64,000 nt of DNA from positions 62,001 through 126,000 of the forward strand of contig QAZA01000045.1 of NCBI GenBank assembly GCA_003054695.1, read 5' to 3'. The number at the start of each line of letters is the position of its first letter. Positions within the stretch are counted from its first letter, which is position 1. The notes beneath the pieces are model-generated. The model searched no databases, was not told where the DNA came from, and saw nothing but the letters and a program-made list of their open reading frames with translations. A program made the position numbers and the translations under genes. The DNA comes from Verrucomicrobia bacterium LW23 (GTDB lineage: Bacteria; Verrucomicrobiota; Verrucomicrobiia; Methylacidiphilales; UBA1321). Positions 1-64,000 of the stretch are shown here, piece by piece.

Positions 1-513
1 GGCCGCAGCGCCGGCCAGCTGCACGCTCGGGCCCTCCCGCCCCAGGCTGGCGCCGCCGCCGATGCTGAGCGCGCCGGCGCAAAACTTAACCACAAGCAGC
101 CGCAGCGGCACAAACCCGCCCTTCTGCCAAAACGCCGCCTTTACCTGCGGAATGCCGCTGCCCGCCGCCTCCGGGCAGTACCGGGTCACGAGAATGCCCG
201 AGATCAGCGAGGTGGACATCACCACCGCAAAGCTGACCAGCAGCATGTGCAGAGGCTGCATCGCGGCCAGGGGCGCAATGCCGTTATCGTACACGGCGGA
301 GACCGCAAAGCGAAATCCCAGGGCCGCCGCCGCGCCGGCCAGGCCGTACAGCACGGCCATCACCAGGGGCCGGGCGTGGCCGGAGAAACTGCCGGCAAAC
401 CTGCCCAGCCAGCCGGCCCCGGCCTCGCCGTTGGCGCTGACCACGTCCTTGCTGTAAGCTGTTGTGGGCGAGGATCTTAAATCGTAACGGCGGTGGGTGG
501 GATCATCGGACAT
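1..513 (-). CDS. ClC-family chloride channel/transporter, N-terminal part (cut by window edge)
   Basis: Translating the minus strand from the ATG at 513 gives 171 open codons running off the window edge. Residues 118-122 read GSGIP and residues 158-162 read GREGP, the two selectivity-filter signatures of the ClC family of Cl- channels and H+/Cl- antiporters in the inner membrane. Hydrophobic segments at about 48-75 and 88-110 fit the first ClC helices. The first 45 residues are hydrophilic and cytosolic-looking. Only the N-terminal third is visible, so channel versus antiporter cannot be decided. It is divergent from the SPFH gene at 730. Confidence 0.88.
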   Translation of the reverse strand, partial: MSDDPTHRRYDLRSSPTTAYSKDVVSANGEAGAGWLGRFAGSFSGHARPLVMAVLYGLAGAAAALGFRFAVSAVYDNGIAPLAAMQPLHMLLVSFAVVMSTSLISGILVTRYCPEAAGSGIPQVKAAFWQKGGFVPLRLLVVKFCAGALSIGGGASLGREGPSVQLAGAAA

Positions 514-729
514 CGCGCCACACTATACGCCCGGCCTTTACCGCTGGCCAGCGCCGAGACGGCGGCGTCGCCCGTGATGGCCGGCGGCGAAACTGACGGC
601 GTTGTCGCAATTTTCTGGCTATCGGTCGTAAGATTCACTAATACCGCAGCGATGTGTTGGCGGCTCCGTCGCCTTTTCTCACGGCAGGCGTTTTTTATCG
701 CATAAACCTTAACTTCACCTGACTAATCC

Positions 730-1566
730 ATGCCACCACCCATGAAGAACGTGACCCCCGGCCGCTCCGGTACCGACTGGACACTCACCTATGGCCTTAT
801 CGCCGTCGTCGTTATCGGCGTTATCGCGCTCTACAGCTCGTCGGCTGTGGTGCCGCCCGGCTATCGCGGCGTCAGCATCACGCTCGGCAGCGTCAGCCCG
901 GATATGCGGCCGGAGGGCTTTTCACTGAAAAAGCCGTTTATCGAGGACATCCGCTTTATGGAGATCCGCCAGCAGACGCAGTCCGGCAAAGCCACCTGCT
1001 TCTCCTCGGACATGCAGACGGTGGACATCGCCTTCAACATCATGTACCGCGTGCCGGAGAACAAAGTCGTCACGCTCTTTAAGGACTACTCCGGCGACCC
1101 CTACTACTCGCTGATTGAGCCGCGCGTGCAGGAGACCCTGAAGCAGGTGACCGCCGAGCGCCGCGCCGAGGACCTGGTACGTAATCGCGAAGCGGTGAAG
1201 ACCGAAGTGCTGCGCAAACTCAAGATCAACATCGGCGAGCTGTTGTTTGTGGAGGACCTTGTTGTGGCCAACATCGATCTCTCCGACGAACTGGAGAAGG
1301 CGATTGAGATGAAAGTGGTGCGCGAGCAGGAAGCGCTGGCCAAAAAGTTTGAGCTGGAGAAAGCCCAAAAGGAAGGCGAAATCACCCTCGTCACCGCCAA
1401 AGCCGAGTCCGAAGCCATGCAGCTGCGCGGCAACGCCATCAAGGCCTCGCCCGAGGTTGTGCAGCTGGAGATCATCAAGAAGTGGGACGGTCGCAGCCCG
1501 CAGGTCGTCTCCCTCGGCGCCGGCGCGGCACCCGGCGCCACCATCCTGCTGCCAGCCACGAAGTAG
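730..1566 (+). CDS. SPFH/prohibitin-domain membrane protein
   Basis: A 278-residue protein with one N-terminal membrane helix (about residues 18-40, ending LYSSSAVV), then an SPFH/Band 7 domain that starts PPGYRGVSITLG and runs to about residue 190. A charged coiled-coil stretch (about 190-245, rich in E, K and A) and a short hydrophobic tail follow. This is the layout of prohibitin and stomatin-like scaffolds, which oligomerise on membranes and often modulate proteases; a protease partner is not adjacent. No good Shine-Dalgarno is visible, and a second in-frame ATG lies at 742. A hairpin terminator follows at 1595. Confidence 0.85.
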   Translation: MPPPMKNVTPGRSGTDWTLTYGLIAVVVIGVIALYSSSAVVPPGYRGVSITLGSVSPDMRPEGFSLKKPFIEDIRFMEIRQQTQSGKATCFSSDMQTVDIAFNIMYRVPENKVVTLFKDYSGDPYYSLIEPRVQETLKQVTAERRAEDLVRNREAVKTEVLRKLKINIGELLFVEDLVVANIDLSDELEKAIEMKVVREQEALAKKFELEKAQKEGEITLVTAKAESEAMQLRGNAIKASPEVVQLEIIKKWDGRSPQVVSLGAGAAPGATILLPATK

Positions 1567-1594
1567 GGGGGGCGGTGGGGACACCACCAAAGCG

Positions 1595-1631
1595 AATCGG
1601 CGACGCCTCCGTGAGGGAGGTGTCGCCGATT
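1595..1631 (+). terminator. Hairpin terminator after the SPFH gene
   Basis: Arms 1595-1610 and 1616-1631 pair over 16 bp with one G-T wobble around a 5-nt loop, followed by AGTTTTATCTT. It sits between convergent genes (SPFH and the siroheme reductase) and may serve both strands. Confidence 0.7.
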
Positions 1632-1674
1632 AGTTTTATCTTAACACTGTCGGCATTGCCGCCTCCCCAAGCCC

Positions 1675-3315
1675 TTACGCCACAGGCGCGGCGGCCGGCT
1701 CTTCGAGCGCGGCTTTCAGCTCGTCCTTGTTGACGCGGCGGGTGAAGTCGGCGAAGGCTTCGTCGGCCAGGCGGTTGTCCTGGTAGTAGTGCAGGAGGCG
1801 GCCGACGGTCTTGTGCACGTCGCGGGCCAGCACTTTGCCTTTGATGAGCTCGTTAAAGCGGGCGTCGTGGCCGAGTTTGCCGCCAATCATCATGTCAAAC
1901 GCTTCGGTCGGCACGCCGTTGACGCGGGTAACCGCGCCGCGGAAGCCGATGTCGGCGACCTGATGCTGGCCGCAGGAGCTGGGGCAGCCACTGAAGTGGA
2001 TGCGGATCTTGTCCTGGTAGAAGGAGCACTCGCGCTCGAGCTCGCCCACGAGCTGGATCATGCGGTTTTTGGTCTCCGCAATGGCCAGGTTGCAGAACTC
2101 GATGCCCGTGCACGACACGCAGCCGCGGCGGAAGTTGGACGCCTCGTAAATGAAGCCGCGGTCCGTCAGCTCCTTCTTCAGCGCGTCGACATTCTTCTCT
2201 GGAATGTTGAGGAGGATGAGGTTTTGCTTGTTGGTAAAGTTGATCTCGTCCTTGCCCGGCGCCGCATAGCGCGCGGAGAGCTCGGCCATGGCCGCCAGCT
2301 GGTGACCGCGGGTGCGGCCGCCGGCAAAAGAGACGCCCACGTAGTACAGGCCGGGCTGCTTCTGCTCCTGCACGCCCAGATGGTCGCTCTCCGGGTCGAC
2401 GGGGAACTGGAACTCGCTGTGGCGCTGCCACTTGCGGTTGGAGATCTCCTCCATCTTGGCGATGTACTTGTCGGGGCCCCAGTCGGCCATCAGGAACTTG
2501 AGACGGGCGCGGGTGCGCTTGTCGCGGAAGCCGTGGTCGCGGTAGACAACCGACGCGTAGTGGACGGCGGGCAGCACGTCCTCGGGCGTCATAAAGATGG
2601 GCAGGGTTTTGGCCAGGTGCGGGCTGCTGGAGAGGCCGCCGCCCACCTTCATGCCGTAGCCTTTTTCCAGCTTGCCGTTCACGGTGCGCTCCAGGCCGAA
2701 GACGCCGACGCAGTTGATGTCGGGCTGGGTGCAGTGGATGCGGCAGCCGGAGATGGAAATCTTGTACTTGCGGGGCAGGTTGGAGAACTCGCGATTGTCC
2801 GTGAGGTGCTCGTTCACCTGGGCCAGCACGCCGGTGGCGTCGATGATCTCGTTTTTGTCGATGCCGGCGACAGGGCAGCCGCACACGTTGCGTGTGTCGT
2901 CGCCGCAGGCGCCGCTCGTGGTCATCCCCACCGCGGCCAGGCGGGCAAAGATGTCGGGGAACTGATCAATCGTAAGCCAGTGGTACTGAACGGTTTGGCG
3001 CGTGGTAATATCGCCAAAGCCATGGCCGTAGTCATCCGCAATGCCGGCCAGCACCTTCATCTGTGCGGAGGTCACGCGGCCGCCGGGGATTTTGGTGCGC
3101 AGCATAAAGTAGCCGCTGTTTTTGGGCCGCTGACGGTAGACGCCGTACCACTTGAACCGGTCGAAATCGTCCTCGGCAATCGAGGCGAAGCCGGTCTCGG
3201 CGTAGCGGTAAATGTCGTGGATGACGTCGAGGCCATCCTTAACCATCTTGAGCTTCTCGGCGGGGGTGTCGCCAGGGGTAAAGTTACGGGGCGTGGAGAG
3301 TTTCGGCGCGCTCAT
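1675..3315 (-). CDS. Ferredoxin-type nitrite/sulfite reductase (siroheme, 4Fe-4S)
   Basis: A 546-residue protein with the duplicated architecture of the NirA/CysI family: ferrodoxin-like half-domains at about 55-125 and 315-390 alternate with siroheme/Fe-S domains. Cluster ligands are visible as C402-x5-C408 (in CTGIEFC) and C444-x3-C448 (in GCPSSC). These hold the 4Fe-4S cluster bridged to siroheme for six-electron reduction of nitrite to ammonia or sulfite to sulfide. Further cysteines at 137, 145, 147, 191 and 195 lie in the first half. No flavoprotein subunit is near, so ferredoxin is the likely donor (inference). Nitrite and sulfite activity cannot be told apart by eye. Confidence 0.92.
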   Translation of the reverse strand: MSAPKLSTPRNFTPGDTPAEKLKMVKDGLDVIHDIYRYAETGFASIAEDDFDRFKWYGVYRQRPKNSGYFMLRTKIPGGRVTSAQMKVLAGIADDYGHGFGDITTRQTVQYHWLTIDQFPDIFARLAAVGMTTSGACGDDTRNVCGCPVAGIDKNEIIDATGVLAQVNEHLTDNREFSNLPRKYKISISGCRIHCTQPDINCVGVFGLERTVNGKLEKGYGMKVGGGLSSSPHLAKTLPIFMTPEDVLPAVHYASVVYRDHGFRDKRTRARLKFLMADWGPDKYIAKMEEISNRKWQRHSEFQFPVDPESDHLGVQEQKQPGLYYVGVSFAGGRTRGHQLAAMAELSARYAAPGKDEINFTNKQNLILLNIPEKNVDALKKELTDRGFIYEASNFRRGCVSCTGIEFCNLAIAETKNRMIQLVGELERECSFYQDKIRIHFSGCPSSCGQHQVADIGFRGAVTRVNGVPTEAFDMMIGGKLGHDARFNELIKGKVLARDVHKTVGRLLHYYQDNRLADEAFADFTRRVNKDELKAALEEPAAAPVA

Positions 3316-3634
3316 GGGAGACGGGGGAACAGAGTACGGTCCTGTACGGAAACGTGTTGGGTGGGAACGAGTTGTGTCGTGTTTTCAGAAGTGCGGCAGG
3401 CACCGCCTTTCCGCGGAAAATCCCGGGGTTGTGGTGGGATTCCCCTTTTCCAGATAGACTTTAATGAATAGCAGAAAGCACGGAGAAATAAAGCAAAATA
3501 TTGATGCTCCGTTGCCTACCCTGCGCGGACGCTTGCCCTTTGCGCGGGCAAGGCGGTTCTGTGCCGGGGTGATTAAGACCAATTAACTTTGCGAATTGGT
3601 CTAACATGCGCGTTTACACATGCCCATCCGAGAA

Positions 3635-3851
3635 CCTCGAAGAGGTTCTATATCCTAGCCCAGGGTTCCCCGAACGAAGAGAGGGAACCCTGGGAACTCA
3701 CGTGCATTCAAACAACCCCAACGTGGTTGTATCCCTCTGCGCAATAGCGGGATACGACCCGCGTTGGGGTCGTTCTTTCGTCACGAATTTCCCAGGGTTC
3801 CCTCGCTTTACTCGGGAACCCTGGGCTAGGATATACAACCCCGTTGAGGTT
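3635..3851. repeat. Nested inverted-repeat block in the 3316-3888 intergenic gap
   Basis: An outer inverted repeat pairs the stretch around 3650-3670 (TATATCCTAGCCCAGGGTTC) with its complement around 3814-3835. Inside are two further hairpins, each with CAGGGTTCCC facing GGGAACCCTG (about 3661-3693 and 3790-3823), and a central pair built on CAACCCCAACG and CGTTGGGGTCG (3714-3772). The rest of the gap holds only a short palindrome, GACCAATT facing AATTGGTC (about 3577-3600), and no credible gene. Confidence 0.8.
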
Positions 3852-3888
3852 GTCGGAAAATCATGTCTACTCCTGTACTTACATCGCC

Positions 3889-4650
3889 CTAAAACACCGC
3901 GTCTGAAACCTGCGACATGCCTTTCACAAAGCGCTTGATGACAGGATCATCCGACGTCTCGATCTCCTTGGCCGTGGCGATAGCGTAAATCTTACCCTCG
4001 TGCAACATGGCGATGCGGTCCGCCATCTCGTAAGCGCTTACCATGTCGTGGGTTACGACAATGTTGGTCATGTTCAGCTCCTTGCCCAGGCGCGCGATGA
4101 GCTTGGTGATGGAGTCGGCCATGATCGGGTCCAGGCCCGCTGTCGGTTCGTCGTACATCATCAGGGCGGGCCGGGTAATGGCGGCGCGCGCCAGGGCCAC
4201 GCGTTTGCGCATGCCGCCGCTGATTTCGGCAGGCATCTTGTACTCCTGCCCGGGCAGGTCGACAATTTTGAGGGCGCGGGCGACTTCGGTGCGGATCTCG
4301 GCGGGCTTCATCTTGCCCTGCTCCACCAGGCTAAAGCCGACGTTGTCGCCCACCGTCATGCTGTCAAACAGGGCGCCGTTCTGGAACAGCATGCCCATCT
4401 CGCGGCGCAGGGGGGTGATCGCTTCCTCGGACATCTGCACCAGATTCTGGTCGCGAAACCACACTTCGCCCTTGTCGGGCTTGAGCAGGCCCATGATGTG
4501 GCGCAGCAGAACGCTTTTGCCGCCGCCGCTTCGTCCGATAATCACCATGTTTTCGCCGTCGGCAATGTCCAGATCCACCCCGCGCAGCACGTGCTGGCCC
4601 CGCAGGGACTTATGCACGCCACGCAGGCGAAGGATGGGCGGTTTTTGCAT
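3889..4650 (-). CDS. MlaF-type ABC transporter ATP-binding protein
   Basis: A 253-residue ABC ATPase of the Mla/Ttg2A lipid-transport class. Walker A is GRSGGGKS (39-46), Q-loop Q90, signature ISGGMRKR (143-150), Walker B LMMYDEP (163-169) and H-loop H201. The SGGM.KRVALARA form is typical of MCE-linked ATPases. The permease gene at 4689-5480 lies immediately upstream in the same orientation (38-bp gap), so the two form a transcription unit. Expected role: ATP-driven phospholipid or hydrophobic-molecule exchange between inner and outer membranes. No MlaD (MCE) gene follows; the next 573 bp are repeats. Confidence 0.92.
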   Translation of the reverse strand: MQKPPILRLRGVHKSLRGQHVLRGVDLDIADGENMVIIGRSGGGKSVLLRHIMGLLKPDKGEVWFRDQNLVQMSEEAITPLRREMGMLFQNGALFDSMTVGDNVGFSLVEQGKMKPAEIRTEVARALKIVDLPGQEYKMPAEISGGMRKRVALARAAITRPALMMYDEPTAGLDPIMADSITKLIARLGKELNMTNIVVTHDMVSAYEMADRIAMLHEGKIYAIATAKEIETSDDPVIKRFVKGMSQVSDAVF

Positions 4651-4688
4651 GGCGGCGTACAGCGTGCGGCGTTCGACGGGAGCGCGCC

Positions 4689-5480
4689 CTAGCTGGTGGC
4701 GGGCATAATGAGGTTGAGGAAGTAGCTGATAAAGAAGTTGGAGACCAGCACCACCATGGAGGAGTTTACCACCGCCTCGGTCGTCGCCCGGCCCACGCCT
4801 TCGGCGCCGGCGCTGGTGCTGAGGCCCTTGTAGCAGCTGATGACCGCGATGATAAAGCCAAAGATAATGCCTTTGATCAAGCCCGTTAGCACATCCCGGT
4901 AGTTGGTAAACTTGTACATGTTGTCCAGGTAGTAGGTGCCGTCCACCTGCAGCAGCGGCACCGCCACATAGTAACCGGCCAGGATGCCGCAGGTGATGGT
5001 GAGGGCCACCAGCACGGGCATGGAGATGAGCAGGGCCAGCACGCGGGGCACAATCAGGTACTCGGTGGGGTAGACGGCCAGGGCGCGCAGGGCGTCCAGC
5101 TGCTCGGTTATCTTCATTGTGGCAAGCTCCGCCGCCAGGCTGCTGCCCACGCGGCCGGCTACCATCAGCGCGGCCAGCACGGGCCCCAGCTCGCGAAACA
5201 TGGAGACGGCGACGACCGGGCCGACGGCCGTGGCCATGCCCAGCGGTTTAAGCTGGTAGTGCATTTGCGTGGCAAACACCGCGCCGGTAAACGCGCCGGT
5301 CGTCATCACCACAAATACGGAGGTGGCCCCGACGCGGTGCACCTGAAAGATGACGTGGGTGAAGCGCCACGGGTAGCGCACCATGCAACGCAGGGTGTCC
5401 AGCAGCAAAAACACGATCTCCCCCGCAGACTCGAGGAAGCCGATAAATCCTGCACCAATGGAGCGAACCAGGCCGAACAT
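4689..5480 (-). CDS. MlaE-type lipid ABC transporter permease
   Basis: A 263-residue membrane protein with five to six hydrophobic segments. It carries the MlaE/YrbE family core: GAFTGAVFATQ (62-72), then ELGPVLAALMVAGRVGSSLA (97-116), followed by AELATMKITEQLDAL, the cytoplasmic helix that contacts the ATPase. It is the inner-membrane half of a lipid transporter whose ATPase is encoded just downstream at 3889-4650. Upstream (5481-5841) there is a repeat block and no other transport gene, so the MCE and periplasmic components must lie elsewhere. Confidence 0.92.
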   Translation of the reverse strand: MFGLVRSIGAGFIGFLESAGEIVFLLLDTLRCMVRYPWRFTHVIFQVHRVGATSVFVVMTTGAFTGAVFATQMHYQLKPLGMATAVGPVVAVSMFRELGPVLAALMVAGRVGSSLAAELATMKITEQLDALRALAVYPTEYLIVPRVLALLISMPVLVALTITCGILAGYYVAVPLLQVDGTYYLDNMYKFTNYRDVLTGLIKGIIFGFIIAVISCYKGLSTSAGAEGVGRATTEAVVNSSMVVLVSNFFISYFLNLIMPATS

Positions 5481-5590
5481 GCCGAAGACGCTAGCTCACC
5501 CCGCGCCGCTGCACAAGCCGGGTTGCGACTTTAATTTGCGGGGGAGAGGGCAGTTGCGAAGCGTCGCAGAAAACAGTGCAGCGTTCCGAT

Positions 5591-5802
5591 GCGCCACAGG
5601 CGCAAAACATCTCGCAGCCCAGGGTAATGTCCGCCGCAGCCCTGGGTTCGATTGCATCTGCGGCGCGGCCTGAAGGGACGCTCTAATCCTGTCGCGCCGG
5701 ATTTTTAGGGCGTCCCTTCAGGCCGCGATCCCTTCTTTTGCCTAACCCAGGGCTGCGGCGGACCTTACCCTGGGCTACGAGATGTTTCGCGCCTGTGGCG
5801 CG
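5591..5802. repeat. Inverted pair of CCCAGGGT-type intergenic repeats
   Basis: The left copy (about 5591-5682) and right copy (about 5709-5802) are near reverse complements. Words in order on the left are GCGCCACAGGCGC, ACATCTCG, CAGCCCAGGGTAA, CGCCGCAGCCCTGGGTT and GGCCTGAAGGGACGC; the right arm carries them in reverse complement. Single diverged copies occur at 9820-9930 and 50415-50470. The element fills most of the 361-bp gap between the mlaE-like and prepilin peptidase genes. Confidence 0.85.
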
Positions 5803-5841
5803 CCGGACCTGAAAATGCCTGCCCCCACCTGCGTTTCGACT

Positions 5842-6747
5842 CTACTCACCGGGCTGCTGAAAGGTGCGCACCTCTCCGGGGGGGGTAAGGACGCGATCCT
5901 GGAAATTCTGGATCCAGTCCGTGGTGGCGTCCTTGCCGCCGAAAAACCAGGCGACGGCCGCAATAGCCAGAAAGGGGCCGTACGGAATGCGCGTGCCCCA
6001 GCTGCCCTGCTTGCCAAAAATGATGGCGAGGCCGAAAAAGGAGCCGACAATCGACGAGACGACGATGATCCAGCCGATTGACGCCACGCCAAGGAACGCG
6101 CCCATGCCGCCCAGGAACTTGAAGTCGCCGGCGCCCATGGCCTCCTTGCGGAAGACAAAGCTTCCTATTTGCGACACGCCCCACAGCAGGAAGAAGCCGA
6201 CCGCCGCACCCCAGAAGGAGGCGGTGAAGCCCGCCGCCATGGTGGTTTTCTCGTGCATGGAGGGGATGAGCGTGCTGAAGATGAGCCCCAGGGCGATGGC
6301 GCCCAGCGTAAAGCGGTCGGGGATCATAAAGTGGTCGATATCGATACACGTGGCCGCGATAAGCATGCTGCACAGCACCGCGTAGGGCAGCCACAACTGC
6401 GGCTGGGGGTTCTCGCCATGCACATAGTGGTGCCACAGGGCCAGGTAAAGGCAGCCGGTCAGCGCCTCCACCACCCAGTAGCGCCAGTCGATCTTAACGC
6501 CGCAGCAGGCCGCGCGGCCGCGCAGCAGCCACCAGGAGAGGACCGGGATGTTGTTTTGCCACGCGATGGGCGAGCCGCACACGGCGCAGTGGCTGCCGGG
6601 GTACGTCACCGGGCGATCCAGCGGGATGCGGTAAATGCACACGTTAAGGAAAGAACCGATGCACAGGCCCACACAAAAGATGAAGGCGCTGAACAACGGT
6701 GTCTGGAGCAAAACAATCCAATCGATATCCTGAAGACCTGCAAGCAT
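5842..6747 (-). CDS. Type IV prepilin peptidase (A24 aspartyl protease, PilD-like)
   Basis: A 301-residue polytopic membrane enzyme that cleaves prepilin leader peptides and N-methylates the new terminus. The N-terminal GSFLNVCIYRIP (31-42) is the family start. Catalytic aspartates are visible in CIDIDHFMIPD (D136/D138) and GAGDFK (D208). The zinc-binding pair is unusual: C54-x2-C57 is normal, but the second motif reads GRAACCG, with cysteines at 81 and 82 and alanine where the first cysteine is expected. Likely substrates within the window are the four pseudopilin-like proteins at 56925-63383 (inference). It stands alone, without pilus assembly genes. Confidence 0.92.
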   Translation of the reverse strand: MLAGLQDIDWIVLLQTPLFSAFIFCVGLCIGSFLNVCIYRIPLDRPVTYPGSHCAVCGSPIAWQNNIPVLSWWLLRGRAACCGVKIDWRYWVVEALTGCLYLALWHHYVHGENPQPQLWLPYAVLCSMLIAATCIDIDHFMIPDRFTLGAIALGLIFSTLIPSMHEKTTMAAGFTASFWGAAVGFFLLWGVSQIGSFVFRKEAMGAGDFKFLGGMGAFLGVASIGWIIVVSSIVGSFFGLAIIFGKQGSWGTRIPYGPFLAIAAVAWFFGGKDATTDWIQNFQDRVLTPPGEVRTFQQPGE

Positions 6748-7467
6748 GTGGCCTGTATTAAGTCAGAAATACGGTAAAAAGGAAGACCAGAGATCAGAAT
6801 TTGTTGGACGGCGCGGCGGTGTTCGGCAACGAGCATGGCGGGACTTGTGTCATGGGTTGCTACTTCGCATTACAAAGCGCTTTGTTCAGAGGCAACATTG
6901 TCGACGTCCTCACATTATTTTCTGCTGCGGGCACTTACCCCTCAACTTCGCCGCAACCCGTCCGATATGAGCAAGCAGACAGGGCACGGAAGCCTCCCCA
7001 TTTCCCTCTGGTGGGGCAGGCAAAAGGGCCTTCGCCTGGAACTGCAATTCAATGCACATGATCAGCGATCGAATTCCGCGCCTGCCAGTTGCGGAAGTAT
7101 CAGAACGGGTGTTGTATTATCCTGGCCGCGCCTAAAGGCGCGGGCGATGTTTCAAGTGTCGAATCGTATTGGGGCCGCACCCGGACGGGTGGCCGGCATG
7201 GCAAGGGCGGAGCTTTGCCCGCAACCTGTCGAAACGAAGAGAATACCTTTTGAAACGAAATCGCTTTTATGCCATATCGCATTCCGCTGAATTGCAACGG
7301 TAATACGTTGCACTCACACGGCATGTTCAGCGGAAGGAAACGGCCGCTTCTGCCCGCACGCTGCGCTGCCTGCTGCAGCACCTCAACCCAAAATCGCCCA
7401 GGTTCTTCGCCCGATCCCAACCCCTCCTTCGCCCATCCCCCCCGGCTCATCTCCTGCTCATCGACCG
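6748..7467. other. 720-bp intergenic region with a 14-bp palindrome
   Basis: No convincing gene was found on either strand. The only clear structure is the perfect palindrome ACAAAGCGCTTTGT at 6872-6885, whose AAAGCGCTTT core resembles LacI/GalR-family operators. A short hairpin GCGCCTAAAGGCGC lies near 7128-7141. The region separates the divergent prepilin peptidase and histidine kinase genes, so it probably holds their promoters. Confidence 0.5.
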
Positions 7468-8451
7468 ATGCAATCCAAAGTGCCTACCACCCCCGCCGTA
7501 TCCATTCCGCCCCCGCTGCCGCCTGCCGCCGCCACCATCGCGCCCGCCCAACTGGAGGCGCTTGTGGAGGCCCAGGAAATGGAGCTGCGGGCCCTGCGTG
7601 CGGCCACTGAGGACCTTCAGGAAACCGCCCAGTACCTGCGCACGCTGGCGCATCAGGTGCGCACGCCGCTCGGCACCATCCTTGCCGCTTTGGGGCTGAT
7701 GGAATCGAGCCTGCCCCGGGGGGTAGACGTGGCGGAGTTTACGGAGTACTGCAGCTTTATTACCGAGGCCGTGCGCCGGCTGGACCGCGTGGCGGAGTCC
7801 GCCTGCGTGCTGGGGCACCTGGGCGACGGTAGCGCACCCTCCCCTCGTGCACGAACATCGGCCGCTATTGCGCCGGCTGCCGAGGAGCGCCAGGCCCGCG
7901 CGGTCGATCCGCTGGCCACCACGGCCGGCACGCTGGAGAGCGTACTGCGCAACGTGGCCACGCAGCCCAACAGCGACAAGCAACCCAGGGGCCACGCCGT
8001 GGAGTTTGTCGGCGCCATCCCGGATATCCCCCTCACCCCGCGCGCGGCGTCCATCCTGGAGACGGCCCTGGGCCAGGTGCTGTCCAACGCCACGCGCTAT
8101 TCCCCGGCAAGCGCGCCGGCCATTCGGGTTAGCGCAACCTCCTCCGGCTCTGAGTGTTGCGTGCGCGTGCGCGACTTCGGCCCAGGGCTTGGCGATGACA
8201 TCGCGGGCAGCGTGTTTGCGGCGTTTCGCCGCGGCGCCAATGCGCGCGGCATCCCTGGCGAAGGCGTGGGGCTGTTCATCGCGCGCCGGTGCGTGCGGCT
8301 GTTGCGCGGCCGTATCGGCGTGGCCAACGCGGCCGCCGCCGGGGAGTCCGGCCCTCCTGGGGAGTCGCCGCTGGATGCCACCGGGCCGGGCGTCCTGGCG
8401 TGGATCTCCTTTCCACTGGCGGAAGTGGCGCCGACGCCGGCGGTGGAGTAA
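7468..8451 (+). CDS. Soluble sensor histidine kinase
   Basis: A 327-residue protein with no membrane segment and no recognisable sensor domain. A short helical linker (25-58) leads to an HisKA-type H-box AHQVRTPLG with H62 as the phospho-acceptor. The ATPase domain follows with N-box N207 (SNATRYSP), G1 DFGPG (236-240) and G2 GEGVGLFIA (264-272). The segment between H-box and N-box (about 115-180) is Ala/Pro-rich and looks flexible. No response regulator is adjacent; the next gene is signal peptidase I on the same strand. Input signal and partner are unknown. Confidence 0.8.
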   Translation: MQSKVPTTPAVSIPPPLPPAAATIAPAQLEALVEAQEMELRALRAATEDLQETAQYLRTLAHQVRTPLGTILAALGLMESSLPRGVDVAEFTEYCSFITEAVRRLDRVAESACVLGHLGDGSAPSPRARTSAAIAPAAEERQARAVDPLATTAGTLESVLRNVATQPNSDKQPRGHAVEFVGAIPDIPLTPRAASILETALGQVLSNATRYSPASAPAIRVSATSSGSECCVRVRDFGPGLGDDIAGSVFAAFRRGANARGIPGEGVGLFIARRCVRLLRGRIGVANAAAAGESGPPGESPLDATGPGVLAWISFPLAEVAPTPAVE

Positions 8452-8597
8452 GCTGCGGGGTAAGCGGAGGGCGGCGAAAAATCGGCGCGGCGGACAACTG
8501 CACTGTTGCTTTACGCCCGGCGCGCCGTATTCTGTCAGCTTCGCGCCTCTGTCATCGTGCCCGCACGACGGCCCGGCCCGCATCCGCATCCCCAAGC

Positions 8598-9767
8598 ATG
8601 TTCTCCACATCCGAAGATAGCAAGACACTGGCCGCGGCCGAGGAAATGCGCCACGCCATCTACCGCCGCCGCCGGCACGATCAGGACCTGCTCAGTCCCA
8701 GGGATTTAGAGGAAGTGCTGAGCCTGGAGAAAGGCTACGACGATGCCATCCGCACCCGCGACGCCGCGGCCGTGCGCGCGCTGGACGAAAAGGCGCTTCC
8801 CCTCACCCGCCGCGTGTTCCCCACCCACCCGTTGGACTGGCTGCGCGAGAACGTGGAGGTGTTTGTGGTGGCGATGGTGCTGGCACTGGCCGTGCGCACC
8901 TACTTTGCCCAGCCGTTCAAGATCCCCACGGGCTCCATGCAGCCCACCCTGTTTGGCGTTACCGTGCAGGCGCGCAGCCCCGGCGAGGAGCTGCCGGGCA
9001 TTGTCTCCCGCACGTGGGACAGCGTCATCAAAGGCCGCACCTACGGCCGCATTGTGGCGCAGGAAGACGGCGAAGTGCTGGAGCTGATCCCCGGCTACTG
9101 GATGATATGGTTTGAGTATACGGATGTCGTCATCGGTAACGGCATGACCAGCAACACCTACCGTATATGGCTCAACCACAACCACGTACGTGGGGAAGTG
9201 CTGCGCCTGAACCCGCGCCAGGCCCCCTTCATCAACGGCCGCCACTTCCGCAAGGGCGATGAGATCTGCAACTACGTGGCCGACACGGGCGATCAACTGC
9301 TGGTTAACAAGTTCATCTATCACTTTCGCAAGCCGCAGCGCGGGGAGATTTTTGTCTTCAGCACCGCGCTCATCCCCGGCCTTACGACGGCCACGGGCGA
9401 CGGCACCCAGTACTACATCAAACGCTGCGCGGGCGTTCCGGGCGATACGATCAGCATCGAGCGCCCCTACCTTATCGTCAACGGCAAAACGCTGCGCCAC
9501 CCGTATGCGTTCGAGCGCATGTACTCGGGCATCGAGAAGCCCGACCCGGGCAACCCCACCCCCTACAACGGCTACTTTAACAAAGCCACCTTCGGCGCGC
9601 CCGGCTACGTCAACAAAATCGGCGCGCACCAGTACTGGGCCCTGGGCGACAACAGCGACAGCAGCAAGGACAGCCGCTACTGGGGCACCGTGCCGGAGGA
9701 GTCGGTCGTCGGCACCCCGCTCTTCGTCTACTGGCCCTTTAGCGCGCGCTGGGGCCCGGTGCAGTAG
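8598..9767 (+). CDS. lepB: Signal peptidase I
   Basis: A 389-residue S26 peptidase starting at the ATG at 8598; upstream in-frame sequence looks non-coding. A charged cytosolic N-terminus (1-80) precedes one membrane helix (about 86-103). Box B is PTGSMQPTL with nucleophile S113. The general-base lysine is K275 in YYIKRCAGVPGD, and box E is GDNSDSSKDSRYWG near residue 350. It removes signal peptides from exported proteins on the outer face of the inner membrane. The protein is longer than most relatives because of an insertion of about 100 residues (about 121-230) between the serine and lysine boxes, and has a single visible transmembrane segment. Confidence 0.93.
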   Translation: MFSTSEDSKTLAAAEEMRHAIYRRRRHDQDLLSPRDLEEVLSLEKGYDDAIRTRDAAAVRALDEKALPLTRRVFPTHPLDWLRENVEVFVVAMVLALAVRTYFAQPFKIPTGSMQPTLFGVTVQARSPGEELPGIVSRTWDSVIKGRTYGRIVAQEDGEVLELIPGYWMIWFEYTDVVIGNGMTSNTYRIWLNHNHVRGEVLRLNPRQAPFINGRHFRKGDEICNYVADTGDQLLVNKFIYHFRKPQRGEIFVFSTALIPGLTTATGDGTQYYIKRCAGVPGDTISIERPYLIVNGKTLRHPYAFERMYSGIEKPDPGNPTPYNGYFNKATFGAPGYVNKIGAHQYWALGDNSDSSKDSRYWGTVPEESVVGTPLFVYWPFSARWGPVQ

Positions 9768-9819
9768 GGCGGAGCCAGCAAGCACACGCACGCAGGGCGC
9801 AAGGCGAATCGCTCCAGGG

Positions 9820-9930
9820 CTCCGATGCACCAAAGGCGCAGAACATCTCGTAGCCCAGGGTAAGGTCTGCCGCAGCCCTGGGTAGGATCGTCAAATCGGC
9901 CGCGTCCTGAAGGGACGCCCCAATCGTACC
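9820..9930. repeat. Single copy of the CCCAGGGT-type intergenic repeat
   Basis: It carries the same ordered words as the pair at 5591-5802: TCCGATGC, AGGCGCA, ACATCTCG, TAGCCCAGGGTAA, CCGCAGCCCTGGGTA and GTCCTGAAGGGACGC. It lies just after the lepB stop codon. Within the copy, CCCAGGGT and ACCCTGGG words can form a local hairpin. Confidence 0.8.
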
Positions 9931-9972
9931 GGGCTTGTTGATTCCCCGGCAATTCCATCGTAATATGGGGGT

Positions 9973-10848
9973 ATGGCTACTGCCGATCTCCTCTCCGCGC
10001 ACCTCGATCATCGCCGCTCGTGGGACGAGTTCTTTTACGTCTACCCGGTTATCTCGCGCCGCTCGCAGGGAGTCTCCATCGGCGTTAACCTTAACCCCGA
10101 CAAAGCCTGCAATTTCGACTGCGTGTACTGCGAGGTGGACCGCAAGACGCCCTACCGCGTCAAGCTGGTGGATCTGCCCGTGCTGGCCGGCGAGCTGGAG
10201 GAGATGATCCGCATCCGCGCCGACGGCCGCCTTTTCGAGCGCGAGCCGTTCGCCTCCGCCCCCGCCGCCTGGCGCCGCCTGAACGACATCGCCTTCTCCG
10301 GCGACGGCGAGCCGACCACGTGCGGCGTGTTTGAGCAGGCGGTGGACCTCACCTTCAGGCTGCGCAACCAGCACGAGCCCGCCGCCAAGCTGGTGCTCAT
10401 CTCGGACAGCACGATGTTTCACCGCCCCGGCGTGCAAGCCGGCCTCCGCCGCATGATGGAAGGCCCGTACGAGGTGTGGGCCAAGCTCGACGCCGGCACC
10501 GAGGAGTACTACCGCATCGTCAACCGCTCCCGCGTGCCTTTTGACCGCGTGCTGGCCAACATCGAGGCCACGGCCAAGTGGTGCCCGCTCTACATCCAGT
10601 CGCTCTTCCTGCGCATTCACGGCGCCCCGCCCTCCGAGGCGGAAATCGCCGCGTACGCCGAGCGCGTCAACCGAATTACCAACGCCGGCGGACGCATCCG
10701 CGGCCTGCAGCTCTACACTGTAGCCCGCCCTACCCCGGAGGCCTGGGCCACCGCCCTCTCCAACCCGGAGCTGGATGCCATTGCCGCGCAGCTCAAAGAT
10801 CTCACCGGCCTGCCCCAGCAGCTCTCGTACGGTAACGGAGCGGCCTGA
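9973..10848 (+). CDS. Radical SAM protein (COG0731-like Fe-S oxidoreductase)
   Basis: A 291-residue enzyme with the radical SAM cluster motif C46-x3-C50-x2-C53 (in KACNFDCVYCEVD) and an SAM-contact motif SGDGEPTTC near residue 115. The sequence around the cluster and the following VDLP resemble the Fe-S oxidoreductases related to wyosine-base synthesis enzymes, but bacteria lack wyosine, so the substrate is unknown. The start at 9973 is preceded by a repeat copy. The next gene is convergent (10898-11959). Confidence 0.85.
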   Translation: MATADLLSAHLDHRRSWDEFFYVYPVISRRSQGVSIGVNLNPDKACNFDCVYCEVDRKTPYRVKLVDLPVLAGELEEMIRIRADGRLFEREPFASAPAAWRRLNDIAFSGDGEPTTCGVFEQAVDLTFRLRNQHEPAAKLVLISDSTMFHRPGVQAGLRRMMEGPYEVWAKLDAGTEEYYRIVNRSRVPFDRVLANIEATAKWCPLYIQSLFLRIHGAPPSEAEIAAYAERVNRITNAGGRIRGLQLYTVARPTPEAWATALSNPELDAIAAQLKDLTGLPQQLSYGNGAA

Positions 10849-10897
10849 GGCTGCCTGGCCCCACGGGTCGGCATGCGCACTCCCCCCAGGCTACCCG

Positions 10898-11959
10898 CTA
10901 CGCCGCCTCGCCAAACCGGGCGGCGGTCTCCAGGTTGGACGGGGCAACCGGCACGGAGCCGGGGCGCTGCTCGGCCAGCCAGCGGGCCATACTGCGGGTG
11001 CTGACCTCGCACCCGGCGTTGCGGATGGCGCGCAGCACGCGGTCCTGGTCCATAATGTAGCGGTCGCGCTGGTACAGCACGTAGTTGCGTCGCGCGTCCG
11101 GGGGGGTGAGGTTGATGGTGGTAAGGTTGGCGCCGGCGCGGATAGCCCCGCTGTACGCATCGCGCCCTACCAGGTTCATCGCGCTGACCGCCGGGATGAT
11201 GCGCCGCGGGTTGGCCAGGCGCATCAGTGCCACGGCATTGAGCGACAGATCCGGCGTGCTGGCCGGGTAGGTGCCGAACGGCGTATCGCCGCCCGGGATA
11301 AACGGGCTGACGCTGTTGCCGGCCAGCGGAAGCTCCCCGAGGACCTGCAGCGTCTCCAGCATATGCTCCGTGGTCTGCCCGGGCAGACCGGCGATAAAGC
11401 CGGAGGAGACCGACCAGCCTGTCTGCGCCAGATAACGGATGGCGGCAATGCGTTTCTCGAAGGTTCCGGGCGCTTGTACCTCCTTGTAGTGCAAGGGGTT
11501 ACCCGTCTCCAGCTTAATGATGTAGAACGAGGCGCCGGCCTCGCGCAGCATGTCGTACTCGCGCGACGAGAGGGTGCCGAGGCACACGCTGATGCCCAGG
11601 CTGGTGCGCTCGCGAATCTCCCTCAGCAGCGGCACAATGTCCCGCACGGCCACCACATCCTCGCCGGCCTGGATGTTGATGTCCGTAATGGCGGGCGGCA
11701 GGTGGTTAAAGATGATCTCGCGGGCGATATCCAGCGGCAGGCGAAAGCGGTCGATCGCCTTGTTGTCGCGCCGCATACCGCAGTAGTTGCAGTTTTGCCG
11801 GCAGTAATTGCTGATCTCTAGTACGCCGCGCACAAACACCTTATTGCCAAACACTTGCTGACGCACCCGCCCACCGTGCTCGCGCACGGCATCCGCCGTC
11901 CTGCCGCTGGCATGCAGCAACTCGGCATGATACAGGCTGTGGCGGCGTGTGGCGTGCAT
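10898..11959 (-). CDS. HydE/PylB-like radical SAM enzyme
   Basis: A 353-residue protein from the ATG at 11959, with cluster motif C53-x3-C57-x2-C60 in ISNYCRQNCNYCGMRRDN. The CGxRRxN tail, NIQAGED, LPGQT and SPFIPGGDTPF blocks match the BioB/HydE/PylB group of SAM-dependent sulfur-insertion, maturation or rearrangement enzymes. The C-terminal part (about 260-330) resembles the BATS domain. HydE helps build the [FeFe]-hydrogenase H-cluster and PylB makes methylornithine, but none of the partner genes (HydF, HydG, PylC, PylD) is in view. The frame stays open upstream to a GTG at 12142, which would add 61 unlikely residues. Confidence 0.82.
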   Translation of the reverse strand: MHATRRHSLYHAELLHASGRTADAVREHGGRVRQQVFGNKVFVRGVLEISNYCRQNCNYCGMRRDNKAIDRFRLPLDIAREIIFNHLPPAITDINIQAGEDVVAVRDIVPLLREIRERTSLGISVCLGTLSSREYDMLREAGASFYIIKLETGNPLHYKEVQAPGTFEKRIAAIRYLAQTGWSVSSGFIAGLPGQTTEHMLETLQVLGELPLAGNSVSPFIPGGDTPFGTYPASTPDLSLNAVALMRLANPRRIIPAVSAMNLVGRDAYSGAIRAGANLTTINLTPPDARRNYVLYQRDRYIMDQDRVLRAIRNAGCEVSTRSMARWLAEQRPGSVPVAPSNLETAARFGEAA

Positions 11960-12253
11960 GGGGCGTTTTGAGTACGGCGTAGAAAACGGCTGCCGTGCTG
12001 GAGGAGGATAAACCTCGGTGGCCACGGCGTGCTCCGCTCTACGCTTGTATGTATTTAACGCTCGAAGTGCAAGCCTTGCAGGAGAATTGTTACGACTTTG
12101 CGAAGAAAAGCTTTTTCGAGACAAATGCATGACTACCAACACGATAAAAGCATCAAAAGCCGCAACCTTAGCGTCCCCGGCGGCAAATCCGGCCCTGTAA
12201 ATGGGGGCGGCTTGTGCTTTATTGTGCGCGTGCTTTTCTGTAACTCGCTATTT

Positions 12254-13072
12254 ATGGGCCGGCCTCGCGGCGCTGGCGTGGAGACTTTGGTGTTGAGCTG
12301 CATTCAGGGCCTTGCGCTGGCGATGATGCTGATGGGCGTGCTGGTTCTTGCACAGGGGCAGACTCAGGGGCAGGGGGACGCACCTTTGCCATCGGCTCCC
12401 GCGGCCTCGCCGCCTGCGGAGGCCAAAGCGGGGGGGCCGGTGGTACTCATCATCGGCGACAGCCTGGCGGCGGGGCACGGGCTGGATCCCTCCGAGGCAT
12501 TCCCCGCGCTGGTGCAGGAGAAGATTCGCGAAGCGGGCTGGCCGTTCCGCGTCGTCAACGCCGGCCTCAGCGGCGACACCTCGGCGGGCGGCCTGCGGCG
12601 TATCGACTGGCTGCTGCGCGGCGGCGTGGATGTGCTGATTGTGGAGCTGGGCGGCAACGACGGCCTGCGCGGCATCTCCCCCAAAGAGACGCGCGCCAAC
12701 CTGCAAGGCATCATCGACCGTGCCCGCCGCAAAAACCCCGCCGTGGAGGTTGTAGTGGCCGGCATGCAAATGCCCCCCAACATGGGCGAGGAATACACCA
12801 CAGCTTACAGGGAAATCTTCCCCGACATCGCCAAAGCCAACAACGCGGCGCTCATCCCTTTTCTGCTCGAAGGAGTCGGCGGCCGCCCCGAACTGAACCT
12901 GCCCGACCGCATCCACCCCACCGCCGAGGGCCACAAAATCGTGGCCGAAACCGTGTGGGGCGTGCTCAAACCCGTGTTGCAGAAGCGCCAGAACCGTCAG
13001 TCGCCCAACCAGGCCGCCCTTCCTGACGCCCTCCCCGAGAGCGCGCCGCAGCCGCCGAGCGCGGGTGATTGA
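12254..13072 (+). CDS. Secreted GDSL esterase/lipase, TesA-like
   Basis: A 272-residue SGNH hydrolase. Residues 10-34 form a signal peptide or membrane anchor, followed by an Ala/Pro linker to about 60. Block I is IIGDSLAAG with nucleophile S70, block II SGDTSAGG supplies the oxyanion glycine, block III GGNDGLR the oxyanion asparagine, and block V DRIHPTAEGH the catalytic Asp and His. It resembles arylesterase/acyl-CoA thioesterase I (TesA), which acts in the periplasm on acyl esters. A Gln/Pro-rich tail extends past the domain. The start at 12254 is chosen because the signal peptide follows directly. Confidence 0.88.
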   Translation: MGRPRGAGVETLVLSCIQGLALAMMLMGVLVLAQGQTQGQGDAPLPSAPAASPPAEAKAGGPVVLIIGDSLAAGHGLDPSEAFPALVQEKIREAGWPFRVVNAGLSGDTSAGGLRRIDWLLRGGVDVLIVELGGNDGLRGISPKETRANLQGIIDRARRKNPAVEVVVAGMQMPPNMGEEYTTAYREIFPDIAKANNAALIPFLLEGVGGRPELNLPDRIHPTAEGHKIVAETVWGVLKPVLQKRQNRQSPNQAALPDALPESAPQPPSAGD

Positions 13073-13116
13073 GCGCGCCCGAGCGCCCAGGCGCTTAATG
13101 TGCTCGAGCGCCCGGG

Positions 13117-15144
13117 TCAGGCCCGCCTGGCGGCCTGCTCGGGATCGCAGGAGGGCAGGCGCAAGTGGACGCGGAGGCCGGGGCCGGCGCCTTGCGGGCG
13201 AGGGGCGGGGGGCTGGGTTAGGTAGATATCGCCGCCGTGGCCGCGCAGGATGGAGCGGGCGATGCTGAGGCCGAGGCCGACGCCGCCGGTGCTGCGGTTG
13301 CGGCTGGTCTCCAGGCGCACAAAGGGGGCGAAGATGTTGGCGCGGTCCGCCTCGGGAACGCCCGGGCCGTCGTCCTCCACCACAATCTCCACGCCGTCGG
13401 GTGAGGAGGCCATGGTGGCGGACGTGCCGTTGCGGGTGGCGCCGGCGGTGCATGGCGTGCTGAGGGCGGGGCCGGTGTGCAGGAAGACGCGGGCGCGGTC
13501 GCCATAGCGCACGGCGTTCTCGATAACATTGCGCACGGCGCGGCGGATGGCGTCCGGCCGGCAGGCGCAGGGCAGGCGCACGGGCACGATTTCCGCCTCG
13601 GCGTCGCGCACCGGTTCGCCATCGGTCTCGCCGGGTGCGGCCTCGCGGGCGTGGGTCAGGGCCGCGGCGTTCACTGCGTTGGCGGGGCCGGCGCCGAGGA
13701 AGCGGACGTCCCAGCCCATGTCGGCCAGGTCATCGCAGAGGCTCTCCAGCAGGGCGGTAAGGTCGACGACGCGGGTGGGCTCGCCGCTGGCCTCGCTGCG
13801 GGCAAAGTTGAGCGCCGCTTCGGTCATGGTCTGCATCTCGGCCAGGGTGGCCAGGAATTTATCGCGCGTGTCCTGATCCGGGATGAACTCGGCGCGCAGG
13901 CGCAGACTGGTGATGGGCGTGCGCAGATCGTGCCCCACGGCGGCCAGCATGCGCACGCGGTCCTCCACAAAGCGGCGCAGCCGTATTTGCATGCGGTTAA
14001 ACGCGGCAACACAGCAGCGGATGTCGTCCGGGCCTTCTTCCTTCAGCAACTCCAGCTGCTCGCCGCGGCCCAGGCGTTCCGCGCTTTGCGTAAGGTGTTG
14101 CAGCGGCTGGGAGATACGATTGGCCACGAACAACGCCGTGCCGGCAAAAATCAGCACGCTTAGCGCCACGGCGGCCCAGTAACCGGGGGTTACGGAGGTG
14201 GAGCCCATGAGGTAGTTGGGCTTGGCGAAGACGGTGTTGAGCCACGTGCCGTCGTTCAGCTTGACAGCAAAGCCGTAGCCGTTCCACTGCTGCAGCGGCA
14301 GCACATGCACGGGTACGTGGAGGATCCACGCGTCGGGCGAAAGGATCTCCCACGGATCGGACGAAATGGCCTTGAGCATCTCGGTATCCTGAAAACTGCG
14401 GACCATCGGCGTGCTGTCGCCGGCGGTGTAGACGGGGCGCCTGAGGGCGTCGCGCGCCTGCTCCTGCCACTCGTCCGGCGAGCCGGGCGGGTTGGGGGAG
14501 ATCCAGTAGCGGGTCATCGGCGTGCCGAGATTGTTGAGGATCTCCGGGCGCTGCGCGGCGGGGGTGGCCTGCGCCAGCTGTACGGAGCTGGAGACGCGGC
14601 CCAGGCATTCCTCCTTAAGTACCACGCGCATAACGTAGTAGCGCTCCGTGCGGGCGATGAGCATGAACACGGCCTGCGAGAGGGCCACCGCCAGCAGCAT
14701 AACGGCGATAAGCCGGCCGCTGAGCGTGCTTGTCCAATACCGCACGATGCGCGCCCGGGAGAGGCGGTTGCGCAGGTAGCGGGTAACGCGGGCAAGGCGG
14801 GACGGCCTGTCCTCCGGCGCGGAGGCGGGCGGCGGCGTGGACGGCCCGGGCTGCGGGGATGAAGGGGATGGGGCGGGCGCCCGGCCTTCGCGGCGTGCTT
14901 CGGCGGCGGCGGCGCGGGCCTGCATCGCTTCGCGCTCCTCGCGCGGCACGTGGAAGACGCCGGAGAACGAGGTGGGGCCGTCGCCGCGGCGACGCGGCGG
15001 CGTGGATTCCGGCCCGGCCTGGGTTACGCCGCTGGTCTCCCCGCTGGTGTCGGTTGTGTTGCGGGATGCGTCGACGCGATCCTCCCCCGCGACGGCGCCC
15101 GAAGCGCCGTCGGCATCAGGGGTCCAGCGCCCCGCGCTGTTCAC
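13117..15144 (-). CDS. EnvZ-type membrane sensor histidine kinase
   Basis: A 675-residue protein starting at the GTG at 15144, which overlaps the regulator's stop (GTGA), so the pair is translationally coupled. A long Pro/Ala/Arg-rich cytosolic N-terminus (about 130 residues) precedes TM1 (LIAVMLLAVALSQAVFML), a periplasmic sensor region of about 160 residues, TM2 (AAVALSVLIFAGTALFV), a HAMP domain, and the H-box AAVGHDLRTPITS. The ATPase boxes are NVIENAVRYGDRA, EDDGPGVPEAD and GGVGLGLSIARS. The kinase core resembles EnvZ. A 60-residue insert lies between the N and G1 regions. The ligand is unknown. Confidence 0.9.
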   Translation of the reverse strand: MNSAGRWTPDADGASGAVAGEDRVDASRNTTDTSGETSGVTQAGPESTPPRRRGDGPTSFSGVFHVPREEREAMQARAAAAEARREGRAPAPSPSSPQPGPSTPPPASAPEDRPSRLARVTRYLRNRLSRARIVRYWTSTLSGRLIAVMLLAVALSQAVFMLIARTERYYVMRVVLKEECLGRVSSSVQLAQATPAAQRPEILNNLGTPMTRYWISPNPPGSPDEWQEQARDALRRPVYTAGDSTPMVRSFQDTEMLKAISSDPWEILSPDAWILHVPVHVLPLQQWNGYGFAVKLNDGTWLNTVFAKPNYLMGSTSVTPGYWAAVALSVLIFAGTALFVANRISQPLQHLTQSAERLGRGEQLELLKEEGPDDIRCCVAAFNRMQIRLRRFVEDRVRMLAAVGHDLRTPITSLRLRAEFIPDQDTRDKFLATLAEMQTMTEAALNFARSEASGEPTRVVDLTALLESLCDDLADMGWDVRFLGAGPANAVNAAALTHAREAAPGETDGEPVRDAEAEIVPVRLPCACRPDAIRRAVRNVIENAVRYGDRARVFLHTGPALSTPCTAGATRNGTSATMASSPDGVEIVVEDDGPGVPEADRANIFAPFVRLETSRNRSTGGVGLGLSIARSILRGHGGDIYLTQPPAPRPQGAGPGLRVHLRLPSCDPEQAARRA

Positions 15145-15875
15145 TGGCGCTCCACGGTTGCGGTAAACTGATAGCCGTCGCCCCAGCACGTTTTGATGAG
15201 CGCGGGCTGGCCCGGGTCATCCTCAATTTTGCGGCGAAGGCGGCTTACCTGGTTGTCGATGCTGCGGTCCCACACGTCGGCGGTGCGGCCGGCGGTCATG
15301 TCGAGAAGCTGATCGCGCGAGAGGACCATGCCGGGGCGGTCGAGAAAAACGCACAGCAGGCGGAACTCCGCGGTGGAGAGGGGTACGGCGACGCCGTCGG
15401 CGCCCTGCACCTCGCGGCGGCTTACATCCAACACCTTGCCGTCAAAGGAGATGCGTTTGGACTGCGCGGAGTTGCCGCCCTTGCCGGCAGCGGGGGCGCT
15501 TTGCACGCGGCGCAGCACGGCCTTAATGCGTGCCAGCAGCTCGCGCGGGTTAAACGGCTTGGTCAGATAGTCGTCGCCGCCCAGCTCCAGGCCCACAATG
15601 CGGTCGGTATCCTCGGCCATGGCGGTGAGGAAAATCACGGGCAGCTGAGAGTGGGCGCGAAGCTCGCGGCACAGCACCAGGCCGTCATCGCCGGGCATCA
15701 TAATGTCCAGCACAACGAGATCCGGCGAGCTGGACTGCATGAGTTTGCGGAACGCCGCCGCGCTGTCCGCCGCGCTTACACGGTAGCCGTGCTCGCCCAG
15801 GTAACGGGAGAGAAGCTCGCGGATTTCGCGATTGTCGTCGACGACAATGACATGCGGTTGCGGGTTGGATACCAT
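15141..15875 (-). CDS. OmpR-family response regulator
   Basis: A 244-residue transcription factor. The receiver domain (1-120) has the acidic pocket V-V-D-D (11-14), phospho-acceptor D57 in VLDIMMPGDDG and K106 in LTKPFNP. A winged-helix domain fills 145-240, with the OmpR-type ending VSRLRRKIEDDP...IKTCWGDGYQF. The start at 15875 is chosen because homology begins there; the frame stays open upstream without family sequence. It pairs with the kinase at 13117-15144 (4-nt overlap). Target genes are not evident. Confidence 0.92.
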   Translation of the reverse strand: MVSNPQPHVIVVDDNREIRELLSRYLGEHGYRVSAADSAAAFRKLMQSSSPDLVVLDIMMPGDDGLVLCRELRAHSQLPVIFLTAMAEDTDRIVGLELGGDDYLTKPFNPRELLARIKAVLRRVQSAPAAGKGGNSAQSKRISFDGKVLDVSRREVQGADGVAVPLSTAEFRLLCVFLDRPGMVLSRDQLLDMTAGRTADVWDRSIDNQVSRLRRKIEDDPGQPALIKTCWGDGYQFTATVERQ

Positions 15876-15966
15876 GGCAGGGATGTAACGAAGTGGCGGC
15901 GGCAAATTGTTGCGATGGTGGAGAAAAGCGCGCGTATGCGCAGGGGGCAGCAGGAATGGTGCGGGC

Positions 15967-16461
15967 CTAGATGCCGGTGATAGGCGCCAGGGTAAGGGCG
16001 GCGCCTTGCGAGGCACGGAGCTTTGCCTGGACGGGAAAGGGGACGACGTTTTTGCCGACCTTGCCGGCGGGCCGCAGGCGATTCTTGACCGCCTGGACAA
16101 CTACATCAGACGAATCGTTTTTAAGATAATGCAGGATGTCCAGCGGTACGTTTTTATTATACGCAACACGTGCACGCACGGCTTCATCCGCATCGTTGGC
16201 CAGCAGGTAAAACAAATCGTCGGGAAGGTTCGGCTTTTCGGCAATATCACAACGCACAAGAGGGTCGTTGTCGCGGGCCAGTACACGCATCACGGGGATC
16301 TCCAGCAGCTTATTGGAGGCCACTGCGCGTTTGAACTCAGGGTGTTGCGACAGAACATCCAGCCACACGTCCAGCGGCGCAGCCTCCCAGCGCAGGCGGT
16401 GGCGGCTGGGCTGATCGTCCGTTTCAACCAGCTGGAGATATTCGGTGGTGGAGAAGATCAT
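15967..16461 (-). CDS. Small helical repeat protein (LRV/HEAT-like)
   Basis: A 164-residue protein of repeating units of about 24 residues: VMRVLARDNDPLVRCDIAEKPNLPDDLFYLLANDADEAV is followed by an equivalent unit. The pattern D-P-x-V-R-x-x-[IV]-A-x-x-x-x-[LV]-P-x-x-[IL]-L fits leucine-rich-repeat-variant (LRV) or HEAT-type solenoids. Three to four units cover about 35-130, and a short hydrophobic tail ends the protein. It lies 91 bp upstream of the response regulator on the same strand and may be in its operon. No enzyme motif is visible, so a binding role is likely (inference). Confidence 0.7.
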   Translation of the reverse strand: MIFSTTEYLQLVETDDQPSRHRLRWEAAPLDVWLDVLSQHPEFKRAVASNKLLEIPVMRVLARDNDPLVRCDIAEKPNLPDDLFYLLANDADEAVRARVAYNKNVPLDILHYLKNDSSDVVVQAVKNRLRPAGKVGKNVVPFPVQAKLRASQGAALTLAPITGI

Positions 16462-16956
16462 GGAGGTTATGGAGTTAAATAGTGGAGATGGAATAGTGAA
16501 GTAATGAAGGTATACGCCGTCTTTTAATGCTAACGCTATAGATGAATCTGAAGAGATGATCGGGAGCGGTACGTCACAACTGCAAGAGGAGCTATCTCAA
16601 GCCCAGGAACGAGCCGGACCGGCGGTGATGGCGAGCCGTTGGTACAACGCACCATAACCACCCTGCCTGACTCTCCGGAAAATGCAAGGCCGGGATACCA
16701 GAAACGGCGGCCCTGAAACCCCTTGCTGCGCCCTGCCCCAGGGCTTGCCGGGGCGCCTGGAGCAAACAGGCGCGTCCATCCTTATAGATACCACAAATAC
16801 GGGCGAAAGTGGTGAAGAAAGGTGTATCAAATTGTAACGATTCCACGCCATTTGCTACGGTCCGATACAATATTCTCACTTTACGGGCATACATTTTAGC
16901 CGAACATAGTGTAGCGTAAGCAAACGTTGGTGGCGCAACGTTGCGGATCAGCGGTT
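16462..16956. other. Intergenic region without a recognisable gene
   Basis: This is the left part of the 729-bp gap between the LRV-like gene and the RND pump. A minus-strand frame of about 100 codons (16592-16894) is open, but it has no family resemblance and its codon use differs from its neighbours, so it is not called. The operator-promoter at 16957 closes the region. Confidence 0.5.
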
Positions 16957-16985
16957 ACTTGACTAGATGACTAGTCAAGTATAAC
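16957..16985 (+). promoter_or_regulatory. Promoter with embedded 24-bp operator for the RND operon
   Basis: A perfect 10-bp inverted repeat, ACTTGACTAG and CTAGTCAAGT, spans 16957-16980 with 4 nt (ATGA) between arms. It overlaps a -35-like TTGACT (16959-16964) and a -10-like TATAAC (16980-16985), spaced 15 nt. A dimeric repressor of the TetR or MarR type bound here would block RNA polymerase. The pump gene starts about 200 bp downstream. No regulator gene is adjacent. Confidence 0.6.
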
Positions 16986-17190
16986 CTGGTCCTGCCGAAA
17001 GCTTCTCTACGGCGTGCCTGCTCGCGGCGCCGCAGCCAGGCCCAGGCAGCCCGCCCGCCGCCACCCTGCCCGCCCGTATGCGGGGCAGGATGGCGGCGGA
17101 ACGGGTGCTCTCCTTCACCCCAGCGCTTCCGTCCCCGCGCCACTTGCACCGTATTTACCCGGCAGTGTCGCACTCTTACCCATCGCCCTT

Positions 17191-20100
17191 ATGTGGATCG
17201 TCCTCTACGCCCTGCGCTACAAGTACACCATTGGTGTGCTCGCCATCCTCATCCTGCTGTTCGGACTCATGTCCGCACGGCGTATGTCCACGGACATTCT
17301 CCCCCGCGTAGACGCTCCGCAGATCACTCTCATCTGGACCTACACCGGCCTCAACGCGTCCGAGATGTCGACGAAGCTCACGTCGTTCTCGGAGATCGCG
17401 AACATGAACAACGTGGATAACCTGGCCGAAGTCCGCTCCGAAACCGCGAACGGCTTTGCCCTGGTGAAGCTGACGTTTCAGCCCACGGTCAACATGCCCA
17501 CCGCCCTGGCGCAGACGACGTCCGTCGCCCAGACGATCCTGCGCCGCATGCCCGCGGGCACCACGCCGCCGCTGATTGTGCAGACGAGCCCGTCGAGCGT
17601 GCCGATCATCCAGCTGGTGATGTCGTCCGACTCCCTGAGCTCGTCGCAACTGTTTGACTACGCGCGCCTTACGCTGCGCGGCCAGCTGCAGAGCGTGCCC
17701 GGTATGCTCATTACGCTGCCCTACGGCGGCGCCTCGCGCAGCATCATGGTGGATATCAACCCCGACGCGCTGCACGCGCTGGGCATTACCACCGCGGAGG
17801 TGAACCAGGCCGTGGCCCGCCAGAACCTGACGCTGCCCAGCGGCTACCTGCGCGAAGGCACCCGCGAGATGCCCATCGAAATCAACGCCGCGCCCGAGAC
17901 GATCCAGGGCTTCCTGGACCTGCCCATCCGCAACGTGGACGGCCGCATGATTTTGCTGCGCGACGTGGCCAACGTCCGCGATGGCGAGGCCGTGCAAACC
18001 AACATTGCCCGCCTTAACGGCCAGAACGCGGTGATGATCTCCATCCTGAAGCTGGGCAACGCCAGCACGGTGGACATCATCGACGGCATCATGGCGCGCC
18101 TGCCGGAGATTCGCGCCTCGGCCCCCAAGGGCATGAATATCGAGCCGATCTTCGACCAGTCCGTCTTCGTCCGCGCGGCTGTCGCCGGCGTGGAGCACGA
18201 GATTGTGCTGGTGGGCGGCCTGGTGGCGGCGGTGGTGCTGCTGTTCCTGGGTTCCTGGCGCTCCACGTGCATTGTGCTCACTTCCATCCCCCTGGCGCTG
18301 CTGTGCTCGGTGATCGGCCTTAACCTGGTGGGCGCCACGTTTAACCTGATGACGCTGGGCGGTTTGTCGCTGGCCATCGGTATTCTGGTCGATAACGCGC
18401 TGGTGGAGATCGAGAACATCAAGCGTCTCGTTGCGCAGGGGCTCACTGTCCGCGCCGCCATTATTGAGGGCGCGCGCCAGGTGGCCTTCCCCGAGTTTGT
18501 GTCGACGACCTCCATCTGTATCGTCTTCCTGCCTATCTTTCTGCTCACCGGCACGGCGAGTGACGTGTTTCGCCCGCTGGCGCTGGCGGTGGTGTTTGCG
18601 ATGATCGCGAGCTACCTGCTGGCCCGCACCCTCGTGCCCACGCTGGCCAGCATCTTTCTGCCGGCGGAGATCAAGAAGGACAAGGCGAATGCCGACCGCG
18701 GCCCGCGCGGCCTGGCCTGGGTTCACCACCAGATCGAGCACGGCGTGGACAAGATGGCCGAGGGCCACGGCTCCATCCTGCGCTTCCTGCTGCGGTGGAA
18801 GTTTGTGATCCTCATCCCGGTGGTCGCCGCCATCTCCATCGGCGCGTGGTCGGCCGTCAACAACGGCAAGGAGTTCTTCCCGACCACGGACGCGGGCCTG
18901 ATCCGCCTGTTCGTGCGCGTGCCCAGCGGTATTCGCGTGGAGGACACGGCGGCGGTTGTGGCCGAGGTGCAGCGCGAGATCCGCAAGATCATCCCCGCGC
19001 AGGAGCTGCAGTTTATTGTGGAGAACATCGGCTCGCCCAACCCCATTAACCAGGCGTGGGTGGAGACGACCTCGCTCACCGCCGCCGATGCGGAGATTCA
19101 GGTGCAGCTGAAGAACACGCCGGAGCATCATCACGGCCCCAGCGCGGGCTACATGGCGCAGATTCGCGTGATGCTGAAGGAGAAGTTCCCCAACATCATC
19201 GCCTTCTTCCGCCCGGCGGATGCGACGAGCCAGACGCTCTCCAACAACGCGCCCACGGTGTTTGAAGTGCGCGTGATCGGCCGCGACCGCCCCGGTAACC
19301 TGGCCGCTGTTAACGAGTTGCGTGAGCGCCTGGCCAAGGTGCCCGGCGCCGTGGACGTGGCCCAGCGCGAGGTGTTGGACCAGCCCGGCTACGCCATCCG
19401 CGTGGACCGCGCCCGCGCCGCCACCTTTGGCATCAACGCGCAGGACGCCAGCAACACCCTGCTGGCCATGCTGGGCAGCGCCGGCACGGTCACGCCCAAC
19501 CTGTGGGGCGATCCGGTCTCGGGCTCCAGCTACGACGTGCAGGTGATTGCGCCGCCGGCGAATTTGAACAACATCGAGACGCTGCTCAATATGCCCATCC
19601 GCGGCACCACCGGCCAGAGCGTTCCCCTGCGCGCCTTTGCCACCGTGGTGGAGAAGAAGTCGCCTGCCAGCGTCTCCCGCACGCAAATGGCGCCTACCTT
19701 TACGGTGGTGGCCAACGTGCAGGGGCGCGACCTGGGCGGCGTGACCACCGATCTGCAACGCATCATCGACCACGTGCGCACCAAGCTTAAGCCGGGCAAC
19801 AAGATAGAGCTGGCCGGCCAGGCCAGGCTGATGGCGACCGCGTACTCGGAGCTGATTGGCGGCCTGGGGCTGGCGGCGGTGCTCGTCTTTTTGGTGATGG
19901 TGATTAACTTCCAGAGCTGGTCGCTGCCCTTTGTGGCCATCAGCGGCCTGCCCATTGCGGTCAGCGGCGCCTTGTTCGGCCTGTACTCCACGGGCACGCC
20001 GATCAGTGTGCCGGCGCTGATGGGTATTATTATGGTGGTGGGTGTGTCCACGGCCAACTCGGTGCTCGTCAGCAGCTTTGCCCGCGACCTGTTTGACGAA

Positions 20101-20571
20101 GGCGCGAGCGCCGCCGATGCCGCCGTGGAAGCCGCCACCACACGCCTGCGCCCCGTCATGATGACGGCGCTGGCGATGATTCTGGGCGTTATCCCCATGG
20201 CAATCGGCCACGCCGAGGGCGGCGAGCAGAATGCGCCGCTGGGTCGCGCCGTTATCGGCGGCCTGCTCTTCGGCACGCTCGCCTCGCTCTTTCTGGTGCC
20301 GATCGCCTTTGCGGTCGTCCGCGCCATCTGGCACCCGCCCGGCACCGGCCCGGACGGCGACACGCACGAGATCGCGGACGAAGACAACTACAGCGAGGAA
20401 GCCCTGGCCAAAGCGGCGGAGGACGCGAAGAACAGCTCCTCCTCCAGCAACGGCAAGAAGAACGGCGGCAACCATGGCGGCCACGGCGACAAAAAGCCGG
20501 CCCACCAGGGCGCCGTAGCCCGCGAAACAGACGCCCCGCCCGCCGACGCCGCACCCCAACCCTCCGCCTAG
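17191..20571 (+). CDS. RND-family efflux transporter (HAE1/AcrB-like inner-membrane pump)
   Basis: A 1126-residue pump starting at MWIVLYALRYKYTIGV (ATG at 17191). It shows the duplicated RND plan: TM1 at the N-terminus, a large periplasmic loop, TM2-6 (about 330-540), a second loop (about 600-860) and TM8-12 (about 870-1040). The proton-relay motif is GILVDNALVEIENI in TM4. Role: proton-driven export of drugs or other hydrophobic compounds. The C-terminus carries an unusual hydrophilic tail of about 70 residues rich in Glu, Lys, Gly, His and Ser. The adaptor is encoded downstream (20902), with pump before adaptor; no TolC-type gene is in the window. Confidence 0.93.
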   Translation: MWIVLYALRYKYTIGVLAILILLFGLMSARRMSTDILPRVDAPQITLIWTYTGLNASEMSTKLTSFSEIANMNNVDNLAEVRSETANGFALVKLTFQPTVNMPTALAQTTSVAQTILRRMPAGTTPPLIVQTSPSSVPIIQLVMSSDSLSSSQLFDYARLTLRGQLQSVPGMLITLPYGGASRSIMVDINPDALHALGITTAEVNQAVARQNLTLPSGYLREGTREMPIEINAAPETIQGFLDLPIRNVDGRMILLRDVANVRDGEAVQTNIARLNGQNAVMISILKLGNASTVDIIDGIMARLPEIRASAPKGMNIEPIFDQSVFVRAAVAGVEHEIVLVGGLVAAVVLLFLGSWRSTCIVLTSIPLALLCSVIGLNLVGATFNLMTLGGLSLAIGILVDNALVEIENIKRLVAQGLTVRAAIIEGARQVAFPEFVSTTSICIVFLPIFLLTGTASDVFRPLALAVVFAMIASYLLARTLVPTLASIFLPAEIKKDKANADRGPRGLAWVHHQIEHGVDKMAEGHGSILRFLLRWKFVILIPVVAAISIGAWSAVNNGKEFFPTTDAGLIRLFVRVPSGIRVEDTAAVVAEVQREIRKIIPAQELQFIVENIGSPNPINQAWVETTSLTAADAEIQVQLKNTPEHHHGPSAGYMAQIRVMLKEKFPNIIAFFRPADATSQTLSNNAPTVFEVRVIGRDRPGNLAAVNELRERLAKVPGAVDVAQREVLDQPGYAIRVDRARAATFGINAQDASNTLLAMLGSAGTVTPNLWGDPVSGSSYDVQVIAPPANLNNIETLLNMPIRGTTGQSVPLRAFATVVEKKSPASVSRTQMAPTFTVVANVQGRDLGGVTTDLQRIIDHVRTKLKPGNKIELAGQARLMATAYSELIGGLGLAAVLVFLVMVINFQSWSLPFVAISGLPIAVSGALFGLYSTGTPISVPALMGIIMVVGVSTANSVLVSSFARDLFDEGASAADAAVEAATTRLRPVMMTALAMILGVIPMAIGHAEGGEQNAPLGRAVIGGLLFGTLASLFLVPIAFAVVRAIWHPPGTGPDGDTHEIADEDNYSEEALAKAAEDAKNSSSSSNGKKNGGNHGGHGDKKPAHQGAVARETDAPPADAAPQPSA

Positions 20572-20662
20572 CACGCGGGGGGCGGGTGCCCGCTGCCAGA
20601 ATAAAACACCCCTCCATTTACCTTTCTTTTACTACCCCTGTTTCCTGAATCCTGCTTTCCCC

Positions 20663-20795
20663 CCCTTCGCGTCCTTTGCGTCCTTAGCGCCCTTTGCGCG
20701 AAACCGCCCCACGGTATAGCCTTACCTTTAAGCCTGGGCCAGGCAACCGGCAGGTTTCGCGCGGAGGCCGCAAAGGACGCGAAGATCGCGAAGGG
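20663..20795. repeat. Inverted repeat built of 9-nt units
   Basis: Arms 20663-20705 and 20753-20795 are 43 nt each and imperfect reverse complements. Each arm is a run of 9-nt words: on the right CGCAAAGGA, CGCGAAGAT, CGCGAAGGG; on the left TCCTTTGCG, TCCTTAGCG, CCCTTTGCG. The element lies between pump and adaptor genes in a 330-bp gap with no other feature. Confidence 0.8.
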
Positions 20796-20901
20796 GAGAG
20801 TAGAAGGAAAGGAAGATCGAAGAAAGAGGGAGGGGCAGACTAAGCAAAAAGCTTTCACCCACTTTAACTCCCCCCACCACCCATCCAATCCAAGGCCCGT
20901 T

Positions 20902-22137
20902 ATGAACACTCCCAGGGTTTCCCCCACCTACTTCCGATTCAATGCACGCAACCTGGCCGGCGCCCTTGCCGCGGCGGCACTGGCGGCGGCGATTGTACCG
21001 GGCTCCGGATTCCTGAGCGGCCATAACGCCATGGCTGAGAGCAAACCCGCCACGGCCGGCACCAACGCGCCCGCCCCGTCGTCGCCCGTTGGCGGCGGCG
21101 CGCAGGCGCCCGGCGCGGATATCATGAAGGTGCGCACCGTCTCCCCCGCCACGGAGGGCATCAGCAGCCGCCCCTACGAGACGCCCGGCCGCACGGAGCC
21201 CATCGAGTCCGCCACCGTGTTTACCCGCGCCACCGGCATCATCAAGGAGCGCAACGTCGATATCGGCGACCAGGTGAAGGCCGGCGACGTGCTGGCCGTC
21301 GTCGACGCGCCCGACGTCGACCGCGCCGTCGACTCCGCCCGCGCCCTGGTGGACGCCTCCATTGCCCGCGCCCAAAACGCCCGCGACCTCTCCGACCGCA
21401 GCAAAAAGCTGCTGGAAAGCCGCACCGTAGCTGTGGAGGAAGCCGTGCAACGCGCCGGCGCCGCCACCGAGGCCGATGCCACCGTGCGCCAGGCGCAGGC
21501 CGCCCTGGAGCGCGCCCTGGAGCAGCAACGCTTTAGCGTCGTCAAGGCCCCGTTCGACGGCATCATCTCCGCCCGCAACTTTGATCGCGGCGACCGCGTC
21601 CGCGGCGACTCCGCTACGCAGGAAGGCTGGCTCTACCGCATCGTCAAGCTCGACACGCTCCGCTTTACCATCAGCGCCGCGCCCGACCTCGCGCTGCGCC
21701 TGGCCCGGGAGCAGACCGTCAAGGTGCGCTTTAACGAGTTCCCCGGCAAGTCGTTCCTGGCCAAAGTCTCCCGCAGCAGCCGGGCGTTCGATGTCGCCAG
21801 CGGCACCATGCGCGTGGAGTTGCAGCTGGAGAACAAGGACCTGGCCATCCCCTCCGGCCTCACCGGCACCGCCACCTTTGAGCTGGCGCCGCTGCCCGGC
21901 ACCTTCCTGCTGCCCACCAACACGCTCATCATCAAGGAGAGCAAAGTGACCGTCGCCACCGTGGCCGACGGCAAGGTCAAATTCGTCGAAGTCGCCCCCG
22001 GCCGCAACTTTGGCCTGACGGTGGAGGTGACCAGCGAAGCGCTGACCAAAGACGCGCAGGTCATCATCAACCCCAACGCCCTGCTGCGCGCCGGCGATCC
22101 GGTGGAAGCCTCGCCAATGATGAAGGTGGCGAAGTAA
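20902..22137 (+). CDS. RND periplasmic adaptor (membrane fusion protein)
   Basis: A 411-residue HlyD/AcrA-type subunit. A hydrophobic N-terminal segment (about 13-38) is a signal or anchor, followed by an Ala/Pro linker to about 75. The barrel-sandwich half-motif around 105-135 (IIKERNVDIGDQVKAGDVLAVV) is the classic biotinyl/lipoyl-like fold. A helical hairpin covers 140-200, the second lipoyl half follows near 210-230 (FSVVKAPFDGIISARN), then a beta-barrel. It bridges the pump at 17191-20571 to an outer-membrane channel that is not encoded here. Confidence 0.9.
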   Translation: MNTPRVSPTYFRFNARNLAGALAAAALAAAIVPGSGFLSGHNAMAESKPATAGTNAPAPSSPVGGGAQAPGADIMKVRTVSPATEGISSRPYETPGRTEPIESATVFTRATGIIKERNVDIGDQVKAGDVLAVVDAPDVDRAVDSARALVDASIARAQNARDLSDRSKKLLESRTVAVEEAVQRAGAATEADATVRQAQAALERALEQQRFSVVKAPFDGIISARNFDRGDRVRGDSATQEGWLYRIVKLDTLRFTISAAPDLALRLAREQTVKVRFNEFPGKSFLAKVSRSSRAFDVASGTMRVELQLENKDLAIPSGLTGTATFELAPLPGTFLLPTNTLIIKESKVTVATVADGKVKFVEVAPGRNFGLTVEVTSEALTKDAQVIINPNALLRAGDPVEASPMMKVAK

Positions 22138-22283
22138 GCGACACGCCATCCGCCTTGCATGGAAAGCCGGGATTTCTCTCGATAACGCGAACCGTATGCG
22201 CTATGGTGCGGGGAGTAAGTAGGCAGATCGACACGGATCGACATGGTTATGTCGACGCAACCCTGCTCCTCTTTCCCACGCCA

Positions 22284-22850
22284 ATGCCGGCCCATCAACA
22301 TCGCGTTAACGAGCTGCTGAACCTGCTAGCCGGCCGCGCCGGGCTGGGCGAGCTGCACCTCAACGACCTGGGGATCTGCACCTTCCAATTTGGCAGCGAC
22401 ATGCAGTTTGTCATCGAGCTGCCGCCCGCCACGGACGAGCTGTACCTGATGGCGCCGCTCGCGCTCATCCCGCCCGATACCGACGAGGCGCACGCCCTGT
22501 TCCGCCGCTCGCTCAAAGCCAACTACCGCGGCATCGAGACGGGAGGCGCCACGCTGACGCTGCACGAGTCTCTCAACCACATCGTCCTGTGGCGCTCCGC
22601 CCACGTCCCCTCCCTCGACGGGCCCAGCTTTATCCAGATGGTTGAGCGGTTCCTTGCCGCCGCGCTGCGCCTAGCCCCCCTGCTGGACAAAGCCGGCGGC
22701 GAGCCCGCCGAGGTTACCACGTGCGACATCCACGCCAACGCCCTGCGCGACGCCGAAGCCCTCTCCGCCCCCGTCGCCACCGGCATTGACGCCGACGGCG
22801 ACGGCAAGGATGACGGCAACGGAGAATGCATGCGCCAGTTTATGGCTTAG
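22284..22850 (+). CDS. CesT/SycE-like type III chaperone-fold protein
   Basis: A 188-residue protein (ATG at 22284; the frame is open to 22155). Residues 5-140 follow the alternating pattern of the Tir-chaperone (CesT) family: an N-terminal helix VNELLNLLAGRAGLGEL, then LNDLGICTFQFG, MQFVIELPP, LYLMAPLALIP, a helix HALFRRSLKANYRG, then ATLTLHESLNHIVLWRS and a final helix VERFLAAALRLAPLL. Such proteins form dimers that bind secreted effectors. The C-terminal 40 residues are Asp/Gly/Ala-rich. No type III secretion gene is present, so the client is unknown. It sits 146 bp after the RND adaptor on the same strand. Confidence 0.65.
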   Translation: MPAHQHRVNELLNLLAGRAGLGELHLNDLGICTFQFGSDMQFVIELPPATDELYLMAPLALIPPDTDEAHALFRRSLKANYRGIETGGATLTLHESLNHIVLWRSAHVPSLDGPSFIQMVERFLAAALRLAPLLDKAGGEPAEVTTCDIHANALRDAEALSAPVATGIDADGDGKDDGNGECMRQFMA

Positions 22851-22894
22851 CCGGAACGATTCAGATGTGAGCAGCCCACGTTCTGCTCTCCCCG

Positions 22895-22921
22895 CTTGGC
22901 GATCTTTCCGTCCTTGGCGCT
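22895..22921. repeat. Short run of 9-nt units (CTTGGCGAT type)
   Basis: Three phased words, CTTGGCGAT, CTTTCCGTC and CTTGGCGCT, resemble one arm of the inverted repeat at 38352-38442. They lie between convergent genes and have no partner arm here. Confidence 0.6.
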
Positions 22922-22942
22922 AAGTTCCCTTAGCCTCCTCCC

Positions 22943-24232
22943 TTACGCCTCGCGGCGCTTGAGGAAGGCGGCGCGCATGCGGCTGAGGGCCAGGCTGTGG
23001 ATCTGCGAGATGCGGCTTTCGGAGACGCTGAAGCGTTCGGCGATTTCGTTGGTGCGCAGGCCTTCGATGTAGAACAGCGTCATCACTTCCAGGTGGCGGG
23101 CGGGCAGGTTCTTCAGCTCGCTGCGGATGATGGCGATGTCTTCGTGGCGCAGCATCTCCTGAGAGGCGGTGCGGCTGCGGGGGTCGGCCAGCACTTCCTC
23201 GTGGGTCAGCAGGTCGTCTTCGCTGCTCACGCTCACGCTCTCCTGCAGGGAGAAGACGTTGGCCGGGCGCAGGCGCTCGGTGAGTTCGGCATATTCCTGC
23301 TGGCTCAAGCCCATGCGCTCGCACACTTCGCTGTCCTGCGGTTCGCGGCCCAGTTCCTGGGTCATAGCGTCGCGCATTTGGGTGAGTTTGCGGCTGGCGC
23401 GGCGGGCGGAGCGGGGCATCCAGTCCTGGCGGCGCAGTTCGTCGAACATGGCGCCGCGGATGCGCAGGGAGCAATAGGTGCGCAGGGAGCAGCCTTTGTC
23501 GGGCGAGAAGTTGTCGACGGCCTCGACCAGGCCGACCATGCCGGCGCCCTGCAGGTCCTCCTGCGCAACACCGGGGTACCAGTAGGCGGGCAGGCGCGCG
23601 GCGATGGTTTTGATCAGCGGCATCATGCTGATGATGGCGGCTTCGCGTTCGGCGGCGTTCTTCCAGCAGCTGCGGGCGGGGGCGGGGATGTCGGCGGCTT
23701 CGCGCTCGATCTCGCTCTCGTCGTCAAACGAGGCCTCGGCGTCAGAATCGTCGCTGTCGCCGTCGGCATCGGCGTCGATATCAAAGTCCAGCTCCGCTTC
23801 GTCGTCCAGCCCGGCAAGCGTCATCGATTCATCCTCGCCTGACACCTCCAGCACGGGGGCGGTGGCGGTAAAGCGGCGCATATCGCGGGCAACAAAGGGA
23901 ACGGCGGTAGATTTCATGGAAGTGGGGAGGGGGGAAGGCGTGGGGTTAACGGTTGCGTCGGCGTCGGAGCCGGTGTCGGCCCCGATGAGGGCGGAGCCGA
24001 TGACCTTGGCTGCTGGGGCGGTGGACGTTGCGGGGGTCGACCCGCATGCAGGTAGGCCGGGTGACCGATGGCTCTCGACGCCGGCGCTCGCTTTGGCCGC
24101 CTTCCGGCGGTCTCCGGAAGCCTTGGCTGCGGCTGCCTTGCGGGCGGCGGTGCGGGGGCTTCGGGAGACGGCCGGAACGACGGCGCAATCCGGACGAGCA
24201 GCGGAGGACGTGGAGGAAATGGTGTCGATCAC
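22943..24232 (-). CDS. Alternative sigma factor, FliA/WhiG type
   Basis: A 429-residue sigma-70 family protein. Region 2 (LQGAGMVGLVEAVDNFSPDKGCSLRTYCSLRIRGAM) and region 4 (LPARHLEVMTLFYIEGLRTNEIAERFSVSESRISQIHSLALSRM) are clear, with region 3 between; this set is typical of FliA/WhiG sigmas. The N-terminus is unusual: about 105 Ala/Ser/Thr/Arg-rich residues, then an acidic run (Asp/Glu-rich, about 130-185). The GTG at 24232 is chosen because codons keep the local high-GC third-position bias back to there; alternatives are the ATGs at 23917 and 24289. No flagellar genes are in view. Confidence 0.85.
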   Translation of the reverse strand: MIDTISSTSSAARPDCAVVPAVSRSPRTAARKAAAAKASGDRRKAAKASAGVESHRSPGLPACGSTPATSTAPAAKVIGSALIGADTGSDADATVNPTPSPLPTSMKSTAVPFVARDMRRFTATAPVLEVSGEDESMTLAGLDDEAELDFDIDADADGDSDDSDAEASFDDESEIEREAADIPAPARSCWKNAAEREAAIISMMPLIKTIAARLPAYWYPGVAQEDLQGAGMVGLVEAVDNFSPDKGCSLRTYCSLRIRGAMFDELRRQDWMPRSARRASRKLTQMRDAMTQELGREPQDSEVCERMGLSQQEYAELTERLRPANVFSLQESVSVSSEDDLLTHEEVLADPRSRTASQEMLRHEDIAIIRSELKNLPARHLEVMTLFYIEGLRTNEIAERFSVSESRISQIHSLALSRMRAAFLKRREA

Positions 24233-24600
24233 GGAAACTTCTATCGCAGGGGGAATGCCAAGCGATCTGCGATTCCACCGATGAATCATTGCAACATGCT
24301 GATAGCAAGATGCTTACAGATTGCCGATTTACGCAGTAGCACTGTTGAACTGCTTTGACACCCGCTGGAAACCCTGAAAATTTTGCAAACCGCCCCTAAA
24401 GTCCTGAATTCCTTGCCGTAGGGTTTCTGCTCTGGGATGCGAGCCATCCGGATGCGGTCCCGCAATATTTACCGGAGGTTTCCGGCCGTCTCCGCCCTCG
24501 GGAAAGGCGTCTGGCGTCCTTTTGCTTTGCACATCCATGCACACCTTCCGCCCTGTCCTGTAATTTTTGCAGGGTGGTGTTGCCCCGCAAAAGGCAGCCG
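24233..24600. other. Intergenic region, no gene seen
   Basis: This gap lies between the sigma-factor start and the end of the TSUP gene. Only a short hairpin, CCTGTAATTTTTGCAGG (about 24556-24575), was noticed. It should contain the sigma-factor promoter, but no clear box was recognised. Confidence 0.4.
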
Positions 24601-25395
24601 TCACACCCCGGCTTTGGGCAGGGACGTCCAGATCAGGTGAATGGCGGCCAGCGCCGCGCAGGCCAGCAGAAAAGGATCAAACCACTTTTGCGGAATGCGC
24701 ACCACCGTCCACTTGCCCAGATAGACGCCGCCGATGACCACCGGCGCCATTACCAGGGCGAGCGACAGGGAGCCGGAATGCAGCAAACCCATCCCTGCAC
24801 TAAACGGCACTTTAAAGAGATTAAGCAGGCAGAAAAACCAGGCGCTGGTGCCGATCAGTTCCATCTTGGGCAGCTTGACGGCCAGGAAAAACACGCTCAT
24901 TACCGGCCCCGCGGCATTCGCCAGCATAGTGGTGGTACCGCCCAGCAAACCCATGCCCCAGGCAAAGCGCCTGCGCTGAAAAAACGCGTTCAGCCAGTCC
25001 CCCTGCATGCTGCGCCACACCTGAAAGGCCACCATGGCCAGCACCACCCAGCCGATAACGGCGCCAAAAAGCGGTTTGCTGACAGCGCCCATAAGCAGCC
25101 AGCCTAGCACTACGCCTAAAGCGCTGGGGATCATGAGGTTGCGGATGTAGGCCCACTGTGCGTGCCTGTGATAGGCGTTTACCGCAAACAGGTCCCCCAC
25201 TATAAGCAGGGGCAGCACCACGCCGGTGCTCGCCATCGGCTCCAGCACCTGCGCCATCAGCACCACCGTCACCAGGCCCAGGCCCGCGAGCCCGCCCTTG
25301 GCCAGCCCCACGCACAGGGCGCCCACCAGCACCATAACCCATTGCAGCACAGAGAGATCGCCAAGGGAAAAGTGGCTGGACAGGACGTGGGGCAT
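24601..25395 (-). CDS. TSUP-family anion transporter (TauE/SafE-like)
   Basis: A 264-residue membrane protein with about eight hydrophobic segments in two halves. The family motifs are GLAKGGLAGLG near residue 30 and GLLGGTTTMLANAAGPV near residue 150. TauE/SafE proteins export sulfite, sulfoacetate or related anions across the inner membrane. The start at 25395 avoids overlap with thiS; a start at 25461 would overlap thiS by 35 bp. The adjacent sulfur-carrier gene thiS on the same strand supports a sulfur link (inference). Confidence 0.85.
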   Translation of the reverse strand: MPHVLSSHFSLGDLSVLQWVMVLVGALCVGLAKGGLAGLGLVTVVLMAQVLEPMASTGVVLPLLIVGDLFAVNAYHRHAQWAYIRNLMIPSALGVVLGWLLMGAVSKPLFGAVIGWVVLAMVAFQVWRSMQGDWLNAFFQRRRFAWGMGLLGGTTTMLANAAGPVMSVFFLAVKLPKMELIGTSAWFFCLLNLFKVPFSAGMGLLHSGSLSLALVMAPVVIGGVYLGKWTVVRIPQKWFDPFLLACAALAAIHLIWTSLPKAGV

Positions 25396-25426
25396 GGCGT
25401 CAAAAAGCAGGGAGCGGGAGGGTGGC

Positions 25427-25627
25427 TCAGCCGCCGGCGGCGATGCGGAGGAATTCGACACGGTCGTTCTCGCGCAATACCTTATGGGGCCATTCGTCGC
25501 GGGTCAGCGCCTCTTCGTTAAGCTCGGCAATGAGGGCGCGGGGATCCAGTGACAGGCGCCTGGCGGCGTCGCCCATCGTGGCGCCCTCGGGGAGCTCCAG
25601 GGGAGTGCCGTTGGTGATGATAATCAT
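25427..25627 (-). CDS. thiS: Sulfur carrier protein ThiS
   Basis: A 66-residue ubiquitin-like protein starting MIIITNGTPLELPEGATM and ending ...LRIAAGG. The C-terminal Gly-Gly is the site adenylated and thiocarboxylated to donate sulfur to the thiazole of thiamine. The central ELNEEALTRDEW and LRENDRVEFLR blocks fit ThiS rather than MoaD. ThiG and ThiF are not adjacent; the TSUP transporter follows 31 bp downstream. No thiamine-pyrophosphate riboswitch was recognised upstream. Confidence 0.88.
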   Translation of the reverse strand: MIIITNGTPLELPEGATMGDAARRLSLDPRALIAELNEEALTRDEWPHKVLRENDRVEFLRIAAGG

Positions 25628-25894
25628 GGCGATGGGAGGTGAAGGGGAAGGGAAGCGGGTATGCGTTAACCATGCTGAGGCAGCAGCGCGGCAAGTCAAG
25701 CATCGAGAGAGCGAGAGGCGGACCACCGGTGCCTGGACGAAAATTGCACACAGGTGTGCCATAAAGTTTACCGCAATTATTCCGATACCGTCCCTTAACG
25801 GACATTTCCATACGCCGAAACAGCAGTCATGTTTTTGTATCGCGCCCCTTAAAGGCTTAAGGCTGCGCAAGAAAATAAATTCTTTGCGTCACAT

Positions 25895-25946
25895 CTCCGT
25901 ATTTTCGGATAACTCCCACCCTTTTTTACCTCCGAAAAATACGGAG
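25895..25946. repeat. Imperfect inverted repeat in the 25628-26229 gap
   Basis: CTCCGTATTTTCGG (25895-25908) faces CCGAAAAATACGGAG (25932-25946), pairing with a single-base bulge. The surrounding 602-bp gap is clearly richer in A and T than its neighbours. It separates divergent genes (thiS and the TPR gene) and may hold a regulatory site. No gene was seen in it. Confidence 0.6.
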
Positions 25947-26229
25947 TTATTACGTGAAAGTTTTCCAGAAAACACCAGAGATGTATTGACCCGGATTGAT
26001 AAAAAGTATTTAAATCACGTGAGCTTCTACGCTTACTTCAGCATGTTAATGCAACTTAGGCCCTCCTCCATCGATTCTGTACCTGCCCGTAGTAAACACA
26101 TAACCCGCCGTACACAAAGCACCCGCCACAAAGTGACCATTACCTGATTTTCCCTGCTGTACTAAGATTTCGTGCTTCGATGTTGCCTGGCTCGAGAGGA
26201 GATCTTACAGACCCGGAAGGCCCACGACT

Positions 26230-29043
26230 ATGAGTACCGACCTGTCCAGAGAAGATATCCTTGAGTTGATCGAAGATCAGCCTTTGAACCCGGCTCCCTG
26301 GCGGCAGATGCTGGCCCTGAGCCACGGTCGCAAAGATTTTTTTCGGTCTAAAGCCATTTCGATTCTCATTGAGGGCCTGATGCGCCTGAGCAACTCCGGG
26401 CGTCCGGCGGACTCGCTGCTGAAGACGAGCGACGCCGCCATGCTGCTGCGCCTGCCCGTCGCGCGCGACATTATGCCCCTGCTGCGCGAGCTGGCCCGCT
26501 TCTTCCTTGTGGAAGTGGGCGACCCCCGCAGCGCCCAGCGCTTTTGCGAGCAGGTACTGGAAACGGGCATGCCCGACGAGGACTGCGAAGCCATGCTGCG
26601 CGAGTGCGAGCGCGAGCTGAATGGCGGGGGCGGCAGCACCGCCGCGCCTGCAACGGCTGCCAAGGCAGCCCCCGCACCCGGCCCCGGCAGGAGCCAGGGC
26701 CAGGGCCCGGGCGATAACGCGATGCAGCCCCGCACCCGCTCCTTCATCGCCCCCGCCGCCAAACCGCCGGCCGCCAGCCGCAGCCTGGCTCAGAACGCAG
26801 CCGACGCCCTGGCGCGCATGAAGCAGGCCGAGATGGAGCGCGATCCCGACTATGACCCGGTGGTGGCAGACAGCGCCTCCTCCTCCCCCTCCGCCACACC
26901 CGCCAAAGCGGCCGGCGCCCCGCTCTTCCCCCCCCTGCCCGGCAGCAGCCGCGGCGCCACGCCCGGCGACGTGCAGCGCCTGCCCAAAACCGGCGCTCCC
27001 TCGCCCACACCGCCCCCCCAGCGCAGGGCGGAGCACGCGGAAACGCCCGGACTCTCTGTCCTCCCCCGCAAGCCGGAGGCTGCCGGCACCGCCCCGGCGC
27101 GCCCCCGGGCGGAGGGCGACAAGTCGCCCACGCCCCCCACACCGCTTAAGCCGCCGAGCAAAACGCCCCGCGGCTCCGGCCCTCTGCCGCGCCGGCCCCA
27201 GTCGTCCAGGGACGCCGGCGGCGCCAGACCCGCCCCGCCCTCCATCAATTCCATCTGGAAGGCCAAGACGCAGTCCATGAGCGGGGATCTCCCCCCCGGC
27301 GAGATGCAGGAACCCGTGGCCCAGCCCGCGCTGGAGAGCCAGCCGACCGGCCGTGGCGAAAGCGATGCGGCCAGCCAGGGCATCGAGCAGCCCATCCATG
27401 TAACGGAGACCAGGCACTACAAGCCCAAAGTCTCCAAGCTTATCGTCAAAACCGGTAAGGTAAGCCTCATTGCCGCCATGGCCGCGGCGATGGAAGCCGA
27501 AGCGCAGGAAAAGGCCAGTCGCGACGACGATGATGAAGAGGAGGACGCCCCGCCCATCGGGCCCGGCTCCGCCGGCAGCGCCGACCGCCTGCGCACCCCC
27601 TCCACCCTGCCCGCACCCACCGAGGGCGGCAACAGCGCCCTGCAGGCCCACCAGGCCGCCTGGCGCGCCGCCAAGGAGGCCAACCACCGCTCCGGCCACA
27701 CCCGCCCCATTGAGGCGCCCCGCCGCAAGCCCGTCGCCGGCGGCCTCGTGCCCCCCGGCAACGCCGCGGAGTCCCCAAAAGCCGCCGGCAACCCCGCCGA
27801 ACTGCTGGAACGCGCCATGACGGCCCTGGCCGACGGCAACAGCGACGCCGCCGAAAAGCTGGGCCGCGAAGCCGGCGAGCTTAAGCCCGACGGCGCCCAG
27901 GCGTTCGAGTTCTGGACCAACCTCGGCCACCTCCACTTTCAGGCCGGCCGCCCCTTCAAAGCCGCCGTTGCCTACCGCGAAGCCATGCGCTACGGCGGCG
28001 ACACCATGCCCGCCTGGTTCAACATGGCCCTGGCCCTGCAGCAAACCGGCAAGCTGGAGGAGGCGCTGCACCACTACCTGCGCGCCGACGCCCTGGAAAA
28101 AGATCACCCCAAAGTGTGGTGCAACCTCGGCGCCCTCTACTTCCAGCTCGATCGCTTCGACGACTCCGAAATGGCCCTGCGCAAGGTCGTCGCCATCCAG
28201 CCCAACTACGCCCGCGCCTGGGACAACCTCGGCGCCGCCCTGGCCGCCCAGGACAAACTGGTGGAAGCCGCCTACGCATGCGAAAAAGCAGTCGAGTTCC
28301 AGCGCGAATTCCCCGAAGCCTGGTTCCGCCTCGGCGTCATCTACTTCCAGCACGACGACCTCACCGCCGCGGAAGGCGCCTTCCTGCACGCCCGCAACCT
28401 CCTCGGCTTCGCCTCCTACACCAACAGCTACCTCGCCATGATCCACGCCCGCCAGGGCAAAGTGGAGCAGGCCGAGGCCGACATCAACGCCGCGCTGGAG
28501 ACCGATACCGAGTGCGACCTGCTGTGGATGGCCTGGAGCGAACTGGCCCAGATGTACCTCAACATCAGCGAGTTCGAACGCGCCGCCGCCGCCTACGAGC
28601 GCGTCGTGCACATCCGCCCGGAGGAGTTCGACATCTGGTTCAACCTCGGCCTGGCCCATGAGCACCGCGGCGCCTGGATGGAATCGCTGATTGCCTACCA
28701 GACGGCCTCTCAAATTCGCGACAACTCCACCATCGTCTGGCAAAAGCTCGCGCAAATCTCCACCATGATGGACGACCACGCCGGCTCCGTCTCCGCCCTG
28801 CACAAAGTGCTGGAGCTGCAACCCGAGGACAGCGACCGCTGGCACGACCTGGGCCTGGCCTACGCCCGGTGCGATATGCTCGAAGACAGCGAACAAGCCT
28901 TCATCCACGCCGACCAACTGCGGCGCCAGCAGGACCTGCAAATCGCCAACCTGCCCCGCGCCCTCGAAGTAGCCCGCCGCCTGGCCAACAACCCCGCCGA
29001 CGACGAATCCGCCACCTCCCTCCCCCGCGGCGCCGCCGCGTAA
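26230..29043 (+). CDS. Large TPR-repeat protein with disordered middle
   Basis: A 937-residue protein in three parts. Residues 1-130 are helical and start MSTDLSREDILELIEDQPLN. Residues about 135-500 are low-complexity, rich in Pro, Ala, Arg and Ser, and probably disordered. Residues about 515-900 hold about eleven tetratricopeptide repeats with the W-LG-Y-A-A-P pattern (for example AWFNMALALQQTGKLEEALHHYLRADAL). No signal peptide or enzyme motif is visible. It probably acts as a cytosolic scaffold. The start at 26230 is the first ATG in frame. Confidence 0.85.
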   Translation: MSTDLSREDILELIEDQPLNPAPWRQMLALSHGRKDFFRSKAISILIEGLMRLSNSGRPADSLLKTSDAAMLLRLPVARDIMPLLRELARFFLVEVGDPRSAQRFCEQVLETGMPDEDCEAMLRECERELNGGGGSTAAPATAAKAAPAPGPGRSQGQGPGDNAMQPRTRSFIAPAAKPPAASRSLAQNAADALARMKQAEMERDPDYDPVVADSASSSPSATPAKAAGAPLFPPLPGSSRGATPGDVQRLPKTGAPSPTPPPQRRAEHAETPGLSVLPRKPEAAGTAPARPRAEGDKSPTPPTPLKPPSKTPRGSGPLPRRPQSSRDAGGARPAPPSINSIWKAKTQSMSGDLPPGEMQEPVAQPALESQPTGRGESDAASQGIEQPIHVTETRHYKPKVSKLIVKTGKVSLIAAMAAAMEAEAQEKASRDDDDEEEDAPPIGPGSAGSADRLRTPSTLPAPTEGGNSALQAHQAAWRAAKEANHRSGHTRPIEAPRRKPVAGGLVPPGNAAESPKAAGNPAELLERAMTALADGNSDAAEKLGREAGELKPDGAQAFEFWTNLGHLHFQAGRPFKAAVAYREAMRYGGDTMPAWFNMALALQQTGKLEEALHHYLRADALEKDHPKVWCNLGALYFQLDRFDDSEMALRKVVAIQPNYARAWDNLGAALAAQDKLVEAAYACEKAVEFQREFPEAWFRLGVIYFQHDDLTAAEGAFLHARNLLGFASYTNSYLAMIHARQGKVEQAEADINAALETDTECDLLWMAWSELAQMYLNISEFERAAAAYERVVHIRPEEFDIWFNLGLAHEHRGAWMESLIAYQTASQIRDNSTIVWQKLAQISTMMDDHAGSVSALHKVLELQPEDSDRWHDLGLAYARCDMLEDSEQAFIHADQLRRQQDLQIANLPRALEVARRLANNPADDESATSLPRGAAA

Positions 29044-29087
29044 GGGGGAGCGAGGAGCGGGCCGAGGTGCGCAAGGGAGTAACGGGA

Positions 29088-29519
29088 ATGACGACAGGCA
29101 CACGCAGCACCAGCACATCCTCTTCTCCTGAGCCGCCATCCGGGGAAGCCTTCCCGGAGCACGCAGCCCGCACTCCCGCACGGCGAGCGTCCCCGATCGC
29201 CACCACCGCGGCGATCCTCGGCGCCCTGCTGCTGCTTTACCCGCTGAGCCTCCCCCTGGCCGTCCATCTGTTCGGGTCCATATCTCCGGAGCAATACAAC
29301 CACGCGAGCGGAGGCTCGGGCTATTTGTGTGTGGTAAGCCGTACTTACCAACGCATGCCAGGATTCCAAATCCGAATCGACACAGCGCCACACTGGGTAA
29401 GAACCGCCTACACCCCTTTGCTCACACTATGCGAACTTAACCCGCGTTGCCGCGACATCTTGCACAGTTGGAACCAACTCTGGCACGTCGATATTTACCA
29501 CGTCCCGGCCCGCGGATAA
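29088..29519 (+). CDS. Hypothetical single-span membrane protein
   Basis: A 143-residue protein with a Ser/Thr/Pro-rich N-terminus, one membrane helix (about 37-60, TTAAILGALLLLYPLSLPLAV) and a C-terminal outer domain of about 80 residues with three cysteines (in YLCVV, TLCEL and PRCRD). It starts 45 bp after the TPR gene with GGAG nearby, so it may be co-transcribed. A terminator follows at 29544. Family not recognised. Confidence 0.6.
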   Translation: MTTGTRSTSTSSSPEPPSGEAFPEHAARTPARRASPIATTAAILGALLLLYPLSLPLAVHLFGSISPEQYNHASGGSGYLCVVSRTYQRMPGFQIRIDTAPHWVRTAYTPLLTLCELNPRCRDILHSWNQLWHVDIYHVPARG

Positions 29520-29543
29520 ACGAGGCGCTTAAAATTTTGCGCA

Positions 29544-29570
29544 AAAAAACGCGCCCCACGCGTTTTTTCC
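29544..29570 (+). terminator. Rho-independent terminator
   Basis: A perfect 10-bp stem AAAAAACGCG / CGCGTTTTTT around a 5-nt loop (CCCCA), ending in six T. It lies 24 bp after the hypothetical membrane protein stop codon and just before the tRNA promoter. The symmetric A and T tracts mean it could act on both strands. Confidence 0.85.
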
Positions 29571-29571
29571 C

Positions 29572-29600
29572 TAGACAATGCTAGCGGATTCCGCTTAGCT
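29572..29600 (+). promoter_or_regulatory. Probable promoter of tRNA-His
   Basis: A -35-like TAGACA (29572-29577) and a -10-like TTAGCT (29595-29600) are spaced 17 nt, placing initiation a few bases before the tRNA at 29614. Match to consensus is moderate; the position between terminator and tRNA is the main support. Confidence 0.45.
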
Positions 29601-29613
29601 AACTGGTCCTGAT

Positions 29614-29689
29614 GGCGGCCGTAGCTCAATGGTAGAGCTCCAGATTGTGATTCTGGCTGTTGCGGGTTCGAGCCCCGTCGGTCGCCCCA
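29614..29689 (+). tRNA. tRNA-His (GTG anticodon)
   Basis: The cloverleaf folds fully: acceptor stem GCGGCCG with CGGTCGC, D-arm TAGCTCAATGGTAGAGCT, anticodon stem-loop CCAGATTGTGATTCTGG with anticodon GTG, and T-arm GCGGGTTCGAGCCCCGT. An extra G at position -1 (29614) faces C73, the identity element of tRNA-His. The 3' CCA is encoded (29687-29689). Confidence 0.96.
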
Positions 29690-29766
29690 TCTTCTTTCAG
29701 AGGGAGATCCGGCCCCTCATCAGTCGCAGGAAGTGTTTGCATTACGCCTGCAATTGCACGCAGCAT

Positions 29767-29814
29767 AAACGCGCGCCTGACCGGACTTAGGCTCCGGATC
29801 GGGCGCGCGTTTTG
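29767..29814 (+). terminator. Terminator downstream of tRNA-His
   Basis: A strong stem pairs AAACGCGCGCC with GGGCGCGCGTTT, extended by CCGG/CCGG, and is followed by TTTTGCTTT. It lies about 80 bp after the tRNA. Confidence 0.75.
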
Positions 29815-29960
29815 CTTTATCGTTGCAGATGTTTTATTTCATCTTCGCGCGGTAACGCGATGTTGTTTGGGGATAGAGGGTTAAGGATGGAATGGGAGTT
29901 GAGGTTACGTTTGATGATGGGGTTGGATGGGTGCGGACAAAGGGTGCGGGCCTGCCGGGC

Positions 29961-30164
29961 TTATTTGTTCTCGGCGGGCTTGTCCACTTCGCGGGTCGTC
30001 GTTATTTCGGAGGACTTCATGTACTCCTTGGCTTCGACGGCTGCTTTATCCAGCGTATTGCTCAGGCGCCGAGTCCCTTCGGTGGAAATCTGGCCGTTGC
30101 CGACGTAGTAGCCGCCGAGGAAACCCATCATCAGACACAATAGTGAAGCAAGTAAGGTTCTCAT
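29961..30164 (-). CDS. Small exported or anchored protein
   Basis: A 67-residue protein from the ATG at 30164: a hydrophobic N-terminus (MRTLLASLLCLMMGFLGGYYVG) then about 45 charged residues (many Glu, Lys and Thr) ending VDKPAENK. It could be a signal-anchored periplasmic peptide. C10 is not followed by a normal lipobox residue pattern. The frame continues upstream into the amidase remnant, but the ATG at 30164 begins the new hydrophobic segment. Function unknown. Confidence 0.55.
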   Translation of the reverse strand: MRTLLASLLCLMMGFLGGYYVGNGQISTEGTRRLSNTLDKAAVEAKEYMKSSEITTTREVDKPAENK

Positions 30165-30249
30165 GCCACTAATATAGCACAGGATTAAGAATTGCAACCG
30201 GGGCCGGGAAAGGACGGGGCGGGAGAACGGCACGAAGGCGAAGGGCGTG

Positions 30250-30455
30250 GGCGAGTGAGCTGAGATGAAGCCGTTGCCCTGCCTTAGCAAAAGAGCAAGA
30301 ACAACTTCCGCGTCAATCACAGCGCTCTCCCGTTGCACACCGATTGTACGCGTGTAGTGCACGCGGAATCCCATCTTTTTGAGCAGCGGCCCCAGGCGCA
30401 GCGCCACGTCCAGCGTGCAATCCTTCTCGGCAATGCGCTGCCCGGAGATGCCTCC
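30250..30455 (-). pseudogene. Remnant of an N-acetylmuramoyl-L-alanine amidase (Amidase_3)
   Basis: On the minus strand the frame reads [14 protein letters not shown] (30461-30420), then [20 protein letters not shown] and TR. This matches the central block of zinc amidases of the AmiC type (EKD-x-x-L-D-x-A-L-R-L ... G-F-x-V-x-x-T-R). A degraded FISAHS (normally FISIHAN) follows near 30252-30269. A TGA at 30465-30467 interrupts the frame just upstream, no start or zinc-binding N-terminus remains, and the C-terminal domain is missing. It is therefore a decayed fragment rather than a gene. Confidence 0.6.
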
Positions 30456-30506
30456 GCGGTTAACTCAATCCCCGGTCCCTGGGACTGGGAAGGGAAGGGG
30501 AGTTTA

Positions 30507-30533
30507 ACCACGGATTGCACCGATTACACGGAT
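30507..30533. repeat. Three 9-nt units (ACCACGGAT type)
   Basis: The phased words ACCACGGAT, TGCACCGAT and TACACGGAT, preceded by TTTA, form a short tandem with 9-nt period. The element lies in the 567-bp gap (30165-30731) upstream of the acetolactate synthase gene; apart from this and the amidase remnant, nothing else was recognised there. Confidence 0.6.
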
Positions 30534-30731
30534 GGGGAAGGAGCGGGGATGCGCGATACAAGTGCCAGTGCCCCCGGCTGCAACCTCTCGTTTACCCGGT
30601 TTCCCTCCTGCCCTGCATTTTGCGATTGCCATTGGCCGTGGTTTCCGGCAAAATGGCAAAGACCATCTATTCTCTGCGCCCGATACACGGGCACGTGTGG
30701 TCCTTTGTTATCAGCAAATCAGTCCCTGTTT

Positions 30732-32558
30732 ATGAGCTCTACACCTTCCTCCACGGATGCTGGCCTCGGCACGTCCGCTTCGGCTCCCGCCCCTGCAATT
30801 GCAGCGGCGACGGTAGCCGCAGCCTCGACGACTGCGCGCGGACAACTCGGCCCCAAAATGCGCGGCTCCGATATCCTCGTAGCCGCTTTGGAGCGCGAGG
30901 GTGTAGACACGATTTTTGCTTACCCGGGCGGCGCCAGCCAGTACCTGCACCAGTCGCTGACGCACAGCAAGGTCATTCGCACCATCCTGCCCCGGCATGA
31001 GCAGGGCGGCGTGTTTATGGCGGCGGGCTATGCGCGCGCGTCGGGCAAAGTGGGCGTGTGTATGGCTACCTCCGGCCCCGGCGCTACGAACCTTGTCACC
31101 GGCATTGCGGACGCGTTTATGGACAGCATCCCGCTGGTGGCCATTACCGGCCAGGTGCCGCAGGCGATGATTGGCAAGGGCGCGTTTCAGGAGACCGACT
31201 TTTTCGGCCTTACGCTGCCCATCGTCAAGCACAGCTACCTGGTGCTGGACGTGAACGACCTGCCGCGCATCGTTAAAGAGGCGTTCCACATCGCCAGCAC
31301 CGGCCGCCCTGGCCCCGTGCTTATCGACATCCCCAAGGATGTGCAGATGGCCGAGACGCAGCCCCGCTGGGGCGAGGAGATCAGCCTGCGCGGCTACAAT
31401 CCGTACAAAAAGGCGGACGACGTTGCCCTGCACGAGATCCTGGGCCTTATTGAGAAGAGCGAGAAGCCCGTGCTGTACGTGGGCGGCGGCATCATCTCCT
31501 CCGGCGCGGCTGCCGAGCTGAAGGAGTTTGCGGAGCTGACGAATATTTTCGTCTGCACCACGCTGATGGGTATCGGCTGCTTCCCGGAGAACCACGATCT
31601 CTCGCTGAAGTGGCTGGGCATGCACGGCAGCGCCTATGCGAACTTTGCGGTGAGCCAGGCCGACCTGCTGCTGGCCTTTGGCGTGCGCTTTGACGACCGC
31701 GTGACCGGTAAGGTGAGCGAGTTTGCGAAGCGTGGCACCATTGTGCACATCGACATCGACTTTTCCGAGTTCAACAAGAACAAGGACGTGCACCTGCCGA
31801 TTGAGAGCGACATCAAGTACGCCCTCGGCCGCCTTAATGAGATCATCAAGAGCCAGCGCCGCAGCGCCAAGGCTTTTGCCCCGTGGCGCAAGCAGGTGGA
31901 GGAGTGGCGCACAGCGCATCCGTTCAAGTACATCGACTACCCGGACGCGATCGCGCCGCAAAAGGTGATTCAAAAGCTGTGCGAGCTGAGCAAGGGCGAG
32001 TGCATTGTGACGACCGGCGTGGGCCAGCACCAGATGTGGGCCGGACAGTTCTACACCTACAGCAAGCCGCGCACCTTCCTTACCAGCGCCGGCCTGGGGG
32101 CCATGGGCTTTGGCTACCCCACCGCGCTGGGCGCGCAGGTGGCCAAGCCGAGCGTGAAGGTGGTGGATATCGACGGCGACGGCTCGTTTTTGATGAACGT
32201 GCAGGAACTGGCGACCGCGCGCGTGGAGAACATCCCCGCCAAGGTCATCATCCTCAACAACCAGCACCTGGGCATGGTAGTGCAGTGGGAGGATCGCTTC
32301 TTCCAGAGCAACCGCGGCCATACCTACCTGGGTATCCCCGGCGAGCGCGAGAAGATCTACCCGGACTACGTGCAGATCTGCAAAGGCTTCGACATCCCCG
32401 CCGAGCGTGTGCTGCGTAACGAGGACCTGATCCCCGCGCTGGAGCGCCTGCTGAACAGCGAGGGCCCCTACGTCCTGGACGTGGCCGTGCCCTACACCGA
32501 GCACGTGCTGCCGATGATCCCCGCCGGCAAGACGGTGGATGATATCATTCTGGAGTAG
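30732..32558 (+). CDS. ilvB: Acetolactate synthase large subunit
   Basis: A 608-residue ThDP enzyme joining two pyruvates, or pyruvate and 2-oxobutyrate, at the first step of branched-chain amino acid synthesis. The N-terminal domain starts [27 protein letters not shown]; the catalytic glutamate is in RHEQGG. The ThDP/Mg site begins at D481 in [14 protein letters not shown] and ends in the NNQ of [13 protein letters not shown]. The start at 30732 gives a Ser/Ala/Thr-rich 40-residue leader before the fold. The regulatory subunit gene ilvN is not adjacent. Confidence 0.93.
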
Positions 32559-32648
32559 GCGTACCGGGCGGCGCTGGCGTTCCGGGCGCAGGGGCCGCGG
32601 GCGCCCTGGGAGGTACGGTAACCTGCCGCAACGCAACGCGCACTTCCC

Positions 32649-33551
32649 ATGCCATACTCTGCGCCGCCACCTCCTGCTGCCGGGCCTGCGCCGCCCGGCC
32701 TGTTTGCGGGAGGGCCTGCGCAGCGGTATGCGCCCTGGTTCCTCACGCCGTGCGTATGGCTGGAGATGCGGCGTTGCGGGCGGTCCGGCCTGTTTGTGCT
32801 GGCCTTTGTGGCGGCGCTTGCTGTGGGGTTGTGGGCGGCGGAATCCGGACTGTACTCCAGAAAGCTGGCGGTTTCGGGCGCCCTGGGCCACAACATTACG
32901 CTGGACCACCTGATGAAGCATTACCTGCTGGCGCGCTTTACCATGTGGCATGCCCTGGCCATGGTAATGGCGCTGGTGCCCCTGCAGGCTTTCTGGGACA
33001 TCTGCGACGAAATGCGGCAGAATCGGCAGGAACTCCTGTCCATGACGTACGTTACGCCGCTGGAAACCGTAAAGGGCAAGTGGATGGTGTACGTGATGGA
33101 GTTGATGATCATCGCCTCCATCTTGTTTCCCCTGTGCATCTGCCAGTACTTTGTGGCGGGCAATTTGCTGGGGTGCGCCAGCCTGCTTGTGCTCACCTTA
33201 ACGGCGATCAACACCACCGCCATTGCCATGGTGCTGCCGACGGTGCGGGAGAGGGAGGGCGTTGCACGCACCATTTTTCTTTTCGGCGCTATCGCAGGCA
33301 TTGCCATCATCAGCATCAACTCGTTTATTGTGGCGGGAAGGGAAGCGCTGGTCTCGGTTCTCATCACCAACCTGGTGCTGGCCATCATCGTTAACGCGGC
33401 GTGTATGTATGCAGTCGCCCACACCCTTGGCAGGGACGGCCTCCTCGACCATAACGGCAAGCGTCGCATGGCAGCGCCGCCAACCGCTTCGCAAACAGCC
33501 TCGCCCGAGCCACCATCTGGAGCCGGGAAGCAACCTGTGCCTGCGCCATGA
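32649..33551 (+). CDS. Polytopic membrane protein, ABC-2-permease-like (paralogue 1)
   Basis: A 300-residue protein with a Pro-rich N-terminus and six hydrophobic segments (about 46-64, 98-115, 148-168, 172-195, 205-228, 235-258). The cytosolic loop DICDEMRQNRQELLSMTYVTPLETVKGKW resembles the E-x-R-x-x-x-T-L-x-x-L-L-x-[ST]-P region of ABC-2 type permeases. It is clearly related to the next gene (32% or so by eye over the core), and the two overlap by 4 nt. No ATPase gene is adjacent. A Pro/Ser tail ends the protein. Confidence 0.7.
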   Translation: MPYSAPPPPAAGPAPPGLFAGGPAQRYAPWFLTPCVWLEMRRCGRSGLFVLAFVAALAVGLWAAESGLYSRKLAVSGALGHNITLDHLMKHYLLARFTMWHALAMVMALVPLQAFWDICDEMRQNRQELLSMTYVTPLETVKGKWMVYVMELMIIASILFPLCICQYFVAGNLLGCASLLVLTLTAINTTAIAMVLPTVREREGVARTIFLFGAIAGIAIISINSFIVAGREALVSVLITNLVLAIIVNAACMYAVAHTLGRDGLLDHNGKRRMAAPPTASQTASPEPPSGAGKQPVPAP

Positions 33552-34414
33552 ACGCGAACTCCAACTCCCACGACGGGGCCGCCGCCAGGCGCCGCATCGC
33601 CGCGAGAGACACCGCCATGTCCACAGCACTGCGCATGGCAACGGCGGGCGACGCGGAGCTGGAGCGCCCGCCTTACCGCGTCAACCCGTGCGTGGGGCTG
33701 GAGATGTGTCGGTGCGTGCGGTCCGGCTTTTTTGTGGCGGCCATGTTGGCCATGCTGGCGGTGGGGGTGGGCGCGGTTTATGTCGCGCTTTATCCCGCGG
33801 CGCGGCTGACAATCGCGCTGGGCGGCCCTGCGATGCACTGGTTCTGGCCGGCTACCCTGGCTATCCTGATGGTGCTGCCTGTTCAGGCTTTTATGGATAT
33901 CCGCGAAGAAATGGTGGGCGGGCGCATGGAGCTGCTGGGGATGACGAAGCTGGACACGCACGACGCAGCCATCGGCAAGTGGACGGCCCTTGCCCTGGAG
34001 GTGGCCATGCTCTGCGGCGTGCTGATGCCCTGCCTCTGCATGTTCTACTACCTGACCGGCGTGGTGACAACGCCGCTGGGCCTCCTGGTCGCCATGTTTC
34101 TGTGGACCATCACCGCCAACGCAGGCGCCATGGTGCTGGCCACGTGCCGCCATGTGGAGGAATATGTGGCCACAGTCGGCCCGTCCGTCATTCTGCTGTT
34201 TTTTGCCTTTGCGGTTACAACGTCGCCCGCGTTCTCGCTGGGGCAGGTGATTGTGGCCAGCGGGGTCCTGGGCTTTCTCTATGTGTGTTATGCCCTTAAC
34301 GCAGCCGCCGCCGGCCTTGCCGGCAAGTCCGTGCTGGCGGAGACACCCGTCCCGGATGCCTCCCGCGCCCCGGCACACAACGCCGCTCTTGCGAAGGAGA
34401 TCGGTTCCCGCTAA
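33548..34414 (+). CDS. Polytopic membrane protein, ABC-2-permease-like (paralogue 2)
   Basis: A 288-residue protein overlapping the previous gene by ATGA, so translation is coupled. Shared blocks with paralogue 1 include NPCVGLEMCRCVRSGFFV (versus TPCVWLEMRRCGRSGLFV) and REEMVGGRMELLGMTKLDTH before GKW. Six hydrophobic segments are seen. The pair may form a heterodimeric membrane unit (inference). The first 60 residues are variable; an internal start at 33617 is possible. Confidence 0.7.
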   Translation: MNANSNSHDGAAARRRIAARDTAMSTALRMATAGDAELERPPYRVNPCVGLEMCRCVRSGFFVAAMLAMLAVGVGAVYVALYPAARLTIALGGPAMHWFWPATLAILMVLPVQAFMDIREEMVGGRMELLGMTKLDTHDAAIGKWTALALEVAMLCGVLMPCLCMFYYLTGVVTTPLGLLVAMFLWTITANAGAMVLATCRHVEEYVATVGPSVILLFFAFAVTTSPAFSLGQVIVASGVLGFLYVCYALNAAAAGLAGKSVLAETPVPDASRAPAHNAALAKEIGSR

Positions 34415-34429
34415 GGTTTTGGCCCTCGC

Positions 34430-35404
34430 ATGAATATTCTTGTTACCGGCGCGGCCGGGTTTATTGGCTCGCACCTGGCGGAGCGGCTGGCCGGGCTGGG
34501 TCATCAGGTCACCGGCATCGACTGCTTTACGGACTACTACTCGCGCCCGCTAAAGGAGGCCAACACCGAGCGCTTTGCGGAGCTGGGCGTGCGGCTGATC
34601 GAGGGCGACCTGGCCGAGATGGATCTGCAGCCCCTGGCGGCGGAGACGGAAGCGGTGTTTCATCTGGCCGCGCAGCCGGGCATCTCGGCCACCACCACGT
34701 TCGAGACCTACCTGCGCAACAATATCATCTCCACGCAGCGGCTGCTGGACGCGGCGCGCAAGGCGGGCGGCGGCAAGGCGCAAGGCGGTCCGCTGGATCT
34801 GTTTGTGAATATAGCCACCTCCAGCGTGTACGGCTTTGATGCCTCCGCGCCGGAGACGGCGGAGCCCCGGCCGGCCAGTCACTACGGCGTTACCAAGCTG
34901 GCGGCGGAGCAGCTGGCCATGGCGCAGCATCGCGATGGCGGGCTGCCGGTGTGCTCGGCGCGCCTGTTCAGCGTCTACGGCCCGCGGGAGAGGCCGGAGA
35001 AGCTGTACCCACGCCTCATCCACAGCATCCTTACCGGTGGCGAGTTCCCCATGTTTGAGGGCAGCGAGGCGCACGAGCGCAGCTTTACGTTTGTGGAGGA
35101 CATCGTCGACGGCCTCGTTTCCATCCTGCAGCACATCCCCCAGGCCAACGGGCAGATCTTCAACATCGGCACCGAAGCCACCATGACGACCGGCCAGGGC
35201 ATTGCGGTTGTGGAGGAAATCATGGGCAAAAAAGCGCGCCTGAAACGCGTGCCCCGCCGCCCGGGCGACCAGCTCAAAACCCACGCGCAAATCGCCAAAG
35301 CCCGCAGCCTCCTCGGCTACAACCCCACCACCACGGTGCGCGTCGGCATGGAGAAGGAAGTGGCCTGGTACGAGAAGAGCATCTTTGCCAAAGGCATCGG
35401 CTAG
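34430..35404 (+). CDS. NAD-dependent epimerase/dehydratase (nucleotide-sugar type)
   Basis: A 324-residue short-chain dehydrogenase of the extended family. The Rossmann motif is GAAGFIG (7-13), with DCFTDYYS as the loop after beta-2. The catalytic set is SSVYG and YGVTK. The DYY motif after IDCF is typical of UDP-glucuronate/UDP-galactose 4-epimerases that feed capsule or LPS synthesis. It starts 15 bp after the second membrane protein, so the three genes 32649-35404 may be co-transcribed. Confidence 0.87.
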   Translation: MNILVTGAAGFIGSHLAERLAGLGHQVTGIDCFTDYYSRPLKEANTERFAELGVRLIEGDLAEMDLQPLAAETEAVFHLAAQPGISATTTFETYLRNNIISTQRLLDAARKAGGGKAQGGPLDLFVNIATSSVYGFDASAPETAEPRPASHYGVTKLAAEQLAMAQHRDGGLPVCSARLFSVYGPRERPEKLYPRLIHSILTGGEFPMFEGSEAHERSFTFVEDIVDGLVSILQHIPQANGQIFNIGTEATMTTGQGIAVVEEIMGKKARLKRVPRRPGDQLKTHAQIAKARSLLGYNPTTTVRVGMEKEVAWYEKSIFAKGIG

Positions 35405-35521
35405 TACGCAATGAGGGATGTTGCCAGCGAGGCTGTTTTACCGGTTTATATTTTGATACACCTGAACTAAAGCTGCTCTGAGACCACTGCGCCAGACCCA
35501 GTCACACAGTGCGAATCGCGC

Positions 35522-36412
35522 TTACTCCTCCCCGTACATAATTGTCGGCACGTCGTCCGCGTTCTCCGCGGCGCGCTGGCGCCAGGTTTTCTCCTTCGGC
35601 GCGGGCGTGTCGGCAGAGGCGGGCTTTGCTTCCTCAGCAGCGGCGCGGCCGCCAAACCAGGCTGATTTGCGCTCGCCAAACAGATCGGTGCCCACGCGCA
35701 CTTCGGTGGCGCCCTCCTCAATGGCTACTTCCAGGTCGTGGCTCATGCCCATGCTCAGGACGGGGAGGCTCAGTCCGCTCTCCTTCTCCATGGCGTCGCG
35801 CAGCTCGCGCAGTTTGGCAAAGATGGGGCGCACCTTCTCTGGCTGCGTGGCGTAGGGGGCGATGAGCATCAGGCCCTCCAGGCGCAGGCGGCGCAGGTTA
35901 TTCAGCTCCAGCGCTGCAGCCAGCGCCTCGTCGGGGCGGAGGCCGAATTTTGCGCTCTCGCCGGCCACGTTTACCTGCAGCAGCACGGCCAGCTCGCGGC
36001 CCAGGGTGCCGGCGCGTTTATCCAGCTCGCGCGCCAGCTCGAGGGTGTCCACGCTGTCGATGCGGCTGAACAGCGCGGCGGCGTCCTTTGCCTTGTTGGT
36101 TTGCAGGTGGCCGATGAAATGCCACGTGCCGGGCAGGCCGCCGGCGCTGCCCATCTTCAGCCGCGCCTCCTGCGTTTTGCTCTCGCCAAAGTGGCGCACT
36201 CCGGCTTTCCACGCCTCGTCAATCGCTTCGCGCGGGTGATTTTTGCTCACCCCCACCAGCGTAATCTCCTCCGCGCGGCGCCCCGCGTTGGCGGCGGCCC
36301 GCTCCATCCGCGCGCGCACGGCGGCCAGGCGCTCCGCAAAGGTGGCCGGCAGCGGCGCGGGCCGAGTCGAATCGTCGGGAGCAGTAGAAGAAGTGTTTAT
36401 GTTGCGCGGCAT
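35522..36412 (-). CDS. YggS/PROSC-family PLP homeostasis protein
   Basis: A 296-residue protein with a single PLP-binding TIM barrel. The cofactor lysine lies in LVGVSKNHP (about residue 56), and the family blocks HFGESKTQEA, WHFIGHLQTNK, VNVAGESAKFG, LPVLSMGMSHDLEVAIEEGATEVRVGTDLFGER are all present. It buffers pyridoxal phosphate and affects amino-acid balance; no enzyme activity is established for the family. The C-terminal 50 residues are an Ala/Lys extension. Confidence 0.93.
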   Translation of the reverse strand: MPRNINTSSTAPDDSTRPAPLPATFAERLAAVRARMERAAANAGRRAEEITLVGVSKNHPREAIDEAWKAGVRHFGESKTQEARLKMGSAGGLPGTWHFIGHLQTNKAKDAAALFSRIDSVDTLELARELDKRAGTLGRELAVLLQVNVAGESAKFGLRPDEALAAALELNNLRRLRLEGLMLIAPYATQPEKVRPIFAKLRELRDAMEKESGLSLPVLSMGMSHDLEVAIEEGATEVRVGTDLFGERKSAWFGGRAAAEEAKPASADTPAPKEKTWRQRAAENADDVPTIMYGEE

Positions 36413-36632
36413 GCGGTGGTGAGGAAGGGTTAGCGATCAGTTGCGAAAGGGGTTTTCCGATTTGAGGCGAACTACTAAACCAGTGTGAAGCAAAGATATT
36501 GCTTCCATCCCGGCAAGCTCGCCCTCCTGTGAGAGGAATCAGAGCCTCTAATCACGAAAAAAAGTTACGCGATAGCGGAGAATTGCGCAAATTGGAATTG
36601 ACGCCTCCATTAGTCGGGCTTATTCTTCCACT

Positions 36633-37550
36633 GTGCAAGTCGAGTCGTTTAAAATTTTTCGCGATCTGGTCGAGTCGCAGAGCTTTAGCAAAGCGGCGAC
36701 CATGAACTTCATCACCCAATCCGCGGTGAGTCAACAAATCCGTGCCATGGAGGAGCGCTTCCGCGTCCCCCTTATTGAGCGCACCAACAAGCGGTTTGGA
36801 CTGACGCGTGAAGGCCAGGCGCTTTACGAGACCTCCAAGCAGGTAACCTACCACTACGAGGGGCTGCAGCACCAGCTTGAGGAGATGCGCAACGTCGTGT
36901 CCGGCACCATCCGTGTCAGCACCGTCACGTCCATCGGCCTGCACGAGCTGCCGCCTTACCTCAAAAAATTCCTGCGCGAGTTTCCCAACGTAAAAGTGCA
37001 GGTGGACTACCGCCGCAGCAACCAGGTGTACGAGGAGATTCTGGAAGGCACCAGCGACCTGGGCCTGGTGGCATTCCCCTCGCAAAAGAAGAGCATCAAG
37101 GTGGAGCCCTTCCGCCGCGACCGCCTGGTGGTGATATGTCACCCCGAGCACGAGCTGGCCAAACACCCCGAGGCCTCGCTGCCCGACCTGGCCAATGAGA
37201 AGTTTATCGCCTTTGAGAGCGACATCCCCACCCGCAAGGCGGTGGACCGCATCTTCCGCGACGCCAGCCTGGAAGTGCGCACCGTCGCCGAGTTCGACAA
37301 CATCGAGACGGTAAAGCGCGCCGTGGAAATCAACGCCGGCCTGAGCATTGTGCCGCGCGCCACGGTGGAGCAGGAAGTCAAAAACGGCTCCCTGGCCGCG
37401 GTGGAGTTTAAAGACAAGCCCTTTTACCGCCCGCTCGGCATCATCTACAAGAGCGGCCGCGTGCTTTCGCCCGCGATGAAGCGGTTTTTGAAAACGCTGC
37501 GCGAAGGCGTGGAAGAAGAGTCGACCTCTTATGAAAAGCCGGCCCGGTGA
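36633..37550 (+). CDS. LysR-family transcriptional regulator
   Basis: A 305-residue regulator starting at a GTG (36633). The winged helix-turn-helix covers about 5-62 (SFSKAATMNFITQSAVSQQIRAMEERF). The effector domain (about 92-295) has the TVTSIGLHELPPYLKKF start and two periplasmic-binding-like lobes. It lies 12-20 bp before the Fur-family gene and overlaps it, so both share a transcript. Target and ligand are unknown; no divergent target lies upstream. Confidence 0.9.
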   Translation: MQVESFKIFRDLVESQSFSKAATMNFITQSAVSQQIRAMEERFRVPLIERTNKRFGLTREGQALYETSKQVTYHYEGLQHQLEEMRNVVSGTIRVSTVTSIGLHELPPYLKKFLREFPNVKVQVDYRRSNQVYEEILEGTSDLGLVAFPSQKKSIKVEPFRRDRLVVICHPEHELAKHPEASLPDLANEKFIAFESDIPTRKAVDRIFRDASLEVRTVAEFDNIETVKRAVEINAGLSIVPRATVEQEVKNGSLAAVEFKDKPFYRPLGIIYKSGRVLSPAMKRFLKTLREGVEEESTSYEKPAR

Positions 37551-38262
37551 TTCCCGCCGGCGCGCCGTAGCCGCTCCCGCCGCCCGCCCGCCGCACCCCG
37601 CGGCGGCCGGCGGAGTTTCGTCGTCCAAAGCGCCCTCCGAGCCCGGTGGTGCTGGCAACGTGGGTAGCACAGCCCCGGCCAAAGCCGCGCCCCCGCCGTT
37701 TCAGGAGTCCGGCCACGTCCCCTTCTCCTCCCCGCCCGCGCCACCCGCGGCGCGCGAGATGGGCGATGCCCCGCTGGCCCCCTGCACGCCCGACCTGGAC
37801 GAGGTGCGCCGCAAAATCTACGCGCACCTGGAGCAACGCGGCCTGCGCCTCACCACCCAGCGTACCGCCATCATCGACGCCGCGTTCAGCACCACCGAGC
37901 ACTATACCGCCGAGGACCTGCTGGCCAACGCGCAGCGGCTGGACCCGTCCGTCTCCCGCGCCACCGTCTACCGCACCCTGCCCCTGCTGGTGGAAACCGG
38001 CATGCTGCACGAGCTGGACCTGGGCCGCGAGTTCAAGTATTACGACCCGAACTACGCCAGCCACCCTACGCACAACCACATCATCTGTATCAACTGCAAA
38101 CGCATCCTGGAGTTTGAGGACGAAGCCCTGGAGCAGCGCGAAAACAGCATCATCCAAAGCCTCGGCTTCCGCCCCACCAGCAAACACCTGCGCGTGGAAG
38201 CCGCCTGCGAGTCCCTGCGCGTCAGCGGCACGTGCCAGTTTGCCGCGAGCGGGAAGAAGTAA
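37531..38262 (+). CDS. Fur-family metal-responsive regulator with N-terminal extension
   Basis: A 243-residue protein. The Fur domain starts near residue 93 (VRRKIYAHLEQRGLRLTTQRTAIIDA), with winged helix, then the metal site YYDPNYASHPTHNHIICINCKRI. The CxxC of the structural zinc is present (C-I-N-C), but the C-terminal CxxC pair is absent; single cysteines are in AACES and GTCQF. The first 76 residues are Pro/Ala-rich. An internal ATG at 37759 would give a usual 167-residue Fur protein; the longer start overlaps LysR by 20 nt and would be translationally coupled. Confidence 0.85.
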   Translation: MKSRPGDSRRRAVAAPAARPPHPAAAGGVSSSKAPSEPGGAGNVGSTAPAKAAPPPFQESGHVPFSSPPAPPAAREMGDAPLAPCTPDLDEVRRKIYAHLEQRGLRLTTQRTAIIDAAFSTTEHYTAEDLLANAQRLDPSVSRATVYRTLPLLVETGMLHELDLGREFKYYDPNYASHPTHNHIICINCKRILEFEDEALEQRENSIIQSLGFRPTSKHLRVEAACESLRVSGTCQFAASGKK

Positions 38263-38351
38263 GCGAAGCAGCGCTCAGCAGCCCAGCCTTGCCGTTAGTG
38301 TCCTGTATCAGTAGTTCTTCCTAGAAGCTGTCGACATTTCCGCTGGATCCC

Positions 38352-38442
38352 CTTGGCGAAACTTTCCGTCCTTGGCGATACTATCTGCCTTGGATCTACG
38401 GACCTTCAGATAACATCGCCAAGGGCGGAAAGTTTCGCCAAG
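38352..38442. repeat. Inverted repeat of CTTGGCGAA-type 9-nt units
   Basis: Arms 38352-38387 and 38407-38442 are 36 nt each and agree at 33 positions when one is reverse-complemented. The loop is 19 nt. The right arm reads as phased words CGCCAAGGG and CGGAAAGTT. A single-arm relative is at 22895-22921. Confidence 0.85.
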
Positions 38443-38482
38443 AGGTTGCTTCCACGATGTTCAACCTTCCTTACGTCCCCTT

Positions 38483-38646
38483 AGACCAAATATCGGAATA
38501 AACAGGTACCTTGGCGGGACGCTTTTGAGCGAGGGCGGCGTTGAGTCTTCGGTCATGCATTTTTCAAATGCACTCCCTCAGCCTCGCCTTGCCCTCATCT
38601 CAAAATCGCCTCCACCCATGTACCGGTTTATTCCGATAATTGGTCT
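38483..38646. repeat. Long hairpin element ending at a stop codon
   Basis: Outer arms 38483-38509 and 38620-38646 (27 nt) match at 25 positions. Inside, a second imperfect pair (TTTTGAGCGAGGGCGGCG facing its complement before 38612) and a central TGCATTT/AAATGCA hairpin extend the structure. The right end touches the stop codon of the M29-like gene, so it could act as its terminator. Together with 38352-38442 it fills the 383-bp gap. Confidence 0.75.
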
Positions 38647-39917
38647 TACACCCCGGCGGGTACGGGCTCCGTCGCGGCCATGGCGGCAAGCGCGGCGGCG
38701 CGACCGGCCCTTTGGGTGAGGCCGGCACCGGCTTGCTTGCCGGGGGCGAGGCCCATCGCCTCGGCCAGATAGGGGGCGACGAGGTAGTTCTCCAGCACCA
38801 CGTGGGTAACTCCATCGCGGTGCAAGCGCACCTGGGGCACGTTAATTTCGGGCGTTTTGATGGGCGCGAACAGAATGTCATCGTGCGTGGCGTTTTTCTT
38901 GTTCGCAAACAGCTCGGGCGTCAGGTGTCCGCCAAGGTGGTCGCTGCGGCCGGTGGCCACGTGCAGGGTGCCCAGAATCTTCTCGTCCTGAATGTCCTTG
39001 CCGCTGGGGGGGAGGTCCTGCGTGCCAAATCCCAGCTCGCCCAGCTCGCCCGTTACAGGGTCGGTGACGAGCTTGGTGTTGTGGTCCTCCACCGTTTTGG
39101 GGTTACCGCGCAGCAGCTCGGCCCTGGCGATGCGCCCGCCGGTGACGTGCATCAGGCCCAGGGTGCCGTCCTCGTACCGCATGGGAAACTGGCCTTCGGC
39201 GCCTTCCGGCACAAAATAGACTTCGCCCGCGGGCAGGTTTGCCACGTCGGGGGTTTTGCCGCGGCACATGCCATGGCTCTTTTGCGCCTCCTGCCCGTTT
39301 AGCAGGAGACGCAGGGTACATGTCGCCAGAGGCTCCTCTTCCGCCGGCACGGCTACTTCGTAGTCAATCTCCACCCAGTCGGCGCGGGTCATCGCCAGGC
39401 GCAGCTTTTCGGCTTCGCGGCTTACCTCGTTATAGTCCACGGCCAGGCCTGTCTCCAGGATGATGGGGTTAAGTCCGTGCAGGGTGGCGCCGCGGAAGCC
39501 GTGCTTTTTGGCCATGGCCGTAAGGGGCGCCGTGGCGCTGAAGGTGCTGATGCACAGGATGATATCGTAGTTGGGGTAGATATCTTTCTCCAGGCTGAGC
39601 GTGTCGCCGTTGGGCTCAATCACCGTCTCGGGCAGGTCCAGATTGCTGCCGCCGGTAACCTGGTAGGCAAAGAAGTCGCCGCCCTTCAGCCCCAGCTCCT
39701 GCATGCCGCCCTCGTTCAGGCCCAGGTGAAAGACCTCGAACGCGTGGCGCTGCACGGAGAGCGCGGGGTCCTGGCGGAACGTCCACGCCTGCACCATCCG
39801 GGGGTCGGGCAGGTCGATAAGGATTGCGATGCGCTCACCGGGTTGTGGATCAAATACCGTACGCAAAAGCCTGACCAGGTTGAACTTAGGGAAGGTGCGA
39901 TGATACGGGGAGTTCAT
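38646..39917 (-). CDS. M29-like aminopeptidase
   Basis: A 423-residue protein (ATG at 39917). The C-terminal half carries NLPAGEVYFVPEGAEG and, near the end, HVATGRSDHLGGHLTPELF, which resemble the metal-ligand blocks (E, H and D residues) of the thermophilic aminopeptidase T/AmpS M29 family. The N-terminal half (about 20-180) is a Rossmann-like domain. It would remove N-terminal residues from peptides using two metal ions. The exact set of metal ligands could not all be assigned by eye. Confidence 0.7.
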   Translation of the reverse strand: MNSPYHRTFPKFNLVRLLRTVFDPQPGERIAILIDLPDPRMVQAWTFRQDPALSVQRHAFEVFHLGLNEGGMQELGLKGGDFFAYQVTGGSNLDLPETVIEPNGDTLSLEKDIYPNYDIILCISTFSATAPLTAMAKKHGFRGATLHGLNPIILETGLAVDYNEVSREAEKLRLAMTRADWVEIDYEVAVPAEEEPLATCTLRLLLNGQEAQKSHGMCRGKTPDVANLPAGEVYFVPEGAEGQFPMRYEDGTLGLMHVTGGRIARAELLRGNPKTVEDHNTKLVTDPVTGELGELGFGTQDLPPSGKDIQDEKILGTLHVATGRSDHLGGHLTPELFANKKNATHDDILFAPIKTPEINVPQVRLHRDGVTHVVLENYLVAPYLAEAMGLAPGKQAGAGLTQRAGRAAALAAMAATEPVPAGV

Positions 39918-40186
39918 GTGAGAGAGTGAGTGGGTGATGTGGGAAGGAAGCGGCGCGATTCGCAAGGTGCGCGGGGCTGGGCAACTGCACGTCAGACCGC
40001 AAAGGTAGAGCGAGAAAGTGCATTCTGCAACCGGGGATGCCGATAACTTGCACACTCTACCGCAAAGTGAAAGGGCGCGGCCGCAGGTACGAGGGCCGGC
40101 GGGTGAAATCTATTCCCCCAAAAGTGGGCGCCAATTATTGTAATTGTACGGAGGGGATGAAGAGCTCCCCCTAGTCGCAGCCAGCA

Positions 40187-41836
40187 CTACCGGTGCGCGC
40201 TTGCGGCCTCCGAGGGCCCACTGGCGGTGCCGCCGGGGCGGGGCCGCGGCATGGGGGCGGGAGCCGGGGTGGTATCCATGGGCGGCGTATCGAACGGGCT
40301 GGGGCCGGGGGCGGGCTGCATGGGGGGCTGGGGCCGGGTAGGGGGCTCCACGCCGGTGGCTTTGGCCAGGGAGGCGAGGGCGTCCGCCTCATCCCACGTG
40401 CCGTCGCTGGGCAGGGCGGCCAGCACGGCGTCCATCTTGCGCGTGTAGGCGGGCCACTCCCTGATGGCGGGGGGCGGCTGGGCCATGCCGGCGGCGGCGT
40501 CAAAGATACGGGCTTCCTCGCCGCGCTCGTCGGCGATGCCGGTGCGGGCGGAGAGGCGCTCGCCACCGGCGGGGGTTGCGGACATCCATTGCGCAAGAGC
40601 CACGGCCTGAAAGGGTTGCGTACTACGCGTCCAGGCGCTCCAGCCGCGGACCTCCAGCATGGTGGTGGCGTTGGTAAAGCGCGGCAATATACTGATGCCC
40701 CAGCGGATGGTTCGCTGGTTGCGCAGGGCCGGAAGCATCTCCGCACCGGCCACCAGCGTGGCGGCCTGGCCGGCCAGAAAGCGCGTGCCCGGTGTGTGCC
40801 CGCTGCCGCTGCGGATAGCCGCAAAGCGCTCATCCACAAGCACCTGCAGCATGCCCAGGGCGCGGAGCTGCCCGGTGCGGCCGGCAGACTGGCCCAGCAG
40901 CCACTGCTGCCCCATGTACAGCGGGCCCTCCGCCTGCGCGGCCAGTGCGCTGAAAAATTCAGTCTGCATGGGGAACTCCACCCCAACCACCTGGCCGGTG
41001 CCGCCCAGCCGCTTTTGCAGCACGGCGCACAGGGAGACCCACGTCTGCCAGTCCCAGTGCGTGTCGGGCGGGGCCTGGCCGGCGCGGTCGAACAGGCCGC
41101 GATTGTAGAAGAGCACCAGCGCGGAGAAATCGCACGGGTAGGCCAGCATGGCCGTGCCGCGTGTCAAAGGCGCGAGCGTCCAGGGGAGCCAGTTGCCCTC
41201 CGCGGGATCAGCGGGGACGGGCAGGGAGGCGAGGCGGCCGCGTTGCGCAAAGGCTTCCACATAAGCGGCTTCCAGCAAAAAGACGTCGGGCGCATGGCCG
41301 GGGCCGGCGGCCATGGCGGCGTCCAGGCGTGTGGGGTAGTCGGCGGCGGCCGGCACGTAGGTGGCCTCGATTCCCAGCCTATTGGCCAGGGCAAACTCCG
41401 TCAGGCGGCGCTCCAGCGTGGCGCGGTTGATGTAGAGGCCGCCGTACCACACGCGCAGGCGGGTCATCCCCTCAGGCAGGGGGTCCCGCTGGGTGCCTGG
41501 GCCGCCCAGGTACAGCACATGCACACCGGCGGCGCGGGCTTCGGCGGGGTCGGGCGCGGGGCCAGGCGGCTCGGGCTCCATGGCGGCCTGCGCTTCGGGG
41601 GCGAGGTCGATCTGCGGGCCGGAGGCGGTGGGGGCAACGTCGCCGGCGTCGGCCGCATGCAGGGGATCGCGCTCCCCGCGGGAGGAAGGGAACACGAGCA
41701 GCACGAGCACCACGCCCAGGTACACCAGGGCCGCGCCGACACCCAGCGCGGTGATGATGGGGTGGCGCCGCAGCCACTGGGAGGAGATCTCCAGGGCGCG
41801 TTGCGGAGTCAGCGGCGTGGGTTCGGGCTCGTGCAT
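40187..41836 (-). CDS. Membrane-anchored extracellular solute-binding-like protein
   Basis: A 549-residue protein with a cytosolic N-terminus (1-28), one membrane helix (about 29-50, ALGVGAALVYLGVVLVLLVF), an Ala/Pro linker, and a family-1 solute-binding domain (about 120-470: LRVWYGG, PDVFLLEAAYVEAFAQRG, WTLAPLTRGTAMLAYP, ALVLFYNRGLFDRAG, WDWQTWVSLCAVLQ). A Pro/Met-rich tail of about 55 residues ends it. Ligand-binding proteins of this class normally serve ABC sugar importers, but no permease or ATPase is near. Its tether suggests a sensor or scaffold (inference). Confidence 0.75.
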   Translation of the reverse strand: MHEPEPTPLTPQRALEISSQWLRRHPIITALGVGAALVYLGVVLVLLVFPSSRGERDPLHAADAGDVAPTASGPQIDLAPEAQAAMEPEPPGPAPDPAEARAAGVHVLYLGGPGTQRDPLPEGMTRLRVWYGGLYINRATLERRLTEFALANRLGIEATYVPAAADYPTRLDAAMAAGPGHAPDVFLLEAAYVEAFAQRGRLASLPVPADPAEGNWLPWTLAPLTRGTAMLAYPCDFSALVLFYNRGLFDRAGQAPPDTHWDWQTWVSLCAVLQKRLGGTGQVVGVEFPMQTEFFSALAAQAEGPLYMGQQWLLGQSAGRTGQLRALGMLQVLVDERFAAIRSGSGHTPGTRFLAGQAATLVAGAEMLPALRNQRTIRWGISILPRFTNATTMLEVRGWSAWTRSTQPFQAVALAQWMSATPAGGERLSARTGIADERGEEARIFDAAAGMAQPPPAIREWPAYTRKMDAVLAALPSDGTWDEADALASLAKATGVEPPTRPQPPMQPAPGPSPFDTPPMDTTPAPAPMPRPRPGGTASGPSEAASAHR

Positions 41837-42254
41837 GCGGGGGCGGGAAAGGAGGGGGTGAAGGTAGGAGTGTGCTACGGTTTGCGTCGCAAATCAAGCC
41901 CGGCACGGCGAGGATGGGTTCGCCAGGGGCGGAGAGGCGGTTAAGGTTGCCGGATTTGGTTACGGTATATCTCCTATTAACCCCGTATAACCAATATTTG
42001 GAAGCTGTTTCGAATTCAAGTCGTTGATTTTCATGCGATTGCCTGTTAACCGCGTTAACTTTCAGCCGAAGGAAAAGGAGACACAATCGGCATGCAAAAA
42101 CATCGCTTGTCTTCGTTTTCACGACCAGACTGCTGCAAAACGTAACGCTTGAACAGATGTGCGACTACATATTAACCGCGCGAATTGGTTAAGCCGTGAC
42201 TTTCGTTGTTTATTTTTTTCTCTCAATATAATTAAATTAAGGAGGGTATTAGCG
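41837..42254. other. AT-richer intergenic stretch with TTAAC palindromes
   Basis: No gene is recognised. The stretch from about 41940 has lower GC than its surroundings. It holds the palindrome GTTAACCGCGTTAAC (42045-42059) and TTAACC ... GGTTAA (42173-42192), plus scattered GGTTA words. These may be binding sites for a regulator; the target is not evident. Confidence 0.45.
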
Positions 42255-42283
42255 TTGACACTTCCGGGGGACCGGGTTAGTTT
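42255..42283 (+). promoter_or_regulatory. Candidate promoter before the 74-residue ORF
   Basis: A consensus -35 TTGACA (42255-42260) is spaced 17 nt from TAGTTT (42278-42283). The leader to the ORF at 42370 would be about 80 nt. The -10 is weak, so the call is tentative. Confidence 0.4.
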
Positions 42284-42369
42284 TGCCGCATCGTTTCTAC
42301 CCATAAGTCCCCTTCGTTTGGTTCGCCCTCCGGCGGAGAGACAACAACTTCAACCGCACACCTAACCGC

Positions 42370-42594
42370 ATGAAGACTTCTCCTGAACACCCAATGACGT
42401 CCGGGTCCATAATGGAGTCTCCGGCTGCTGCCACCGCCTCGGCCCCTGCCACCCGGCCTCAGCAGACGCCCCGCCTTTATCGCACGGGCAAGGGGTCCTA
42501 CCCCAAGCGCTCGGCGTCGCATCCCTCGGCGCCCAATCTCGGCCTGCTGGCGCTAGGCACTGTGGTGCCCCCGCTGATGCCCGGCGGCTTCTAG
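42370..42594 (+). CDS. Small Ser/Pro/Ala-rich protein of unknown function
   Basis: A 74-residue ORF (MKTSPEHPMTSGSIMESPAA ...) with no membrane segment. The C-terminal third reads APNLGLLALGTVVPPLMPGGF and is hydrophobic. It lies in an AT-rich gap of 1.4 kb between the solute-binding-like gene and ppk. It is G/C-biased unlike its flanks, which supports coding, but no family is recognised. No tagging or RiPP motif could be established. Confidence 0.4.
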   Translation: MKTSPEHPMTSGSIMESPAAATASAPATRPQQTPRLYRTGKGSYPKRSASHPSAPNLGLLALGTVVPPLMPGGF

Positions 42595-43201
42595 TCTCCT
42601 CTGGTTCCTTGACCGGCAGCAGCTTCCGGGGCCCGTTCCGGAAGTCCTGCCGGATTGCTTAGTTCGTCTTTATTATGATCTGTTTCCTGGTTCGTGAAAC
42701 GGAGTCCGCAGATTGCAAGGTTGCGCGTACTAGTGTGCGTGCTTAGTAAGGCAAAGATCGTACGTATATTGCGCCGACCGGGTGCGCTACGCATGCAGGG
42801 TTGCAATAAATGCAAACCCGCTACATACAAAAGGCGGTCTACCGCTATGGATGCTAAAATGGCATCGCCGTCCAGCCGTAATTTGTTTATATTGATGTGC
42901 ACAATATAAAGAGATGTATAGCCAGCGGCTGAATTCCGGCGCGTTTTCTCGCGGCTATAGTGTGACGTAGCATATAGCATTGCATCACGCCGTTCACACC
43001 TGCCCTCCGTCAGAAATCCGAGCCGGGTAATTTCGCCGCATTCCAGTGGCCTCTGTTACCGATTTGTGACATAATCGCCTGTTGTTTCCGCCGCCGACTG
43101 CCTTTAGCATCAGGGCGGCACGCGCTGGATTGCCGCTTGCCGGCACGCGCGCCGGCAGTAGCTGTGCCCCGCACAGCGCGCGCCCACAGGCCCCCCCTTT
43201 C
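42595..43201. other. Intergenic region upstream of ppk
   Basis: No gene is recognised. An inverted repeat TTTATATT / AATATAAA flanks GATGTGCAC near 42888-42912. A minus-strand open frame (42591-42980) lacks resemblance to known proteins and is not called. The ppk promoter should be here. Confidence 0.4.
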
Positions 43202-45400
43202 ATGCACCTTCCGCAAACTTATATGGACGAAGTCGATTTCAGCAATCCGGACTACTACATTAACCGCGAGCTGAGCTGGCTGGAATTCAACAACCGCGTG
43301 CTGGAGGAGGCGTGCGACCCCCATCAGCCCCTGCTGGAGCGCCTGAAGTTTGCGTGCATCTTTACGTCTAATCTTGACGAGTTTTTTGAGATTCGCCTGG
43401 CCGGTATCAAGCAGCAGATCGAGAATGAGCTGAGCGATGTGGCTCCCGACGGTCTGACGGCGCAGGAGATTTTTGCGGCCGTGCGCAAGCGCGTGCTGGA
43501 GCTCCTGAAGATTCAGTATGACTTGTGGCGCAACGAGTTAGCGCCGCAACTGGCCGAGGCCGGCATCCGCGTCCTCACGGCTGAGGACCTCAGTGAAGAG
43601 GATAAAACGTGGGCCACGCAGTACTACACGGAGGAAGTCTTCCCCGTGCTGACGCCGCTGGCGATCGACCCGAGCCACCCGTTCCCGCAGCTGCTTAACA
43701 AAAGCCATAACCTTATTGTCCTGCTGCGCCGCCCGGACATCCCCGGCGAGCTGGTGTATGCCATTGTGCAGATGCCCCGCGTGCTGCCCCGTCTGGTGCG
43801 CCTGCCCCGCCCGGAGGTGGACGACCAGCCCCGGCAGCACCACTTTTTGCCGCTGCGCTCCCTGGTCTCGATGAATGTCGAGACGCTCTTTCCCGGCCTG
43901 GTGGTGGATTCCAGCCACAGCTTCCGCATCACCCGCAATTCGGATCTCTACATTGACGACGAAGAGGCCGAGAACCTGCTGCGCAGCATTATGGACGAGC
44001 TGCGTAAACGCAACCGCGGCAACGCTGTACGCCTGGAGCTGGACCCCGGCACGCCGCCGGAGATTCAGCACTTGCTGATGGAGCATTTTCACCTGGCGCC
44101 GCACGATTTGTACATCAACGACGGCCCGCTGACCTTTATGCACCTGATGCCGATCACCGGCATCGACGCCCCGCACCTCAAGGACAAGCCGTTCGTCCCC
44201 GCCCGCCCGCGCAATCTGCCGCCGGATGCGGACATCTTCGAGATCACGCGCCGGCAGGACGTGCTGCTGCACCACCCCTATGAGAGCTTCAACCCCGTGG
44301 TGGAGTTCCTGACCCGCGCGGCGATTGACCCGAACGTGCTGGCCATCAAGATGACGCTGTACCGCACAAGCGGCGACAGCCCCATCGTGCGCGCGCTGAT
44401 GACCGCGAGCGAGAACGGCAAGCAGGTTACCGCGCTGGTGGAGGTAAAAGCGCGGTTTGACGAAGCCAACAACATTGCCTGGGCGCGCAAGATGGAGGAG
44501 GCCGGCGTGCACGTCGTCTACGGCATCGTGGGCCTTAAAACGCACTGCAAAATGATGCTTGTTGTCCGTCGCGACGACGGCAAGCTGCGCCACTACGCCC
44601 ACCTGGGCACCGGCAACTATCACCCCAGCACCGCGCGCATTTACACGGATCTGGGCCTGCTGACGAGCAACCGCGAAATCACCGCCGAGGTGGCCGCGCT
44701 CTTCAACACCCTTACCGGCCTGGCGGAGTACCAGGGCGGCGAAGGGCTCCTGCTCGTCGCCCCGTTTAACCTGGCCGAGCGCATGCGCGAGCTGATTGCC
44801 CGCGAAACCGAGCTGGCCCGCAGCGGCCGCCCCGCGCGCATCTTCGTCAAGGTCAACAGCCTGGTGGACGAGGAGATGATTCAGGCCCTGTACGAGGCCA
44901 GCCGCGCCGGGGTTAAGGTGGACCTGGTGGTGCGCGGCATCTGCTGCCTGCGCCCCGGCATCCCCGGCGTCAGCGACAACATCCGTGTCATCAGCATTGT
45001 CGGCCGGTTCCTGGAGCACAGCCGCATCTTCTTCTTCAACAACGACGGCGGCGAACCGCAGCTGTACCTGGGCAGCGCGGACTGGATGCCGCGCAATCTC
45101 TACCGCCGCGTGGAAGTCGTTTTCCCCGTGCTGGATGCGAAGATCCGCACCCGCATTACGGAGGAAATCATCCCCGCCTTCCTCAGCGACTGCGTGAAAG
45201 CGCGCCAGCTGCAACCCGACGGCCACTATAAACGCCTGCACCCCGCCGAGGGCCAGAAGCCCCGGCAAGCCCAGCTTTTCTTCCGCGAGATTGCCCGCAA
45301 ACAAGCCGGCCAGATCATTACCCAGCAAGCCGAGCACGGTACCCAGCCCAACAGCTTCAAGCTCACCCCCATGACGACGCCGGCCAAAGCGCGGGATTAG
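43202..45400 (+). CDS. ppk1: Polyphosphate kinase 1
   Basis: A 732-residue enzyme transferring the terminal phosphate of ATP onto polyphosphate. The N-terminus INRELSWLEFNNRVLEEA and FFEIRLAGIKQQ are family blocks. Catalytic histidines are H448 in GLKTHCKM (phospho-histidine, equivalent to H435 of E. coli) and H606 in EHSRIFFF (H592 in E. coli). The LYRTSGDSPIV and HLGTGNYHPSTARIY blocks form the active site. The start at 43202 precedes MDEVDFSNPDYYINREL. A repeat element follows. Confidence 0.95.
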   Translation: MHLPQTYMDEVDFSNPDYYINRELSWLEFNNRVLEEACDPHQPLLERLKFACIFTSNLDEFFEIRLAGIKQQIENELSDVAPDGLTAQEIFAAVRKRVLELLKIQYDLWRNELAPQLAEAGIRVLTAEDLSEEDKTWATQYYTEEVFPVLTPLAIDPSHPFPQLLNKSHNLIVLLRRPDIPGELVYAIVQMPRVLPRLVRLPRPEVDDQPRQHHFLPLRSLVSMNVETLFPGLVVDSSHSFRITRNSDLYIDDEEAENLLRSIMDELRKRNRGNAVRLELDPGTPPEIQHLLMEHFHLAPHDLYINDGPLTFMHLMPITGIDAPHLKDKPFVPARPRNLPPDADIFEITRRQDVLLHHPYESFNPVVEFLTRAAIDPNVLAIKMTLYRTSGDSPIVRALMTASENGKQVTALVEVKARFDEANNIAWARKMEEAGVHVVYGIVGLKTHCKMMLVVRRDDGKLRHYAHLGTGNYHPSTARIYTDLGLLTSNREITAEVAALFNTLTGLAEYQGGEGLLLVAPFNLAERMRELIARETELARSGRPARIFVKVNSLVDEEMIQALYEASRAGVKVDLVVRGICCLRPGIPGVSDNIRVISIVGRFLEHSRIFFFNNDGGEPQLYLGSADWMPRNLYRRVEVVFPVLDAKIRTRITEEIIPAFLSDCVKARQLQPDGHYKRLHPAEGQKPRQAQLFFREIARKQAGQIITQQAEHGTQPNSFKLTPMTTPAKARD

Positions 45401-45410
45401 GGCGGCTCCC

Positions 45411-45486
45411 ACCTTTGTGTCTCTGTGGTGAATATTCCCCGGGCTGTGGGGACAATTTAACCACAAAGGCACGAAGACACTAAGGT
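45411..45486. repeat. Inverted repeat of CACAAAGG-type 8-nt units
   Basis: The right arm (45456-45486) reads TTTAACCA then phased words CACAAAGG, CACGAAGA, CACTAAGG. The left arm (45411-45433) is the complement with one unit fewer. The spacer is 22 nt and contains CCCCGGG. It lies right after ppk. Confidence 0.75.
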
Positions 45487-45582
45487 CGGAGGGGGGAGGC
45501 GCGAGTACACATGTGCTAAAGCCTCTCCAGAGGTACCCAAACGATCTTTGGGCCAGGAATTGATACGGCAACTGACGCGTGA

Positions 45583-45774
45583 GCCTGCCACAGCAATCTC
45601 CATCCCCCGTAGCGTACGTTGCGTTTCCGCCCGTTGCGACCGTTGCGTGAAAATCTGCTCCACGTATGGCTCCACTCCTCAGCGGTGCCAAGCCTTTGAC
45701 GGATTTTCACGCAACGGTCGCAACGGGCGGAAACGCAACGTACGCTACGGGGGATGGAGATTGCTGTAGCAGGC
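45583..45774. repeat. 73-bp near-perfect inverted repeat
   Basis: Arms 45583-45655 and 45702-45774 match at 72 of 73 positions in inverted orientation; the loop is 46 nt. The right arm is built of phased words CGCAACGGT, CGCAACGGG, CGGAAACGC. It lies between ppk and the small membrane protein. No transposase is nearby. Confidence 0.93.
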
Positions 45775-45869
45775 TTCAGGGGCCGGCGCCGGCGCATGCG
45801 ACCGGGGCGTGGACGCATTCCCACCGCGTTGTGATTTCGCACTCGCAACGCGGCGGCGGGTTGTATACG

Positions 45870-46361
45870 ATGAGCAGCAGGGCAGCGCGCGCCGCGAGAG
45901 GTCGCACGCTTCCTTGCAGATCCACGATCTACGAGCTCATGTTCATCATCCATAGCTTCGCCCTGGCCGGCATTCTCTACTTTGTGCTTGCGCGCAAGGA
46001 TCTCTTCTTTGAGCGGCTGCTGTTTCTCTGCGTGGGCATTTGCCTGGTGCAAAGCCTGCTGATCTGGCTCGTGCCCGTTATTGCCATACCCAACGTTGCC
46101 AGCGAGCCCAACGAAACCCGCTTCTGGCTCGACCCCGCAGCGCCGGGTGTGGAAGCGGCGCGCATAACGCTCTCCTTCTGGCTTAACATGGCCTTCCATG
46201 CGTTGCTGGTGGGCTTTATCATCTTTTGGTTTAAGGTGGATCCGCTCAAAGCGTGCGCGATCGTGGGGGCGTATATGGCGTATCAGCTCGTCCTCGGGTT
46301 TATCCTCAACCAGTTTGTCCTGCTGCTGTCTACCACGCGGTCCAAGCCTATCGGGTTCTGA
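45870..46361 (+). CDS. Small polytopic membrane protein
   Basis: A 163-residue protein with four hydrophobic segments (about 25-43, 50-68, 90-115, 125-150 from the ATG at 45870). A later ATG at 45939 (MFIIHSFALAG) would begin right at the first helix and may be the real start. It lies 59 bp before dop on the same strand, so they may form an operon. No family recognised. Confidence 0.6.
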   Translation: MSSRAARAARGRTLPCRSTIYELMFIIHSFALAGILYFVLARKDLFFERLLFLCVGICLVQSLLIWLVPVIAIPNVASEPNETRFWLDPAAPGVEAARITLSFWLNMAFHALLVGFIIFWFKVDPLKACAIVGAYMAYQLVLGFILNQFVLLLSTTRSKPIGF

Positions 46362-46420
46362 CGACGCGGCGCTGCTTCCCATTTGCCAGAGCGCGGGATT
46401 GAGTCCATCTTTCCAACGTT

Positions 46421-47962
46421 ATGTCCGCCCCCCAGCTCTGGCCCGTCCTGTTTGGTCTGGAAACCGAAATCGGCATCAGCGTCGTGGAGAACCCCGGCGC
46501 CGACGTGGTGGAGGAGTCCATCGCGCTGGTGCGCTCCGCCACCCAGTACGGGCTGCCGCACTTGTGGGATTACACCTTTGAGGACCCGCACATGGACGCG
46601 CGGGGCTTCCGCGCCAAGGAGCTGCTGCAGGATACGGACGAAGCCAACTACTTCTCCCAGGATTGCCGGCGCGAGCTGACGTTTGCGGAAATCAAGAGCG
46701 ACCTGGTGCTGCGCAACGGCGCGCGCTTTTACAACGACCACGCGCACCCGGAGTTCAGCACGCCGGAGTGCGCCACGCTGCGCGACCTCATTGCCCAGGA
46801 CAAGGCCGGCGAGCGGATTCTGGAAGATTGCGCGCTGAATGTAACGACGCATGGCGGCCGCACCGTAAAGCTTTACAAAAACAATACGGATTTCCTCGGC
46901 CACAGCTACGGCTGCCACGATAACTACCTCATCGCCAGGGACATCCCGTGGGACCGCGTCGTCCGCGCCATGACACCGTTCCTCGTCACGCGGCAAATTT
47001 ACGCCGGCGCCGGCAAGGTGGGCTACGAGAGCGAAGACGCGGCGTCGCTGGGCGCGGGCTTTCAAATCTCCCAGCGCGCGGACTTTTTTACGGAGCTGGT
47101 GAGCATCGACACGATGAACCGCCGCCCGCTCATCAACACGCGCGACGAGCCGCATGCCGACAACCGCCGCTACCGGCGCTTTCACGTTATTGTTGGCGAC
47201 GCCAACATGGCGCAGTTTGCCACGTGGCTTAAGGTGGGCACCACCGCGCTTGTGCTGGAGGCGCTGGTGCAAGGCGAACCACCGCAAGGGGTTACGCTGG
47301 CCGATCCCCTTCTGGCCAACCGCGCCATCTCTCACGATGCCACCTACCGCTGGGCCGTAACGCTGAGCGACGGCCGCCAAAGCACCGCCATTGCCGTGCA
47401 ACGCGCTTACCTGCAATGGGTTAAGGAACGCGCCGACCTCTCCGCGCCGGAGAAGCTGCAATTGTGGAACGACTGGGCCGAAACCCTGGACCTGCTGGAG
47501 AGCGACCCGCTAAGCCTTCGCGACCGCCTGGACTGGCCCGCCAAACGCTACCTGCTGGATACCCTGCGCGAAGCCGAAGGCCTGGAGTGGAGCGACCCGT
47601 GGCTGCAAAGCATCGACCTGGAGTACCACCTGCTCGACCGCGAGCAAGGCCTCTTCTACGCCCTGGAAAACGCCGGGCACATGCGCACCCTGGTGGCGGA
47701 CAGCGAAGTGCTTCACGCCGTGCAGCAGCCCCCATCCACTTCGCGCGCCTACATCCGCGGCCGCTGCGTGCAGCGCTTTGCCAAGGACCTGAACAGCGCG
47801 CAGTGGGATAACCTCGTCTTTAATCACGATGGCCGCAAGTACCGCCTGGATCTGCGCAACGCCTTCACCCTGTGCGAGATCGACGACATCGCCGCCGCCG
47901 TGGAGAGCGTCAGAGACGTCGCCCAGCTCATCACCGCCCTGCAGTTGACGGAAGTGCGATAG
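46421..47962 (+). CDS. dop: Dop-type deamidase/depupylase of the Pup/UBact system
   Basis: A 513-residue member of the carboxylate-amine ligase-like PafA/Dop family. GLETEIG (12-18, metal-binding E14), then WDYTFEDPHMDARGF (49-63) and NGARFYNDHAHPEFSTPEC (99-117, catalytic D106), KNNTD (153-157), SYGCHDNYL (162-170), NTRDEPHAD (239-247) and ISQRADFF are present. The WDYE-type and YxDHAHPE blocks follow Dop rather than PafA (which reads YLDVGSHPE). Dop deamidates the tag C-terminal Gln or removes the tag from substrates. No ligase, tag, ATPase or proteasome gene is in view. Confidence 0.9.
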   Translation: MSAPQLWPVLFGLETEIGISVVENPGADVVEESIALVRSATQYGLPHLWDYTFEDPHMDARGFRAKELLQDTDEANYFSQDCRRELTFAEIKSDLVLRNGARFYNDHAHPEFSTPECATLRDLIAQDKAGERILEDCALNVTTHGGRTVKLYKNNTDFLGHSYGCHDNYLIARDIPWDRVVRAMTPFLVTRQIYAGAGKVGYESEDAASLGAGFQISQRADFFTELVSIDTMNRRPLINTRDEPHADNRRYRRFHVIVGDANMAQFATWLKVGTTALVLEALVQGEPPQGVTLADPLLANRAISHDATYRWAVTLSDGRQSTAIAVQRAYLQWVKERADLSAPEKLQLWNDWAETLDLLESDPLSLRDRLDWPAKRYLLDTLREAEGLEWSDPWLQSIDLEYHLLDREQGLFYALENAGHMRTLVADSEVLHAVQQPPSTSRAYIRGRCVQRFAKDLNSAQWDNLVFNHDGRKYRLDLRNAFTLCEIDDIAAAVESVRDVAQLITALQLTEVR

Positions 47963-47979
47963 GCCCCACCCGCCTACTG

Positions 47980-50292
47980 CTACTGCCGCTCCAGTCTGCC
48001 ATTAAAGCGCACTTCCTTGCCCGGTTCCAGTGCCAGATCGATTACCTGGTTTCCGTAACGGAGTTTACCGCCGCGGCCGTTGATGCTGCGGATGGTGGTG
48101 GACTTTAATTGGCGCGCCTCCCATTCCGCGTCGATCTCGAAACCGCCGCGGGCGCGTAAGCCTTTAAAGCTTCCCGACGGCCAGTCCTTTGGAAGGGCGG
48201 GCAGCAGATGGATCTCGCCGGTATGGCTTTGCAGGATCATTTCCGCGATAGCGGCGGTGGCACCAAAGTTTCCGTCTATCTGAAAGGGTGGGTGAGCGCT
48301 CAGCAGGTTGGGGTAGGTACCGCCGCCATTGTCGAAGTGCTGCTTGGGATCCACAGGGATCCCCTGGGCTTCGCGCGCTTTCTTCAGCTGGTTACCCCGC
48401 GTACCTTGTTTGCTGAGAAGTCCCCGCACCATATCGTAGGCATTTTCGCCATCGCCCAGGCGCGCCCAGAAGGCGATCTTCCAGGCCATGGACCAGCCGG
48501 TGCCGGAATTGCCGCGGGCTTTGAGGCTGACTTTCGCTGCCTCGGCCAGTTCGGGCGTCCGGGTTGCGGAGATCTGGCGGCCGGGGTAGACGCCGAAGAG
48601 GTGGGATACATGCCGGTGGATATTCTTGGGGTCGTCCTTGTCGTCCATCCACTCCTGCAACTGGCCCCACTTTCCGATTTTGGGGCCGACCAGGCGATCC
48701 CGCATGCCGGCAATCTTGTCGCGAAACTCCTTGTCCTCCCCCAGCGCGTCGGCGGCGTCCACGGTGTTTTGAAAGAGATCCCAGATGATCTGCTGATCGT
48801 AGCTGACGCCATCTTCGGTAGGCCCGTGCTCCGGCGACCAGCCTTTGGGGGCAACCAGTCTCCCATCGGGCAGCTCTTTCAGGGAGTCGATCCAGAATTC
48901 GCAGATTTCCTTCATGATGGGATAGGCGCGCTTGCGGAGGAATTCCTTGTCCTGCGTAAAGGCGTAGTGCTCCCAAAACGTCTGCAACATCCAGGCGTTG
49001 CCGGTCTTGTTGTCCTGAGCGGCGCCCAGGCCATAAATATTGTGGGCTGTGTAGACGGACCAGCCGCGCACGGGTACGCCGGCCGCAGTCTTGAATTTGC
49101 GCGCCGTGTTCCGGCGCCAGGCGGGTGCCTGTTGCTCAACAAAGTCAAAGAAGGGTGCGGTGCATTCGGTAAGATTGGCGGTTTCCAGAGGCCAGTAGTT
49201 CATCTGGATGTTGATGTTGGTATGGTAATCGCAGTCCCACACTGGCGCCATCCTCTCATTCCACAAGCCCTGAAGGTTGGAAGGAAGCGGGCCGCGGGAG
49301 GACGCCAGGGCCAGGTAGCGGCCATACTGGTAGAGAAGCATCTCCAGCTCAGGGTCCTGGCCCACATCCGTGTAGCGCAGGATGCGTTTGTCGGTGGTGA
49401 GGGACGTGGCGGCCTCCTCCGACTTTCCGAGATTAAGGGCAACTCGGTCCATGTGGTGACGATAGTCCTTGCGATGTTCATCACGTAACTCGGTAAAGGA
49501 GCGCTTTGCCGCCGTGTCCACGTGCTTTGTCAGCCTCTGGCGCGGATGCGGGCCGCGCCATTGCTTCGTGGCATCTCCCAGGTAGCTGGTATCAGCGCCA
49601 AGGATCAGCGTTACCGAGTCACAGCCGGTGAAGGCGATTTTTCCATCCCGGATCTCGGTGGCGCCGCCTTCCGTCAGCACGACCAGCTGGCTTTCGTAAT
49701 CGGAGCCCGTGGTTGAGGGCTGCGCGGTCTTGTCCTTAACCCATGCGGGCAAGGGGTGCACCCAGCCCAGCATCGTGCCGGTGGCCGTCAGCTTGTTGCC
49801 CTCCGCGGTGATCTTCGCCTCATGGCGGTCCGTCAACTCCACTTCTCCTGTGTACGATCCCGGCTTATCTGCGCTGAAGCGAAGCACCATCACCTGGGCG
49901 GGATAGCTCGCAAATGCTTCCCGACGGTAGGTCACGCCGTCCCTGACGTAGCTGACCATGTGCTCTCCGTTTTGCAGATCCAGCGTACGCCGGTACTGGG
50001 TGTAGCCCGCTTCGTGGCCGGGCAGCGAGATCCATACGTCACCGAAAGGCTGGTACGCGCCTTTCTGCGTCTCATCCCCCGCCCACAGGGTTATCTCGTT
50101 GAAGGCCATGCGCTCCTTCTCGGGCAAGCCCCACAGTACCGCCCCGATGCGGCCGTTACCGATCGGCAGCCCATGCGACAGATATTGCCTGGGCTCGACA
50201 GGCTTGTCGTAAGTGAGCTCCAGGCTGGAAGCATGCAAGCACGCTTCCGCGGCAAAAAGGGACAATAGGACGGGCAAAAGTATGTTCAGCAT
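47980..50292 (-). CDS. Secreted GH95 alpha-L-fucosidase-type glycosidase
   Basis: A 770-residue protein from the ATG at 50292 with a signal peptide (about 1-20). The GH95 catalytic set is visible: N359 and N361 in WDCDYHTNINIQMNYWP, the acid E488 in SPEHGP, and D673 in FQIDGNFGATAAIAEM. The N-terminal beta-domain (LPIGNGRIGAVLWG) and the (alpha/alpha)6 barrel are complete. It should release fucose (or galactose, for some members) from plant or host glycans. It lies 17 bp after dop in convergent orientation. Confidence 0.92.
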   Translation of the reverse strand: MLNILLPVLLSLFAAEACLHASSLELTYDKPVEPRQYLSHGLPIGNGRIGAVLWGLPEKERMAFNEITLWAGDETQKGAYQPFGDVWISLPGHEAGYTQYRRTLDLQNGEHMVSYVRDGVTYRREAFASYPAQVMVLRFSADKPGSYTGEVELTDRHEAKITAEGNKLTATGTMLGWVHPLPAWVKDKTAQPSTTGSDYESQLVVLTEGGATEIRDGKIAFTGCDSVTLILGADTSYLGDATKQWRGPHPRQRLTKHVDTAAKRSFTELRDEHRKDYRHHMDRVALNLGKSEEAATSLTTDKRILRYTDVGQDPELEMLLYQYGRYLALASSRGPLPSNLQGLWNERMAPVWDCDYHTNINIQMNYWPLETANLTECTAPFFDFVEQQAPAWRRNTARKFKTAAGVPVRGWSVYTAHNIYGLGAAQDNKTGNAWMLQTFWEHYAFTQDKEFLRKRAYPIMKEICEFWIDSLKELPDGRLVAPKGWSPEHGPTEDGVSYDQQIIWDLFQNTVDAADALGEDKEFRDKIAGMRDRLVGPKIGKWGQLQEWMDDKDDPKNIHRHVSHLFGVYPGRQISATRTPELAEAAKVSLKARGNSGTGWSMAWKIAFWARLGDGENAYDMVRGLLSKQGTRGNQLKKAREAQGIPVDPKQHFDNGGGTYPNLLSAHPPFQIDGNFGATAAIAEMILQSHTGEIHLLPALPKDWPSGSFKGLRARGGFEIDAEWEARQLKSTTIRSINGRGGKLRYGNQVIDLALEPGKEVRFNGRLERQ

Positions 50293-50414
50293 CTTCGCCA
50301 CAAATGATACACTTCCGGCCGCCCCGTGTATGTGCACGTGGTGGGCAATGATGTGTATAATCCCGCGATGGCGCGGCGCGCTGCGTCCTCTCAGGAGGAC
50401 CTCGATGGCATTCT

Positions 50415-50470
50415 TGCCCAGGGTCGCGGTAGACCTTAACCCTGGGCTGCACGATGCTTAGCGCCACTGG
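50415..50470. repeat. Partial copy of the CCCAGGGT-type repeat
   Basis: It contains GCCCAGGGT, a middle TAGACCTTAACC and ACCCTGGGCTGC in the same arrangement as 5591-5802, followed by GCGCCACTGGCGC. It lies in the 212-bp gap between two glycosidase genes. Confidence 0.7.
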
Positions 50471-50504
50471 CGCCGTAAGCGCCGTTGGCGCTTCGAAACG
50501 CCTT

Positions 50505-53500
50505 CTACTTCGCCACTTCCACTAGCGTAAGCCACTGGATGTTCCCTGCGGGGAATTGAAACTCCAGCAATCCGTCCTTAACTGCAATGACTTGAGGCTC
50601 TGTCGTAGGTGTGGTGCCCCCCTTGTTTGCGGAGGGCAGCGCGATGACGGCCTCCCCCTCCGTCGTTCCCGCGACCCGAAGCTCCGAGGCTTCGCGGAAG
50701 TTTTCGCCTTTGAACTCCACGCGATACAGTCCCGGCTTTACCTGTACCTTGAAGGTCGCCGGCCGGTAGAGCTGCACGGCGTCTTTCTCCAGAGGAGACT
50801 TTACCCAGTGCGCGGAGACATTCTTGCCGCTGACCGGCTGTACAAAGCCGTAGGGAGTGCCCTTGCTGCCATCTTTGGTGCCATCAAACGCGTCCTCCAT
50901 GAGCACGGCGGTAAACGGGCGGGTTTTGCCCACCTTGCGGGTGCCTGCGCTTTCGCGGCTGCCAAAGTCAAAGAGATAGGCTTCGGCCGTGGCGTCGAAG
51001 GCCATCTGCCTCCTGCGGGCGGCCTCGCGTGTCGCGGCAACGTCGCGGAGTGCATCCAGGCCCTTCGTGTTGCTTATCCTGGTGATGTACACGGGGAAGC
51101 AGCTGACCGGAAAGTCCTTCGTTACATCCATATCACTCGTCGCCCCAAACGCCGTGGTAACGCGGCAGCGGCCGAGATCCACGCCCAGCGTCGCCGTGGT
51201 GTCGTTATCGGGAATCCACGCGGTAAGCACGTCGCCCCCGGCGCTGGCGGGGCGCGGCCAGTAATACATCCACACGCGGGCATCCGCCGTCTCCAGCCGG
51301 GGCACCCGCGTGGCGGTTACGCCGTCCAGCTGGCGGATAAGGGTGGCCATGGTAAAGTAGCTGGGCCGCACGGAGCCGTCGTTTCTCAGGATACCGGCGC
51401 CGGCGTGTTTGTCGGGCGTGGAGCCGGTCTCGCGGTAGATGAAGACTTTCTCCACACCGTTGGCAAAGGAGAGCATGTGCCCGCGGGGCAGCTTGGCGGC
51501 CTGGTGACGCTCGGTGCGGCCTATGGGTCCGCCCACGTCGTGGCCGGTTTCCGTCACCCAGATGGGCATGCCGGGCTTCAGCTCGTCGCGCCAGTCTGCC
51601 AGGTCCATAAGATCTTTCTCCAGCGTCTGTATGTCGCTCGGTTTTGCTCCCTCGCGAAAGGCGTTGGGATCCTGCGTGGAGTACTCCGGTTCACTTTTGC
51701 CGGCATAGAAGTGGACGTTAAGTACGTCGGTAAAATCCAGCGGCGTTTTGCCATCGGGGTATCGGAAGGTTCGCATTGTATCCACCCACTCCATGGAGAG
51801 CCCGGCCCAGCCGCCATTGGTGACGCGCGCCGCGGGATCTGCCTGCTTAACGCCTTCGGCACCGGCGCGGAACACTTTGTAATACTCGCTCAGCGGGCCC
51901 ACAAAGAAGCCCCAGCCGGGATTGTTGAGATTGGGCTCGTTCCATATCTCGTACGTATTCACCATGTTAAGGCCGCTGACCTTGTCGCTGGTATGGAGCT
52001 TGTCGGGCTCCACCTTTGCGGAGCCATACCGTGCCACAGCTTCAAAGATGGCCTGGGTGTAATCCTTAAGATCCCGAGGAGCGTAGGCCTGGCGGCGCTT
52101 GGTGTCCGCCGGTGCGGAGGAGGCCCAGGCGGGAGACTCGAAGATAAAGGGCAGGATCGACATACCGGCCGCCCGATACTGGGTGTAATACTGATCGAAC
52201 GGCACCTTCCAGGGAGAGACCGTGCCGTCGAAGCGGAAGACTCCGGGGCCGGGATTGTAGAACTGCCATTTCATGTTCTCAAACCGCACCCAGCCGTAAC
52301 CGGCGCGCGCCAGCATGGGGATATGTCCGGGCGTGCTGACATTCATGCCAAAGCGGGACGCCGGGCTAAGCGTTACGGCGTCGCCGGGCATCACAAAATA
52401 GTCCGCGCAGGTGATCTTCTTCCGGCCGCCTTCCTCCACTACCATGCCGCAATAGTACGCATCCGGTCCCAGGGCCGGCGTAGGCTTGAGCGCGGCGATT
52501 GCAAAATTCCGCGCAGGCACGGTAACGGTGAGCGTCTCCCTGGCCAGCTCCTTGCCCGTCGCTGGCACGCCTACGATTTCGTCCGCAGCGCCATCGTACA
52601 GACGGAGCGCGGAGAGAGTGCGGAAGTGGGGCGGTAACGTGTCGCCGTCGTTGTGGTAGCGCAGGCGGACATAACGCGCGGCGCTCGGCTGCGTTGCGGT
52701 GAGGGTCTGCGGCGACCACTTGCCTTTCATCTCAATGCCCTGCAACCCGGCGATCGGCGTATATGTCTTTCCGTCGGCCGAGGCGGCGATATCCACTTTG
52801 CGTATCCAGTTGGCGTCTCCCGCCTTAAGAGTCGCGCCGGTGATATCGTGGGATTTGCCGAGATCGACAGTCTGGAAGATCTCCGTAAGCCCTTCTTTGG
52901 GCATATCCGGCATGAGACACGTGTCCGCGTCGTTATCCGTAAGGCTATTGTTCTCAACGCGTTGCCCGGCTATCTCCAGCCAGCTTGGCTTTGCCTGGGC
53001 TATGTCGCTGCCAAGGATGGCGTCGGGGATTTCCGGAGTAAGATAGGCCGGATTGGACTGCACATTGACGCTGATGCTCAACGTTCGCGCTTTGTCCGAA
53101 TAGTTGTGGATGAGGATGTTACCCGCAAGTGGCTGGCCGGCCTCCCCCCAGGCGGGAAGCATGGCTTCGGCGGTGTGGGCCTGTGCCGGTGCCTCGATTT
53201 TGCTGACCGCCGCCAGGGCGTCCACGCCTAGCGAGGTGCGCCCGGCTTCCTTCGCAAACCATATGATGTTAACGTTCTTGAGAGGAAACTCCGCTTTCCC
53301 CGTTTTGCCTTGCTGCGGATAGGCTTGCACGAAGGCCGCATCCTTCACGTCCGCTTCCACCCACTTCCAGCCCGTCCAGTCCGCATCCTGCACAGCCATA
53401 AGGCTTTCGCCCTCGGCATCGGTGATCTGAAAGCCGGCTTTGCTCACGTTTGAGTCCGGGCGAATAAAGACCCACATTCCCAGCGTCTGCACCTCGCCCT

Positions 53501-53849
53501 GCGGGTTGAGGCTGACCACGAAATCTCCCTTGGCTCCCCCGCCATCCGCCATACCGGCAAACTCCAGCGCGTGCCGCCCCGTCTTTGCGTCCTGCCCCGC
53601 AAGGGCTTTAACCTGCGTGCCGGCGATACGGAACGCGCCCATCTGCTTCACGTCGCCCTCATCAAGGGGCGAGAGGAGCAGGCGCTGGAGCTCCGTGGGT
53701 GAGGATGCGATGCGGCTGTCACTGGGAAAGACGCCGGGTTGAGCGGACTGCGCAAATGCGTACATCTGCACTGCGGCGAGGCCTGCTGCGACAAGGGCCG
53801 ATGTAGCGAATATCTGGGGAGTAAAGAGCTTACGAAGAGATACGATCAT
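50505..53849 (-). CDS. Large secreted clan GH-A-like glycoside hydrolase with a discoidin-type domain
   Basis: A 1114-residue protein with a signal peptide (about 1-34). A first beta domain (about 60-215) is followed by a filamin/Ig-like stretch (about 225-275), an F5/8-type C (CBM32-like) domain (about 295-420), and a TIM barrel (about 495-800) with acid/base E638 in YEIWNEPNLN and nucleophile candidate E767 in IWVTETGHD. This order resembles GH39-type enzymes. The C-terminal beta domain is about 820-1114. The substrate is unknown. A LacI-type operator lies upstream in the divergent region with lacI. Confidence 0.82.
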   Translation of the reverse strand: MIVSLRKLFTPQIFATSALVAAGLAAVQMYAFAQSAQPGVFPSDSRIASSPTELQRLLLSPLDEGDVKQMGAFRIAGTQVKALAGQDAKTGRHALEFAGMADGGGAKGDFVVSLNPQGEVQTLGMWVFIRPDSNVSKAGFQITDAEGESLMAVQDADWTGWKWVEADVKDAAFVQAYPQQGKTGKAEFPLKNVNIIWFAKEAGRTSLGVDALAAVSKIEAPAQAHTAEAMLPAWGEAGQPLAGNILIHNYSDKARTLSISVNVQSNPAYLTPEIPDAILGSDIAQAKPSWLEIAGQRVENNSLTDNDADTCLMPDMPKEGLTEIFQTVDLGKSHDITGATLKAGDANWIRKVDIAASADGKTYTPIAGLQGIEMKGKWSPQTLTATQPSAARYVRLRYHNDGDTLPPHFRTLSALRLYDGAADEIVGVPATGKELARETLTVTVPARNFAIAALKPTPALGPDAYYCGMVVEEGGRKKITCADYFVMPGDAVTLSPASRFGMNVSTPGHIPMLARAGYGWVRFENMKWQFYNPGPGVFRFDGTVSPWKVPFDQYYTQYRAAGMSILPFIFESPAWASSAPADTKRRQAYAPRDLKDYTQAIFEAVARYGSAKVEPDKLHTSDKVSGLNMVNTYEIWNEPNLNNPGWGFFVGPLSEYYKVFRAGAEGVKQADPAARVTNGGWAGLSMEWVDTMRTFRYPDGKTPLDFTDVLNVHFYAGKSEPEYSTQDPNAFREGAKPSDIQTLEKDLMDLADWRDELKPGMPIWVTETGHDVGGPIGRTERHQAAKLPRGHMLSFANGVEKVFIYRETGSTPDKHAGAGILRNDGSVRPSYFTMATLIRQLDGVTATRVPRLETADARVWMYYWPRPASAGGDVLTAWIPDNDTTATLGVDLGRCRVTTAFGATSDMDVTKDFPVSCFPVYITRISNTKGLDALRDVAATREAARRRQMAFDATAEAYLFDFGSRESAGTRKVGKTRPFTAVLMEDAFDGTKDGSKGTPYGFVQPVSGKNVSAHWVKSPLEKDAVQLYRPATFKVQVKPGLYRVEFKGENFREASELRVAGTTEGEAVIALPSANKGGTTPTTEPQVIAVKDGLLEFQFPAGNIQWLTLVEVAK

Positions 53850-54051
53850 AAGATAAGGGCCCGGCTTGCGCTGGACCAGGGTAACTGTGAGGGAGGAGGT
53901 GAAGGCTGCGTATCAACAGAAAGGGAGCCTGTCTGCTGAGGGATCGGTCAGACCTCAGCGAATGGGCGACGGCTGGAAAGCGGGCTGGGGATGCGTCGGA
54001 GACATGACAATAATGGTGTTAGCGTTGTTTGGGGAAAGCGTCAACAAAATT

Positions 54052-54063
54052 GTGAACGTTCAC
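54052..54063. promoter_or_regulatory. LacI-type operator GTGAACGTTCAC
   Basis: A perfect 12-bp palindrome 203 bp upstream of the large hydrolase start and 206 bp upstream of the lacI start. It is identical to the site at 63532-63543 and similar to 54146, 56803 and 63398. Confidence 0.75.
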
Positions 54064-54088
54064 GATCCTCTTCCCGAACCCGGATTTA

Positions 54089-54098
54089 AAAGCGCTTT
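54089..54098. promoter_or_regulatory. Palindrome AAAGCGCTTT
   Basis: A 10-bp palindrome with the CG-centred form usual for LacI/GalR-family operators. It lies between the two GTGAA sites in the divergent region. A second copy, extended to 14 bp, is at 6872-6885. Confidence 0.45.
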
Positions 54099-54145
54099 CC
54101 CCCTACAGCGGCCTTGATGTCAAGCGAGATAAAGCCTACAATATC

Positions 54146-54157
54146 GTGAATCTTCAC
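54146..54157. promoter_or_regulatory. LacI-type operator variant GTGAATCTTCAC
   Basis: The palindrome arms GTGAA and TTCAC match the sites at 54052 and 63532, differing only in the two central bases. It lies 111 bp upstream of the lacI start, so it suits autoregulation. Confidence 0.65.
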
Positions 54158-54268
54158 ATTCGCCTGCGCGAGCTCCGCAAAGTCCCGCCAAAATGCTCAC
54201 CGCTTCGTGATTGCCTGAAGCTTCCCACTACCGCCATGATACGCCCTCGACCGACCGAAACACGAAAC

Positions 54269-55318
54269 ATGCCGACGTTTAAACGACCAAAGAGGGCAAC
54301 GATTCTCGACCTGGCTGCCTTTACCGGCGTCTCGCGCGGAACCATCTCGCGCGCTTTCAATAATCAGGCGGGAATCAATCCTCAGACTCGCGACAAGATC
54401 CTGAAAGCAGCGCGCAAGATTGGTTACCAGCCGCATAACGGCGCCCGCATGATGAAGCTGAGCCGCAAAGGCCGCTGGGGCCTGCTGCTGCCCCACCTTC
54501 GCAACCCCTATTACTCGGAGCTGGTGGAAGCGCTTAACCGGGTGGCGCGAAGCCGGCACACCACGCTGCTGCTCGGTCTCTCCCTGGAGGAGAATGAGTC
54601 CCTGGCCATGATTGAGCAATGGACCGCAGGGGAGACCGACGGGCTCATTATGGATCAATCCTACTACCGGCAAAACCCGGCCTTCTTCGACCAGTTGCGC
54701 GAGCAGGGCCAGCCCATGGTTTTTCTGCACGGCAAGCCCATCCCCGGCTTCGATTTTGTAGGCTACGAGCTGTACGGCAGCTTTTTCCGCAACATGAAGA
54801 CGCTGGCGGCGCTGGGACACCGGCGCATTGCGTATGTCGGCCAGGCTTTTGAGGGATGCCGGAGCACGGGACGCTACACGGCCTATTCTGCTTTTCACGT
54901 GCAAAACAAATGGCCGCTGCAGGAAGAACTGGTGTTTTTTGGCGAAGACGGACACGTTGGCGGGCTTAAAGCATGGGGCCACTTTGTTACCCTGCCGGAG
55001 CCGCCGACCGCCGTCGTGTGCGGCGACGACATCATCGCGTGCGGCCTCATTCAGGGCATCCGCTCCCACGGCATGGAGATCCCCGGCCACGTCTCCGTAA
55101 GCGGCGTGGATGACATTGCGGAAGCCGAGCGCCTCGGCCTCACCACCATCCACACCGACCGCGATGAAACAAGCCGGGCCATCATGGACATCCTGGAGCG
55201 CCGCATCGCCGATCCCACCCTGCCGCCGCAAGTCTCCATCATCACCTCCAGCCTCATCCTCCGCGACAGCGAGGGCGCCCCGCGGACAGAAGCGCTTATC
55301 CGAGGCGCACGGGATTGA
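54269..55318 (+). CDS. LacI-family transcriptional regulator
   Basis: A 349-residue repressor from the ATG at 54269. The helix-turn-helix is ATILDLAAFTGVSRGTISRA (10-29), followed by the hinge helix IGYQPHNGARMM. The periplasmic-binding-like effector domain begins WGLLLPHLRNPYYSELVEAL and ends with SGVDDIAEAERLGLTTIH. It probably binds GTGAACGTTCAC-type sites nearby and controls the adjacent secreted enzymes and the pseudopilin cassette (inference). The two specificity residues of LacI correspond to R23 and G24. The effector is probably a sugar released by these enzymes. Confidence 0.92.
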   Translation: MPTFKRPKRATILDLAAFTGVSRGTISRAFNNQAGINPQTRDKILKAARKIGYQPHNGARMMKLSRKGRWGLLLPHLRNPYYSELVEALNRVARSRHTTLLLGLSLEENESLAMIEQWTAGETDGLIMDQSYYRQNPAFFDQLREQGQPMVFLHGKPIPGFDFVGYELYGSFFRNMKTLAALGHRRIAYVGQAFEGCRSTGRYTAYSAFHVQNKWPLQEELVFFGEDGHVGGLKAWGHFVTLPEPPTAVVCGDDIIACGLIQGIRSHGMEIPGHVSVSGVDDIAEAERLGLTTIHTDRDETSRAIMDILERRIADPTLPPQVSIITSSLILRDSEGAPRTEALIRGARD

Positions 55319-55365
55319 GGCCAAGGCACTTTCAGTCCTGACTCGATCCCTGTCTCTCGGCGGAG

Positions 55366-56814
55366 CTACTTTGCGGCCACCGGCTTATCGGCGGCACCGA
55401 CTACCCATACGTCCATTCGCTTGAGCTCTCGGGCGCTGCTTACCTCTATCTTCTTTACCGAGAGCGGGGCGCGATGGGGAAGAACCGGAAAGAGCAGGTT
55501 TCCATTGCCCCAGGCTGCCTTAAGGATTTTGGGCCCAAGTGTTTGCGTAGTTCCATCCGCCAGGGTCAGCAGGATACGCACTTCGGTCTCGGCCTCCGGC
55601 TTGCCGATGTGATAAAGCTGCACGCCCGCCATCTGCACGGGGCTGGCAAACTCGTGAGTGCCGGCCGGCCCTGTGAAGTCGCGGCGAATACGGGGCTCCG
55701 GCGCGGCAGTGCCGGGCTTGCCGAGAAATGGCGTCGTAATCCATACCGTCGTGCCTTTGCGGTAGAGAAGCGCTCCGCCCTGCGGGGCGGGCATTTGCGT
55801 CGCTTCCGGTATTCCTTCCAGCCGGATGGTGAGCGGCGAACCGGGCGCGTCGTCCGGAAGCGTTACCTTAAGCACGCCATCCTTCACGGCGACGCTGGCC
55901 TTTCGCCTTGCAAGTGTGTAATGGATAACGCTTTGCACCGGAGCGCTCCACATTGTGTCGTCGCCGTCTTTGCCGTAGCGGGCGCTGATATGGTCCATGC
56001 GCGCCTTCCAGCGTTTCTGGTTGGCGGACTCAGGATCGGGATTGTTCCCATGGGTAAAATCGATCTGCAGATGCCCGGGTTGCGGGCCGTCTTTGGGGAA
56101 CTGATGCAGAGGCGTGTCGTTGTTTTTGCCGGACCACGGCCCTTCGTCCAGATAGGCGCGTGGCATGGAGGTGAGCACCGTCTTCTCGTCCAGCATATTG
56201 CAGCCGCCCGGCCCACCGACATGGCTGGCGGAGAGGAGCCCGAACTCTCCAAACAGCTGGGCGTAGCCCGTATAGCCGTTGGGATAGACAAAGTGGGTCG
56301 GCGCCCGGCCCTCGCCGTAGTCATGGGCAAAGATCGACTGGCTCCAGTAAAGCTCTTCGCGAATCTGCTCACTGGTGAGGATCTCCGGTGGATTCCCCCA
56401 TGAACGTCCGATGTGGGAGTAGCTGTGATTGGTGATGCCCCAGCCCTTTGCAAGGAGCTCTCGTATCGTTTGGGGAGAGAGATACGAGTGGTTGGCCGCA
56501 ATAACGTACGCAAAGAGGGCGGCGCCCCCGACAACGGGCATCGATTTTCCCCCAGGCACTCCGGGCGGCGCATCTGTAAAGCGATACTGAGCAAAGAAAT
56601 CGGCCGAAAACGTTGCCGTGCTTGCTGGTCCGTCATCAATTTCCACGCTGTAGGCCCACGTTTTGTCGTACAGCAGTGGACAGATGGAAACTTCAGGCGC
56701 AAGGGACTTATCCGGAAGCGGATAGCTCCAGTCCGCGGCATTTGCGGACACAGACAGCAAGGCAAGTGCGCATGCGGAAAGGCAGGCCTGGCGCAGAAAA
56801 AGGGGAACGTTCAC
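55366..56814 (-). CDS. Secreted polysaccharide deacetylase-like protein
   Basis: A 482-residue protein starting at a GTG with signal peptide MNVPLFLRQACLSACALALL. The NodB-type domain (about 50-300) carries the metal motif SVEIDDGP (D60/D61) and NHSYSH (H130/H134), in line with CE4 deacetylases. A beta-sandwich C-terminal domain (about 330-480) follows. The start codon overlaps an operator-like site at 56803-56814. It probably removes acetyl groups from a polysaccharide attacked by the neighbouring hydrolases. Confidence 0.85.
   Translation of the reverse strand: MNVPLFLRQACLSACALALLSVSANAADWSYPLPDKSLAPEVSICPLLYDKTWAYSVEIDDGPASTATFSADFFAQYRFTDAPPGVPGGKSMPVVGGAALFAYVIAANHSYLSPQTIRELLAKGWGITNHSYSHIGRSWGNPPEILTSEQIREELYWSQSIFAHDYGEGRAPTHFVYPNGYTGYAQLFGEFGLLSASHVGGPGGCNMLDEKTVLTSMPRAYLDEGPWSGKNNDTPLHQFPKDGPQPGHLQIDFTHGNNPDPESANQKRWKARMDHISARYGKDGDDTMWSAPVQSVIHYTLARRKASVAVKDGVLKVTLPDDAPGSPLTIRLEGIPEATQMPAPQGGALLYRKGTTVWITTPFLGKPGTAAPEPRIRRDFTGPAGTHEFASPVQMAGVQLYHIGKPEAETEVRILLTLADGTTQTLGPKILKAAWGNGNLLFPVLPHRAPLSVKKIEVSSARELKRMDVWVVGAADKPVAAK
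56803..56814. promoter_or_regulatory. Operator-like site GGGAACGTTCAC at the deacetylase start codon
   Basis: It matches the GTGAACGTTCAC palindrome except at one position (minus strand GTGAACGTTCCC). The gene's GTG start codon is the first triplet of the site, so a bound repressor would sit on the translation start region. Confidence 0.55.
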
Positions 56815-56924
56815 GATGCAATGGGTGAATGGGGGCAGACGTTATTGTTGGGTTGCGCGCCCTGCGTGGGCTGCGGCAGGATACCGCGAGGGGGGGGAGA
56901 TTTCACTCCGCCACAACGGCCTTG

Positions 56925-57515
56925 CTATCTCCCTACCACACGGGTGGAGGCTACGACCGGATCGATGAGCACGGCAAAGAGACCAGGCGCATCCTTCGCT
57001 CCGTTGGCGGAAGCGTTGATCTCCTGCACGGAGCCTACGGCGAGGCAGAGGGACAGCTCCCGGCGGGGCAGATTTGTTTCGCCATCCGAGGCGACTTCGA
57101 AGGAGCGATACGTCCACGCGCCGGTGGTACCTGCGCCAAGGCCGGGCTCCTGAAGCAGGGAGCTGCGGGTGTCGTTGGCAATCGCAGTCCCCTCGGGCAG
57201 GCGAATGAACGGAGTGTGGGCGACCATGCCGGCATCCCGCAGAATAAAGAGCTGCATGCCGGTGTAGTGGCCGCCGTTTGCCTCACGGTAGAAGCGGAGT
57301 TCGATCGGCCGATTGTGGGTGCCGGCTTCGAGGCGTGCCCGCTCTATCAGGCTGGCGATCTGCCCGGAAGCCTGCCTTACTTTAACGGAGAGCAGCATGC
57401 TGGAGAAGGAAGGGGTTATGAGCGTGCTCACCACAGCCATGACTGTTATAACCGCAAGCAGCTCGATCAGAGAAAATCCCCGGCTGTTGCGACGGCTGAC
57501 TGGAATGCGATTCAT
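56925..57515 (-). CDS. Verru_Chthon cassette protein D (GspH/FimT-like pseudopilin)
   Basis: A 196-residue pseudopilin. The prepilin leader is cut at G13, giving FSLIELLAVITVMAVVSTLI with E18 as Glu+5. The globular part ends in a basic-acidic tail. It is the last of four genes and overlaps protein A by ATGA (57512-57515). By position and shape it mirrors GspH, the minor pseudopilin closest to the main pseudopilin. Recognised as the cassette D family from memory of the TIGRFAM definition. Confidence 0.85.
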   Translation of the reverse strand: MNRIPVSRRNSRGFSLIELLAVITVMAVVSTLITPSFSSMLLSVKVRQASGQIASLIERARLEAGTHNRPIELRFYREANGGHYTGMQLFILRDAGMVAHTPFIRLPEGTAIANDTRSSLLQEPGLGAGTTGAWTYRSFEVASDGETNLPRRELSLCLAVGSVQEINASANGAKDAPGLFAVLIDPVVASTRVVGR

Positions 57516-60500
57516 GGCTTGAACTCCTTGGTGTGTAACACGCGGAACTGGTAATAAGGGTCGATACTGCCCCCGGTTGTCGCGAAGTCCGGCAAGGCGG
57601 GGTTGTTGGGATCGATAAAGCGCTCGAAAGTGGCGGAGCCCCGGTACTCGCCATTCACGGCGTCCTTGCCCTCGCGCCAGATGTTCTGGTCGGAGTCCGT
57701 CCGCATTTTGGTGAGCGTCTGCACCCGCATGTGCACGGTAAAGGTGTTGGACCGGGTGGTAAGGCGCGGGTAGAGCACCCCGTAGGGCTGCTCGCGCAGG
57801 TTGTCGCCGGTAAGGTCTTTATCCGCCCACCATAGCTTGATGGCGGCGTTGCCGGCGCTAAACGGCACCAGCGGATTCCTTACCGCGGCAGGGTCGCACG
57901 GGTAGAGAAACATATCACAGATTTCCGATGCGGAGCGGAAGACTTCGGGCCTTCCCGCGGCCGCTCCGTCAAAGCGCGCGTCAAAGGCTTTCAGCGTCTC
58001 ATCGGCATGGATAAAATAGCGGTAATCCGCGGTGGTAACGGGCGCCATGCCGTTGCTGCCCTGTCCCTTGTAGCGCGCGACTTCCGAGCCCGGCACAGCC
58101 GTCAGCTTTACCGCCTTGAGCACGCCGCGCAGCGCCGTGGAGCGGGTGATGTGGCGGAAGGGCACGATCCGGTAATTCATGTTCACTTTGCCCGCGGTGG
58201 AGAACGGCTCGCTGATGGCATAGGGCTCCACCACGGGCATGTGAAAGAGATCCAGCACCAGATGATCCGGCGGCCCGGAGGCGAGGGCAAAGTGGCTGTC
58301 GCCGGCGCGCGGGTTGGGGCAGAACAGCAGCGTCTGCCACGGCCGCCCGGCGTTAACCCCGGTGGGCAGGGAGCCGAACATGACCGGCGAAGGCATGATG
58401 CGGTTGGGCGAGACGCGGTTAGCGCCGACAACGGAGAAGAAGCTCATGTTGTCCAGCTCCGCAAAGTACGGCACGTTTCCGGTGGCGGCGCCATACCCGG
58501 TTCCCTCGTCCGGCTTGTTGATAAACGGGCCGTCGGGCATGCGGGACCATCCGCTGTCCCAGTCGCCACCCTGGGCCCAGGTAGCGGGCCAGTTGCCGGG
58601 GCGGCACAGGCTGCCGACAACGGGATCGTACGCCGCGTTGCCAAGCACGCTGGCACCCGGTTGCTCGTAGAGCAGGTTGCGATAGTACCCGCCCGCGGAG
58701 AGGAATCCGCCCGGCTGGCCGCCGTAATACAGACTGCCCAGGTTGCCGCGCCGAAAGCTGTGGGCGGAGCGCTTGTCGCCATAGCTGGCGTGCTTCGCAA
58801 AGTCTGTTTTCGGCACGCTGGCCTTCCCCGCGATCAGCCGCACATCCCCGTGGGCAACCTCCACGGCCTGAACCACATCCGCGGTACCATCCGCCGTGGC
58901 AAGGATCGAATTGTTCATCATGGACGCAGGCATGATAAAGCGGTCCGACCAGATACCGCTGGACCAGCCCTGTGCATCGTTCTGACGAAAGCGCCCAAAG
59001 TAGGCCGCAGCCCGTCCCGTGCCGGGGGAATCGCCGAAGTGCCTGACAGCAAAGGAGTTCTTCCTCACTTTTTCGCGATCCGCGGCATTATTCACACGCC
59101 AGTCGGGGTCGAACGGATTGAAGAGTTTGGGCAACGTTGGCGTGGGGAAAGTTGCGCTGGGGAAATTCATCTCCAGCGTCTGGACCGTGTCCACCGGGCT
59201 GCCATACTTGCCGTTGGTCTGGATCTGCACTTTAAGATCCCCGCCCGTAAAGGAGAAACCGGACGGCCTGACGATCAAATCATTCTGGGCAAAGAAGGGG
59301 TAGAAGCTGCGGCTCGGTGTCGGGGGATTACCCAGATTTTTGCCGAGACAGGTGGTCATCAGGCCGGGTGTCGCCGCGAAGGTACTGTAGCGCTTGGTCT
59401 GTTTATCGCCGGTAGGGCCCAGGAAGTTGCCGCTCATGATCAGCGTGCCGCTGGAAGCAAAGCCCATTGAGCCACCATCAACCCCGAAGCTGTTAAGTCC
59501 CTCCACCACAATGCGATAATCCGGATTAGCGCCCGGGAAGCCAGGGCTGACAAGAAACGGGCTGATGAGGAGAATCGACTGCATCCGCACATGCCCGTTT
59601 GGCAGCGTGGTATCAAAGGGCGAGCGAGGGTCGCCGGCCCCGCCTTTGTAATCGCCGTTGGTATCCAGCGTTTCGTCCACAGCGCCTTCCATAACGTAGG
59701 CCTTGTAGTAAATGTCCGGGCACTCCGGTATGCCGTTGCCGATGACAGGCACGCTATAGGTGGCCTTGTTTGCAGCGGTAAGTTTGACCCACACCTTTGC
59801 TGTGGTGTCCCACACGTAGTTGGGCTTGCCGGTCTCGTCAAGCGGCGATACGTGTCGGGCAATAAACATCATGCCCATGGAGGAAACCGTGGGGAAGTTG
59901 CCGAATCCCTTGGTATTGCCCGGACCACGTATCGGTACCACCTGGCCGGAGGCCGCGTAAGTGGCAGTCGCGTTCAAGGACGCAGGAGGGCCGCCCGCAT
60001 CTCCATCCGCATAGGCGAGAATGTGGCGCTGGTACTGAGGTGTGCCGCCGCCCGCCTCCGCCGGCGGGGTGCAGAAGGAATAGAGGAAATCCGCCTTCAT
60101 GGAATTGGAGGGCAGATTGGCCGAAGGGCCACTGGCATCCATCAGATTAGTGATGCGGACGTAGTCAAAGATCTGCGTCAGAATCTGTGCGCAATCGCTG
60201 GGGTACTTCGTCTGAAAGCTTCCGCCAAAGCCCGGCACGGGCTCCGTCATAAAGCCCCTGAGATATGCAAGAAGCTGGAGATTGCGCGAGCCGGTGGCGA
60301 GATCCGCCGAAGCGCTGGTGGGATCGGAGCGGGTAAAGTAGTACGCCTGTGCATTCGCACCGCTGCCAATGGTGGAGCAAAACGCCAGCAACTTATCCAG
60401 CGGGGAGCGCTGATCCCTTACACCACGCGCGGGATCGCTGCCGGCCTGACGCACCGGATTCGTTCGCGTGGTATCATCAACCGGCCATACGGAAACGCGC

Positions 60501-61795
60501 GGCTGATTGAAGAGATTGACTTCCGGAGCGCGGCTGTTGGCGGTAAGGAAGAAGCGGAGCTCCTCCAGGGTCTTCTGGCTTAAAGGCGAAGCCGATTCCT
60601 GGCCCTCCAGGATTGTACGGCTCTTACCCGTGCCGGCGGGGGTTTTGAACGCAAGCTCGTCCACAGTGGCGTAGAAGCGGTCCTTGTCCAGAGTTACTGC
60701 CGGTGTATTAAACGCGAAGGGAACAGTGCCGCCCTGAGACCCACCCCACGCCACGCGGGGGCTCACCTCATATATCTTCTCCAGGTAGCGCTTCTCCCGT
60801 ACGCGCGCCGTGTAGTTGCCCAGAAAGGGCGAAGCCGCGGCGATCTCCGGCTCAAGAAAGGTACCGGCCGTGAGATCGTCCGTATAGCCGGAGAAGACGG
60901 GGCTGAGGCACGTGGTAAAGGGATGCCCCGGGTAACGCTGATATTCACTCTTGGCAGGTTGCGCCGTGCCCATGTGCATCTCGCGGGGCGTCATGGCCCG
61001 GGGCGAGTCCCAGAACTGTCCCTCGGACGCGGTGTTGATGTTGAGCTTGGCGGACTCGTCGTCGGTCCAGAATGCGGCGCGGGCCACGATGGGATTCTCC
61101 GCCGTCGCGCCAGGTACCTGCGCCTCACTGCCATTAGGGCCGGCCTCCGGCGTCACCCACGATCCATCCTGCAATTTGTAGAGCCAGTAGACCGGCATGA
61201 CCGGCGCGGTAGCGTTATCGCCGGGCGCGCCCGCAATGCTGAAGCCCTCCACCTTGCCCACCGCGGCCGGGTTCATGATGGGGTATGCGTTGCGCACAGG
61301 CGCGTTAAGATCCACAAAAAGCGCGGGCTGATCGGCCCAGTTGGCAGGCGCCAGTTCCGCTGCGTCATTTGCGGAGAAGAGCTCGCTGGACATACTGTGC
61401 CACGAATAGAGCTTATAGGCCCGGTATAAGCCGCCCCCGGTGTCAAAAGTGCGAATCATCCCCGGCTGAGATGCCCAGGCCAGAGTATTGCCAGAGGAAT
61501 CTTTGCCCTGTGTCGCCTGCTTTACCTGGGCCATCGCAAGATTCAGTACCGAATCCGCCGTAAGCCTCACACTTGAGGACTGGACATAGACGCTGGACGA
61601 TTTGCGATCCGTCGTCACCGTCAGCATAAAGCAGACCAGCAGCACTGTCATAAAAACAAGCGACACGAGTGTAAGGAGCAACGCCGCGCCCCTGCTATAG
61701 GGATGGAAACGCAGACACCGGCGGTGACGCACAGGGCCGCACAAGACTGCATGCCACCGCATCCGTTTGAGGTAAGTTTTCAATCTCGGCTCCAT
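57512..61795 (-). CDS. Verru_Chthon cassette protein A (large GspK/PilX-like protein)
   Basis: A 1427-residue secreted protein. A positively charged N-terminus ends in SRG (G36), then AALLLTLVSLVFMTVLLVCF, a pilin-like hydrophobic helix lacking Glu+5, as in GspK. The rest is an extracellular region of about 1350 residues with many Gly, Asn and Pro and no known enzyme motif. The N-terminal RLTADSVLNLAMAQVKQATQ helix resembles GspK/PilX. The start overlaps protein C by 16 nt. Function unknown; inferred tip-like position. Confidence 0.85.
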   Translation of the reverse strand: MEPRLKTYLKRMRWHAVLCGPVRHRRCLRFHPYSRGAALLLTLVSLVFMTVLLVCFMLTVTTDRKSSSVYVQSSSVRLTADSVLNLAMAQVKQATQGKDSSGNTLAWASQPGMIRTFDTGGGLYRAYKLYSWHSMSSELFSANDAAELAPANWADQPALFVDLNAPVRNAYPIMNPAAVGKVEGFSIAGAPGDNATAPVMPVYWLYKLQDGSWVTPEAGPNGSEAQVPGATAENPIVARAAFWTDDESAKLNINTASEGQFWDSPRAMTPREMHMGTAQPAKSEYQRYPGHPFTTCLSPVFSGYTDDLTAGTFLEPEIAAASPFLGNYTARVREKRYLEKIYEVSPRVAWGGSQGGTVPFAFNTPAVTLDKDRFYATVDELAFKTPAGTGKSRTILEGQESASPLSQKTLEELRFFLTANSRAPEVNLFNQPRVSVWPVDDTTRTNPVRQAGSDPARGVRDQRSPLDKLLAFCSTIGSGANAQAYYFTRSDPTSASADLATGSRNLQLLAYLRGFMTEPVPGFGGSFQTKYPSDCAQILTQIFDYVRITNLMDASGPSANLPSNSMKADFLYSFCTPPAEAGGGTPQYQRHILAYADGDAGGPPASLNATATYAASGQVVPIRGPGNTKGFGNFPTVSSMGMMFIARHVSPLDETGKPNYVWDTTAKVWVKLTAANKATYSVPVIGNGIPECPDIYYKAYVMEGAVDETLDTNGDYKGGAGDPRSPFDTTLPNGHVRMQSILLISPFLVSPGFPGANPDYRIVVEGLNSFGVDGGSMGFASSGTLIMSGNFLGPTGDKQTKRYSTFAATPGLMTTCLGKNLGNPPTPSRSFYPFFAQNDLIVRPSGFSFTGGDLKVQIQTNGKYGSPVDTVQTLEMNFPSATFPTPTLPKLFNPFDPDWRVNNAADREKVRKNSFAVRHFGDSPGTGRAAAYFGRFRQNDAQGWSSGIWSDRFIMPASMMNNSILATADGTADVVQAVEVAHGDVRLIAGKASVPKTDFAKHASYGDKRSAHSFRRGNLGSLYYGGQPGGFLSAGGYYRNLLYEQPGASVLGNAAYDPVVGSLCRPGNWPATWAQGGDWDSGWSRMPDGPFINKPDEGTGYGAATGNVPYFAELDNMSFFSVVGANRVSPNRIMPSPVMFGSLPTGVNAGRPWQTLLFCPNPRAGDSHFALASGPPDHLVLDLFHMPVVEPYAISEPFSTAGKVNMNYRIVPFRHITRSTALRGVLKAVKLTAVPGSEVARYKGQGSNGMAPVTTADYRYFIHADETLKAFDARFDGAAAGRPEVFRSASEICDMFLYPCDPAAVRNPLVPFSAGNAAIKLWWADKDLTGDNLREQPYGVLYPRLTTRSNTFTVHMRVQTLTKMRTDSDQNIWREGKDAVNGEYRGSATFERFIDPNNPALPDFATTGGSIDPYYQFRVLHTKEFKP

Positions 61796-62871
61796 TTTGC
61801 GCCGCGCAGGGCGATTGTGCTGTCAAAGATCCGGTAGGAAATCTTCATGGGATGCTCGCGAAGCACCTTGTCCAGCGCCAGCAGATCACCGTCCAGCGCG
61901 GCGGAGGTTGCAAAGAGCGTTGGAGGGATGAGGCTCACCGGCGTCGGGGAGTTGGGGGGATTCAGCCGAACGGAACTCTTCTCGTCGATAACCACCATCA
62001 CCACCCGTACAAGCGGCGGTAACTGATGCAGGGTAGTGCCGGAGTATCCCGAGCCCGCCGGCGGGCGCGTGGTAAAGGCCCGGCTCTGGCGCGAATCATA
62101 CGCATAGTCCGGGGCCAGTGCCGTGCCGTCGTCCTCTCCCTTTGGCAGCACCGGCACCAGCAGCAGGAGGATAACGTTGTCCGCCACGTCATGTGTCACC
62201 GGGGCGCTTGCGGCGGAGCTGGCAAAGTACGTGCGAAACCAGTCGCAGCGCGTGGAATCCGTCCAGCCCGGCGCCTGCACCAGGGAAGCTTCCGCCGGCT
62301 CCGTAAACTGCCGCAGACGCCAGCGCCATTTTCTCTGATAACTGTTGCCGAGAAAGGACGGCATCACCGGCTCCTGGCTGTACTCCACAAAGTAGCCGCA
62401 GCCGTTTATGAGGTTGGAGAGACGCCCTAAATCGGTCTTGTCCTCCGAGTATCCCAGCGGCGCTGTAAAAAACACGGCGCTGCCACTGTACTGGGGCGAG
62501 TTGGATAGAAGATTCTTCGCCGGACCACAAACAAAATGCAGGCTGGACTGGCGCACATAACGGGTTGGCGCGTTAGGGTTGTCATAATCCCAGTACGTGT
62601 TTAAGGAAGCCTGGCGAAGCCGCTGTGTGATGGAGAAAAACGCGCCCCTCGCGTTGCCAAACATCTCCACCTTGGTAACCGACGCGCGCCATACCTGATC
62701 CAGCTGCTTCGTCAATTGCACCACCGCTACCATCAGAACCAGCAGCACGGCAATCGCCACCATAAGCTCCACCAGAGTAAATGCCCTGCGCCTGACGCGC
62801 GCGGACGTGCGCCAACGGGCTGCTCCCATCGGAATCGTTACGGCCAGGGAAGTGAGGCTGGGCGCGTTCAT
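61780..62871 (-). CDS. Verru_Chthon cassette protein C (GspJ/PilW-like pseudopilin)
   Basis: A 363-residue pseudopilin. The leader ends RRRA with alanine (A30) rather than glycine before the cleavage site, then FTLVELMVAIAVLLVLMVAV with E35 as Glu+5. GspJ-like globular part: NARGAFFSITQRLRQASLN. It overlaps protein B by ATGA (62868-62871) and protein A at its end. A later start at residue 15 is possible. Confidence 0.85.
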   Translation of the reverse strand: MNAPSLTSLAVTIPMGAARWRTSARVRRRAFTLVELMVAIAVLLVLMVAVVQLTKQLDQVWRASVTKVEMFGNARGAFFSITQRLRQASLNTYWDYDNPNAPTRYVRQSSLHFVCGPAKNLLSNSPQYSGSAVFFTAPLGYSEDKTDLGRLSNLINGCGYFVEYSQEPVMPSFLGNSYQRKWRWRLRQFTEPAEASLVQAPGWTDSTRCDWFRTYFASSAASAPVTHDVADNVILLLLVPVLPKGEDDGTALAPDYAYDSRQSRAFTTRPPAGSGYSGTTLHQLPPLVRVVMVVIDEKSSVRLNPPNSPTPVSLIPPTLFATSAALDGDLLALDKVLREHPMKISYRIFDSTIALRGAKWSRD

Positions 62872-63383
62872 TTGAGTAACACCGCGGAGTATACCCGCAC
62901 TTGTGGAGGCAGATCGCTCACCGGCACGGCCATCGACCAGTTGGCATCCGTGGCGGGGTTATTCCGAGACTCGATGGCCACAACCAGCGTTTGCCCGCCG
63001 GACATCCCGCTGCCCGTGCCGCCATGCGACACCGTCAGCCCATCCAGCCGCATCTTCACCTTGTAGCGCCACTCGTCTGTCTGGCTTGCCAGCGCCATCC
63101 CATACTCGTCAAAGTACCGGGTGTTTGCCGCCATAGCTCCGGGGTCGCCGGAGTAGCCTTCGTTCAGCAGCGTCTGCGTAATGTGCAGCCGCGCCGTGGC
63201 GTCCATGGATTCACGCAAGGTCGCCAACCCAAGAGGCACCAGCCCAAGAATCGCCACAAGCACAAAGCTCATAATCCCCAGACTGAGAACAACCTCCACC
63301 AGACTAAAGCCGCTGCGGCCGGGCAAACCCGCCATCGGGAACCACGCAGGTTGAGGGGAGAGTTGGGGATCAGCTGCGTCCAT
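62868..63383 (-). CDS. Verru_Chthon cassette protein B (GspI/PilV-like pseudopilin)
   Basis: A 171-residue pseudopilin from the ATG at 63383. The leader cleaves at G25, giving FSLVEVVLSLGIMSFVLVAI with E30 as Glu+5. The globular part resembles GspI/PilV. An upstream in-frame ATG at 63461 would place the operator-like site 63398-63409 inside the coding region and is less likely. It heads the four-gene cassette. Confidence 0.83.
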   Translation of the reverse strand: MDAADPQLSPQPAWFPMAGLPGRSGFSLVEVVLSLGIMSFVLVAILGLVPLGLATLRESMDATARLHITQTLLNEGYSGDPGAMAANTRYFDEYGMALASQTDEWRYKVKMRLDGLTVSHGGTGSGMSGGQTLVVAIESRNNPATDANWSMAVPVSDLPPQVRVYSAVLLK

Positions 63384-63397
63384 GTGCTTCCTGTTTC

Positions 63398-63409
63398 GTG
63401 AATGTTCCC
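63398..63409. promoter_or_regulatory. Operator-like site GTGAATGTTCCC upstream of the cassette
   Basis: The first ten bases match the GTGAACGTTCAC consensus except at one position. It sits 15 bp before the B start, in the leader of the cassette transcript. Confidence 0.5.
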
Positions 63410-63530
63410 AAACTGTGCGTAAAACGTCAATACAATTATTTAGGAGACTGCTCTCACGCAAAGTCCCGTCAGAGACCTGTTTCCGCGTGCCAACCCTGCC
63501 GTCGCCGCTGGAGAGCAGAAAGAAATGTGC

Positions 63531-63544
63531 CGTGAACGTTCACG
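63531..63544. promoter_or_regulatory. LacI-type operator CGTGAACGTTCACG
   Basis: A perfect 14-bp palindrome in the 337-bp divergent region between the cassette and the last gene. It carries the same core as 54052-54063. Its flank TCAATTGTGAGC contains another half-site-like GTGAGC. Confidence 0.75.
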
Positions 63545-63720
63545 TCAATTGTGAGCATCATGATCCTCTTCCGTCGGACCATCGCTGAGGCAAACGCCTG
63601 TGGAGGATCAAGCGCTATATCGACATCAGCGCAACGCCCGCTACAGTATAGCTTCACGTGCGCCCATTTCCGCAACCGGACGCCCCGACGAGCAAATCCA
63701 GGCAGCAGGCCATATACCAC

Positions 63721-64000
63721 ATGAACATACGCATCTCCGCCACGCCGCGCATTATCTTACGCCTCACCGCCTGGCTGGCGCTCGCTGCAGCCGCCACACT
63801 CGGCATGAGCCTTAGCCTGGGCCACGCCGCCGACAAGGTTGCTCCAGCGGGAAGCTGGAGCCGCGTGGATTTGCAAGGTCTTCCAATGTGGGTCTCGGAA
63901 TCCGGCGACTGGCGCGCCGAGGTCGATCCATCGCGTGGACGCCTCACCTACCTCGGCCCCCGCAGGGGCCCCAACTTCCTCAACGCTCCTGCGCAGCCTG
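63721..64000 (+). CDS. Secreted protein, N-terminal part (cut by window edge)
   Basis: From the ATG at 63721 the frame is open to the window end (93 codons). The N-terminus MNIRISATPRIILRLTAWLA leads into a hydrophobic signal peptide ending GHAADK. The exported part starts VAPAGSWSRVDLQGLPMWVSE and includes a block VDPSRGRLTYLGP reminiscent of secreted proteins of unknown function. It is divergent from the cassette and shares the operator region. Family not assigned. Confidence 0.75.
   Translation, partial: MNIRISATPRIILRLTAWLALAAAATLGMSLSLGHAADKVAPAGSWSRVDLQGLPMWVSESGDWRAEVDPSRGRLTYLGPRRGPNFLNAPAQP

Follow-up and report, generated by a model that had tools for sequence, protein, structure and literature searches.

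The dop gene that stands alone in the stretch of DNA analysed here (the 64-kb window, positions 62001–126000 of contig C45) very probably encodes a Dop that belongs to a complete UBact-proteasome system of the ordinary kind, with its genes scattered over one contig. Dop is the enzyme that deamidates the UBact (Pup-like) tag or removes it from proteins. We favour the reading as an ordinary scattered system because every partner is present elsewhere in the same genome, forming a complete single-copy set, and because the same genes are contiguous in relatives.

The dop gene and its neighbours in the window

The two genes of interest in the window are the following:

46421..47962, + strand: dop, which starts with ATG and encodes 513 aa free of internal stops, with E14, E16 and D106 conserved
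45939..46361, + strand: small membrane protein, ~140 aa from its probable start, 60 bp upstream of dop

The first-pass annotation had described a complete Dop with E14, D106 and a WDYxxExP motif, and this description is borne out. The intact reading frame matches the Pfam Pup_ligase family (PF03136, a family with a glutamine-synthetase-like fold) over its full length (residues 10–465, E = 1.5e-159). In a phmmer search residues 11–473 align with the structure-solved Dop 4b0r_A / 5lrt_A (E = 2.8e-116), and the match to 9cku_G has E = 2.9e-112. Opposite E8, E10 and D94 of 4b0r_A the alignment places E14, E16 and D106, so that both nucleotide/metal-binding glutamates and the catalytic aspartate are intact; the loss of active-site residues that the annotation had allowed for is not seen. 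The WDYxxEDP...DARGF block is present, and so is the Dop-loop insertion, which is absent from the PafA of the same genome. The distinctions between Dop and PafA, including the Dop-loop, have been described (PMC7947786). Against the NCBIfam models the protein scores 472.6 bits for Dop (TIGR03688), narrowly missing the curated cut-off of 492.3, compared with 380.4 bits for PafA (TIGR03686; cut-off 551.3), and by these scores it falls clearly on the Dop rather than the PafA side.

The immediate neighbours of dop are ppk1 and the small membrane protein. The latter, also reported in the first-pass annotation, is real as an open reading frame; the frame is open from 45666 (45666–46361), its first codons fall in a repeat, and the probable start lies near 45939. 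Since profile searches gave no family match for it, and no match was found beside any of the ~95 other dop loci examined, the membrane protein is probably unrelated to dop.

Between ppk1 and the membrane protein gene, upstream of dop, lies a near-perfect palindrome (45582–45775) with 95-nt arms that are 88% complementary and separated by a 4-nt gap. The arm sequence is found at dozens of places in the genome (66 matches with E ≤ 1e-3), mostly in inverted pairs, and the palindrome is therefore a copy of a dispersed, REP- or MITE-like palindromic repeat family.

Partner genes elsewhere on the contig

Genome-wide searches for UBact, a second Pup_ligase gene, the proteasome and ARC placed none of them in the 64-kb window. 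The earlier observation that the window is free of partner genes thus stands, as all other components map outside it. The implied absence of the partners was an effect of window size: ARC is encoded 23.7 kb beyond the left edge, and on the same contig, some 592 kb rightwards of dop, is the UBact-prcB-prcA-pafA cluster. The genome search proposed in the first-pass annotation found PafA, UBact, ARC/Mpa and proteasome genes, and the apparent puzzle resolves into an ordinary split locus. The components found outside the window are as follows:

C45:36818-38338, minus strand (local coordinates L120:8780-10969, minus strand): ARC/Mpa, with AAA, Prot_ATP_ID_OB_N and Prot_ATP_ID_OB_C
C45:702291-702413 (local coordinates L004:9160-9417): ubact, the single match to PF20513 (E = 9.9e-22), product tail RQRTGE
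C45:702602-703192: prcB, directly after ubact, the sole proteasome-family match in the genome (PF00227, E = 5.3e-20)
C45 ~703.3–703.9 kb (local coordinates L004:10303-10926): SUKH/SMI1-KNR4-like gene, between prcB and prcA
Between the SUKH-like gene and pafA: prcA-like gene, in a place shared with the protein of relatives
C45:704767-706098: pafA, PF03136 (E = 2.1e-106), with the conserved Asp in GGRLYLDMGH

The genome contains exactly two Pup_ligase (PF03136) genes, the window dop and the pafA-like gene, and one clear ARC/Mpa. As read from the sequence, PrcB retains the catalytic N-terminal Thr and the equivalents of Asp17 and Lys33 (numbered from the first Thr of the mature-type TTVISF motif). 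The PrcA-like protein has no Pfam match, and it is 46–70% identical, in local tblastn matches, to the protein that occupies the same place in relatives. The genes thus occupy three places on C45 that are not contiguous: arc at 37 kb, dop at 108 kb (70 kb from arc), and the rest at 702–706 kb. In the last of these the genes ubact-prcB-SUKH-prcA-pafA are all on one strand, with 4-base overlaps between ubact and prcB, SUKH and prcA, and prcA and pafA, and the SUKH reading frame begins 2 bases past the end of prcB. By its gene content, the UBact-proteasome system of this genome is complete, with each part present in a single copy. Contamination misassembled into the contig is an unlikely source of the 702-kb cluster, because all parts lie on one contig of 1,012,735 bases (1.01 Mb) and the 6.6-Mb assembly is 95.4% complete with 1.39% contamination.

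The ARC protein scores 430 bits against TIGR03689, compared with a cut-off of 504.75, and scores were below this cut-off in 17 of 17 genomes tested. Sub-cut-off scores for both Dop and ARC could be expected if the NCBIfam models were built mainly on actinobacterial proteins.

GQYL is the proteasome-docking motif of actinobacterial ARC/Mpa, and it differs from the C-terminus of the ARC found here, AEVSAIV; other Verrucomicrobiota ARC proteins likewise end in hydrophobic residues (I/V). The SUKH-like gene matches PF09346 with E = 1.9e-4, just under the cut-off. Its slot between prcB and prcA is occupied by an OsmC-family gene in most of the genus g2 relatives read, and neither SUKH nor OsmC occurs there in genus g3, family f9 or genome G011.

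Gene order in relatives and isolated dop genes

The Pup_ligase family was found in 25 of 60 relatives. The order arc-dop-ubact-prcB-prcA-pafA is conserved and contiguous in G019, G024 and G038 (family f9) and in G004 (genus g3 of family f1). In genus g2, from the window's own family, arc-dop-ubact-prcB-prcA are together and pafA is on another contig. The window Dop is 60–65% identical to the cluster-encoded Dops of these relatives, and the window genome represents a further step in the dispersal of the same gene set. The relatives form a small series from contiguous genes to a threefold split, which could be used for studying how an operon breaks up.

We also surveyed 80 named dop loci from public genomes, nearly all of them titled Verrucomicrobiota and many with flanks that end at contig ends. 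Among these, the whole run of genes was seen at 10 loci and most of the run at 8, arc alone adjoined dop at 49, and dop stood alone at 13. From among these, 30 Verrucomicrobiota genomes, picked because their dop looked isolated, were searched for the partner genes. UBact was present in 28 of the 30, a second Pup_ligase match in 28 (a few of these being fragments), and a proteasome match over the cut-off also in 28. UBact was not found in two of the 30 genomes (G080 and G086), both of which have a second Pup_ligase gene, and another two (G062 and G089) gave only one Pup_ligase match, both with UBact; these four exceptions are probably incomplete drafts. The counts show that scattering of the UBact-proteasome genes, and hence a lone dop, is routine in Verrucomicrobiota; contiguity is common but absent in many relatives. 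Iyer et al. (2008, PMC2588565) described Pup-type genes in Methylacidiphilum and other Verrucomicrobia, whose products have G[EQ] at the C-terminus, and noted that in most genomes, though not all, these genes are linked to those of the proteasome. A published statement that split UBact loci are common in Verrucomicrobiota was not found in the openly accessible literature, and their commonness is taken from our own count.

The Chthoniobacterales were considered as possible carriers of a Dop without ligase or tag, with 62 loci lacking ubact, prc and pafA in the flanking sequence retrieved. This was rejected, as 28 of the 30 genomes just described have two Pup_ligase matches and 28 have UBact.

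Two other readings of the window were weighed. One holds that this is a true orphan Dop, repurposed for another modifier or substrate and independent of the proteasome. The window itself, with no partner in 64 kb and with the unrelated ppk1 and membrane protein as neighbours, would agree with such a reading; against it, the same genome has the full single-copy set of UBact, PafA, PrcB, PrcA-like protein and ARC, no second Dop exists in the genome to serve that set, and the window Dop is orthologous by identity to the cluster-encoded Dops of relatives. We regard a repurposed orphan as scarcely credible, and the genome-wide search rules it out save for a possible extra role. The other holds that Dop and the adjacent membrane protein are a conserved pair acting at the membrane, as their common strand and 60-bp spacing might suggest. 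It is highly improbable, and was rejected for the lack of any match to the neighbour at ~95 other dop loci. A dop alone in a window is no evidence of an orphan enzyme in Verrucomicrobiota, and caution is called for because UBact-proteasome genes are often dispersed.

Predicted role of Dop and comparison with known systems

As is established for these protein families, the tag is attached to lysines through its C-terminal Glu by PafA, tagged proteins are passed to the proteasome by ARC, and Dop either detaches the tag or, where the tag ends in Gln, deamidates it. Judging from the families of the proteins, PafA from the 702-kb cluster would link UBact by its terminal Glu to lysines of the substrates, ARC/Mpa (37 kb) would unfold the tagged proteins into the PrcA/PrcB proteasome, and Dop (108 kb) would take UBact off proteins. 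Because UBact already ends in Glu here (TGE), deamidation is likely unneeded, and tag removal is the likely role of this Dop. We speculate that, with dop and arc located outside the operon, removal of the tag is uncoupled from its attachment and Dop is regulated as an independent de-tagging enzyme in a lineage whose UBact ends in Glu, and consider this proposal unlikely.

Among the loci read, with some genomes counted twice, the UBact tail was RTGQ in 23 and RTGE in 8. Even close relatives thus differ in whether the last residue is Glu or Gln, and dop is kept in both cases, which is consistent with tag removal, not deamidation, as the conserved need.

Among known enzymes the closest is the deamidase/depupylase of Pup, the Dop found in Acidothermus cellulolyticus and in mycobacteria (PDB 4b0r/5lrt/9cku). 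The window Dop shares with it an end-to-end alignment, the catalytic E/E/D, the WDYxxExP...DARGF block and the Dop-specific insertion before the catalytic Asp. It differs in that it would, from the genome content, act on UBact and not on actinobacterial Pup, and in scoring slightly below the NCBIfam Dop cut-off. Compared with the contiguous UBact-proteasome cluster of Verrucomicrobiota, the gene set and the internal order ubact-prcB-prcA-pafA are the same, whereas here arc and dop have each moved away and a SUKH-like gene lies between prcB and prcA. The split arrangement of Chthoniobacterales (arc-dop / ubact-prcB / pafA, for example in Chthoniobacter flavus) is similar in that dop is far from the tag and proteasome genes and all parts are in the genome; there, however, arc usually adjoins dop, whereas here the two are well apart.
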